A stretch of 40,615 bases of DNA from Longimicrobium sp. (GTDB taxonomy: Bacteria; Gemmatimonadota; Gemmatimonadetes; Longimicrobiales; Longimicrobiaceae): assembly GCA_036389795.1 (NCBI GenBank), contig DASVWD010000159.1, positions 1 through 40,615 on the forward strand, written 5' to 3'. Positions 1 through 40,615 of this stretch are shown in pieces (the stretch's first letter is position 1; each line of letters opens with the position of its first letter). Below the pieces are notes generated by a model. That model made no database searches, was not told the origin of the DNA, and worked only from the letters and a program-made list of their open reading frames with translations. The position numbers and the translations under genes were made by a program.

Positions 1-142
1 CTGAAAAGGTCTCACACAGAGGGCACAGAGAACACAGAGGAACAGCGGAGAGATTGAAGTTCTCTCCGTGTCCTCCGTGTCCTCTGTGTGATGCCAATCT
101 GTTTCTCGCGAACCAGAACAATGCTCGGAAACGTGGTATCAT
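1..142. repeat. Interspersed repeat family A, copy 1 (cut by window edge)
   Basis: Imperfect inverted arms built from CACAGAG-type units (about 10-41) and CTCTGTG-type units (about 59-91), followed by a flank running to the GGTATCAT at about 135-142. The flank matches, in reverse orientation, the left flank of the copy at 19531-19692, including CCAATCTGTTT and GAACCAGAAC. The outer left end lies outside the window. There is no coding signal, and the short reading frames across it are not convincing. Confidence 0.8.
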
Positions 143-175
143 GCCGCCTTCCGGCTTCGCTGTGCATCGGGAAGC

Positions 176-377
176 TGTCATTCCGAGTGGAGCCCGATGC
201 GCCGAGCTCGTGTTCGCCGCCGAAGTCGGCCGGGCTCCCGGGGAATCCACCCGCGGCCGGCAGGAGGCCGGACCGATGCACGGAGCCAGCGTCCGGGCGG
301 GGTGAGTGGATTCCTCGGGCGCCGCCCAGCTCAGGTGTGAAAGCCGGATCGGTGCCGCGGCGCCGCTCGGAATGACA
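176..377. repeat. Interspersed repeat family B, copy 1, with perfect 12-bp terminal inverted repeats
   Basis: TGTCATTCCGAG at 176-187 is matched exactly and inverted by CTCGGAATGACA at 366-377, giving a 202-bp element. The right part contains GATTCCTCGG about 65 bp before the end, and related right ends recur at 8851-8889 and 25279-25347. An 8-bp dyad (GCATCGGG / CCCGATGC) spans the left end. The stretch 1-424 therefore holds two repeats and no gene I can support. Confidence 0.75.
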
Positions 378-424
378 CGGTTCGCAAGAGGACCGGATCG
401 CACACCGATTCCTGGAATCCGGTA

Positions 425-640
425 TCACTCCAGCACGAGGAAGGCGTCGATCTCGTGGAGGGGGACTTCCAGGCGGTCGCCGGTGCCGGGGTGGCGGGCG
501 GTGAGGACCTCGGCGCCGAAGTCGGTGCGCAGCCGCTCGGGGAGGATCACCAGCTCGCCGCCGCGGCGGTGGAGCTGGATGCGGCTGCGCTCCGCGATCG
601 CCCGCTCCAGCCGGTCGTAGTCGCCCGGCGTCCAATTCAC
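425..640 (-). CDS. Small hypothetical protein coupled to the upstream membrane protein
   Basis: This is a 71-residue reading frame starting at a GTG that overlaps the stop of the preceding gene (GTGA), an arrangement typical of translational coupling. The protein begins NWTPGDYDRLE, is rich in Arg and Glu, and ends with alternating hydrophobic residues (EIDAFLVLE), suggesting a small soluble alpha/beta fold. It has no signal peptide and no Cys. I do not recognise the family. The overlap with the upstream start is the main evidence that it is real, and it probably works with that protein. Confidence 0.55.
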   Translation of the reverse strand: MNWTPGDYDRLERAIAERSRIQLHRRGGELVILPERLRTDFGAEVLTARHPGTGDRLEVPLHEIDAFLVLE

Positions 641-1410
641 GGGATGCGCACCGTGTCCGCCCGCGGCACGGGCGGCTCCTGGGGCTCGTCGTCCGCCGGC
701 TCCTCGGCCGGCTCCGGCGCGGGGGGCGGTGGGGGAAGAGGGGGAGGAGGAGGCGGCGGAGCCGGGCGCGCCGGACCGGGCACGTCCGCGGGCGCAGGCG
801 TGGACGCGGCCACCCGCGCGCCGCCGCGCCCCGGCCGGATCCCCTCGGGGCGCACCGAGAGGTAGTAGTCCTTGATGAACAGCGAGTCGATGCGGGCGAA
901 GTTGCTGTCCGGCAGGTCGCCGAACTTCACCCCCGGCTTGGGGCGCGGCACGGCGAAGCGCAGCGTGTCCATCCACACGTCGAACTCGGTGCGCGAGAGC
1001 TTCGACAGGTAGCCGTTCACGTCCACGCCGCACCCCAGGCAGAACGAGCCGAGCGCCCCCTGCGCCGGCTCGGGCTCGAAGCGCACCAGGATGCGCCGCC
1101 CGTCGGGGGCGCGCACGTACACGGCGCCCCGCCGCACGATGCTCTCCGCCACGCCGCTCAGGTGCACCAGGCGGCCCAGCTCGCGGTCCTTCAGCTCCCT
1201 CACCTCCACGAACGGCTCCACCACCACCGGGAGCACGGGCGCGCGGTCGGCGCCGAAGGTGGAAGACGCGCCGACGTTGGCGATGCGCGTGCGCGTGGTG
1301 GCGTCGCCGAACAGGTACGCCGTGAGCAGGGCCAGCAGGCTGAGCCCCACCAGGACGGCGGTCCAGAGCCAGATGCGGGTGTTGCGCCCGCGTACGAGCC
1401 GGATGTCCAT
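637..1410 (-). CDS. Membrane-anchored protein with proline-rich tail, unknown function
   Basis: The 257-residue protein has one N-terminal transmembrane segment (about residues 13-33) preceded by several Arg residues, predicting a short cytoplasmic tail and a body outside the cytoplasm. Residues 45-190 look folded and include a CLGC pair (FCLGCGVDV) that could bind metal or form a disulfide. The last 60 residues are almost all Pro, Ala and Glu with long proline runs, as in periplasm-spanning linkers. It is followed by the 71-residue coupled gene and is divergent from the thiol-redox operon at 1678. The CxxC next to a DsbA/VKOR operon is suggestive only. I do not recognise a family. Confidence 0.65.
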   Translation of the reverse strand: MDIRLVRGRNTRIWLWTAVLVGLSLLALLTAYLFGDATTRTRIANVGASSTFGADRAPVLPVVVEPFVEVRELKDRELGRLVHLSGVAESIVRRGAVYVRAPDGRRILVRFEPEPAQGALGSFCLGCGVDVNGYLSKLSRTEFDVWMDTLRFAVPRPKPGVKFGDLPDSNFARIDSLFIKDYYLSVRPEGIRPGRGGARVAASTPAPADVPGPARPAPPPPPPPLPPPPPAPEPAEEPADDEPQEPPVPRADTVRIP

Positions 1411-1420
1411 TCAACCGCTT

Positions 1421-1540
1421 CAGGGAACGGGGGACAGGGTACAGGGGACAGCCAGAAAACCAGCTCGGCTTCTCGCGGAGGGGACCGGGCAAGCCGCGCG
1501 CCGCGCAGGCTGTCCCCCGTCCCCCATCCCCTGTACCCTG
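1421..1540. repeat. Inverted-repeat element in the divergent intergenic region
   Basis: A 33-bp left arm at 1421-1453 (GGGACAGGGTACAGGGGACA core) is mirrored by a right arm at 1508-1540 with about three quarters identity once reverse-complemented. Both arms end in GGACAGCC next to the unique centre. The arms are themselves made of GGGGACAG-like repeats. It occupies the region between the divergent genes at 1410 and 1678, so it may sit between or within their promoters. A short related sequence (CTGTCCCTGTTCCCTG) occurs near 5580-5595. Confidence 0.65.
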
Positions 1541-1677
1541 CCGCTGGGTGCAAGCGGCGTTCCCCGCTCGCTTTCCGCCGGGACACGGCTTGCCCGGCGG
1601 CGCTCCCGCCGGTTATCATGGTGCGCCGCGCCAGCGAGGGCGCGGACCCAGCTTACCCATCCACCGGAGGAAGTTCC

Positions 1678-2526
1678 GTGCCCCGTACTCCCCCGGGAGA
1701 GACGCCGCGCGGGCGGGGAGCGCCGAAGCCGCCGCGGCGGTCGTCGCTCACCCCCTTCTACGTGATCCTCGGCCTGGTGCTGCTGGCCGGCATCGGCTTC
1801 CTGGCCATGCAGATGCGGCCCAAGCGCGGCGCCGCCGCCACCCAGCCCGTGGCGGTCACGCTCACCCCCGAGCAGCTCCAGCGCGTCCCCGGCGTCTCCA
1901 TCGGCCGCGCCGACGCGCCGATCACCATCTTCGAGTTCGCCGACTTCCAGTGCCCGCACTGCGGCGAGTGGGCGCAGTTCATCGAGCCGCTGATCAAGGA
2001 GAACCTGGTGGCGACGGGGAAGGCGCGGTACGTGTTCTACGACTTCCCCCTGGGCGGCGCCTTCGTGTACGGCTTCCTGGCCGCGCGCGCGGGGCGCTGC
2101 GCCAACGAGCAGGGGAAGTTCTGGGAGTACCACGACATCCTCTTCGCCAACCAGCAGGAGTGGAGCTACGTCCAGGGCCCCGACGCCGCCCTGGAGAAGT
2201 TCCTGGGCTACGCGGAGCGGATCGGCGGGCTGAACGCGGGCCAGTTCGAGCAGTGCCTGCGCTCCGACAAGTACCAGAAGGAGGTCTCCGAGAGCCGCCA
2301 GCTGGGCGAGTCGCTGGGGGTGCAGGGGACGCCGTCGGTCTACGTGAACGGGCAGAAGCTGCAGCAGCTCCCCGAGCGCTACAGCCAGTTCGAGGCCGAG
2401 GTGCGCCGCATCGCGCCCGGGGCCTTCGCGGGGACGCCCGCGCCCGCCCCGGCCGCCACCGGCGCGGCGGGCGGCGGCGTGAGCGGCACCTCGGCGGCCC
2501 CGGCGCCCGCGCCCACGCCGCCGTGA
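1678..2526 (+). CDS. Membrane-anchored DsbA-family thiol oxidoreductase
   Basis: The predicted protein of 282 residues has an N-terminal transmembrane anchor (about 26-46) and a thioredoxin-fold DsbA/BdbD-like domain. The redox motif CPHC lies at residues 92-95 and the cis-proline loop is GTPSVYV. A Pro/Ala-rich tail closes the protein. The GTG start at 1678 is chosen because GGAGGAA precedes it at good distance; frames reaching further upstream run into the repeat. It should form or isomerise disulfides in exported proteins. The downstream VKOR-like gene overlaps its stop by GTGA and is the natural partner that would reoxidise it. Family assignment is firm; whether it oxidises or isomerises is not visible. 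Confidence 0.9.
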   Translation: MPRTPPGETPRGRGAPKPPRRSSLTPFYVILGLVLLAGIGFLAMQMRPKRGAAATQPVAVTLTPEQLQRVPGVSIGRADAPITIFEFADFQCPHCGEWAQFIEPLIKENLVATGKARYVFYDFPLGGAFVYGFLAARAGRCANEQGKFWEYHDILFANQQEWSYVQGPDAALEKFLGYAERIGGLNAGQFEQCLRSDKYQKEVSESRQLGESLGVQGTPSVYVNGQKLQQLPERYSQFEAEVRRIAPGAFAGTPAPAPAATGAAGGGVSGTSAAPAPAPTPP

Positions 2527-3017
2527 GCGCGGCGCAGGACGTGGCGGCCGGGGCGCGCGCCCCGGCGCGCGAGGAGGAAGAGGCGGCCCCGGCGCCGCCG
2601 GTGAGCCGCATGGCCATCGCCGTGCTGGCGCTGGTGGGGCTCTTCGTGGCCGGCTACCTGTCGCTGTACAAGCTGGGCGTCATCGGCGAGATCACCTGCC
2701 AGATCGGCTCGTGCGACCGGGTGCAGGCCTCTCCCTGGGCGGTGTTCCTGGGCGTCCCCGTCCCCTACCTGGGGCTGGCCGGCTACGTCGGCATCCTGAC
2801 GGTGTCGCTCCTGGGGATCCAGCCGCGCTTCGCGGGGGAGCGCTGGGTGGCGCTGGCGCTGTTCGGGATGGCCGCGGTGGGGGTGGCGTTCTCGGCGTAC
2901 CTGACGTGGCTGGAGGCGTTCCGCATCCACGCCTGGTGCCAGTGGTGCGTGGTGTCGGCCATCCTGATGACCCTGATCTTCCTGCTCTCCATTCCCGGGC
3001 TCAGGCGGGCCCGGTGA
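2523..3017 (+). CDS. Vitamin K epoxide reductase (VKOR) family protein
   Basis: A 164-residue membrane protein with four predicted transmembrane segments. It carries the two Cys pairs of bacterial VKOR proteins: C59/C64 in the first loop (TCQIGSC) and the quinone-proximal CxxC at 139-142 (CQWC). These enzymes pass electrons from a periplasmic DsbA-type partner to membrane quinone. The GTG start overlaps the stop of the DsbA-like gene (GTGA), which fits coupled synthesis of the pair; an internal ATG at 2610 just before the first membrane segment is the alternative. It stands in for DsbB, which is common in high-GC bacteria outside the proteobacterial model species. Confidence 0.92.
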   Translation: MSAAQDVAAGARAPAREEEEAAPAPPVSRMAIAVLALVGLFVAGYLSLYKLGVIGEITCQIGSCDRVQASPWAVFLGVPVPYLGLAGYVGILTVSLLGIQPRFAGERWVALALFGMAAVGVAFSAYLTWLEAFRIHAWCQWCVVSAILMTLIFLLSIPGLRRAR

Positions 3018-3037
3018 GCGAGCCCTTCGGAGGAGCG

Positions 3038-3250
3038 ATGCCGGAGAACGACGGCCGGACGGTGCCGGTGCGCCTGGTGTTCGCCGACCAGGGGACGTTC
3101 CACGCCGAGACGGTGCACGTGCCGCTGGCGGTGCTGGACCAGTACGACCGCCTGGTGGACCTGCTGCGCGAGGAGGAGAGCGTCACCCGGCAGATGTACG
3201 TCGACATGGACCGCCTGGTCTCGGCCTACGTGGTGAACGACGGCGAGTAG
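3038..3250 (+). CDS. Small acidic protein in the thiol-redox operon, unknown
   Basis: A 70-residue protein starts 20 bp after the VKOR stop. The ATG is preceded by GGAGGAG, and a GTG at 3014 overlapping the VKOR stop is a possible alternative. The sequence has a beta-like first half (VPVRLVFADQGTF) and a helical, acidic second half (LVDLLREEESVTRQMYVDMDRLVSAYV). It has no Cys, no signal peptide and no membrane segment, so a direct redox role is unlikely. A terminator hairpin follows, making it the last gene of a three-gene operon. I do not recognise the family. Confidence 0.7.
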   Translation: MPENDGRTVPVRLVFADQGTFHAETVHVPLAVLDQYDRLVDLLREEESVTRQMYVDMDRLVSAYVVNDGE

Positions 3251-3276
3251 CGCGGCCCGTCTTTCGCGACGGAGGA

Positions 3277-3309
3277 GAGGGCCCTTCCCGAGGCGCGGGA
3301 GGGCCCTCC
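3277..3309 (+). terminator. Hairpin terminator after the thiol-redox operon
   Basis: A GC-rich stem pairs GAGGGCCCTTCCCG (3277-3290) with the inverted arm at about 3296-3308, with one bulged base, and is followed by a short pyrimidine stretch (GTCTTTC). It lies 26 bp after the last stop. Confidence 0.7.
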
Positions 3310-3359
3310 AGTCTTTCACGATCATCCCGCGTCGCAGAGGATCGTCCACGTGGAGGTCC

Positions 3360-3450
3360 CTGAAAAGCCTCACACAGAGGACACGGAGGACACAGAGAAG
3401 TTCGAATCCGTTTCCGCTGTTCCTCTGTGTTCTCTGTGTCCTCTGTGTGA
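3360..3450. repeat. Interspersed repeat family A, copy 2
   Basis: It begins CTGAAAAGCCTCACACAGAGG like the left side of copy 1 and the inverse of the right side of copy 3. The central arms are CACAGAGGACAC units and their inverted CTCTGTGTCC counterparts (about 3372-3400 and 3420-3450). The outer terminal repeats seen in copy 3 are not recognisable, so this copy looks internal or decayed. Confidence 0.75.
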
Positions 3451-3533
3451 GCCCGGCAGTTCGCCCGAGCCAGAGATGCACCGAAGTCCGCTGGCGTGGC
3501 AGGAACGACGGGTCAACCTCTGGGGAGGGGAGC

Positions 3534-4352
3534 ATGGCGAAGCGGGACGGGAAGCCGAAGGGCGCGGCGCTGGTCACGGGGGCGTCGGGCGGGATCGGCG
3601 AGGAGCTGGCGAAGCTGTTCGCGGCCGACGGGCACGACCTGGTGCTGGTGTCGCGCGGCCGGGAGCGGCTGGAGCGCGTGGGCCAGGCGCTCGAGCAGGC
3701 GCACGGCGTGGCGTACACGGTGGTCACCGCGGACCTGGCGGACCCGGCGGCGCCGGAGCACGTCTTCCAGGCGGTGCGCGCGGCCGGGATCGAGGTGGAG
3801 GCGCTGGTGAACAACGCCGGCTTCGGCCTCTCCGGCCCGTTCGTGGAGACGGACGGCGAGGCGCCGACGGACCTCGGGCGCGAGCTGGAGATGATCCGGG
3901 TGAACGTGGCGGCGCCCACCCACCTGGCCAAGCTCTTCCTCCCGGCGATGGTGGAGCGCGGGCGCGGGCGGGTGCTGAACGTGGCCTCGACGGCGGCGTT
4001 CCAGCCCGGGCCCACCATGGCCGTCTACTACGCCACCAAGGCGTACCTGCTCTCGTTCTCCGAGGCGCTCTCGGTGGAGCTGCGCGGCACGGGGGTGACG
4101 GTGACGGCGCTCTGCCCCGGGCCCACGCTCACGGGGTTCCAGGAGGTGGCCGACGTGGGCGCCTCGCGGCTCTTCCACACCCCGTTCGTGATGAGCGCGG
4201 CCGAGGTGGCGCGCGTGGGCTACCGGGCCATGCGGCGCGGGAAGCCGATGGTGGTGGCGGGGCCGATGAACAAGCTGCTGGCGCAGGGCACGCGCCTGGT
4301 GCCGCGCACGATGGCGGCGCGGCTGGCGAAGATGGCGCAGGCGCGCATGTAG
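3534..4352 (+). CDS. Short-chain dehydrogenase/reductase (classical SDR)
   Basis: The 272-residue protein has the full classical SDR pattern: the cofactor-binding TGASGGIG at 15-22, NNAG from N93, the catalytic Ser at about 152 (VASTAAF) and YxxxK at Y165/K169. The PG motif after the last strand (LCPGPTLTGF) is also present. TGxxxGIG followed by an Arg-containing second strand (LVSRGRERL) points to NADP(H). The substrate cannot be read from sequence; close relatives are often annotated only as SDR oxidoreductases. The ATG follows GGGGAGGGG. It stands alone, between a repeat and the promoter of the next gene. Confidence 0.92.
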   Translation: MAKRDGKPKGAALVTGASGGIGEELAKLFAADGHDLVLVSRGRERLERVGQALEQAHGVAYTVVTADLADPAAPEHVFQAVRAAGIEVEALVNNAGFGLSGPFVETDGEAPTDLGRELEMIRVNVAAPTHLAKLFLPAMVERGRGRVLNVASTAAFQPGPTMAVYYATKAYLLSFSEALSVELRGTGVTVTALCPGPTLTGFQEVADVGASRLFHTPFVMSAAEVARVGYRAMRRGKPMVVAGPMNKLLAQGTRLVPRTMAARLAKMAQARM

Positions 4353-4359
4353 GCGCCGC

Positions 4360-4388
4360 TTGAGCCGGCCGCGCCGCGCGGTTAGCTT
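4360..4388 (+). promoter_or_regulatory. Possible sigma-70-type promoter for the Spy-like gene
   Basis: TTGAGC at 4360-4365 and TAGCTT at 4383-4388 are separated by 17 bp, and the ATG lies 38 bp further on. The boxes are only partial matches in GC-rich DNA, so this is tentative. Confidence 0.35.
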
Positions 4389-4426
4389 TGGCGCTCCCCA
4401 ACTTCGATCCCTGGAGAACACATTCC

Positions 4427-5080
4427 ATGAAGAAGATTCTCGGCGCGGCGGCGCTCGGCGTGGTCCTCTGCGCCCCGGCGGCGCGGGCTCAGGCGTCACA
4501 CGTCGGCCACGGCGACCACGGCGCTCCGGCGCACGTGCTGCACGGCTCGCTCATGCACCGGCAGGAGCTCGGCCTCTCGGCGGACCAGGCCGCGCGCCTC
4601 GCGGCGATCCAGGAGGAGCTGAAGGCGGCGCACCGGGCGCACTGCGGGCAGCTCCGCGGCGTCTCGGCCGACGCCGGGCGGCGCCAGGCGATGCACGCGG
4701 AGATGCGGACCGCGATGCACCGCGCGCACGAGCAGGCCACCGCGGCGCTCACCGCGGAGCAGCGCGCCCGCCTCGACGCCCTGCACGCCGCCCACCACGG
4801 CGCCGGCGCCCGGCACGCGGCGATGCAGCACGGTGACGCCCACGCCGAGCACGCGCAGCACCACGCATCGGCGCACGGCGGCCAGGCGCACTCCGGTCAC
4901 GCGCAGCACGCCGGGCACGGCGAGCAGTGCAAGGGCGACGACTGCTGCGGCGGCGCCGGCTGCTGCGGGGACGGCACCTGCGACGAGGCGGCGTGCAAGG
5001 AGTGCTGCGAGGTCTGCTGCGAGGGCATGGAGCATCGCGGCGGGCACGAGGGGCACGCGGCGGGGCACTCGCACCGCTGA
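4427..5080 (+). CDS. Secreted Spy/CpxP-like protein with His-rich and Cys-rich metal-binding tail
   Basis: A 217-residue protein with a clear signal peptide (MKKILGAAALGVVLCAPAAR, cleavage near AQA). Residues about 45-125 form two long helices with LSADQ and LTAEQ motifs, the hallmark of the LTxxQ/Spy-CpxP envelope chaperone and metal-stress group. The last 90 residues are dominated by HxxH and GHxxH repeats, then a Cys cluster with three CC pairs and repeated CxxC-type spacing, then another His-rich end. This strongly suggests binding of soft metal ions such as Cu or Zn in the periplasm. The tail is the unusual part; ordinary Spy proteins lack it. A strong terminator follows. Confidence 0.75.
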   Translation: MKKILGAAALGVVLCAPAARAQASHVGHGDHGAPAHVLHGSLMHRQELGLSADQAARLAAIQEELKAAHRAHCGQLRGVSADAGRRQAMHAEMRTAMHRAHEQATAALTAEQRARLDALHAAHHGAGARHAAMQHGDAHAEHAQHHASAHGGQAHSGHAQHAGHGEQCKGDDCCGGAGCCGDGTCDEAACKECCEVCCEGMEHRGGHEGHAAGHSHR

Positions 5081-5104
5081 GCCGGCAGCTTCCTGGCAGA
5101 TCGT

Positions 5105-5141
5105 GACGAAGCCCGCTCCCCGGTCGGGGGCGGGCTTCGTC
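5105..5141 (+). terminator. Terminator hairpin after the Spy-like gene
   Basis: A perfect 12-bp stem (GACGAAGCCCGC at 5105-5116, inverted at 5130-5141) with a 13-nt loop, 24 bp after the stop codon. Confidence 0.8.
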
Positions 5142-5158
5142 GCTGGTGGTGCCGAGTC

Positions 5159-5216
5159 GCGAGTGCCTGAAGACACTCGCTGGACCACGGAAAGCCTCGC
5201 AAACTGCGCGAGGCTT
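5159..5216. other. Two further perfect hairpins upstream of the amphi-Trp gene
   Basis: GCGAGTG (5159-5165) pairs with CACTCGC (5174-5180), and AAGCCTCGC (5192-5200) pairs with GCGAGGCTT (5208-5216) around a 7-nt loop. With the terminator at 5105-5141 they make three stem-loops in 112 bp. They could be a processed small RNA, tandem terminators or a structured leader for the gene at 5286. Confidence 0.5.
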
Positions 5217-5285
5217 CAACAGCGAACAGCGACGGCGCAGTCCGCGCCCGATCGTCCGAATCACCCTTCTCCACCAGGGGCTCCA

Positions 5286-5516
5286 ATGGCCGAATCCGCC
5301 GACCGCGACATCGTGAAGACGTACTCCCGCGCGCAGTTCGTGGCGAAGCTGCGGCGCCTGGCCGACTCCATCGAATCGGCCAGGCCGTTCACCATCCAGG
5401 TCGCCGGCGAGAAGCTCCGCATCCCGGCGAGCGCGCGGTTCAACATCGAGCACGAGCGCTCCGGCGGCGAGCACGAGCTCGAGTTCCAGCTGCTCTGGGC
5501 GGACGGCGCCGAGTAG
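5286..5516 (+). CDS. amphi-Trp domain protein
   Basis: A 76-residue protein with the layout of the amphi-Trp family: an N-terminal helix (SRAQFVAKLRRLADSIE), amphipathic beta strands (FTIQVAGEKLRIP, FNIEHERS) and a C-terminal strand ending in the conserved Trp (ELEFQLLWA). The function of this family is not established. No strong ribosome-binding site is visible close to the ATG at 5286, but the reading frame from there covers the whole domain. It is monocistronic, between the hairpin cluster and a bidirectional terminator. Confidence 0.8.
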   Translation: MAESADRDIVKTYSRAQFVAKLRRLADSIESARPFTIQVAGEKLRIPASARFNIEHERSGGEHELEFQLLWADGAE

Positions 5517-5532
5517 CCCGGCGGCCGGGGAG

Positions 5533-5573
5533 AACGACGAGGGGCGAGCCGCGATGGCCCGCCCCTCGTCGTT
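5533..5573. terminator. Bidirectional terminator between convergent genes
   Basis: A perfect 13-bp stem (AACGACGAGGGGC at 5533-5545, inverted at 5561-5573) with A/T at its base on both sides. It lies between the amphi-Trp gene and the convergent end of mlaD, so it can serve both strands. Confidence 0.8.
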
Positions 5574-5599
5574 TCCGCTGCTGTCCCTGTTCCCTGCGG

Positions 5600-6568
5600 T
5601 TAGAAGACGCTCACGCTCAGGTACTTCTTGGGGTTCGCGCGGATGTCTTCGGTGAGCTGGGCCAGGTTGGTCACCGCGGAGTTCAGGTTGTTGTAGAGCT
5701 GCTCGTCGCGCGAGAGCTTGCCCAGCGTCCCCTCGCCGCGGTCGATGCGGCCCACCACGTTCGCCAGCGCCGTGCTGGCGCTGTTGAGCGACGCGGTGGC
5801 CGCGTCCAGCCGCAGCGTCAGGCTGTCGGTGCGGGCGATGGCGCGCGCCAGCTCGGGCCGGGTGGCCGCCCCCTCGATCCCCGCGGCCGAGCGGCGCAGG
5901 CTGCCGGAGAGGCTCCCCAGCTCGCGGCGCTGCTCCGTGGCCAGCGCGGCCAGCTCGGCCAGCACCGCCTGCAGCTCCTGCGCGCTGGTGTTCACCGCGC
6001 CGATCGTCTGGTGCGAAAGGAGGAGTTGCGCGCGGGCCAGCACCGTGTCGGCCTTCACGCCCAGCCCCTCGGCCGTGGCGCCCAGCCCGCCGGCCTCGCC
6101 GCCGCTGCGCAGCACGTCGCCGCTCTGGGCCATCCGCCGCGAGGTGCCGGGGACGATCTCGGCCACCTTCTCGGCCAAGAGCCCCTTCTCGGCGATGCGC
6201 ACCCGCGAGTCGGCGGGGAAGGGATACTGCCCCTCCAGCTCCAGGCGCATCTCCACCCGGCCGCCGTCGGTGAGCTGCAGGTCGGCGATGCGGCCGATGT
6301 TGACGCCGTGCAGCTGCACCGCGTCGCGCTTGCGGATGCCGCCCGCGTCGTCCACCACCGTGGTGACGTAGTAGCGGCCCCGGAAGAGCCCCGGGTCGGT
6401 GAGGATGAACAGCGCCGCCAGCACCGCCAGGAGGCCGGCCAGCACGAAGATCCCGACCTGCACCTCGCGGCGGGGGGTCCGGGACGGAGTCACAAGCTGC
6501 ATCTCCTGCTGGGAGATTCGGTTGCGCGGGGCCGCCGAAGGGGCCCCGCCGTCGGCGCGCTGGATCAT
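5600..6568 (-). CDS. mlaD: MlaD/MCE-domain lipid-binding protein
   Basis: A 322-residue protein with one transmembrane helix (about 36-57) and an MCE domain after it (about 65-150, including VQLHGVNIGRIADLQL and the VRIAEKGLLAEKVAEIVPG segment). The remaining 160 residues are helical, Ala-rich and coiled-coil-like, typical of the extended tails of MCE proteins that form a periplasmic tunnel. It is the substrate-binding ring of an Mla-type phospholipid transporter between inner and outer membrane. Its ATG overlaps the stop of the ATPase gene (ATGA), so the two are coupled. It is longer than E. coli MlaD, mainly because of the tail. Confidence 0.9.
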   Translation of the reverse strand: MIQRADGGAPSAAPRNRISQQEMQLVTPSRTPRREVQVGIFVLAGLLAVLAALFILTDPGLFRGRYYVTTVVDDAGGIRKRDAVQLHGVNIGRIADLQLTDGGRVEMRLELEGQYPFPADSRVRIAEKGLLAEKVAEIVPGTSRRMAQSGDVLRSGGEAGGLGATAEGLGVKADTVLARAQLLLSHQTIGAVNTSAQELQAVLAELAALATEQRRELGSLSGSLRRSAAGIEGAATRPELARAIARTDSLTLRLDAATASLNSASTALANVVGRIDRGEGTLGKLSRDEQLYNNLNSAVTNLAQLTEDIRANPKKYLSVSVF

Positions 6569-7356
6569 GCGGTCTCCAGGAGCTCGGAGTCGGGAACGTC
6601 GCGCTCCAGGAAGGCGCGGACCAGCGTGTCGTCGCTGGCGCGGAACTCCTCGGGCGTGCCGACGAAGCGGATCCGCCCGTGGTCGAGGAGCGCCACCCGG
6701 TCCGAGATCGGCAGCGCGCCCTCGATGTCGTGGGTCACGATGATGGAGGTGATCCCCAGCTCGCCGGCCAGCTGCGCGATCAGGCGGTGCACCACCGCGC
6801 CGTTCACCGGGTCCAGCCCCGTGACCGGCTCGTCGTAGAGCAGGATCTCGGGGCGGCCCACGATGGCGCGCGCGATCCCCACGCGCTTGCGCATGCCGCC
6901 GGAAAGCTCCGAGGGAAGTTTCCCGAGCACCTTGCCCGCGTCAAGGTTCACGTGATGCAGCGCCTCGGCCACCTGGGCCAGCACCTGGCGCTCGCCCATC
7001 TCGCGCTGCTCCTCGTCGGAGAGCCCCTGCGCCACGTTCTCGAACACCGTCATCGAGTCGAAGAGCGCCGCGTTCTGGAACACGTACCCCACCAGCCGGC
7101 GGCAGCGGACGAGCGCCCGGCGCCCGCCGCGGAAGACGGACTCGCCGTTCACGATCACGTCGCCGCGGTCGGGCGTGATGAGCCCGATCGTGGTCTTGAG
7201 CAGCACGCTCTTCCCCGTGCCCGAGTGGCCCACCACGGAGATCGTCTCGCCGCGCCCCACGGTGAGGTCCACCCCCGCCAGCACCGGGTGGTCGAACGCC
7301 TTCCAGAGATCGCGGTACTCGACCATCGGGTCGCCCACCGCGGGTGTCACCGTCAT
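6565..7356 (-). CDS. mlaF: MlaF-type ABC transporter ATPase
   Basis: The 263-residue ATPase has Walker A GHSGTGKS, signature LSGGM, Walker B ILLYDEP followed by VTGLDP, and the H-loop VTHD. The short LSGGMRKRVGIARAI run and the similarity of its termini to Mla/Mkl ATPases fit the neighbours MlaD and MlaE. It energises phospholipid movement at the inner membrane. The ATG at 7356 is chosen because GAGGGGG precedes it; the open frame extends to a TTG at 7410 with no ribosome-binding site. It is coupled to mlaD by ATGA overlap. Its upstream partner mlaE is about 390 bp away, across repeat DNA. Confidence 0.93.
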   Translation of the reverse strand: MTVTPAVGDPMVEYRDLWKAFDHPVLAGVDLTVGRGETISVVGHSGTGKSVLLKTTIGLITPDRGDVIVNGESVFRGGRRALVRCRRLVGYVFQNAALFDSMTVFENVAQGLSDEEQREMGERQVLAQVAEALHHVNLDAGKVLGKLPSELSGGMRKRVGIARAIVGRPEILLYDEPVTGLDPVNGAVVHRLIAQLAGELGITSIIVTHDIEGALPISDRVALLDHGRIRFVGTPEEFRASDDTLVRAFLERDVPDSELLETA

Positions 7357-7460
7357 CGTCCCCCTCGCCTTCCCGTCTTCCACGTCGTTCGAAATCGATA
7401 TGGGATCCAACCGTCACGACTGCTCGAACTACAACTTCAACTGCAACTGCCGGGTTCGGG

Positions 7461-7684
7461 CGTGTCCCTCCGCTGCGCTCCGGGCCGGGCTGCGCGCGCC
7501 GTAGGGCACGGTACGACTGTGCCCAACGGCGCCGGGCCTCCTCCGCGCCAAACCCCCGGCGCTCCGGAGTCCCGGCCCTCCGGGCGCGCATCCCTCACGC
7601 AACTGCCGTCCCGCCCCACCCCGTCGAGTCCACCCTCTCCCGGAGTTGGGAGAGGGTTGCCGCTCCAAGGCGGCGGGTGAGCGC
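7461..7684. repeat. Interspersed repeat family C, copy 1, inside the mla cluster
   Basis: The sequence from GTCCCTCCGCTGCGCTCC (7464) to GGCGGCGGGTGAG is found again, inverted, at 16029-16386 with high similarity at both ends. It contains a perfect 9-bp stem, CCCTCTCCC (7633-7641) with GGGAGAGGG (7648-7656). It fills most of the gap between mlaE and mlaF (7357-7744); the rest of that gap is the array at 7712 and about 100 bp with no recognisable feature. Confidence 0.8.
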
Positions 7685-7711
7685 CCCCCGCGCGGCACCG
7701 ACACCCGCCCA

Positions 7712-7747
7712 GCACTTCGCACTTCGCACCCCGCACTTCGCACTTCA
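7712..7747 (-). repeat. AGTGCG-type tandem array at the mlaE stop codon (family D, copy 1)
   Basis: On the minus strand the stop codon TGA of mlaE runs straight into AGTGCGA/AGTGCGG-type units (about four to five). The same layout is seen at 8962-9000 and 25373-25425. Confidence 0.75.
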
Positions 7748-8590
7748 GTTCAGCAGCAGCGGCGGGAAGAGCGCGTCCAGCACCAGCACCGACAGCGTCA
7801 TCAGCACCACGGCGCTGGTGGTGGACCTGCCCACGCCCTCGGCGCCGCCGCGGGTGGAGAGGCCCATGTGGCTGGCCACCAGGGGGATCACGAAGCCGAA
7901 CGCCGTGCCCTTGGCCAGCGAGTAGAACATGTCCCAGTTGTGCCAGAAGAGCCCGGCGCCGTACTTGAACGCCGGGATCCCCAGCCCCACCGTGGCCTGC
8001 GCCGAGACCATCCCCGCCACGATCCCGGCGATGTTGCACATGGCCACCAGCGTGGGCACCACGATGATCCCGGCGATCAGGCGCGGGGCGACGAGCGTGC
8101 GCACGGGGTCGCGCCCCAGCGAGTGGAGCGCGTCGATCTGCTCGGAGACCACCATGGTCCCCAGCTCCGCCGTGATGCGGGCGCCCACCCGGCCGATCAG
8201 CACGATGGCCGTCATCACCGGGCCCAGCTCCAGGATGATGCTGGAGGCCACCACGCTGCCCAGGATGTAGAGCGGCACCCCGCCGGTGAACTGGTAGCCG
8301 CCCTGCTGCGAGGTCACGATCCCGCCCAGGATCCCCGTCACCAGCACGATGGGGATGGAGCCCACCCCCATCCAGTACATCTGCGCCGCCACGTCGCGCA
8401 GCGCGATGCGGCCGGTGAACAGGTACACCAGGCTGCGCCACACCAGCGTGGCCATCCCGCCGGTGTGGGCCAGGAAGTTCTCCCACCCCCGCCCCAGCCC
8501 CGCCAGCGGCCCGCTCAGGAAGAACTCCCGCCGCGGCCCCGCCTCGCGCGGCCGCTCCAGCGGCGGCAATTCTCCCGTGCGCGTCGACAT
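7745..8590 (-). CDS. mlaE: MlaE-type ABC transporter permease
   Basis: A 281-residue membrane permease of the MlaE/YrbE family with an amphipathic N-terminal segment and five to six hydrophobic segments. The typical conserved region around ELGPVMTAIVLIGRVGARITAELGTM, with the EQIDAL motif that contacts the ATPase, is present. It forms the membrane channel that feeds phospholipid to the MCE ring. The ATG at 8590 is preferred; a GTG at 8632 in frame has no ribosome-binding site. It is the first gene of an mlaE-mlaF-mlaD cluster, but repeat DNA separates it from mlaF, so co-transcription through a structured spacer must be assumed. Confidence 0.92.
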   Translation of the reverse strand: MSTRTGELPPLERPREAGPRREFFLSGPLAGLGRGWENFLAHTGGMATLVWRSLVYLFTGRIALRDVAAQMYWMGVGSIPIVLVTGILGGIVTSQQGGYQFTGGVPLYILGSVVASSIILELGPVMTAIVLIGRVGARITAELGTMVVSEQIDALHSLGRDPVRTLVAPRLIAGIIVVPTLVAMCNIAGIVAGMVSAQATVGLGIPAFKYGAGLFWHNWDMFYSLAKGTAFGFVIPLVASHMGLSTRGGAEGVGRSTTSAVVLMTLSVLVLDALFPPLLLN

Positions 8591-8997
8591 CGCTCGTCCG
8601 AGATCCGGATGAAAAAGCCCGGACCCGGTCACCTGGACCGGACCCGGCGCGCGGCCTCACCCGCCGCGCGCTCGATACCCCGCATTCTCCGTCCGGTTCG
8701 CCCCTGGAAACGTACGGCGGGCGTGGCAAAACGGATCTGGCGCAAAGAACGAAAACCCGAAAACCATCACTCCCAGCCGCCCCTCGACCGGCGGGGGATC
8801 AGCGCGGCGTCGGCATCCGCTCGACTCGCCACCCACCCGACTCGTCGAGTAGATCCCTCGGGTCGCTACCGCGCCCCTCGGGATGACATCCGTTCCTCCC
8901 GGCGAGCAGGGTCCGATGCAGAGGCGAGCCGGGCGAGGCATGCCTCGCCCCTACTCATCCCCACTTTCGCACTTTCGCACTTTCGCACTCACGCACT
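8591..8997. other. Intergenic region upstream of mlaE
   Basis: This 407-bp stretch has no gene I can support. It holds a family B right end (8851-8889) and the tandem array that starts at the stop of the RND pump. The mlaE promoter should be here on the minus strand, but I see no convincing -35/-10 pair. Short reading frames across it have no family resemblance. Confidence 0.5.
8851..8889. repeat. Interspersed repeat family B, copy 2 (right end only)
   Basis: AGATCCCTCGGG is followed by CCTCGGGATGACA, matching the spacing and sequence of the right ends of the family B elements at 176-377 and 25279-25347. No left TGTCATTCC end is visible. Confidence 0.55.
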
Positions 8998-9000
8998 TCA
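8962..9000 (-). repeat. AGTGCG-type tandem array at the RND pump stop codon (family D, copy 2)
   Basis: Reading the minus strand, the stop codon TGA is followed at once by AGTGCGTG and then three AGTGCGAA units (8-bp period). Confidence 0.8.
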
Positions 9001-12000
9001 GTCCCCCGACTCCAGCGCCGGCTCCATCGCCGCGGCCGGGACCCGGCGGGGCTCGCCGTGCGAGGTGGGCTCGGCCGCCGGGCGCCTGCGGCGGCGGAAG
9101 AGGCCCATCCCCCACTCGCGGAAGTCGGAGAGGATCTCGTACACCGTGGGGATCACCAGCAGGGTCAGCAGCGTGCTGGTGATCACCCCGCCGATCACCG
9201 CCACCCCCATCGGGGCGCGGAACTGCGACCCCTCGCCGCGCCCGAGCGCCACGGGGATCATCCCCGCGATCAGCGCGAAGGTGGTCATCAGGATCGGCCT
9301 GAGCCGGATGGCGCCCGCCTCGATCAGCGCCTCGCGCAGCGGCGTGCCCGCCTCGTGCGCCCACTTGGCGAAGTCGATCAGCAGGATGGCGTTCTTCGCC
9401 ACGATCCCCATGAGCAGGATGATCCCGATCATGCTCATGATGTTCAGCGTGTTCCCCGTGAGCCACAGCCCCAGCACCACGCCGATCAGCGACAACGGCA
9501 GCGACAGCATGATCGCCAGCGGGTCCAGGAAGGAGTGGAACTGGACCACCAGGATCAGATACATCAGCATCACCGCCACCCCCAGCGCGAAGAAGATGCG
9601 CCCGAACACCTCGGCGGTGTCCTCGCTCTCGCCGCCCTGGGTGATGCGGTAGCCGTCGGGGACGCGGATGTTCTCCAGCCGCGCGCCGATCCCCGCCAGC
9701 ACGTCGGAGAGCGGCGCCCCCGAGGTGTTGGCCTGCACGTTGATCACCCGGTCGCGGTCCAGGTGGTCGATCTGCGCCGGGCCGAAGTTGCGCCGCACCT
9801 CGGCCACCTGCCCCAGCGGGAGGGTGACCGGCCCCTGCGGCCCCTGCAGCACGATCGGCAGCCCCTCCAGGTCGGCGGTGCGGGTGCGCGCCTCGGGGGC
9901 CAGCCGCACGGTGACGTCGCGCGTCTCGCCCGAGGGGTCCACCCAGTCGCCCGCGTCGATCCCCGCGAACGCCGGACGGACGGACTGCGCCACCTGCGCG
10001 GCGGTCACCCCCAGGCTCCCGGCCAGGCCGCGCCGGAGCACCACCTCCACCTCGGGCTTCTGCCCCTTGGTGGAGAGGTCCACGTCGGCCGCGCCGGGAA
10101 CCTGCTTCACCGCCGCCAGCACCTGCTCGGCCAGCTGGTTGAGCACGCGCACGTCGGGGCCGCGCACCTCGATCTGGATCTGCTTCTGGTTGTTGAACGC
10201 GTTGGTGGTGAGGCTCACCGTGGCCCCGGCGATGCGCCCGGCCTGCCGGCGCAGCTCCTCGCCGATGGTGTACTGGTCCTGCTCGCGCGTGTTCTTGGGC
10301 GTGAGCCGCGCGTAGACCAGGGCGTTGTCCACCGTGCCGCTCCCCGTGCCCCCGGCGCCCACCGTGGTGTAGGTGTACTCCACCTCGGGGCGGGCCCTGG
10401 CCAGCCGGGCCACCTCCTCGGCCTTCAGCCGGGTGTACTCCAGGTTCGACCCCGCCGGCGTCTGCACGGTGATGTACAGCTCCGAGCGGTCGTCCTTGGG
10501 GAAGAACTCGAAGCCCAGCTTCTTGAACGGCGGCACCATGAAGCCCGCCATCATCATCAGCGGCACGCCGACCACCAGCAGGAGCGCCGTCAGCGCCTTG
10601 CGGTCCGTCACCGCCAGCAGGAACGCCAGCCCCAGCGCGATCGCCATCACCACCCCGAAGCCGGTGAGCCCGGTGGCGGGGATGGCGACGGCCCCGAAGA
10701 ACGCGCCGACGGCGATCACGAACATCGACGCCCGGTGGTCGAGCGCCCAGGCGATCACCTTCTTGTAGTCCTCGGCCCGCCGCGCGAACCAGGCGTTGAA
10801 GCGGTCCAGCTTCCTCGTGATCCACGCCTTCTGGTGCTCCTCCTTGTGCGGGTCGGCCCAGTACGCCGACAGCATCGGGTCCAGCGAGAAGGAGACGAAG
10901 AGGGAGACCAGCACCGAGCAGGCGATGGTGAGCGCGAACGGCGCGAACCACTGCTCGGCGAGGCCGCCCATGAAGGCGATGGGGACGAAGACGCAGACGA
11001 TGGAGAAGGTGGTGGCCGCCACCGCCAGGCCGATCTCGTCGGTCCCCTCCATCGACGCCGTGTAGTGGTCCTTCCCCATCTCCACGTGCCGCACGATGTT
11101 CTCGCGCACCACGATGGCGTCGTCGATCAGGATGCCGATGGCGAGCGAGAGGCCGAGCAGGCTCATGGTGTTGAGCGTGAAGCCGAACGCCCACACCGCC
11201 ACGAAGGCGGCCAGCACGGAGACCGGCAGCGCCAGGCCGGTGATCACCGTGCTTCTCCACGAGTTCAGGAAGAGGAACACCACCAGCACGGTGAGGATGG
11301 CGCCCAGGAAGAGCGCCTCCTCCACGCTCAGCACCGAGCGGGTCACCCGCTCGCCAGCGTCCTGCACCACGTCCATGCGCACGCCCGCGGGGAGCGTCTC
11401 CTGGAGCTCCTTCACCCGCGCGATCACGCGCTCGCTGACGTCGGTGGTGCTGTAGCCCTGGCTCTTGATGATGTCGATCCCCACCGCCGGGCTGCCGTTG
11501 TAGAGCGCGGCCGAGCGGGGCTCCTCGGTCCCGTCCTTCACCGTTGCCACTTCCCCGAGCCGGATGAGCCGCCCGCCCCGCTCGGCCACCACCAGCTGCG
11601 CGAACTCGGCGGGGGACTGCATGCGGCCGCGCAGGCGAATGGTGCGCTCGTCGAGCTGGCCGTTCAGCCGCCCCACGGGGACCGCCAGGTTCTGCTGCTG
11701 CAGCGCCCCCACCACCTGCCCGATCCCCACCCCCGCCGCCTGCAGCGCGTCGGGGCGCACCTCGACGGTGAGCTCGCGCTCCACCTTGCCGCGCACCACC
11801 ACCTCGGCCACGCCCTGGAGCCCCTTGAGCTCGCGGGTGACGCCGGGGTCGGCGATGCGCGTCAGCTCCGGCGAGCTGAGCGTGGGCGACGACAGGGCGA
11901 GCGAGACGATCGGCAGGTCGTTGGGGTCCCAGCGCGACAGGATCGGCTCCTCCATCTCCTGCGGCAGGTCGCCGCGGATCTGCGAGATGGCGTCGCGGAT

Positions 12001-12321
12001 GTCCTGGGTGGCCTGCTGCACGTCCTTCTCGAAGACGAACTGCACCAGGACGTTGCCGAAGCCGTCGTAGCTCGACGAGGTCATCTCGTCGACGCCGCTG
12101 ATCCCGGAGATCGCCTCCTCTACGGGATCGATCACCTCGCGCTCGACGATGTCGGGGCTGGCCCCGGGATACGGAATCGCCACGAACACGAAGGGCGGGT
12201 TGATCTCGGGGTACTCGTCGGTGTCCAGGTTGAACAGCGCGAAGAGCCCGAAGACGACCAGCGCCAGCATCGAGACGACGGTGACGACCGGCCGCCTGAT
12301 GGCGAAGTCGGAAATGAACAT
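8998..12321 (-). CDS. RND-family efflux pump, HAE1 type
   Basis: The 1107-residue protein has the twelve-helix RND architecture with two large periplasmic loops. The start MFISDFAIRRPVVTVV and the proton-relay motif GILIDDAIVV (about residue 400) with its two Asp residues place it in the hydrophobe/amphiphile efflux group rather than the heavy-metal group. It is somewhat longer than AcrB (about 1050) because of an extra hydrophobic stretch between repeats (about 525-600) and a basic C-terminal tail. GGAGGAG precedes the ATG. It lies 13 bp after the adaptor gene in an operon of regulator, TolC, adaptor and pump, so it should export drugs, solvents or related compounds to the outside. Its substrate is unknown. 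Confidence 0.95.
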   Translation of the reverse strand: MFISDFAIRRPVVTVVSMLALVVFGLFALFNLDTDEYPEINPPFVFVAIPYPGASPDIVEREVIDPVEEAISGISGVDEMTSSSYDGFGNVLVQFVFEKDVQQATQDIRDAISQIRGDLPQEMEEPILSRWDPNDLPIVSLALSSPTLSSPELTRIADPGVTRELKGLQGVAEVVVRGKVERELTVEVRPDALQAAGVGIGQVVGALQQQNLAVPVGRLNGQLDERTIRLRGRMQSPAEFAQLVVAERGGRLIRLGEVATVKDGTEEPRSAALYNGSPAVGIDIIKSQGYSTTDVSERVIARVKELQETLPAGVRMDVVQDAGERVTRSVLSVEEALFLGAILTVLVVFLFLNSWRSTVITGLALPVSVLAAFVAVWAFGFTLNTMSLLGLSLAIGILIDDAIVVRENIVRHVEMGKDHYTASMEGTDEIGLAVAATTFSIVCVFVPIAFMGGLAEQWFAPFALTIACSVLVSLFVSFSLDPMLSAYWADPHKEEHQKAWITRKLDRFNAWFARRAEDYKKVIAWALDHRASMFVIAVGAFFGAVAIPATGLTGFGVVMAIALGLAFLLAVTDRKALTALLLVVGVPLMMMAGFMVPPFKKLGFEFFPKDDRSELYITVQTPAGSNLEYTRLKAEEVARLARARPEVEYTYTTVGAGGTGSGTVDNALVYARLTPKNTREQDQYTIGEELRRQAGRIAGATVSLTTNAFNNQKQIQIEVRGPDVRVLNQLAEQVLAAVKQVPGAADVDLSTKGQKPEVEVVLRRGLAGSLGVTAAQVAQSVRPAFAGIDAGDWVDPSGETRDVTVRLAPEARTRTADLEGLPIVLQGPQGPVTLPLGQVAEVRRNFGPAQIDHLDRDRVINVQANTSGAPLSDVLAGIGARLENIRVPDGYRITQGGESEDTAEVFGRIFFALGVAVMLMYLILVVQFHSFLDPLAIMLSLPLSLIGVVLGLWLTGNTLNIMSMIGIILLMGIVAKNAILLIDFAKWAHEAGTPLREALIEAGAIRLRPILMTTFALIAGMIPVALGRGEGSQFRAPMGVAVIGGVITSTLLTLLVIPTVYEILSDFREWGMGLFRRRRRPAAEPTSHGEPRRVPAAAMEPALESGD

Positions 12322-12334
12322 GGCGCCTCCTCCC

Positions 12335-13474
12335 TCAGCGCTGCCCGGCGGACGCGGCCGCGGGCGCCGCGGCGCCCACGCGGACCGGCGTCCCCGGCGT
12401 GGTCCCCAGCGCCGCGCCCACCAGGAGCGTGTCGCCGGCCGTGATCCCCCCCAGCACCTCCACCCGCTCGCTCTCCGGGTCGCGGGAGCCCAGCTGCACC
12501 GGCACCCGCTCGGCCCGGCCGCCCTTGAGCCGCAGCACGGAGGGCTGCACCCCCCGCTCGTCCACCGCGTTGGCGGGGACCAGGATCGCCTGGCGGGCCT
12601 CGGCCTCCACGCGCCCCTCGGCGAAGAGGCCGGAGACCAGCGTCCCCTCCTGGTTGGGGACCTGCACGTAGACCGGCACCTGCCCCGTGGACGGGTCGGC
12701 CGAGGGGTTGATGCGCTCGACGGTGCCGGTGAAGGCGCGCCCGGGGTAGCCGCTCACGGTGAAGCGCACGGCCGCGCCGGGCTTCACCGCCCCCAGCTGG
12801 GCGGCGGGGACGCTGGCCTCCAGCCGCATGCTCCCGGGGTCGACGATGGTGAAGAGGGCGGCGCCCGGCGCCACCACGTCGCCCGCGCTCACCGGGCGCT
12901 CTCCCACCACGCCGCCGAGCGGGGCGCGCACGCTGGTGTTGCCCAGCTGCTGGCGGGCGCTGGCCAGGCGGGCCCGCGCGTCGGCCAGCTGGCCGCGGGC
13001 GTTGGTCACGTTCCAGCGCGCGGTCTCCAGGTCGCGCTCGGCCACGGCGCCGGCGCGGGCCAGGCTCTCGGTGCGCTCGGCGTTCCTCTGCGCCACCGTC
13101 ACCGACTGCTCGGCGGTGCGCACGGCCGACTGGGCGGAGAGCACCGCGTCGCGCAGCGCCGCCGCCTCGATGCGGGCCAGCGGCTGCCCGGCGCGCACGG
13201 CCTGCCCCTTGTCGGCGTACACCTCCAGCACGGTGCCGCCCACCTCGGCGCGCACCTGGGCCTCGCGCTCGGCGCGCAGCGTCCCCGAGAGCGCGGGGCC
13301 GGTGCGCAGCTCCTCGACCTGCACCACCAGGACGTTCTCGGGCCCCACCACCACCGCCTCGGGGGCCTTCGCCTCGGCGGCGTCGCCCTCCTTGCCGCAC
13401 CCGGCCAGGGCCAGGGCGGCGGCCAGTACGAACGCGGCCGCGCCGCGCACCGGAATCGTCTTCGTATCGCTCAT
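12335..13474 (-). CDS. RND efflux periplasmic adaptor (membrane fusion protein), lipoprotein
   Basis: A 379-residue adaptor with a lipoprotein signal (LALAGC, lipid Cys at about residue 26). It has the standard order: first beta strand of the barrel, biotinyl-lipoyl half motif (EVGGTVLEVYADKGQAVRAGQPLARIE), an alpha-helical hairpin rich in Ala and Arg (about 110-170), second lipoyl half (VRAPLGGVVGERPVSAGDVV), beta barrel and membrane-proximal domain. It bridges the RND pump and TolC. Its ATG overlaps the stop of the TolC gene (ATGA) and the pump gene follows 13 bp later. Confidence 0.94.
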   Translation of the reverse strand: MSDTKTIPVRGAAAFVLAAALALAGCGKEGDAAEAKAPEAVVVGPENVLVVQVEELRTGPALSGTLRAEREAQVRAEVGGTVLEVYADKGQAVRAGQPLARIEAAALRDAVLSAQSAVRTAEQSVTVAQRNAERTESLARAGAVAERDLETARWNVTNARGQLADARARLASARQQLGNTSVRAPLGGVVGERPVSAGDVVAPGAALFTIVDPGSMRLEASVPAAQLGAVKPGAAVRFTVSGYPGRAFTGTVERINPSADPSTGQVPVYVQVPNQEGTLVSGLFAEGRVEAEARQAILVPANAVDERGVQPSVLRLKGGRAERVPVQLGSRDPESERVEVLGGITAGDTLLVGAALGTTPGTPVRVGAAAPAAASAGQR

Positions 13475-15147
13475 GGCACCCCTGCCGACGTTAGGGCGGT
13501 GGCCGTCTGGTCCGCGGGCGTGGTCCGCGGCTGCTGTCTGAGCTGCTGCTGTTGCTGCGGCTGCTGGAGCTGCTGCGCCCCGGCCGGCGCCGAGCCCGCG
13601 GCCTGCCCGACGTTGAGCGGCAGGTCGGGCAGCAGCGCCAGGCGGGCCTGCGCGATGCGGAGATCGCGCGCGGCCTGCGCCCGGTTGGCCTCGGCCTGCT
13701 GCAGCAGGATGCGCGAGTCGGTGAGCTCGGTCTGGGTGGAGATCCCCTCGCGGAAGCGGATCTCGGCGATCTGGTACGCGCGGGTGGCCTGCTCCACGGT
13801 GCCGGCGCTCGCCTCCCAGGCGGCGCGGGCGGCGGCCAGCCGCTCGAGCGCGGTGCGGGTGTCGAGCTGGGCCAGGCTCACCGTCTGCGCCAGGCGGGCC
13901 TGGGCCTCCAGCACGTTGGCCTCGGCCACCAGCTGGTCGCCGCGCAGGCGCCCGCCGGTGAAGAGGGGCACCGAGAGCTGGGCGCCCACGTTCCAGTTGC
14001 TGCGGAAGTCGTCCCACGCGGGGAGCGCCCCCTGCGGGTACCCCACCCGCCCGTACTGCGAGAAGAGGCTCACCGTGGGGAGCCGCTGGCTCCTGGCCAC
14101 CCGGAGCAGCCCCTCCTGCACGCGCACCGCCTCCTGCGCCTGCTTGACGGGGGCGCGGCTCATCGTGGTGGTGTCGCCCAGGAGCCGCTGGTTGGAGGAG
14201 AAGCGCGCCACGGGGACGGCCTCGGCGTCGTTCAGCTCGGTGGTGAGCCGCAGCGGCTCGTCGGGCGAGAGGTTCAGCAGGAGCTTGAGCCGCGTGTACG
14301 CCAGGTCGCGCTCGCTGGTGCGCTGGATGAGCACCGGCCGCTGGTTGTCGCGGGTGACGGTGGCGCGCAGCAGCTCGAACTCGGGCTGGTTCCCCACCTG
14401 CCGGGCCAGGCGCGTCTGCTCCAGCGTGGTCTCGGCCTGGCGGAGCGTGGCCCGGGCGATCTCCACCAGCCGGTCGGCCAGCGCGGCGTCGTAGTACGCC
14501 TGGGTGACGTCGAGCACCAGCTGGGCGCGGGTGGAGGCCAGGGCGATCTCGGCGTTGCGGCGCCCGGCGTCGGCCACCTGGTTCTGCCCGGTGATGCGCC
14601 CGCCGGTGAAGAGGTTCTGGTTGAGGTTCAGCCCCAGCCGCCAGGTGTTCTCGCGCCCGAAGGGGAGGTCGCCGAAGGCGGCGAAGGGGTTGGAGTTCAC
14701 CGCGCAGTCCACCGCGTGCTCGAGCGAGTCGACCCGCTCGGCCAGGGGGAGCGACGGGTCGGGGGTGAAGGTGCCGCAGTTCTGCGGCCCGGTGGTGGTG
14801 GTGGTATCGGACCCGCCGCCGCCGATCCCCTCGAACTCCGAGGCGAGGGCGCGGGTGTAACTGGCGGTGCCGGTGAGCTGCGGGAGCCGCTCGCTGCGGG
14901 CGCGCAGCTGCTCGCCGCGCGCGCGGGTGATGCCGGCGCGGGAGATGACGATCTGGTCGCTGGCGTCCTCGGCGATGCGGAGCGCCTCCTCGAGCGAGAG
15001 GGGGCGCCCGGCGGCCGCGGACGCCGGCTGTCCCGGTACGGCCTGCGCGGCGAGCGGCGCGCAGAGCAGCGCCGCCAGCAGCGCGGCGGCCCCGGACAGG
15101 CGCGGCGCGGTTCGGGTGCGCATATTCTTCAGGGCTGAAGCGTTCAC
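13471..15147 (-). CDS. TolC-family outer membrane efflux channel
   Basis: A 558-residue protein with a cleavable signal peptide (ending about CAPLAAQA) and two repeats of the outer membrane efflux protein fold: long heptad-like helices (LEEALRIAEDASDQIVISRA; LVAEANVLEAQARLAQTVS) alternate with short strands (RLGLNLNQNLFTGG; NVGAQLSVPLFTGG). Two Cys residues lie in a loop of the first half. The extreme C-terminus is a Gln/Pro-rich tail of about 60 residues, not part of the barrel. An internal ATG at 15123 is an alternative start. It is the second gene of the operon and overlaps the adaptor start by ATGA. Confidence 0.93.
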   Translation of the reverse strand: MNASALKNMRTRTAPRLSGAAALLAALLCAPLAAQAVPGQPASAAAGRPLSLEEALRIAEDASDQIVISRAGITRARGEQLRARSERLPQLTGTASYTRALASEFEGIGGGGSDTTTTTGPQNCGTFTPDPSLPLAERVDSLEHAVDCAVNSNPFAAFGDLPFGRENTWRLGLNLNQNLFTGGRITGQNQVADAGRRNAEIALASTRAQLVLDVTQAYYDAALADRLVEIARATLRQAETTLEQTRLARQVGNQPEFELLRATVTRDNQRPVLIQRTSERDLAYTRLKLLLNLSPDEPLRLTTELNDAEAVPVARFSSNQRLLGDTTTMSRAPVKQAQEAVRVQEGLLRVARSQRLPTVSLFSQYGRVGYPQGALPAWDDFRSNWNVGAQLSVPLFTGGRLRGDQLVAEANVLEAQARLAQTVSLAQLDTRTALERLAAARAAWEASAGTVEQATRAYQIAEIRFREGISTQTELTDSRILLQQAEANRAQAARDLRIAQARLALLPDLPLNVGQAAGSAPAGAQQLQQPQQQQQLRQQPRTTPADQTATALTSAGVP

Positions 15148-15227
15148 GTCACGACTGCGTTCACACGGTCACGAAAGTCCCCGAGGACGGCGCGCGGTCG
15201 CCCCGGGTTTCAGCGCTCCGGCGCGCC

Positions 15228-15710
15228 TCACGCGGCGTCGGAAGTGGCCCGGGCGGCGGCGTGCCGCAGCCCGTACCAGTTGTCCAGCAGCTTGTCGCAC
15301 TCGGTGATGAGCAGCTCGTGGAAGCGCTCGGCCTCCTCCAGCCGCCGGTGGCCGTCGGCGCACTGGGGCGGCAGGGCCGCGCGGGTGTCGGCGAAGACGT
15401 TCACCATCTCGCGCCAGCGCGACTGGGCCACGCGCAGCATCTTGGCCCAGGGGTCGCTCTCGACCTTGTAGAAGTCGCGGCGGTCGCCGAGCGAGCTGGC
15501 GCGCTGGATCATCCCGAGCTGCTCCAGCATCCGGCAGTTGGTGCTCACCGACGCCTTGCTGGCCTGGAGCTTCTCGGCCAGCTCGTCGAGCGAGAAGGCC
15601 CGCCCGCCCACGAGCAGGAGGCCGAAGATGCGCCCGGCGCTGCGGGCCATCCCCTCCTTCTCGCAGATGAGCCCCATCCGCTCCACGAACTGCAGGACCG
15701 AATCCTCCAT
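15228..15710 (-). CDS. GbsR/MarR-type transcriptional regulator of the efflux operon
   Basis: The 160-residue regulator has a winged helix of the GbsR/MarR type: GRIFGLLLVGGRAFSLDELA, recognition helix QASKASVSTNCRMLEQLGMI and wing QRASSLGDRRDFYKV. A C-terminal helical part (about 95-155) would mediate dimerisation. The ATG at 15710 follows AGGTGAG at good distance; longer frames upstream cross the promoter. It is first in line with the TolC, adaptor and pump genes (80 bp gap), so it very probably represses its own operon. A perfect palindrome covers its -35 box. The inducing ligand is unknown; drug or osmolyte binding is a guess from the family. Confidence 0.88.
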   Translation of the reverse strand: MEDSVLQFVERMGLICEKEGMARSAGRIFGLLLVGGRAFSLDELAEKLQASKASVSTNCRMLEQLGMIQRASSLGDRRDFYKVESDPWAKMLRVAQSRWREMVNVFADTRAALPPQCADGHRRLEEAERFHELLITECDKLLDNWYGLRHAAARATSDAA

Positions 15711-15759
15711 CGTTCTCACCTTTGGAGTCGGGAATCCCCCCTCATGAATCAGCGGCGGA

Positions 15760-15799
15760 ATGCTAATCGGTTCAGATCGTTCAGTCAATACTGAACGAT
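15760..15799 (-). promoter_or_regulatory. Promoter with palindromic operator for the efflux operon
   Basis: On the minus strand TTGACT (15783-15788) and TAGCAT (15760-15765) are separated by exactly 17 bp. The -35 box lies within a perfect inverted repeat, ATCGTTCAGT-N4-ACTGAACGAT (15776-15799). Ten-base arms around a 4-base centre suit a dimeric MarR/GbsR-type repressor, which would block RNA polymerase at the -35. Confidence 0.8.
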
Positions 15800-16028
15800 G
15801 AGAAACATCTGAGTGATTCAAAAGTTTCTAACACAACTCTTTCGGCGGGAAGGAGATGCGGATCTTCGCACGTGGGAAATCCCGAGCTGCTGAGCCAGAT
15901 TCAGAGGTCGGAGAGGGGGCGGGAGGAGGGGGCGGGAGGGGGAAGGTGGGGCAGCGATGACCCAGCAGAATGAACCGGGTTCAGTACGATAGGGCCTCCG
16001 CGTACCAGCCAGATCTCGTGCCGCGCGG

Positions 16029-16386
16029 GGGGCCCTCACCCGCCGCCTTAGAGCGGCAACCCTCTCCCAGGTCTGGGAGAGGGTGGACTTACGATTCTGC
16101 GAGAGCCCCGTAGGGTCGAGGCCTGCCTCGACCGGCGGATGCCGGTGCGTGCGCGGGAGGCGGGCGATGCGTCGGGCAGCCTCCGCACGGACTCGCGGGC
16201 TCGCCCCTTGAAACCCCAGGCGATGTGCGCGACGAAACCCCGCGTGAGGGATGCGCGCCCGCCAGGGCCGGGACGCCGCCGCCACAGGGGTATCGTGGCG
16301 GCGGTGGCCCGGCGCCGTTGGGCAGCGTCGTTTGCTGCCCTACGGCGCGCGCAGCCCGGCCCGGAGCGCAGCGGAGGGACACGCCC
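16029..16386. repeat. Interspersed repeat family C, copy 2 (inverted, longer)
   Basis: The reverse complement of this stretch matches the copy at 7461-7684 at both ends: CTCACCCGCCGCCTTAGAGC at the left and CGGAGCGCAGCGGAGGGAC at the right. It has the same CCCTCTCCC / GGGAGAGGG stem near 16070-16085. It carries roughly 130 bp more than copy 1. Of the gap 15711-16546, the part 15800-16028 shows nothing recognisable. Confidence 0.8.
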
Positions 16387-16392
16387 AGACCG

Positions 16393-16421
16393 CAGTGCGA
16401 AGTGCCCGGTGCGAAGTGCGA
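16393..16421 (+). repeat. AGTGCG-type array upstream of the histidine kinase (family D, copy 3)
   Basis: AGTGCGA, AGTGCCCGG and GTGCGAAGTGCGA follow one another directly beside the family C element. Unlike the other copies it is not at a stop codon. Confidence 0.6.
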
Positions 16422-16463
16422 GCGCTCCACGAGACAGGTGGGCGGCGCCGGGTGGCCGTGATC

Positions 16464-16492
16464 TTGCCCAACCTTTGCGGTGACAATAAGCT
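16464..16492 (+). promoter_or_regulatory. Possible promoter of the histidine kinase gene
   Basis: TTGCCC at 16464-16469 and TAAGCT at 16487-16492 with 17 bp between them, 54 bp before the GTG start. This is the most A/T-rich piece of the upstream region. Confidence 0.4.
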
Positions 16493-16546
16493 ACGCTGTC
16501 CGCCACCTCCCCGTCCAACCCGAGAACCGAGGCGAACGCCCCCATC

Positions 16547-19492
16547 GTGAGCCCCTCGGCCCAGGCCCCCGCCCGGGAGCACGACGCCCGCTTCGGCGCC
16601 ACGCGCGACGGCGTGTGCGTGCTGTCGCCGGACTGGCGCATCCGCTACATGAACGCCTCCATGCTGGAGATCCTGCGCCTGATCGGGCGCGAGGAGGGGA
16701 TCCAGACGCTCTGGGACGCGCTCCCCGGCTGGGAGCGCACCCCCGCGGCCGACCGGCTGCGCGAGGCCATGGAGAGCGACCGCCCGCAGCGCTTCCGCGT
16801 GGACGGCGAGCGCGGCGCGGGGCGCGTCTGGGAGGTGGAGGCGGAGCCGCTGGAGACGGGCGAGCTGCGCGTGCGGCTGCGCAACGTGACGGCCGAGGCG
16901 CGCGCCCAGCAGGCCGAGGAGCGCTTCCGCGAGGCCACCGTCTCGCTCGCCGAGCGCGAGGAGCGGCTGGAGGGGATCGTGGCCGGCGCGCCCGTGGGGA
17001 TCGTGCTGCTGGACGCCGACACCTTCACCGTGCGCGAGGCGAACGAGTTCTACCACCAGTTCCTGGAGGGCGAGTGGCGGCGTCCGGGGGCGATCGTGGG
17101 GCACGCCACGCCCGAGTTCATCCCCGACTGGCACGCCGCGGGGCTGCAGGAGACCTTCGAGCGGGTGCGCGACAGCGGCCAGGCGTTCGAGATCTCGGAG
17201 TTCGAGTTCCACGGCTTCGCGCGCGGCACCACCTACTTCCGCTTCACCCTGCAGCCGATCCCCGCCGGCCCCCGGCCGCGCTACCTGCTGCTGATGGTGG
17301 TGGAGATCACCGAGCAGGTGCTGGCCCGCCGCCGGGCCGAGGCGGAGCGCCGGGCGCTCTACGACGTGCTGGCCACGCTCCCCGTGGGCGTGCTGGTGGC
17401 CGAGGCGCCCTCGGGGCGCACCACCTACCTGAACCCCGCGGGCGCGGCGCTCGGCGGCCGCTCGGCAGACGAGCTCACGGCGGCCGAGGTGGGCGAGTAC
17501 ACGGCGCGCTGGCGGATCTGCCGCCCCACCGGCGAGCCGTACCCGCCCGGCGAGCTGCCGATCGCCCGGGCGCTGCGGGGCGAGACCACGCGCGACGCCG
17601 AGATGGTGCTGCGCCTCCCCGACGGCGCGGAGCGCACGGTGCTGGTGAGCGGGGTGCCGCTCCTGGACGCCGAGGGGCGGGTGGACCGCGGGATGGTGGT
17701 GTTCTACGACCTCACCGACCGCCTGCGGCTGGAGCGCGCGCTGCTGGAGCGCAGCCGCGAGCTGGAGGCGGCCGCGGCCGAGGCGGCGCTGCGCGCGGAG
17801 GAGAGCCGGGCGCTGCGCGAGATCGGCCGGGCGCTGGTGTCGGAGCTGGAGCCCGACCGGGTGCTGCAGATGGCGGCCGGCTACGCGCGCGAGCTGCTGG
17901 GGGCGCGGGGGAGCTCGGTGTGCCTGCTGCTCCCCGGCGGCCAGGAGTTCCGGGTGAGCCCGGCGCTGGGGACGCTGGGCCAGCTGGACGGGACGGTCTT
18001 CCCCTACCCCGGCTCGGTGATGGAGCAGGTGGTGGCCGACGACGAGCCGATCCTCTACAACGCGGTCGACGAGGTGCGCCCCACCAGCCCCGTGCTCCCC
18101 CTGGTGCGGCGCCTGCGCCTCCGGAACCTGCTCTTCGTCCCCCTGCGCGCCTTCGGGCGCACGCTGGGGGTGCTGAACGCGGTGGACCGCGAGGAGCCCT
18201 TCGGCCCCGAGCAGGTGCGGCTGCTCTCCGCGCTGGCCGACTCGGTGGCGCTGGCCATCCACAACGCGGGGGCGTTCGCGGCCGAGCGGCGCCGCGCCGA
18301 GGAGAACCGCGCGCTCCTGGCCGCGGCCGAGGCGCTCACCTCCACGCTCGACGCCGACGAGGTGACGCGCCGCATCGCCACCATCGCCTGCGACCTGACG
18401 CGGGCGGACGGGGCGGGGCTCACGCTCCTCTCCGGCGAGCGCGGCGAGCGCTCCCAGATGATGGCGGCGGTGGGGATGCTGGAGCCGATGGCGGGCGCCG
18501 AGAGCCCCAGCGCGGGCTCGCTCACCGAGCTGGTGACGCGCGGGGGCCGCCCCCTCCTCCTCTCCCTCTCGGAGCTGGACGACGCGGTCACCTCCAGGGG
18601 AGCGCTGACCGCGCTCGGGGCCGAGCACGGGGCGGTGGTGCCGGTGCGCGCCGGCGACGACGTGGTGGGGCTCCTGGGCGTGGTGCGCACGGCCGACACC
18701 GGCCCGTTCTCGGACGACGACCTGCGCGTGCTCTCTCTCCTGGCCGACCAGGCGGCGCTGGCGGTGAGGAACGCGCGGCTCTACGAGTCGGCGCGCTCGG
18801 CGAGCCGCGCCAAGAGCGAGTTCCTGGCCATGATGAGCCACGAGCTGCGCACGCCGCTGAACGCGCTGGAGGGGTACGCGAGCCTGCTGGAGGAGGGGAT
18901 CTACGGCCCGGTGAACGAGGCGCAGATGCGCGCGCTGGACCGCATGCGCGTCTCGCGCCGGCACCTGATGGCGCTGATCGACAAGGTGCTGGACCTGGCG
19001 CGGGTGGAGGCCGGCACCCGCCGCCCGGAGCTGGAGGTGGTGGAGGTGGACGCGCTGGTGGAGCAGGTGGCCGAGGCCATGCGCGGCGCGGCGGAGGCCA
19101 AGGGCCTGGCGCTGGAGATGGAGGCGGGTGGCGCCGGGCGGCTGCGCACCGACGCCGGCCTGGTGCGGCAGATCCTCACCAACCTGCTGGGCAACTCCAT
19201 CAAGTTCACCGAGGCCGGCGCCGTGCGGGTGCGCACCCGCCGCGAAGGCGAGACGGTGACGGTGGAGGTGGAGGACACCGGTCCGGGGATCGCGCCCCAG
19301 CACCAGGACCGCGTCTTCGAGGCGTTCTTCCAGGTCGACCCCTCCACCACGCGCAAGGAGGGCGGCACCGGCCTGGGCCTGGCCCTCTCGCGCGACTTCG
19401 CCCGGCTCCTGGGCGGCGAGATCACGCTGCGCAGCACCCCCGGCGAGGGGTCGACGTTCGCGCTGCAGCTGCCGGTGGGGGAAAGTGCGTGA
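16547..19492 (+). CDS. Soluble multi-sensor histidine kinase (PAS/GAF)
   Basis: A 981-residue cytoplasmic sensor kinase without transmembrane segments. In order: three PAS-like domains (about 15-115, 140-265, 275-405), coiled-coil linker, two GAF-like domains (about 435-590 and 600-755), the dimerisation/phosphoacceptor domain with His765 (MMSHELRTPLNAL) and the ATPase domain with N box LTNLLGNSIKF, G1 EDTGPGIA, F-box region and G2 GGTGLGLAL. It ends after the ATPase domain with no receiver. There is no response regulator gene in the window, so its output partner is elsewhere. The ligands are unknown; no heme- or flavin-binding motif is evident. The stop codon lies in AAGTGCGTGAG, like the tandem arrays found after other genes. 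Confidence 0.93.
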   Translation: MSPSAQAPAREHDARFGATRDGVCVLSPDWRIRYMNASMLEILRLIGREEGIQTLWDALPGWERTPAADRLREAMESDRPQRFRVDGERGAGRVWEVEAEPLETGELRVRLRNVTAEARAQQAEERFREATVSLAEREERLEGIVAGAPVGIVLLDADTFTVREANEFYHQFLEGEWRRPGAIVGHATPEFIPDWHAAGLQETFERVRDSGQAFEISEFEFHGFARGTTYFRFTLQPIPAGPRPRYLLLMVVEITEQVLARRRAEAERRALYDVLATLPVGVLVAEAPSGRTTYLNPAGAALGGRSADELTAAEVGEYTARWRICRPTGEPYPPGELPIARALRGETTRDAEMVLRLPDGAERTVLVSGVPLLDAEGRVDRGMVVFYDLTDRLRLERALLERSRELEAAAAEAALRAEESRALREIGRALVSELEPDRVLQMAAGYARELLGARGSSVCLLLPGGQEFRVSPALGTLGQLDGTVFPYPGSVMEQVVADDEPILYNAVDEVRPTSPVLPLVRRLRLRNLLFVPLRAFGRTLGVLNAVDREEPFGPEQVRLLSALADSVALAIHNAGAFAAERRRAEENRALLAAAEALTSTLDADEVTRRIATIACDLTRADGAGLTLLSGERGERSQMMAAVGMLEPMAGAESPSAGSLTELVTRGGRPLLLSLSELDDAVTSRGALTALGAEHGAVVPVRAGDDVVGLLGVVRTADTGPFSDDDLRVLSLLADQAALAVRNARLYESARSASRAKSEFLAMMSHELRTPLNALEGYASLLEEGIYGPVNEAQMRALDRMRVSRRHLMALIDKVLDLARVEAGTRRPELEVVEVDALVEQVAEAMRGAAEAKGLALEMEAGGAGRLRTDAGLVRQILTNLLGNSIKFTEAGAVRVRTRREGETVTVEVEDTGPGIAPQHQDRVFEAFFQVDPSTTRKEGGTGLGLALSRDFARLLGGEITLRSTPGEGSTFALQLPVGESA

Positions 19493-19530
19493 GCGCGAAC
19501 ACGCTCGGCGGGGTTGCGCAGATGTCGTTC

Positions 19531-19692
19531 GATACCAGGTTGCCGAGCATAGTTCTGGTTCCAAACAGATTGGAATCACACAGAGAACACAGAGGGAACT
19601 GAAGACGCGATTGAAGTTCTCTGTGTCCTCCGTGTCCTCTGTGAGAGGCTTTTCAGAAGCTGTACCTGAACGATGCTCCGCAAGGTGGTATG
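19531..19692. repeat. Interspersed repeat family A, copy 3, MITE-like with terminal inverted repeats
   Basis: The ends at 19531-19559 (GATACCAGGTTGCCGAGCAT start) and 19664-19692 are inverted repeats agreeing at about 23 of 29 positions. Inside is a second inverted pair of CACAGAG-type units (about 19571-19591 and 19617-19645). The whole 162 bp can fold into one long hairpin. The left half matches copy 1 inverted, including CAGATTGG and CCAGAAC. It lies between the histidine kinase and the small peptide gene. Confidence 0.8.
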
Positions 19693-19718
19693 ATTCCAAA
19701 TCTTTGGGGTCTCTCTCG

Positions 19719-19764
19719 AAAAACCAGGAACGCAGTCGGCGCCTGGCCGACCAGGGTCAGGCGC
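19719..19764 (-). terminator. Terminator of the lanthipeptide-like gene
   Basis: On the minus strand GCGCCTG pairs with CAGGCGC (19758-19764 and 19739-19745), partly overlapping the stop codon, with a second CCTGG/CCAGG pair inside. About 15 bp further on comes a run of five T (19719-19723), so it is a plausible intrinsic terminator. Confidence 0.55.
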
Positions 19765-19990
19765 AATCCGCCGCCACGGTCTCGAGCTGGAAGCACCCGT
19801 CGGGACAGGCGGTGTCCTGCGAGCAGCCGTACGTGCAGTCGAAGTTGGCGTCGGTCGGCTCGCACGGGCCCAGGAACGACGGCGGCGCCGGCTCGATCTG
19901 GTGCGCCCTGAGGGTGCCGCGCCCCCGCGGAGCGTCCGGGGTGGTCTCGAACGAGATGATCTCCAGGTCTTCCAGCTTCAGCTTCTTCAT
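19757..19990 (-). CDS. Orphan lanthipeptide-like (pinensin-type) precursor peptide
   Basis: A 77-residue peptide beginning MKKLKLEDLEIISFETT. The LxxxSFxT leader pattern is the one seen in pinensin-type class I lanthipeptide precursors, which are abundant in Longimicrobium-like genomes. The second half is a Cys/Ser/Thr-rich core with Cys at 43, 52, 56, 62, 66 and 76 and several Ser/Thr (T46, T53, S57, T60, T71) that could form thioether rings. The open frame extends 15 codons upstream, but MKKLKL is the expected start. No LanB/LanC dehydratase or cyclase, protease or transporter is in the window, so modification would need enzymes elsewhere. It is divergent from the PI-PLC-like gene. Function as antibiotic, signal or structural peptide is not shown. 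Confidence 0.72.
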   Translation of the reverse strand: MKKLKLEDLEIISFETTPDAPRGRGTLRAHQIEPAPPSFLGPCEPTDANFDCTYGCSQDTACPDGCFQLETVAADCA

Positions 19991-20047
19991 GGCTCCGCGC
20001 GGTACCGAAGTGCCTTCGCTTGCCCGCGTTCGCAAGGCATTGTCCCA

Positions 20048-20076
20048 AAGTTAAACGTTTGTTCAGAGAGAGACAA
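20048..20076 (-). promoter_or_regulatory. Weak candidate promoter for the lanthipeptide-like gene
   Basis: On the minus strand TTGTCT (20071-20076) and TAACTT (20048-20053) are 17 bp apart in an A/T-rich patch of otherwise GC-rich DNA, about 58 bp before the ATG. The -10 match is poor. Confidence 0.3.
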
Positions 20077-20110
20077 CCCGGCCAGGCCCCGGGGCAGCTC
20101 CTTTCCGAGC

Positions 20111-20133
20111 CTCGGGAGAGGGGCGAAGACACG
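20111..20133. repeat. 23-bp repeat (family E), left copy
   Basis: CTCGGGAGAGGGGCGAAG followed by ACACG; the same 23 bp with one mismatch occurs at 21800-21822 in the same orientation. The two copies flank the PI-PLC-like gene. It shares GGGAGAGGG with the hairpin of family C. Confidence 0.65.
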
Positions 20134-20204
20134 CCATCCGTGGAAGCTCGGCGACCCCGCGCACCCCATCCCGACAGGTTCGGCCCACGGTCACAAAGGT
20201 TTGC

Positions 20205-20233
20205 TTGACACGGATCGGGGGCTTGCAAATAAT
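20205..20233 (+). promoter_or_regulatory. Strong sigma-70-type promoter of the PI-PLC-like gene
   Basis: TTGACA (20205-20210), exactly 17 bp, then AATAAT (20228-20233): a full -35 and a five-of-six -10. It rules out the TTG at 20233 as the start codon and leaves a leader of about 40 nt before the ATG at 20281, with AAGGA at 20267-20271. Confidence 0.8.
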
Positions 20234-20280
20234 TGCACGAAATGATGATCACGCCCTCTTCATGGAAAGGACTCACGGGC

Positions 20281-21732
20281 ATGAGAGACCCATGGTATTG
20301 CGACGAGGACGCGGTGTTTCCCGACCGCGCGGATTGGATGAGCGCACTCCCCGACGATCTGCCACTCCACAGGATGTCCATCCCCGGCACCCACCAGACC
20401 TGTGCTCGGCGCCTGGGAGCGGCCTTCGTGTGCCAGGCGCTGAGCCTGGCGAGCCAGCTCAGGGCCGGAATCCGCTTCCTCGACATCCGGTGCCGCCACT
20501 ACAAGACCGGGATGCCGATCCACCACGCGGCCAACTATCAGGGCTACTGGTTCGACAAGAAGTTCCAGTTCGAAGACATGGCGGACCCCTGCGTGCTCGA
20601 CGACTGCATCGCCTTCCTCAGGGCCCATCCGAGGGAATGCATCATCATGTCCATCCGGATGGAACTGCCCTGGTACAGGGAAGACGCGGCGGACGCGGCG
20701 GCCAACGGGGGCGAGTGGTTCAGCGACTGCGTCTGCAAGTCCATCGAGCATACCCGGGACTTCTGGTTCGACCCCGCCACCCTCGGCGCGCCCGAGCGTC
20801 CGCCGCCGCTCCTGGGCATGGTCCGCGGCAAGATCGTCCTCGTCAGGGGCTTCCTGGACAACTTCAGGGCGACGTGGCCGGACGAGGTCAGGACCCGCGC
20901 GAGAGGCTGGCAGAGGGACGGCGCCGTGCTCCACGAACAGGATGAATACAGGGTCTATTCCTGGTCGCTGGGAGCCAAGTTCAACTGGATCGCGAAGACC
21001 TCCGACCGCGCCCGCGGCCTGAATCTGTGGTACAGCAACTTCACCAGCGGCTCCGAGGGGCTCGCGCCCTCGGACGTGGCAAAGGCCATCAACCCGAGGG
21101 TGGCCGGCTACCTCGACCTGTGCCGCCCGACGTCCGGCCCCGACGGCGTGGGAATGCTGGCCATGGATTTCCCCGGCGACGGATTGATCCAGAAGGTCGT
21201 CGCCCTCAACTCCGCGCCGCAGCCGCCCGTGCGGACGACGCTCTGGCTCGCCGACGAGTTCGGCGGCATCTCCCGCCCCGCGGGCGAGGACAATCACGTC
21301 TCCATTCTCCCGGGACGCTCGCTGGGCGGGCTGGAGGTGAAGTACCAGGACGGCTACGGCCTCGTCAACCTGCGCCTCTTCGACTCCACCGGGAGGGTCT
21401 TCGTGCCGATCCGGCAGTGGTCGGACGGGCGCTACGGGGGTGGATGGATGTGCCCGGACTTCGACGGCGACGCCCCCGTCCGCGTGAACGGGCCCATCAA
21501 CGGCATCCAGTTCGCCAAGCATGAGAAGTGGGGGATCGTGAACGCGCGCGTCCACCTGAGAGGCAAGCCCGAGGAGGCCTGGGAGCCGTGGCTCACCCGC
21601 GCGGAAACGGACGCGACGGCGGAGTGCGTCTCCGAGCCCCGGGTGCTCAACGGCGCTCAGACGGTGTTCTGGCTCAACACCTGGAGAGAGGGCGGGAAGG
21701 GCATCGTCGACGGCCGGATCGCCTACGCCTGA
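20281..21732 (+). CDS. Phosphatidylinositol-specific phospholipase C-like protein (PI-PLC X domain)
   Basis: A 483-residue protein whose first 170 residues match bacterial PI-PLC: MSIPGTH with the catalytic His at about 38, then AGIRFLDIR with the phosphate-binding Arg at about 70, the second catalytic His in IHH (about 82), and FLRAHPRECIIMSI. In these enzymes the two His residues cleave the lipid to diacylglycerol and cyclic inositol phosphate. The residue after the first His is Gln instead of the Asp of the Bacillus enzyme, so activity may differ. Residues about 320-483 form a beta-rich domain I do not recognise. There is no signal peptide, unlike secreted PI-PLCs. GC content is visibly lower than in the neighbours, suggesting transfer. 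Start set by the promoter and AAGGA. Confidence 0.82.
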   Translation: MRDPWYCDEDAVFPDRADWMSALPDDLPLHRMSIPGTHQTCARRLGAAFVCQALSLASQLRAGIRFLDIRCRHYKTGMPIHHAANYQGYWFDKKFQFEDMADPCVLDDCIAFLRAHPRECIIMSIRMELPWYREDAADAAANGGEWFSDCVCKSIEHTRDFWFDPATLGAPERPPPLLGMVRGKIVLVRGFLDNFRATWPDEVRTRARGWQRDGAVLHEQDEYRVYSWSLGAKFNWIAKTSDRARGLNLWYSNFTSGSEGLAPSDVAKAINPRVAGYLDLCRPTSGPDGVGMLAMDFPGDGLIQKVVALNSAPQPPVRTTLWLADEFGGISRPAGEDNHVSILPGRSLGGLEVKYQDGYGLVNLRLFDSTGRVFVPIRQWSDGRYGGGWMCPDFDGDAPVRVNGPINGIQFAKHEKWGIVNARVHLRGKPEEAWEPWLTRAETDATAECVSEPRVLNGAQTVFWLNTWREGGKGIVDGRIAYA

Positions 21733-21784
21733 CGACAGGGAGAGGCCCTGCTCCCGAGTCCCGCCCAGCCGGCTCGTGCGGATT

Positions 21785-21822
21785 CGCCCCTCCCCGGGTC
21801 TCGGGAGAGGGGCGAAGTCACG
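21785..21822. terminator. Hairpin containing the right copy of the 23-bp repeat
   Basis: GCCCCTCCCCG pairs with CGGGAGAGGGGC with one bulge, between the convergent ends of the PI-PLC-like and GH13 genes, so it may terminate both. The right arm is the family E repeat (21800-21822) also seen at 20111-20133. Confidence 0.55.
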
Positions 21823-21849
21823 TCGTCCCTTCGCGCTCCCGATCCTGCC

Positions 21850-24090
21850 CTACTCGTCCTGCGACAGGATGACGGCCGTGTACGGGCCGATGCTCACGCT
21901 GCCGCTGGCGGGCATGCCGTGCATCGCGGGCCCGTCGGCGGCGACGTGCCAGCTGGGGTGGTCGCCGTAGTCGGCGCCGTAGCCGCTCCAGTCGCTGTTC
22001 AGCCGCACCTTCCACTCGCCGCCGCGCGGGAAGCCGATCACGTAGCTGTCGTACGCGCGGTTGGCGAAGTTCAGCAGCACCACCACGTCGTCGCGCGGGC
22101 CGCCGCCCTCCCAGCGGTGGAAGGCGAGCACCTTGTCGGCGTCGTTCACGTGGTGCACGTGCACGTGCGGGCCGCTTAAGCCCCGCGTGGTGTCGAACCA
22201 GTTGCGGCGCAGCCGGACCAGGTCGCCGTACAGCAGGTGCACGCCGCCGAAGGCGTCGAGCCTGGTCCAGTCGATCGGGTCGCCGTCCTCGAACCAGCGG
22301 TCCTCCAGGATCTCCTGCCCCTGGAAGAGCATGGGGATCCCCGGCGAGGTGAACACCAGCGCCGCCCCCAGCGTGGAGCGCTTGCGCGAGAACCAGCTCC
22401 CCGCCTCTCCCGGCCAGATCTCCTCCGGCACCCGCGCGTGCCCGTTGGCTACCTCGTCATGGCTCTCCGTGTAGATCACGCGCTTACAGGGGTCGCCCTC
22501 GTAGCGGTGCTCCACGGCGCGGCGCAGCTCCTCCATGCTGCGCCCCTCGTCGTGCATGGCGACCACCGCGCGGCGCACCGGGTGCACGAACTCGCCGTCC
22601 CACTGCGTGTCGAACCCGGCGCCGCCGGCCTCCGCGTCGCGCACGATCCAGCCGTTGTTCCGGAGGTCCTCGGCCACGTGCAGCTTCCAGGGCTGGCGGA
22701 AGTCGGTCTCGCGGTTGATGCGCTGCATCAGGCCCCACCCGTCGCCCAGGTCGTGCGACGGGTCGCCGTCGTTGCCGAAGACGTTGCGGATGTACGCCGT
22801 GGCGTCCCAGCGCAGCCCGTCGAAGCGGAACTCCTCCAGCCACATCAGCGCGTTGTCGCGGATGAACTGCCGCACCTCCTCGCGCCCGTAGTCGGGGCGC
22901 GTGTCGCCCCACGGCGTGCTCGAGCGATGGTCGTTGTAGAAGTAGATCCCGCCCTTGCCGTTCTCGCTCCACCCGTCGAACTGCCAGAGGTCCAGGTCGC
23001 TGGGGCCGAAGTGGTTGTAGACCACGTCGAAGATCACCGCGATGCCGTGCTCGTGCGCCGCCTTCACCAGCCGCTTCAGGTCGGCCGGGCCGCCGAAGGC
23101 GCTCTCGATGGCGAAGATGTGCGCCGGGTTGTACCCCCACGAGAAGTCGGCCGCGAACTCCACCGAGGGCATCAGCTCGATGCAGTTGACGCCCAGCTCG
23201 CGCAGGTACGGCAGGCGCGCGATGACGCTGGCGAAGCTCCCCGGGTGGTCCCCGGGCTGGTCGTTGAAGGTGCCCACGTGCAGCTCGTAGACGACCAGCT
23301 CGTTCCAGGGCGGCATCCGGTAGCCCGACTCGTCGCCCCAGTCGAAGGCGGGGTCCACCACGATGGCGTTGCCCACCGAGCTGGTGACGTCGCGCGCGTA
23401 CGGGTCGATCCTGCCGAGGGTCTGCCCGCCGCCGCGGATGGCGAAGCGGTACTCGTCGCCCGCCTTCGCGCCGGGGAGGTCCGCCGACCAGTAGCCGTTC
23501 CCCTCGTGGGCCAGCGGGTGCGCGTCGGCGTTCCAGTCGTTGAAGGTGCCCACGACCGAGACCGCTTCGGCGTGCGGCGCCCAGACGCGGAAGGAGACGC
23601 CCTCGCCGTGCAGCACCGCCCCCATCCCCGCGTGCGGCGACGGCTGCGGCGCCTCCGCGGATGGCGACGGCTGCGGCGAGGATTCCTCCGCCGCGCCGCC
23701 GTCCGGTGCCTCCGCGTGCGGCGCCTCGTCCGCTCCGGCCGCCTCGGGCGTGGCCTCCTGGTCCGCGTCCGCGCCGGAGTCGGATTCCGCGGAGCTTTCC
23801 GCCGCCGGCTCGGGCGCAGGCTCGGCGGCGGGCTCGCGTGCGCGCGCGGCCGGCTCGCCCAGCACCTCCGCGGCGGACGGCTCCTGGGGGACGTCGGGCC
23901 CCGCGGCCACCGCGTCGGGGTCGACGGAGGACGCGATCAGGGAGTCGATGATCGGGTCGACGCGCGCGGGGTTGAGCGCGCTCGCGGAAATCACTTCAGG
24001 CGCGGGCGGCGGGTCTTCGGGCGGCTGCCACGGCTCGGGCTCCTCCCACGGCTCGGGCTCGCGCGGATCGTCGGGTCCGAAGCGGCGCAT
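21850..24090 (-). CDS. GH13 alpha-amylase-family enzyme (branching-enzyme/trehalohydrolase-like)
   Basis: The 746-residue protein has three parts. Residues 1-180 are low-complexity, rich in Pro, Ala, Glu and Ser. Residues about 185-280 form an N-terminal CBM48/isoamylase-type domain (VSFRVWAPHAEAVSVVGTFNDW). Residues about 300-640 form the GH13 barrel with nucleophile D429 (DGLRWDATAY), acid/base E474 (HVAEDLRNN) and transition-state D545 (TESHDEVANG), and a beta domain closes the protein. It acts on alpha-1,4-glucans; the domain layout suits a glycogen branching enzyme or maltooligosyltrehalose trehalohydrolase, and I cannot choose. No signal peptide, so cytoplasmic. AGGAGG four bases before the ATG at 24090 fixes the start. 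No other glycogen or trehalose gene is nearby. Confidence 0.88.
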   Translation of the reverse strand: MRRFGPDDPREPEPWEEPEPWQPPEDPPPAPEVISASALNPARVDPIIDSLIASSVDPDAVAAGPDVPQEPSAAEVLGEPAARAREPAAEPAPEPAAESSAESDSGADADQEATPEAAGADEAPHAEAPDGGAAEESSPQPSPSAEAPQPSPHAGMGAVLHGEGVSFRVWAPHAEAVSVVGTFNDWNADAHPLAHEGNGYWSADLPGAKAGDEYRFAIRGGGQTLGRIDPYARDVTSSVGNAIVVDPAFDWGDESGYRMPPWNELVVYELHVGTFNDQPGDHPGSFASVIARLPYLRELGVNCIELMPSVEFAADFSWGYNPAHIFAIESAFGGPADLKRLVKAAHEHGIAVIFDVVYNHFGPSDLDLWQFDGWSENGKGGIYFYNDHRSSTPWGDTRPDYGREEVRQFIRDNALMWLEEFRFDGLRWDATAYIRNVFGNDGDPSHDLGDGWGLMQRINRETDFRQPWKLHVAEDLRNNGWIVRDAEAGGAGFDTQWDGEFVHPVRRAVVAMHDEGRSMEELRRAVEHRYEGDPCKRVIYTESHDEVANGHARVPEEIWPGEAGSWFSRKRSTLGAALVFTSPGIPMLFQGQEILEDRWFEDGDPIDWTRLDAFGGVHLLYGDLVRLRRNWFDTTRGLSGPHVHVHHVNDADKVLAFHRWEGGGPRDDVVVLLNFANRAYDSYVIGFPRGGEWKVRLNSDWSGYGADYGDHPSWHVAADGPAMHGMPASGSVSIGPYTAVILSQDE

Positions 24091-24436
24091 GGGGCCTCCT
24101 GGCGGTGGGGATGGAGATCGGGTTCGCCGGGCGCGGCACGGCGGCGCACCGGCCGGGTGCGGACGCGGAAAGACGGCTTCAGGGGGGCAAGTTCCACGCC
24201 CGGTGGCGGGGCAGGTGACGGGCTGCGGAACGGCGGACCCAGGTGGGGAGACGACTCCCCACTTCGAGCCGACCGACGCATGGTTCACTCCATACGCGCC
24301 GTCGTGAGAAACGGTACGGGGGATTGGGGATTTCCGCTGGTCCATAAACATGCGCTGCCCGGTACACGCATTGCCCTACCCATTGCCGCCGCGGCACACT
24401 CGTGCCGACACTTTTCCCACCAAGCGGAGGCGCCTC
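24091..24436. other. Divergent intergenic region with one hairpin
   Basis: A 346-bp region between the GH13 gene and the lipoprotein gene. It contains a perfect 8-bp dyad, GTGGGGAG (24243-24250) with CTCCCCAC (24255-24262) around a 4-base loop, which could be an operator or a leader hairpin. No convincing promoter or small gene was seen. Confidence 0.4.
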
Positions 24437-25057
24437 ATGAGACCGCTTCGATTCCCCACCCTGCTCCTGCCGGCCGCGCTCGCGCTGGCGCTGGCCGCCT
24501 GCGCCGAAGACCCCGCCGGCCTCTCGCCCGACGACGCCCAAGTGCGGCGCGTCGTGGTCCCGGCGTGCGTGGAGTTCGGGCCGCCCCCGGCGCTCGGCAC
24601 CGTGTACGGCGCGCCGGTCGCCACGCCCATCAACGCGGTCGTGTTCGTGGAGAACGGCGTCCGCGTCTCCGTGCACAGGTTCTTCACCGCTGGAGGGGCG
24701 TTCTACAACCTGATGCGGATCGAGAACGCGTTCGGCGGCTTCGGAGCCGGCCAGATCGCCCGCGCCAACAACATCAACATCGGCTTCGACTACACGGGAG
24801 TGGGCTTCGCCGTGAACGCCGTGAGGCTCGAGTGGCGGGACGCCGGCGGAGTCGAGAACCTGCAGGTGAACGCGAGCGGCACGTTCATCGGCGAGCTGGA
24901 CACGCCCCCGGCCGCACTCGGCGGGGTGGGCGTTTCCTCCAGTTCGTTCGCCATCCCCGGCGGCGACCAGGGGACCACCACGCTCACCGGACCCGTCAGC
25001 CGCTTCCGTGTGGGCGGCCAGGAGTTCTGGATCGACCGCGTCTGCGCCTTCCCGTAA
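24437..25057 (+). CDS. Predicted lipoprotein, unknown function
   Basis: A 206-residue protein with a lipoprotein signal peptide (LALAAC, lipid Cys at about 22). The mature part is beta-rich with alternating Gly and hydrophobic residues and aromatic positions (VFVENGVRVSVHRFF, NINIGFDYTGVGFAV), ending in a lone Cys near the C-terminus; a second Cys sits at about 43, so a disulfide is possible. It may be an extracellular carbohydrate- or surface-binding domain, but no family is recognised. GGAGG six bases before the ATG supports the start. A strong terminator follows 28 bp after the stop. Confidence 0.75.
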   Translation: MRPLRFPTLLLPAALALALAACAEDPAGLSPDDAQVRRVVVPACVEFGPPPALGTVYGAPVATPINAVVFVENGVRVSVHRFFTAGGAFYNLMRIENAFGGFGAGQIARANNINIGFDYTGVGFAVNAVRLEWRDAGGVENLQVNASGTFIGELDTPPAALGGVGVSSSSFAIPGGDQGTTTLTGPVSRFRVGGQEFWIDRVCAFP

Positions 25058-25085
25058 GGCGCGGCGGACAGGACCCGGATGCGAA

Positions 25086-25118
25086 GGAGGCCGGCGCGAG
25101 CGATTCGCGCCGGCCTCC
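25086..25118 (+). terminator. Strong terminator after the lipoprotein gene
   Basis: A perfect 14-bp stem (GGAGGCCGGCGCGA at 25086-25099, inverted at 25105-25118) with a 5-nt loop, followed by a pyrimidine stretch (GTCTTCC). From here to the end of copA there are only repeats. Confidence 0.85.
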
Positions 25119-25278
25119 GTCTTCCTCCGTACCTTGCCTCCGTCCGGGCCGTTCACTGCGCCGGCACGGCGGGTAGCAGATGGGACATGCGTGGGACGAC
25201 TGGGACGCGGTCCGGTGAGTGTGTTTCGCCGGGGCGCGGCCTTCGTCGCCTCGAACCGGGCCACGCGGCGGACGCGGG

Positions 25279-25347
25279 TAGATTCCTCGGTCGCGCCGGG
25301 CGATCGTGCCGGGGCAGGAATCCGCGCGGCGCTCCCTCGGAATGACA
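25279..25347. repeat. Interspersed repeat family B, copy 3
   Basis: GATTCCTCGG (25281-25290) and CTCGGAATGACA (25336-25347) match the right part of the element at 176-377 exactly at the terminal 12 bp. A left inverted end is not visible. Lies in the 360-bp gene-free gap 25058-25417, where 25119-25278 shows nothing recognisable. Confidence 0.65.
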
Positions 25348-25372
25348 GATCCTTGGTTCTCCACGTGATTCC

Positions 25373-25425
25373 CGCACTCACGCACTCACGCACTCACGCA
25401 CTCACGCACTCACGCACTCACGCAC
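25373..25425 (-). repeat. Six-copy 8-bp tandem array containing the copA stop codon (family D, copy 4)
   Basis: CGCACTCA is repeated six times without change (25373-25420), then a partial unit. On the coding strand of copA the unit reads GTGCGTGA, and its TGA in the first unit is the stop codon. Each following unit offers another TGA in changing frames. Confidence 0.9.
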
Positions 25426-28021
25426 CTCCCCTGAACCTCCGCAGCCTGAGCGAGTTCGCCACCACGCTCACCGAGCTCAGCGACATCGCGGCGCTGGCGA
25501 GCACGGGGGAGAGGAGCCAGCCGGTGACCGGGTACAGCACGCCCGCGGCCACGGGGATGCCGATCACGTTGTAGACGAAGGCCCAGAACAGGTTCTGCTT
25601 CACCGTGCGGATGGTGGCCCGCGACAGGCGGATGGCCGTCACCACGCCGCGCAGGTCGCCGCGGATCAGCGTCACGTCGCTGGCCTCGATCGCCACGTCG
25701 GTCCCCGTGCCGATGGCGATGCCCACGTCGGCCTGCGCCAGCGCGGGGGCGTCGTTGATCCCGTCGCCCACCATCCCCACCCGCTTCCGCTCCTCTTCCT
25801 GCAGCCGCTTCACCTCGCGCGCCTTCCCCTCGGGGAGCACCTCGGCCAGCACGCGGTCGATCCCCGCCTGGCGCGCCACGGCCTGGGCGGTGCGGCGGTT
25901 GTCGCCGGTGATCATCACCACCTCGAGACCCATCTCCTCGAGCGCCGCCACCGCCTCGCGCGACCCGGGCTTGAGCGTGTCGGCCACGGCCAGGAGCCCC
26001 GCCGGGCGCCCGTCCACCGCGGCGAACATCGGCGTCTTCCCCTCGTCCGCCAGCGCCGCGGCGCGCTCCTCCCACGCGCTCGCGTCGATCCCCCGCTCGC
26101 GCAGCAGCCTCGCGTTGCCGAGGAGCACCGCACGGCCCTCGACGACGGCCTCGATCCCGTGCCCCGCCACGGCGCGGAAGCCCGCCGCGTCGGCGAGCGC
26201 GAGGTTGCGCTCCCGCGCGCCGCGCACCACCGCCTCGCCCACCGGGTGCTCGCTCCCGCGCTCGGCCGAGGCGGCCAGCCGCAGCAGCTCGTCCGCGCCG
26301 AAGCCGTCCGCCGGGGCCACGTCCGTCAGCGCGGGCTCGCCGCGGGTGAGGGTGCCGGTCTTGTCCAGGACGATGGTGTCGAGCTTGTGCGCCGTCTCCA
26401 GGCTCTCGCCGCCCTTGATCAGCACCCCGTGCTCGGCGCCCTTCCCGGTGCCCACCAGGATCGCCGTGGGAGTCGCCAGCCCCAGCGCGCACGGGCAGGC
26501 GATGATCAGCACCGACACGAAGCTCACTAGCGCCATGGTGAAGCGCGTCTCCTCCGGGCCCAGGACGAACCAGGCCGCGAAGGCGGCGATGGCGATGGAG
26601 ATCACCACCGGGGTGAAGATCCCGCTCACCACGTCGGCCAGGCGCGCGATCGGGGCGCGCGAGCCCTGCGCGTCCTGCACCAGCTTCACGATCTGCTGCA
26701 GCGCCGTGTCCCTGCCCACCCGGGTCGCCGTGAAGCGGAAGGCGCCGGTGCGGTTCAGCGTGGCGCCGAACACCTCGTCGCCCGGCCCCTTCTCCACCGG
26801 CAGGCTCTCGCCGGTGAGCATCGACTCGTCCACCGCCGAGGCGCCGTCCACGACCACGCCGTCGACCGGGATCTTCTCGCCCGGGCGGACCACCACCACG
26901 TCGCCGGGGACCACCTCCTCCACGGGCACGTCCGCCTCCGCGCCGCCGCGGACCACGCGCGCCGTCTTCGCCTGCAGCTCCACGAGCCGGCGGATCGCCT
27001 CGCCCGTCCTCCCCTTGGCGCGCGACTCCAGCAGCCGCCCCAGCAGGATCAGCGCGATGATGACGGAGGCCGCCTCGAAGTAGACCGGCGCGCGCGCCCC
27101 GCCCTCCATGGCCATCCCCGCGTGGGCGCCCATGGCGAAGAAGCCGGGGAAGAGGGTCGCCGCGACGGAGTAGAGGTACGCCGTGCCGGTGCCCGTGGCG
27201 ATCAGCGTGTTCATGTCCGCCGCGCGGTGGCGGAGCGCCGCCCAGGCGCCGCGGTAGAACTGCGCGCCCGCCCAGAGGACCACCGGGGTGGTCAGCGCGA
27301 GCTGCACCCACTCCTGCCCCCGGAAGGCGAGCCACGGGACGCGCCCGTGCGACATCGCCATCACCAGCACGGGGAGCGAGAGGAGCGCGGCCACCCAGAA
27401 GCGGCCGCGCAAGCTCCGGTACTCGGCCGCGTGCGCCGCCGCCAGCGACTCCGCCGCCGCGCCCTCTCCGCCGCCGGGGACGTCGCGCACCCGGTAGCCG
27501 AAGTCCTCGACGGCGCGGCGGAGCGCGGCGGCGCCGGTCGTGCCCGGGAGGTACTCCACCCGCACGTCCATCGTCCCCAGGTTGAAGGCGGCCGAGACGA
27601 CGCCCGGCTGCGCCAGCAGGTGCTTCTCCAGCGGCTGCGAAGAGCCGGAGGGGCGCGCCGAGTCGTCCACCGCGAAGTCGGCGCGCGCCGTCCCCGCGGT
27701 CCCGTAGCCGGCGTCCTCGACCACCCTGATGAAGTCGCGCACGCCGGCAGCCGCCGGGTCGTACTCCACGGTGGCGCGCGCCGTGGCGAAGTTCACCCCC
27801 GCGCGCCGCACCCCGGGCGCCTTCGACAGCTGCTTCTCGATGCGCCGGGCGCACGCCGCGCACGTCATCCCCGTGATCGGCAGGTCCACGCGCTCGCCGC
27901 CGGGGGCGCCTTCGCCGCGGCGCGGCGGCGCGGACGTGAGCTGCACCATCGGCCGCGCCGGATCTTTATCTCTGTTCCCGCGGGCGCCGGGGTCCGGGCC
28001 CGCCGTCGTTTTCGCTTCCAT
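25418..28021 (-). CDS. copA: Copper-exporting P1B-type ATPase
   Basis: The 867-residue ATPase has an N-terminal heavy-metal-associated domain with the Cu(I) site GMTCAAC (C54, C57) and a second such domain (about 120-180) that has lost its CxxC, reading SARPSGS instead. Eight transmembrane helices carry the ion-site motif CPC (about 509). The soluble core has DKTGTLT with the phosphorylated Asp at about 553, TGDN and [10 protein letters not shown]. It pumps Cu(I) out of the cytoplasm. The gene lies 14 bp after csoR in the same direction, so copper should induce both. Its stop codon is inside the 8-bp tandem array. Silver may also be a substrate. Confidence 0.96.
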
Positions 28022-28035
28022 GTTCGCCTCCCGCC

Positions 28036-28350
28036 TCAGCGGGCGTGCCTGTACATGAGGTCCAGCACCTCGCCGTAGGTGTCCTCGGCGCGGCGCTCGT
28101 CGCCCGAGCGGAGCGCGTCGGTGATGCAGTGGCGCAGGTGGTTCTTCATCAGCAGCTTCCCCACCCCGCGCAACGCCTCGTGCACCGACGCGATCTGCGT
28201 GAGCACGTCGGCGCAGTAGCGCTCCTCCTCCACCATCCGCTGCAGCCCGCGGACCTGCCCCTCGATGCGGCGGAGCCGCGCGAGCGCCTGCTCCTTCAGC
28301 TCGCCCTCGACGTGCACCGCCGCCCGCGGCTCGACTGCGTTCTCGGTCAT
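28036..28350 (-). CDS. csoR: CsoR-type copper-sensing repressor
   Basis: A 104-residue all-helical regulator of the CsoR/RcnR family ([17 protein letters not shown]). The Cu(I) ligands are present with exact family spacing: C46, H71 and C75 (YCADV, NHLRHC), 25 and 29 residues apart as in mycobacterial CsoR, which favours copper over nickel or sulfide sensing. The ATG at 28350 gives the normal family length; upstream codons in frame lie in the operator. It is the first gene of the csoR-copA pair. The DNA just upstream holds a TACCC-type candidate box and a TTGACA -35. Confidence 0.95.
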
Positions 28351-28372
28351 GATCTCGATCCTGAGCAGTAGG

Positions 28373-28418
28373 ATACCCCCGTACCCTATCAATGTGCGAA
28401 TGATAACCAGGGTGTCAA
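28373..28418 (-). promoter_or_regulatory. csoR-copA promoter and candidate CsoR operator
   Basis: On the minus strand TTGACA lies at 28413-28418. The best -10 (ATTGAT or TTGATA) needs a 19-20 bp spacer, longer than usual. A dyad ACCCT-ATCA (28383-28391) with TGATA-ACC-AGGGT (28401-28413) spans the promoter, and ATACCCCCGTACCCTAT (28373-28389) beside it resembles G-tract CsoR boxes (TACGGGGGTAT on the coding strand). Which of the two is bound cannot be told from sequence. Confidence 0.65.
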
Positions 28419-28449
28419 GGGGGGGATTTCTCCGTGTGCGGAGGAGGAA

Positions 28450-28689
28450 TCAGCCGAGCCGATGGAGCAGCGCGCTCGTTGCCCGGCGAAGGAAGGCGCT
28501 CGCCTGCTCGCGGCGAACGGTTGGGAAGTTGTCCAGAAACTCGTCGAGAGAGTAGCCACCGGTCAGATACTCCACCAGCGTATCCACTGGAACGCGAGTA
28601 CCGACGAAGACGGGCGTCCCGCCCATGATCTCAGGATCGCTGTGGATCACGCTGCCGTCTGGCAGGGCGACAGGACGATTGTCGGGCAT
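28450..28689 (-). CDS. DUF433 protein, antitoxin-like
   Basis: A 79-residue protein with the DUF433 pattern (HSDPEIMGGTPVFVGTRVPV, then LVEYLTGGYSLDEFLDNFP). This small winged-helix family acts as DNA-binding antitoxin in VapB50-like pairs, usually followed by a PIN-like DUF5615 toxin gene. The ATG has AAGGAGGT just upstream. No toxin follows: the next gene in this direction is csoR, and the 60 bp between is the csoR promoter. It is therefore an orphan, either a leftover of a toxin-antitoxin pair or a free regulator. Confidence 0.85.
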   Translation of the reverse strand: MPDNRPVALPDGSVIHSDPEIMGGTPVFVGTRVPVDTLVEYLTGGYSLDEFLDNFPTVRREQASAFLRRATSALLHRLG

Positions 28690-28902
28690 CACACCTCCTT
28701 CGCTGGTGCCGCGAATCGTACCCGAGCTTCGAGTGCTGGTCCATCCCCACACAACAAGTCCGCCACCGCGCGCCGACCACATGACTGCCGGTGGCCGACA
28801 GTGCGCGGTGCTCGGAATTCCGCGTTGCTTCACTGGTGGCGCCTGCACACATTCGCAAACTCCACACAGGGATCGGCATGAACTCCTCAAAGCAGGTGAT
28901 CG
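28690..28902. other. Gap between DUF433 gene and antitoxin remnant
   Basis: No gene recognised. A plus-strand open frame ends at 28906 and overlaps the ATG at 28903 (ATGA), which is how a toxin gene would meet its antitoxin, but its translation resembles no toxin I know. Confidence 0.35.
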
Positions 28903-29097
28903 ATGAATGACCATGCCTTCCAGGAACTCCTTGAGAGCGTCCGCCAGGGAACGGCGATCCTCCGCGGCGAGATCGAGCCGGCGCGCCGTTTCTTCATTGA
29001 TGGTTCGCGTGAGCTCGGCACCGGGCGAGCGAGCGATCAGGAGACAGCAGGGGACGGAGATTGGCCTATTTCTAGTGGCACGAAAGAAGACTCTTGA
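28903..29097 (+). pseudogene. Truncated HigA/NadS-like antitoxin fragment
   Basis: The first 33 residues (MNDHAFQELLESV, then ILRGEIEPARRFFID) look like the N-terminus of HigA/NadS-type antitoxins of about 90-100 residues, which continue into an HTH domain. Here the similarity stops at about residue 34, and the frame runs through unrelated sequence to a stop after 64 codons. No helix-turn-helix is present in any frame nearby. It appears to be a broken antitoxin left after a deletion, but family resemblance from 33 residues is limited evidence. Confidence 0.5.
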
Positions 29098-29124
29098 TCC
29101 TCACGTTGCGTGAGGTCTTACCGT
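29094..29124 (+). promoter_or_regulatory. MerR-type promoter and operator of the TipA-like gene
   Basis: TTGATC (29094-29099) and TACCGT (29119-29124) are separated by 19 bp, the overlong spacer typical of MerR-controlled promoters. Between them lies a perfect dyad, CCTCACG-TTG-CGTGAGG (29099-29115). This is the classic arrangement in which a bound MerR dimer untwists DNA to realign the two boxes. Confidence 0.88.
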
Positions 29125-29162
29125 AGTCGCGTCGTGGCCACGACCCTGGGAAGGAGAGAGAC

Positions 29163-29900
29163 GTGACGAGGCTCTGGAAGGTGGGCGAGCTGGCGCGCAG
29201 CACGGGGCTGTCCGTGCGCACGCTGCACCACTACGACGAGATCGGGCTGCTCTCGCCGTCGCACCGCACGCAGTCGGGGCACCGGCAGTACGGGGAGGGC
29301 GACGTGGCGAGGCTGCAGCAGATCGTTTCGCTGAGGAGCCTGGGGCTGCCGCTGGAGGAGATCCGCGGCGCCCTGGACCGGCGCGGGCTCTCCCTGGCCG
29401 AGGTGATCCGGCTCCACGCGGCCCGGCTGCGGGAGCAGCTCGACATGCAGCGCCGGCTGGTGGAGCGCCTGGAGGCGGTCGCCGCCGGGCTGGACCGGGC
29501 GGAGGGCGTCTCCGCCGAGGAACTGATCCGCATGATGGAGATGATCAAGATGCACGAGAAATACTACACTCCCGAGCAGCTGGAGCAGATCAAGGCCCGC
29601 GGCGAGGAGTACGGGCCGGAGCGCATCCGCCAGTTCGAGGCCGAGTGGGCGCAGCTCATGGCCGACGTCCAGGCCGAGATGGACAGGGGGACCGACCCGG
29701 CGGACCCGCGGGTGCAGGACATGGCCCGGCGCTGGATGGAGCTGGTGAGCGCGTTCACCGGCGGCGACCCCGGGATCGCGAGCTCCGTGAAGCGCATGTG
29801 GCAGGAGGAGGAGCAGATCCACGGGATCGACACCGCCAACATGCGCCGGATGGGCGAGTACATCGGCCGCGCCCACGCCGCCGCGCAGAGCGCGGGGTGA
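29163..29900 (+). CDS. TipA-type MerR family regulator with TipAS ligand domain
   Basis: The 245-residue regulator has a MerR winged-helix domain (WKVGELARSTGLSVRTLHHYDEIGLL, then HRQYGEGDV), a long dimerisation helix (about 75-125) and a C-terminal TipAS-like domain (from about 130, KYYTPEQLEQIKARGEEYG) that in this group binds cyclic thiopeptides and other compounds. The GTG start follows GGAAGGAGAGAG. Its promoter carries the MerR-type spacer and dyad, so it should control itself. It ends in its own terminator, and the aldo/keto reductase downstream is a separate unit without a similar operator. The real ligand and any further targets are unknown. Confidence 0.9.
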   Translation: MTRLWKVGELARSTGLSVRTLHHYDEIGLLSPSHRTQSGHRQYGEGDVARLQQIVSLRSLGLPLEEIRGALDRRGLSLAEVIRLHAARLREQLDMQRRLVERLEAVAAGLDRAEGVSAEELIRMMEMIKMHEKYYTPEQLEQIKARGEEYGPERIRQFEAEWAQLMADVQAEMDRGTDPADPRVQDMARRWMELVSAFTGGDPGIASSVKRMWQEEEQIHGIDTANMRRMGEYIGRAHAAAQSAG

Positions 29901-29918
29901 TCTCCTCAGCGCAGCGAA

Positions 29919-29957
29919 AAGCCGCCCGCACGGCAGGTCCGTGCGGGCGGCTTCTTT
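29919..29957 (+). terminator. Terminator of the TipA-like gene
   Basis: A perfect 15-bp stem (AAGCCGCCCGCACGG at 29919-29933, inverted at 29939-29953) with loop CAGGT and a following CTTTT run. The same stem and loop recur at 31145-31178. Confidence 0.92.
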
Positions 29958-30089
29958 TGAGCGGTCGTGTTACAGATCGGCGGTTCCGCGGCGGCGGCTC
30001 GCCGAGGTGGCGCGCTCCCGGCATCTCCTGAACCGATTGAGAGGGAATCCGATCCGGTCGACCGAGCCAGGAAGTCGTAAAGGAGAAGA

Positions 30090-31121
30090 ATGATGAGGAC
30101 GGAGCTGCCGGTGGCGCCGCTGGGCGTCACGGGGATGGAGATCACGCGCGCCGGCTTCGGCGCGTGGGCGATCGGCGGGGCGGGGTGGGCGTTCGGGTGG
30201 GGGAGCCAGGACGACGACGACTCCGTCACCGCCATCCGCCACTGCGTGGAGCGCGGGATCAACTGGATCGACACCGCGGCGGCCTACGGGCTGGGCCACT
30301 CCGAGGAGGTGGTCGCGCGGGCGCTCGCCGGGCTGCCGCCGGACGAGCGGCCGTACGTGTTCACCAAGTGCGGGCTGGTGTGGGACGAGCGCGACCGCGA
30401 AGCCCCGCCCCGGCGCGTGGGCGACCCGGCCAGCATCCGGCGCGAGGTCGAGGCGTCGCTCAGGCGCCTGCGGGTGGAGCGGATCGACCTCTACCAGATG
30501 CACTGGCCTGCGGAAGACGGCACGCCGCTGGAGGACTACTGGGGGACGCTGCTGGAGCTGAAGGCGGAGGGGAAGGCGCGCGCGGTGGGCCTCTCCAACC
30601 ACGACGCCCGGCAGCTCGCCGCGGCCGAGCGGCTGGGGCACGTCGACACGCTGCAGCCGCCGTTCTCGGCCATCGACCGCGACGCGGCGGCCGCGGAGCT
30701 CCCCTGGTGCGACGCGCACGAGACCGGCGTGATCGTCTACAGCCCGATGCAGTCCGGGCTGCTGACCGGCGCCTTCGACCGGGCGCGCGCGGCGAATCTC
30801 CCCGCCGACGACTGGAGGTCGCGCTCGCCCGACTTCACCGGCGAGGGGCTGGAGCGCAACCTGGCGCTGGCGGAGGCGCTGCGCCCGGTCGCCGAGCGCC
30901 ACGGGGCCACCGTGGCGGCGGTGGCGGTGGCGTGGACGCTCGCGTGGCCGGGCGTCACCGGGGCCATCGTCGGCGCGCGGAGCCCGGAGCAGGTGGACGG
31001 CTGGCTCCCCGCCGCCACCCTGCGCCTGACCGACGCGGACCTGGACGAGATCGCCGGCGCCATCCGCCGGACCGGCGCCGGGACCGGCCCGGAGCGTCCG
31101 CCGGTGCCAGCGCCGGTGTGA
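30090..31121 (+). CDS. Aldo/keto reductase
   Basis: A 343-residue TIM-barrel oxidoreductase with the catalytic tetrad D61, Y66, K93 and H138 (DTAAAYG, FTKCG, QMHWP) and the NADPH-binding end (AIVGARSPEQV). GLGHSE, the order of motifs and the length fit the ion-channel-beta/YdbC-like AKR group, which reduces aldehydes and methylglyoxal in many bacteria. The ATG follows AAAGGAG; a second ATG at 30093 is equivalent. It is monocistronic, with its own terminator sharing the sequence of the upstream one. Substrate is not predictable here. Confidence 0.93.
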   Translation: MMRTELPVAPLGVTGMEITRAGFGAWAIGGAGWAFGWGSQDDDDSVTAIRHCVERGINWIDTAAAYGLGHSEEVVARALAGLPPDERPYVFTKCGLVWDERDREAPPRRVGDPASIRREVEASLRRLRVERIDLYQMHWPAEDGTPLEDYWGTLLELKAEGKARAVGLSNHDARQLAAAERLGHVDTLQPPFSAIDRDAAAAELPWCDAHETGVIVYSPMQSGLLTGAFDRARAANLPADDWRSRSPDFTGEGLERNLALAEALRPVAERHGATVAAVAVAWTLAWPGVTGAIVGARSPEQVDGWLPAATLRLTDADLDEIAGAIRRTGAGTGPERPPVPAPV

Positions 31122-31144
31122 GCCCTGGAGCCGGGTAAACGCGA

Positions 31145-31178
31145 AAGCCGCCCGCACGGCAGGTCCGTGCGGGCGGCT
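31145..31178 (+). terminator. Terminator of the aldo/keto reductase gene
   Basis: The stem AAGCCGCCCGCACGG, loop CAGGT and inverted arm are the same as at 29919-29953 (33 bp identical). It lacks a good T run, but the convergent lipoprotein gene ends just beyond it. Confidence 0.85.
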
Positions 31179-31203
31179 CGTCGCGATGGGTGCCCCTCCG
31201 GGC

Positions 31204-31635
31204 TCAGGGAGCCGGGGCCGGAGCGGGCGCGGCCGGAGCGGGCGCGGGCGCGCCGGACTCGGGGCAGCGGTACGCGATCATCTGCCCCTTGCGGTCCTTC
31301 GAGACGCCGAAGACGGCCGCGGCGACGCGGCGGCCGCTGCTGGGCTCGCGGACGGTGCCCAGCAGGATGGCGTTCGCGCCGATCTTGCCGGCGCGGCGCT
31401 TGGCGGCGTTGATCATCTCCGTCTCGCCGGTCATGTCCACGTCGCCCGAGGTGTGGATCAGGGCGTAGCGCTGGCAGGTGGAGGGGACCTCCTCCTCGCG
31501 CAGGAAGACGGTGACCTGGTCTTCGGGGACCGGGGCGTGCTGGGCGCCGGGCACCAGCAGGGTGGACCGGGCGCTGACGCAGCCGGCGAGCAGCAGCAGC
31601 GCCGACGCGTACAGGGGGATGCGGTTGCGTGACAT
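31204..31635 (-). CDS. Predicted outer membrane lipoprotein, RcsF/DUF4156-like
   Basis: A 143-residue lipoprotein with lipobox LLAGC (Cys at about 19). The mature domain (about 45-125) has two Cys residues (STCQRYALI and IAYRC) bracketing an alpha/beta segment with EMINAAKRRAGKIGANAILLGTV, resembling the RcsF/DUF4156-like fold in which a helix ending in GANAI is typical. The end is a Pro-Ala-rich linker of about 15 residues. Its role is unknown; RcsF itself senses envelope stress. Upstream frames in the same phase are not coding. Confidence 0.7.
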   Translation of the reverse strand: MSRNRIPLYASALLLLAGCVSARSTLLVPGAQHAPVPEDQVTVFLREEEVPSTCQRYALIHTSGDVDMTGETEMINAAKRRAGKIGANAILLGTVREPSSGRRVAAAVFGVSKDRKGQMIAYRCPESGAPAPAPAAPAPAPAP

Positions 31636-31778
31636 GGAAGTGGCGAGAGCGTGAAGGGCGCCGGCCCGGCGCGGGACCGCCCGGAGGCGGGAAAGGACAA
31701 TCGGGTGCGCAGAAATTGACGCGCGGACCTCCCGCGCGCAAGCACTACCGCGCGGGCGCTCCGCGCCAGAGCACGACG

Positions 31779-32846
31779 TCAGAACGACTCCTCGCCGAGA
31801 CCCGCGCCCCGGACGGAGCCGAAGCCGGCCTCGCCGGTGCTCTTGCTGACGTGGACGCCGTACTTCGCGCCGCCGGCCGCCGCGAAGGTCACCACCCAGG
31901 CCGCGCCGGTCGCAGCGGCGGCGTCGCCGTCGGTCTCGGCCAGGCTCTCCACCGTCATCCCGGGGAGGTTGCGGACGCCGAACATGGCCTGCATGTCGTC
32001 GGCGGGGTCGGCGACGAGGGTGGCGGCGCGCCACACCACCGCGCACTGCTCCTCGGCCGAGAGGCCGGACACGTCGCTCCTGCCCACGTGGGGCATGGCG
32101 CGCGGGCAGCCGGTCTCGCCCACCATCGCCCGCAGCACCTCGCGCGTGCGGCCGGGCGAGGGCGGGCCCTCCACCACCAGCAGCCCGAGCGCCAGGACGC
32201 CCACCGAGATGAGCGCCGGGCGCATCTTCTTCTTCATCAGCGGGCCGAACCAGTTGGAGAGCATCACCCCCGCCGCCGCGCCCACCGGCGCCCCGCGCAT
32301 CATCGCCGTCACCCGGTCGAAGTCGGGCGGCAGCTCGACCAGGAAGCGCCTGGGCAGCGTGGACGCCAGGTAGGCGCCCACCACCGCGCCCACGGCCGCC
32401 AGGCGCGCGAACTCGGCCCAGTCGAGCACCCCCTGCCGCTTCGGCGCCACCCACGAGACCGACTGGTTGGCGGTGGAGAGGAACTGCTTGGCGGCCTGCT
32501 GCTCGGTGGCGTCGGGGGTGGGGCGGGCGAGGGTGTCCGTCATCGCCCGCAGCTCCATGTCGTGCGACGAGGAGATCACCTCGGTCTTCGCCGACTCGTC
32601 GCGGTAGCGGGTGCGCAGCTCGTCGGTGAGCTGGCGGACGCGCTGCGAGTGCTGGTGGCACTGGGTGCGGAGCACGTCGGCGTCGGGGCGCGCGGGGTCG
32701 GCCAGGAGCAGCCGCTTGCGCCAGAAGCGGGCGCGCTCCTGGTACAGCTCGTCCAGGCGCGAGTAGAAGCCGGCCGAGCGGCGCTTCTCCACGTACAGCG
32801 CGACGGCGATCATCACCGCCGCGCAGATCGTGATCACGATCTGCAT
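31779..32846 (-). CDS. Membrane protein of unknown function
   Basis: A 355-residue protein with an N-terminal transmembrane helix (about 2-19), a helical, charged cytoplasmic-type region (about 20-125), then two or three hydrophobic segments (about 145-165, 180-200, 210-225), and a C-terminal soluble domain with two Cys. The last 60 residues are Gly/Ala-rich strands (AAWVVTFAAAGGAKYGVHVSK). I do not recognise it. It lies between the lipoprotein gene and another anchored unknown in the same direction, with gaps of over 100 bp, so a common operon is uncertain. Confidence 0.65.
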   Translation of the reverse strand: MQIVITICAAVMIAVALYVEKRRSAGFYSRLDELYQERARFWRKRLLLADPARPDADVLRTQCHQHSQRVRQLTDELRTRYRDESAKTEVISSSHDMELRAMTDTLARPTPDATEQQAAKQFLSTANQSVSWVAPKRQGVLDWAEFARLAAVGAVVGAYLASTLPRRFLVELPPDFDRVTAMMRGAPVGAAAGVMLSNWFGPLMKKKMRPALISVGVLALGLLVVEGPPSPGRTREVLRAMVGETGCPRAMPHVGRSDVSGLSAEEQCAVVWRAATLVADPADDMQAMFGVRNLPGMTVESLAETDGDAAAATGAAWVVTFAAAGGAKYGVHVSKSTGEAGFGSVRGAGLGEESF

Positions 32847-32963
32847 GGTGTGGATGGGGATAGGGGTGAGAAGAAGATTTTAGGGGAGGGGGAACGGTTG
32901 GCGCCAACAAGATCGCGCAAATGCGCGGGCCGCGCCAGGGTTTTGCCCGGCGGCCTCGCGCCA

Positions 32964-34055
32964 TCAGAACGCGATGGACTGGGGCAAATGGGTGGTCAGG
33001 TAGCGCTGAGCGACCCGGAAAGGCTCCGATACCTGCTTGAACGATTCCGGATTCCGCTCCTCCGGGGGACGCCAGTCGAAGTTCTCCAGCTCCGTGACCA
33101 TCACCGTTCCGACCGAAAGGACCTTCCCGATCGTTGCGGCGCGGCTCTGGGCCATGGAATAGAGCGCCTTGTGAAGGAGAGCCTGCGTGACGAGCATGCG
33201 CCAGAGCACCGGACGGGTCCTGGGGTGGAAGTACTGGAAGATTTCCAGGAAGCGCCCGAACTTCTCTCCTCCGTGCTTCGGGACGTCATCCTCGAACGCC
33301 TTCTGGAACTCCCCGAAGCTCAGGCAGCGCGGAGGCGCATCCTTCTCCCGGAGGATGAGGGCTTCCACGGCCACATCGAGCCAGCCGAGCGTAACGCCCT
33401 GCCTCCAGTACCTGGCAGGATCGGAAATCCGCTTCGTCTTCCAGTCGTGGTCGAACGGTTCGTACGGCAAGTCATGGTCGAGACGCGCGAACTCGAACTC
33501 GTCGGTGAACGAGATGTACATCCGTTTCGCCAGGAGGTACTGCGCTTCGATCTTCTCGTCCACCGCGAGGTCCACCCCCGTCAGCCGCTCCTGGAGAAGC
33601 CGGAACCAGGCGGCGGGAGCCAGCAGATTGTAGATGGTGGAAGACAGATAGTATCCTCCGTCCAGCCAGCTCGGGCCGCCGGGCGGGCCCAGGTGGCCCA
33701 GGCGGGCAGTCCGCGCGAGGCTGTAGACGCGGTGGAAGGCGCTCTCGGACGCTTCCGCGAGACGGAACAGCAGCGGCTCGCATTCCTTGTACAGGCGCTT
33801 TCTCGCCTCGTACTCGTAATCGCGCCTCGCGTCCTGCTCCGATTTCTGCGCTGCCAGCGCGGCTTCGAGACGCGTATTCTGCTCCTGGCTCGCGCCCTGC
33901 AGCCTGGCGATCCTCCAGGTGTTCCACCCGTTCCAGAAAGCTACGGCGAGCGTTCCCAGGAACGTGAGACCAACCCCGGTGAGCGCGAGCGTGGCGGTTC
34001 GATGCGCTTCCCGCGCCTGGATCATGGCCGCCAGCGTGTCAGCCTCGACGATCAT
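32964..34055 (-). CDS. Membrane-anchored coiled-coil protein, unknown
   Basis: A 363-residue protein with one transmembrane helix near the N-terminus (LALTGVGLTFLGTLAVAFW, about 23-41), a coiled coil (RIARLQGASQEQNTRLEAALAAQ, to about 75) and a helical, aromatic-rich cytoplasmic domain of about 280 residues. The start at 34055 is preferred because GGAGG lies five bases upstream; a GTG at 34067 is the alternative. GC content is visibly lower than in the flanking genes, which suggests acquisition. No catalytic motif was seen and the family is not recognised. Lone genes with this build in mobile regions are sometimes defence or effector proteins, but nothing here proves that. Confidence 0.7.
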   Translation of the reverse strand: MIVEADTLAAMIQAREAHRTATLALTGVGLTFLGTLAVAFWNGWNTWRIARLQGASQEQNTRLEAALAAQKSEQDARRDYEYEARKRLYKECEPLLFRLAEASESAFHRVYSLARTARLGHLGPPGGPSWLDGGYYLSSTIYNLLAPAAWFRLLQERLTGVDLAVDEKIEAQYLLAKRMYISFTDEFEFARLDHDLPYEPFDHDWKTKRISDPARYWRQGVTLGWLDVAVEALILREKDAPPRCLSFGEFQKAFEDDVPKHGGEKFGRFLEIFQYFHPRTRPVLWRMLVTQALLHKALYSMAQSRAATIGKVLSVGTVMVTELENFDWRPPEERNPESFKQVSEPFRVAQRYLTTHLPQSIAF

Positions 34056-34136
34056 CTCCGCCTCCACTCCGTAGTGTAAGCGCCAGCCGACGCGCGTCGG
34101 AGGTTCTGCCGCTCCGCGGGCGTGGTCGTGCCCGGA

Positions 34137-36644
34137 TCACACCGCCGCCGCCACCTCCGCGCGCGAGACCAGGCCCTGCGTCCCGTTCACCCGCACGCGC
34201 TCGCCGTCGTGCAGGCTCGACAGCGCGCCGTGCACGGCCATCACGGCGGGGACGCCGACCTCGCGGGCGGTGACGGCGCCGTGGGAGAGGGGGCCGCCGC
34301 TCTCGGTGACCACCGCGCAGGCGGAGTAGAAGAGCGGCGTCCACGCGGGGTTCGTCGTCCGCGCCACCAGCACCGAGCCGGGGACGAAGCGCGCGAAGTC
34401 CTCCACCCCGTGCACCCGGCACACCGGCCCCTCCGCCACGCCCGGCGAGCCGGGGAGCCCCCGCAGCGCCCCCTCCGCCGCGGCCTCGGGCTCCTCGCCG
34501 TAGACGCGCGGCGGGGCGGCGCGCTTGGCCGCCTCGTACGCCGCCCGCTCGCGCCGCGCCTCCTCCGCGGCGGCATCCTCCACCGGCTCGCCCTCCATCA
34601 GCGCCGTCAGCGTCCGCTTGCGCAGGAAGAAGACGTCCTCCGGCCGCTCCACCACGCCGCGTCCCACCAGCCGGCGGCCGACCTCCACCAGCGCCGCGCG
34701 GAAGGGGATGGAGAGCCGCGTGGTCTGGTAGTGCTCCAGGTCGTCGAGCCCCGTGTAGGCGCGCGTGAGCCGCAGCACCTCGGCGGCGAAGTTGCGCAGC
34801 TCCTCGGGCACCAGCGCCAGGTACTCGCGCTCCGCGGCGGACTGGCGCGCGCGTAAGCTCCCCTCGCGCGGCGCCGGGTCGGCCACGTCGCCCTGGAGGA
34901 GCATCAGGCGCAGGTTCTCCAGCACCACCCAGGGCTGCCCGATCCAGGTGGGCACGTAGGCGTCGAAGTCCACCTCGCGGTGCCCGTGGTTCTCCAGGAA
35001 GCGCCGGAAGCCGGACGCGAACGCCGGGAAGCGCTCCAGCATCCCCTCCTCCCACGCCCTCCGCCGGTCCACCTCCGTCAGCAGCCGCTCCAGCTCCGGC
35101 TCGCCGCGGACCACGCGGTAGAGGCGGTACAGGTCCGCGTTCACCAGGTTCGTCTTGGTCTCGCAGAACGAGGTGAGCGCGTCGTAGAGCGCCGGCGCCC
35201 GCTCGCGGCCTACCAGCATCGCCACCAGGGTGAAGAGGGTGCGGTGCAGCACGCCCTGGGTGATGGAGATGGCGATGTTGGGGAGGAAGTACTCGCGCCC
35301 CAGCCGGTCGACCGCCCGCAGGTGCCGCCAGAGCTCGCCGTCGGGCAGCGTCTCCAGGTCGACGGCGGCGAAGCGGCCCAGGGCGAGCAGGTAGCGGTCG
35401 AGGTCGCGCGCCCAGGTGACGGGGAGCTCCTGCACCCAGCGGTAGCGGTCGATCAGCCACTGCCGCTTCGAGCTGAGCTCCTCCAGCGAGTCGAAGCGCA
35501 CCTGCAGCGCCTGCGTGAAGAGCTGCACCGCCGTCTGGTTGCCGTAGACGTAGCCGTCGAAGCGCTCGAACCACTTCCCCGCGAACGGCGGGTAGCCGAG
35601 CAGCTCCAGCGAGTACGCCAGCGACTCGTGGAAGCCCTCGGTGGTGAAGTCCCAGGTGAGCGGCGTCACCGGGTTGGGGAAGCGCTCGGCCGACTCGTCG
35701 CGCGTCCAGCGGGCGGGGAACTCGGTCACCGGGCGCGACTGGAGGAGGTACAGCGTGCCGCCCGCCACCGCCCACTCGGTGTCCTGCGGGAAGGCGTAGA
35801 AGCGCTCCACCCGCACCACCAGCCGCAGCAGCTCGGCCAGCTCCGCGTCCGAGAGCGCCGGCGCGTCGCGCTTCTCCGGCGGCACCTCGACGCGCTCCGT
35901 CCCGTGCCGGGTGGAGACCAGCGCGTGCGCCTTGGTGCCGACCGCGCGCTGCACCACCTCGCCGGTCCGGCGCGAGAGGACGTACTGGTCGATCCCGCCC
36001 TCGCCGGAGACCACCGTCTCGCCCAGCCCGAAGGCGGCGTTGACCACCACCTGGTCCAGGTCGCCGGTGACGGGGTTCATCGAGAACGCCACGCCCGCCA
36101 CCTCGCTCGCCACCATCCGCTGCACCACCACCGCCATCGCCGCGCCCGCCGCGCCGAAGCCGCGCTCGTGCCGGTAGCGCACCGCCCGGTCCTCCCAGAG
36201 CGAGGCGAAGCAGCGCCGCACCGCCTCGATCACCCCGTCCACCCCCGCCACGTCGAGGTAGGTGTCGTGCTGCCCGGCGAAGGCGGCGCCCGCCAGGTCC
36301 TCGAGCGTGGCCGAGGAGCGCACGGAGACGCGCCCGCCCCCCAGCAGCGGCGGCAGCCGCGCCCGGAGCGCCTGGTCCACCTCCGGCGGGAGCGGATGCG
36401 AGACGAGCAGCGCGCGCACCTCCGCGCACTGGGCGTGGAGCGCGGCCGCGTCCCCGGGCGTGAGCGCGGCGATGCGCGCCTCCAGCCCCGGCACCGCGGC
36501 CAGGAACGCGCGGTACGCCGCCGCGGGCACCACCACGCCCGGCGGCACGGGAAAGCCGCCCTGCGTGAGCCGGGCGAGGCTCGCCCCCTTGCCGCCCGCG
36601 GCGGAGGGCTCGGTGGCCGCGTCGTCGGTGAACTCGAGGATCAT
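34137..36644 (-). CDS. PEP-synthase-like phosphotransferase, rifampicin phosphotransferase type
   Basis: An 835-residue protein with the three-part layout of rifampicin phosphotransferase and PEP synthase-like enzymes: an ATP-binding domain (GGKGASLARLTQGGFPVPPG at the start, SVRSSATLEDLAGAAFAGQ), a helical middle domain (about 330-730, with HGHREVDFDAY) and a C-terminal swivelling domain with the phosphorylated His at about 788 (GGPLSHGAVTAREVGVPAVM). RPH enzymes are close to 865 residues; PEP synthase has a further C-terminal barrel that is absent here. It may phosphorylate a small molecule, perhaps a rifamycin. No rifamycin-associated 19-bp element is seen upstream. Substrate is inference. 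Confidence 0.82.
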   Translation of the reverse strand: MILEFTDDAATEPSAAGGKGASLARLTQGGFPVPPGVVVPAAAYRAFLAAVPGLEARIAALTPGDAAALHAQCAEVRALLVSHPLPPEVDQALRARLPPLLGGGRVSVRSSATLEDLAGAAFAGQHDTYLDVAGVDGVIEAVRRCFASLWEDRAVRYRHERGFGAAGAAMAVVVQRMVASEVAGVAFSMNPVTGDLDQVVVNAAFGLGETVVSGEGGIDQYVLSRRTGEVVQRAVGTKAHALVSTRHGTERVEVPPEKRDAPALSDAELAELLRLVVRVERFYAFPQDTEWAVAGGTLYLLQSRPVTEFPARWTRDESAERFPNPVTPLTWDFTTEGFHESLAYSLELLGYPPFAGKWFERFDGYVYGNQTAVQLFTQALQVRFDSLEELSSKRQWLIDRYRWVQELPVTWARDLDRYLLALGRFAAVDLETLPDGELWRHLRAVDRLGREYFLPNIAISITQGVLHRTLFTLVAMLVGRERAPALYDALTSFCETKTNLVNADLYRLYRVVRGEPELERLLTEVDRRRAWEEGMLERFPAFASGFRRFLENHGHREVDFDAYVPTWIGQPWVVLENLRLMLLQGDVADPAPREGSLRARQSAAEREYLALVPEELRNFAAEVLRLTRAYTGLDDLEHYQTTRLSIPFRAALVEVGRRLVGRGVVERPEDVFFLRKRTLTALMEGEPVEDAAAEEARRERAAYEAAKRAAPPRVYGEEPEAAAEGALRGLPGSPGVAEGPVCRVHGVEDFARFVPGSVLVARTTNPAWTPLFYSACAVVTESGGPLSHGAVTAREVGVPAVMAVHGALSSLHDGERVRVNGTQGLVSRAEVAAAV

Positions 36645-36761
36645 GGGAATTCGGATCGAGGAACGCCAATCGAAGTGGGCCAGACCGGATGGGCAGGTTC
36701 AGCCGTCCAACAGGAGGATCCTGCGCAGGGCGCCATGAGAAAGGTCGGCCCGGCCCACAGT

Positions 36762-36812
36762 GTTATCTCATTCCAAGATAACTTCGCTAAACTTTTTAAG
36801 ATTCACCGTTCG
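36762..36812. repeat. AT-rich palindromic repeat, 3' side of the ATPase cassette
   Basis: GTTATCT (36762-36768) and AGATAAC (36776-36782) form a 7-bp perfect dyad, followed by an AT-rich tail TTCGCTAAACTTTTTAAGAT. The same order of GTTATC dyad, GATAACTT and CTAA with an AT-rich tail is found at 38112-38165. AT-rich DNA is otherwise rare in the window. Confidence 0.7.
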
Positions 36813-36871
36813 CCTGTGGCGCTCCGACTCCGCGGCTGGGGCGAACCAGATGTAACCGGTTCGTTATCCGC

Positions 36872-38095
36872 CTACCGGTCGCGCTGGGAGCGTGTCCTCC
36901 GCCCCTTCCGGGCATCGGGCAGACTCCAGTCAGGGATGGAACGGCGCATGAACGCATCGAACATCGGGACCGTGAACGCCGTGTCGCCATGGGCCGGGCT
37001 GTAGATCATCCCCTTGCGGATGAGCCCGTTGCGCAGCGGCGCGACTGCGGACACGTCCTCGCCCAGGACGCGAGCGATGTCACCCGACCGGTGCGGTCCC
37101 GGACCCAGTTCGGCCATCGCCCGCACATAGTCTTTCTCGCGCGGGGTGAGCCGGTCCATGCGCACCCGGAAGAAACCTTTGTCGAGGTGGTCGAGCGCGT
37201 GCTGGGTCGCGCGTTCGGCGTCCTCCACCTCGATCGGCGACGCATCGGCCACGTTCCAGGCATGGTATCCCCACTCTTGAAGGAAGTACGGATAGCCCCG
37301 CGTCGTATCCACGATAATATCCAGCGCCCGGTCCGTGATGTCGGCGCCTTCGCGCAGCGTGGGTTCACGGATGGCATTCTTCGCGTCCTCCGGCGGTAGC
37401 GGCCCGACGTCGGGAAAGGCGAACAGCCGCTCGGCATACGACTTGGCATCACCGGCGAGCGCGGCGAGCTGCGGCAGGCCCGCGCCGAAGAGCACGAACG
37501 GGAGCCCCTTCTGGCCGATCTTGTGCACCGAGACGATCAGCGCCGCCAGGTCTTCCGCCGACACGTACTGCACCTCGTCGATGAAGAGCGCGACCGCGCT
37601 GTCCGCCGCTTTCGCGGCCTCGGCGACCGCCAGCAGCACTTCCGGCAGGTCCGACTCCAGGCTTCCCGAATCGGCCGTCCCGGTCTCGGGCTCCACTCCG
37701 AATTCGACGTCGCCGACCGCCACCTTGAAAGCGCTGGCGAAGGAGCGCAGAACACCGAGTGCCCGACGCGCCCGGACCTGCACCCGCTCGATACGGCTGA
37801 GCCTGAAGAGCAGCTTGCGCAAAGGTGGGACTAGCTGCTCGGCCAGCCGTTTGCTCTCCGGAGCCTCCAGCATGACAGTCTGGTACTCCAGTTCGTCCGC
37901 GATCTCGGCGATGCGGTTGAGGAGCACCGTTTTCCCCACGCCGCGCAAGCCGAGGAGCATCTGGCTCCGGGCGGCACGCCCCGCCTTCACCCGGCCAAGC
38001 GTAACCCTCGCGTCCGCGATGATCTGGTCGCGGCCAGCGAGTTCCGGAGGTTGTGTCCCGGCTCCGGGAGCAAACGGGTTCGTTGTTGGATCCAT
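36872..38095 (-). CDS. AAA ATPase with C-terminal winged helix, orc1/cdc6-like, possibly mobile
   Basis: The 407-residue ATPase starts MDPTTNPFAPGAGTQPPELA, an N-terminus I associate with a widely spread family of prokaryotic AAA_16 ATPases. Walker A is GLRGVGKT (49-56), Walker B is FIDEVQ with D173; there are sensor-type residues in FVLFGAGLPQL. The C-terminal part (about 320-385) looks like a winged helix (SGDIARVLGEDVSAVAPLRNGLIRKG). No toxin, nuclease or integrase is attached. The ATG at 38095 has no ribosome-binding site and may be leaderless. It sits between two related AT-rich palindromic repeats, and its codon use is less GC-biased than the neighbours. Function is unknown; DNA binding or a cassette-linked role is inferred. 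Confidence 0.85.
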   Translation of the reverse strand: MDPTTNPFAPGAGTQPPELAGRDQIIADARVTLGRVKAGRAARSQMLLGLRGVGKTVLLNRIAEIADELEYQTVMLEAPESKRLAEQLVPPLRKLLFRLSRIERVQVRARRALGVLRSFASAFKVAVGDVEFGVEPETGTADSGSLESDLPEVLLAVAEAAKAADSAVALFIDEVQYVSAEDLAALIVSVHKIGQKGLPFVLFGAGLPQLAALAGDAKSYAERLFAFPDVGPLPPEDAKNAIREPTLREGADITDRALDIIVDTTRGYPYFLQEWGYHAWNVADASPIEVEDAERATQHALDHLDKGFFRVRMDRLTPREKDYVRAMAELGPGPHRSGDIARVLGEDVSAVAPLRNGLIRKGMIYSPAHGDTAFTVPMFDAFMRRSIPDWSLPDARKGRRTRSQRDR

Positions 38096-38111
38096 AGCAA
38101 AGTTACGAAGG

Positions 38112-38165
38112 TTATCGATCTTATCCAAGATACAGATAACTTTACTAATTTCCTTTATATTCGCA
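38112..38165. repeat. AT-rich nested palindrome upstream of the ATPase gene
   Basis: GTTATC (38112-38117) pairs with GATAAC (38136-38141), and inside them ATCTT (38119-38123) pairs with AAGAT (38128-38132). An AT-rich tail (TTTACTAATTTCC) follows, similar to that at 36783-36812. Being just upstream of the start codon, it probably also contains the promoter and an operator for the ATPase gene. Confidence 0.72.
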
Positions 38166-38241
38166 ACCCTGCGGGGTGGGGGGCTACCAGACTCCCCCGG
38201 ATACGGCGCGACATCAAACTAATCGCGAGATCAGGCGCTCG

Positions 38242-39609
38242 TCACATGGCACTCGACGCCGGTGCTGCCGGCTGCGCCTCCCACTCCGCCGCCAGCCGCC
38301 GGATCTCCGCGTCGATCGCCCGCGCCTCAGCGACCAGCTTGCGGCGCGCCTCCGGGCGGCGGACGAAGAGGAGGAAGGTGCGGGCGCGCCGCCACGCCCC
38401 GCCCGCGCGGTCGCGGTAGAGCAGCGCCACGGCCCCGGCGTACGGCAGCGACAGCGCGTAGAGCACGGTCCAGAACGGCGTCGCCAGGACGGCGACGGCG
38501 AGGATCTGCAGCGCCCAGAAGAGGGGGAAGACCGGGAGGCTCAGGAAGACGGCGTTCGAGGCGAAGTGGTCGCGGTCGGTGGACATCTTCCGCACCAGCG
38601 CCTTCAGCACGCCGTACGGCAGCCAGTGGTTCACCGTCCCCCACGCCGCGATCGGCAGGCCCACCAGGAGCAGCTCCAGCTCGCGGAAGACGAAGAACGC
38701 CGCGCGCCCCGGCTCCACCGGCAGGAACAGCTCCGGCGCGGTGATCCCCAGCCGCCCCAGCTCGCCGTACAGCCCGGCCAGCCGCCCCTCCAGCGCCGCC
38801 AGCTCCTCGCGCCGCTCCCTCGCCAGGCGCTCGCGCCCCGCCTGGAGGCGGTGGATGGTCCGCACCCGCCCGGCCACGTCCGCCGGCTCCTCGCGCCCGA
38901 GCGGCGCCGGGGGCACGCCCGCCACCTCCAGCAGCTCCGCCGCGCGGGTGAAGGTCTCCACGTCGCGCTCGGCCGCGTAGCTGGTGGTGAGCTCGCGGAT
39001 CCGCGCCTCGACCAGGTCCGTCAGCTCGCGCGGGCCGGCCTCCGGGTGCGCGCGCCGCCACTCCCCCGCGTCGAACGGCTCGCCGAAGACGATCCCCGCC
39101 GCCGAGCGGAAGCGCTCCTTCGCCTCGAAGTGCAGGCCCACCGGCACCACGGCGAGCGAGGGGTGGTGCGCCACGAAGTCCAGCGCGATGCGCGCCGCGC
39201 CCGTCTTGAACGGCCGTAAGCCCGGATCCGAGTGGCTCACCCCCTCGGGGAAGATGCACACCGCGCCGCCCTCCGCCAGCCGACGCCGGCACGCGGAGAG
39301 CGCGTCCACGTTCTTCGCCGGGTCGGCGCCCTGCTCCACGTCCTGCGCGCGGTGGAACTCCACCACGTTCAGCGCCCGCATCAGCAGGCGCAGCAGCGGG
39401 TTCCGCTTCAGCGTGCTCTTGGCCGTGAGCGTCACCGGCCGCTCGATGCGCGTGATGATGAGCAGCGGGTCGACGAACGCGTTGGTGTGGTTGGCCACGA
39501 AGAGCACCGGCCCGCGCTCCGGGACGTTGCCCCGCCCCTGCACGTCCACGCGCCGGAAGAAGCCGAAGAGCGCCGCCCTCCAGAGCGCGCGGACGAAGCG
39601 GTAGATCAC
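38242..39609 (-). CDS. 1-acylglycerol-3-phosphate acyltransferase-like protein (PlsC family) with membrane extension
   Basis: A 455-residue protein with a PlsC domain in the first 220 residues: NHTNAFVDP (His41 and Asp47, five residues between rather than the usual four, as in the NHxNxxxDP subgroup), and FPEGVSHSDP for the glycerol phosphate site. The rest is a coiled-coil-like helical stretch (about 250-300) and two or three hydrophobic segments (about 325-410), which makes it longer than E. coli PlsC (245). It is predicted to acylate a lysophospholipid or similar acceptor at the inner membrane. The GTG start overlaps the stop of the PAP2-like gene (GTGA). Confidence 0.87.
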   Translation of the reverse strand: MIYRFVRALWRAALFGFFRRVDVQGRGNVPERGPVLFVANHTNAFVDPLLIITRIERPVTLTAKSTLKRNPLLRLLMRALNVVEFHRAQDVEQGADPAKNVDALSACRRRLAEGGAVCIFPEGVSHSDPGLRPFKTGAARIALDFVAHHPSLAVVPVGLHFEAKERFRSAAGIVFGEPFDAGEWRRAHPEAGPRELTDLVEARIRELTTSYAAERDVETFTRAAELLEVAGVPPAPLGREEPADVAGRVRTIHRLQAGRERLARERREELAALEGRLAGLYGELGRLGITAPELFLPVEPGRAAFFVFRELELLLVGLPIAAWGTVNHWLPYGVLKALVRKMSTDRDHFASNAVFLSLPVFPLFWALQILAVAVLATPFWTVLYALSLPYAGAVALLYRDRAGGAWRRARTFLLFVRRPEARRKLVAEARAIDAEIRRLAAEWEAQPAAPASSAM

Positions 39610-40529
39610 GCCGCCCCCTCCGCCTCGAGCGCGGGCACCGCGCGCCGGGCGAGCAGCGCGCGCGCCGCGCGGCCGGCCACGAGCGCCAGGAAGACCCCCG
39701 CGACCAGGTCCACCACGTAGTGGTAGCGCAGTACCAGCGTCGCGGCGGCGATCAGGACCACGAGGGGAACGTAGATCAGCCCGCGCAGCGTGTTGCGGTG
39801 CCGGAAGTCGAAGTACATCGCGAAGAACGACGCGCCCAGGTGCAGGCTGGGGAAGGCGCCGTGCGGCCCACCCAGGGCCTCGACCGACCTCGTCACGACC
39901 CCGTGGAAGAACCCGCCCGAGAGCGGCGTGGCGAACTGGTCCGCCAGCTGGACGATGGGGCCGCGCGCCGGGAGGAAGAGGTAGCCCAGGAAGCTCAGCG
40001 CGTACAGGATGGCGAAGCCGGTGATGAACTCCTCGCGCTCCCCCGCCGGCCGCCCCACCAGCCCCAGGAAGATGGAGACGTACAGGTAGGGGATGAACGA
40101 CGCGTAGAAGATGCTCAGGAACTCCACCCAGCGCGTCGCTCCCAGCGGGTCCAGCCACAGCGACGGCGAGTCGCCGAAGAGGAGCGCCTCGTCCGCCGTC
40201 GCCAGCCACGGGTCGGCGACCCAGGGGACGGCCCGGAAGGCGACGTGGCCGAGCGTGGTGTAGAGCGTGAACATCACCGCGATCACCGCCAGCGCGCGCG
40301 CGAACGCCCCCGGCCGCCGCGCCAGCGCCCACGCCACCGCGCCGAACCCCGCCAGCAGCCCCGCGTGCAGCGCCAGCTCCCCGCCCACCCGCGCGCCGCC
40401 CGCGTACGCCACCGCCAGCGTGGCCGTCACGACCGCGAGGATGAACAGCGTCGCCCGGTCGGCGGGATGGATGCGCGCTGCGGCCACGGGGAGAGAGAGA
40501 GCGGGACGGGAAGAGATGGAGCCGATCAC
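39606..40529 (-). CDS. PAP2-family membrane phosphatase/phosphotransferase
   Basis: A 307-residue integral membrane protein with six or more hydrophobic segments and the PAP2 active-site motifs GAFPSLHLGAS and RYHYVVDLVAG, including the catalytic His residues. The layout with long N-terminal hydrophobic region resembles bacterial PAP2-like or inositol phosphorylceramide synthase-type enzymes. Next to an acyltransferase with a GTGA overlap, a role in phospholipid or other polar-lipid assembly is likely. The GTG start at 40529 has no clear ribosome-binding site, so the true start may be a little downstream. The window ends 86 bp further on with no other gene visible. Confidence 0.85.
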   Translation of the reverse strand: MIGSISSRPALSLPVAAARIHPADRATLFILAVVTATLAVAYAGGARVGGELALHAGLLAGFGAVAWALARRPGAFARALAVIAVMFTLYTTLGHVAFRAVPWVADPWLATADEALLFGDSPSLWLDPLGATRWVEFLSIFYASFIPYLYVSIFLGLVGRPAGEREEFITGFAILYALSFLGYLFLPARGPIVQLADQFATPLSGGFFHGVVTRSVEALGGPHGAFPSLHLGASFFAMYFDFRHRNTLRGLIYVPLVVLIAAATLVLRYHYVVDLVAGVFLALVAGRAARALLARRAVPALEAEGAA

Positions 40530-40615
40530 ACCGGCCGCGAAACATGCCGCCGCGCCGCGTCGCCGGGCAAGTGCGTCGTTCCGCTTCGACCGGCATCGGC
40601 GCGGCCGCCGGCGGC

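Follow-up and report, generated by a model that had tools for sequence, protein, structure and literature searches.

A gene encoding a lanthipeptide-like precursor lies in a Longimicrobium contig whose other genes provide none of the enzymes expected to modify such a peptide. The locus raises the question of whether the peptide belongs to a lanthipeptide pathway and, if so, which enzymes would act on it. The window, i.e., the whole stretch of DNA analysed, comprises positions 1-40615 of contig C159. Judging from comparative sequence analysis, the gene, here called P0001, probably specifies the precursor of a class I lanthipeptide, one that bears a pinensin-type leader, comes from a dispersed library and is modified via the LanB and LanC of another contig, C225. 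The features of the locus are as follows.

19757 to 19990, minus strand: precursor peptide gene P0001, 77 aa plus stop, ATG start (translation, orthologues and leader model).
19901 to 19990, minus strand: leader, residues 1-30 (MKKLKLEDLEIISFETTPDAPRGRGTLRAH), from alignment and Cys composition, with a predicted leader/core boundary.
19760 to 19900, minus strand: core, residues 31-77, with six Cys and six Ser/Thr (residue list).
19793 to 19843, minus strand: conserved core motif F-D-C-T-x-G-C-S-x-x-T-x-C-x-x-x-C, residues 50-66 (six-homologue alignment).
19993 to 19996, minus strand: Shine-Dalgarno-like GGAG, separated from the ATG by 2 nt, which is unusually close (sequence).

The P0001 open reading frame is genuine. 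It translates to MKKLKLEDLEIISFETTPDAPRGRGTLRAHQIEPAPPSFLGPCEPTDANFDCTYGCSQDTACPDGCFQLETVAADCA*, with all six Cys in the C-terminal 47 residues and a Cys-free N-terminal part of 30 residues. Among the 559 reading frames of the window, a leader model built without P0001 and without its two orthologue rows picked P0001 with E=3.5e-12, the runner-up frame reaching E=0.22. The NCBIfam model leader_pinensin (NF038180) matched residues 2-17 with E=6e-4 and 19.7 bits, against a cut-off of 24 bits; the two direct orthologues of P0001, from two related genomes, are above that cut-off with 25.4 and 35.7 bits. The translation and the leader model bear out the original prediction of a lanthipeptide-like precursor. 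With P0001 as query no relative was found in the genome collection, where an alignment of the LanB C-domain did give matches, and the plasmid and phage collections presented no match.

The leader carries an L.L..L.V.SF.T block, which is what leader-guided class I enzymes would read, and closes with the GTV/GTL motif of the family. Across 37 aligned leaders, residues L9, F14 and T26 are invariant, and Cys accounts for 0.1% of leader residues versus 16.3% of core residues. Upstream of the leader, GGAG-type sites are common before other precursors, GGAGGA being present in 18 of 66 cases versus 3.1 expected. Pyrimidine-rich words were seen before other precursors and are absent before P0001. A shared upstream regulatory motif was considered and dropped, only Shine-Dalgarno-type and codon-biased words having stood out.

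Pfam scans of the window genes presented no LanB, LanC, LanM, peptide exporter or lanthipeptide protease. This agrees with the earlier statement that LanB, LanC, protease and exporter are missing within 20 kb on either side, a distance that is all the window can show. The transporters in the window are a generic RND pump, an outer-membrane efflux protein and an Mla-type ABC set, and other neighbours encode a PAS/GAF histidine kinase, a glycan branching enzyme and a heavy-metal P-type ATPase. The divergent neighbour (20233-21732, ~499 aa) has a PI-PLC-X match of 19.9 bits, below the 23.1 cut-off, and is preceded by a sigma-70-like promoter match, TTGACA-17-AATAAT, at 20205-20233. A dispersed repeat, TCTCTGTGTNCTCNGTGTNCTCTGTG and its complement, occurs at 19575-19700, just downstream of P0001, and again near position 3372; it is also found at the end of the LanB/LanC contig (L068, position 15288).

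The genome-wide check for split LanB and LanC genes that had been proposed did locate such enzymes. One split LanB, composed of a glutamylation protein (PF04738) and an elimination protein (PF14028) that adjoin on contig C225, was found in the source genome, a 7.5 Mb draft of 285 contigs with an estimated contamination of 3.75%, in which a further enzyme set might have escaped detection. Its N part matches the LanB-type dehydratase chain 6ec7 with E=5.5e-25. A LanC of ~700 aa follows, and its WCHG and SLCHG motifs align with LicM2 and LanC-like chains. The genome hence encodes a LanB, here split, and a LanC, as expected of a class I system, and the original prediction did not fall for want of lanthipeptide enzymes. 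No precursor was seen on C225 as assembled (15.4 kb). An ABC exporter and a subtilase are encoded on contig C206, beside an array of at least 11 precursors. The exporter presents 75% identity to the exporter of a relative's lanthipeptide operon, and the D, H and S motifs of the subtilase are intact.

Nor is P0001 the stand-alone orphan it was taken for. A 34-position leader model, applied to 61 related genomes for the counts, yielded at least 129 leader-bearing precursors in each of the source genome and its congeners G002 and G008 (all 129 scored candidates were positive). The search for further precursors with an SFET leader thus returned many of the SFxT type, and P0001 is one of at least 129 in its own genome. 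Counts were 84 in G009, 79 in G014 and 55 in G015, and 19, 11, 5 and 1 in four further genomes, with no leader in the remaining 51 of the 61. Among the matches listed, the precursors of the source genome occupy at least 40 contigs, 25 of the 40 having a single listed precursor. The genomes with the leader and those with the LanB elimination domain (PF14028) are the same 10 of 61, neither occurring elsewhere among the 61; this co-occurrence falls within one bacterial family and is not phylogenetically independent. Three congeners, two of them only 86% complete, have neither the leader nor the elimination domain.

In relatives, precursors and enzymes are found side by side. In G006 the only precursor immediately precedes LanB-N, LanB-C and LanC, a cis arrangement, and in G002, G008, G014 and G015 precursors lie beside the LanBC operon. 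The order in relatives, as assembled from several loci, is LanB-N, LanB-C, LanC, precursors, ABC exporter, HlyD protein and subtilase. The C225 enzymes and the many SFxT-leader precursors support the proposal that the enzymes for P0001 act in trans, although trans modification itself is our inference.

The core had been described as unusual for a lanthionine-forming peptide, with six Cys and Asp/Pro-rich spacers. This part of the original prediction does not hold: the six spaced Cys are accompanied by six Ser/Thr, one N-terminal to each Cys, and are thus nothing out of the ordinary here. Each of the six Cys can be matched to a private Ser/Thr located 2-6 residues upstream, and P0001 hence combines, as a class I lanthipeptide precursor would, a leader with a core having enough Ser/Thr for its Cys. 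The pairs that may form rings are S38-C43, T46-C52, T53-C56, S57-C62, T60-C66 and T71-C76. Twelve core columns are invariant across six homologues drawn from five species: C43, T46, F50, D51, C52, T53, G55, C56, S57, T60, C62 and C66. Nine of them are of ring-forming residue types (five Cys and four Ser/Thr), the rest being F, D and G. The G009 homologue and one of the G008 copies have neither the last Thr nor the last Cys of the core, a joint absence that would fit the loss of one ring.

The placement of Ser/Thr was further compared with shuffles over 163 non-redundant cores, with Cys positions fixed. Ser/Thr occupies the Cys-5 position in 44% (z 21), versus ~22-24% when shuffled; for Cys with no other Cys in the five preceding positions, the share is 41% (z 10). 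For 85% of Cys a private Ser/Thr partner is available 2-6 residues upstream, versus 65% in shuffles, and cores in which every Cys is matched to an upstream Ser/Thr amount to 31% versus 6%. Ser/Thr at Cys-1 reaches 48% versus ~22-24% shuffled and is enriched also without neighbouring Cys; this enrichment rivals that at Cys-5, and simple ring rules do not account for it. G020 and G006 (L042, L043, L063) have precursor cores built from near-perfect C-[ST]-x repeats, e.g., CSNCSGCSNCSACSNC, far more regular than other cores.

A Cys-rich secreted or metal-binding peptide, in which the leader is an export or targeting signal and the Cys form disulfides or bind metal with no lanthionine, would also account for a core of this kind, and we regard this explanation as unlikely. 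The Cys content of the cores (~16%), a favoured Cys-Cys spacing of 4 and the heavy-metal P-type ATPase, which is encoded with a repressor ~6 kb from P0001, are in its favour. However, the placement of Ser/Thr relative to Cys is non-random even with Cys fixed, and the homologues conserve Ser/Thr as well as Cys; in addition, the leaders are restricted, among the 61 genomes, to those with the LanB elimination domain, and the LanBC operons of relatives contain precursors.

The original prediction would also have failed had the reading frame not been conserved, yet the core motif is kept in other species. The orthologue in G002 presents 61% identity to P0001 (E=5.6e-27), and core pN is 0.18 versus a pS of 0.47 for this pair. 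For P0001, pairwise comparison gives a core dN/dS below 1, which is not so for all pairs; over 47 codons the measure is noisy. Synteny between P0001 and its orthologues was sought, and the gene neighbours differ and are not conserved. The core has been kept and its genomic place has not, because the core columns are invariant while the neighbours of the homologues vary.

These results bear on the possibility that P0001 is a decaying orphan left after cluster loss, neither expressed nor processed, which we hold to be improbable. No promoter-like site was found for P0001, its Shine-Dalgarno sequence is weak and close, and the gene is alone on its contig, all of which a decaying gene might present. 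Retention of the core motif in five species despite different neighbours, and a core pN below pS between P0001 and G002, nevertheless speak against decay, and lone precursors are common in the source genome. P0001 is presumably expressed.

Other lanthipeptide enzymes occur in the source genome. Contig C28 (L069 5450-14334) has two LanM synthetases of ~1040-1140 aa, a few kb apart, and contig C285 (L070 9895-13593) encodes a LanC-like protein next to a HopA1-domain protein and to a 375 aa protein that has no Pfam match, a locus which we take to be possibly a class V-like lanthipeptide system. The C28 LanM genes and the C285 pair belong to other systems than the C225 set. That P0001 is modified by either of them is very improbable: both exist in the genome, but LanM is absent from G008, which has at least 129 leaders, as well as from G006, G007 and G020, it is present in G003, which has no leader, and neither the C28 stretch nor C285:100-118 kb yielded an SFxT precursor. 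LanM was accordingly rejected as the modifying partner, its distribution not tracking that of the leaders.

With P0001 read as a class I precursor served by C225, modification would proceed as follows. The leader would dock on the genome's single split LanB, i.e., the glutamylation and elimination proteins of C225, which would dehydrate Ser/Thr of the core. The adjoining LanC would then link every Cys with a dehydro residue upstream of it, so that as many as six thioether rings could form. Docking, dehydration and ring closure are suggested by homology and co-occurrence. The C206 ABC exporter would export the peptide, and the C206 subtilase would remove the leader, which is without a GG site of the C39 type. 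At the scale of the genome, we lean, on balance, towards one class I split LanB/LanC set that modifies well above 100 scattered precursors in trans. A common core grammar, with Ser/Thr five residues before Cys, may allow a single enzyme of relaxed specificity to close rings in cores that are unrelated.

If this is true, the library exceeds the prochlorosin and synechococsin libraries reported in the literature surveyed and involves another enzyme class in another phylum. Natural lanthipeptide systems with one enzyme and many substrates are, in that literature, class II and cyanobacterial, and a class I equivalent from a different phylum would add an independent example. The enzyme set would likely tolerate very varied cores, which would be useful for ring-peptide libraries. 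Closely related species range from no precursor to more than 100, which offers a comparative test of what such a library is for, and mining clusters beside enzymes would miss most such peptides. Searches for the leader or the lanthipeptide class together with Longimicrobium or Gemmatimonadota retrieved no description of such a library in the part of the literature covered; the Longimicrobium terrae genome report only lists lanthipeptide clusters (PMC7291104).

In comparison with known systems, the closest in organization are the prochlorosins and synechococsins, where one LanM serves many scattered precursors, 29 for ProcM and 79 for SyncM (PMC10783134). The resemblance lies in a single enzyme and in precursors that have similar leaders, differ in their cores and are dispersed one by one or in tandem, and the source genome, with one split LanB and at least 129 leaders on at least 40 contigs, has the same one-set, many-precursor organization. 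It is no prochlorosin system proper, which has a ProcM-type LanM and a Nif11 leader. Prochlorosins and synechococsins are class II, with a bifunctional LanM, a Nif11-type leader and a GG site, whereas the Longimicrobium system presents a class I split LanB plus LanC, a pinensin-type leader without GG and at least 129 precursors.

The pinensin-type class I lanthipeptides of Bacteroidota are alike in the NF038180 leader block and in the split LanB, which is stated for pinensin (PMC7268733). SFVT leaders are found in Fulvivirga, Pedobacter and [Flexibacter] sp. ATCC 35208 loci. The Bacteroidota genomes tested that have a related split LanB present 1-19 leaders, mostly GG-ended where read, whereas the leader here ends in GTV and the cores are longer, with many Cys; the P0001 leader, ending in ...RGRGTLRAH, departs from the GG-type end of the Bacteroidota loci. 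Fulvivirga genomes (G061-G063; L177, L179) have 10-19 pinensin-type leaders over many contigs, and on an Ignavibacteria contig a LanB C-domain has six SFVT-type ORFs in its vicinity. These groups may harbour similar libraries of smaller size. Within the same genus, the single-precursor cluster of G006 shares the leader type, the split LanB and the LanC, and it differs in that its one precursor is in cis, whereas P0001 stands alone with the enzymes on another contig.
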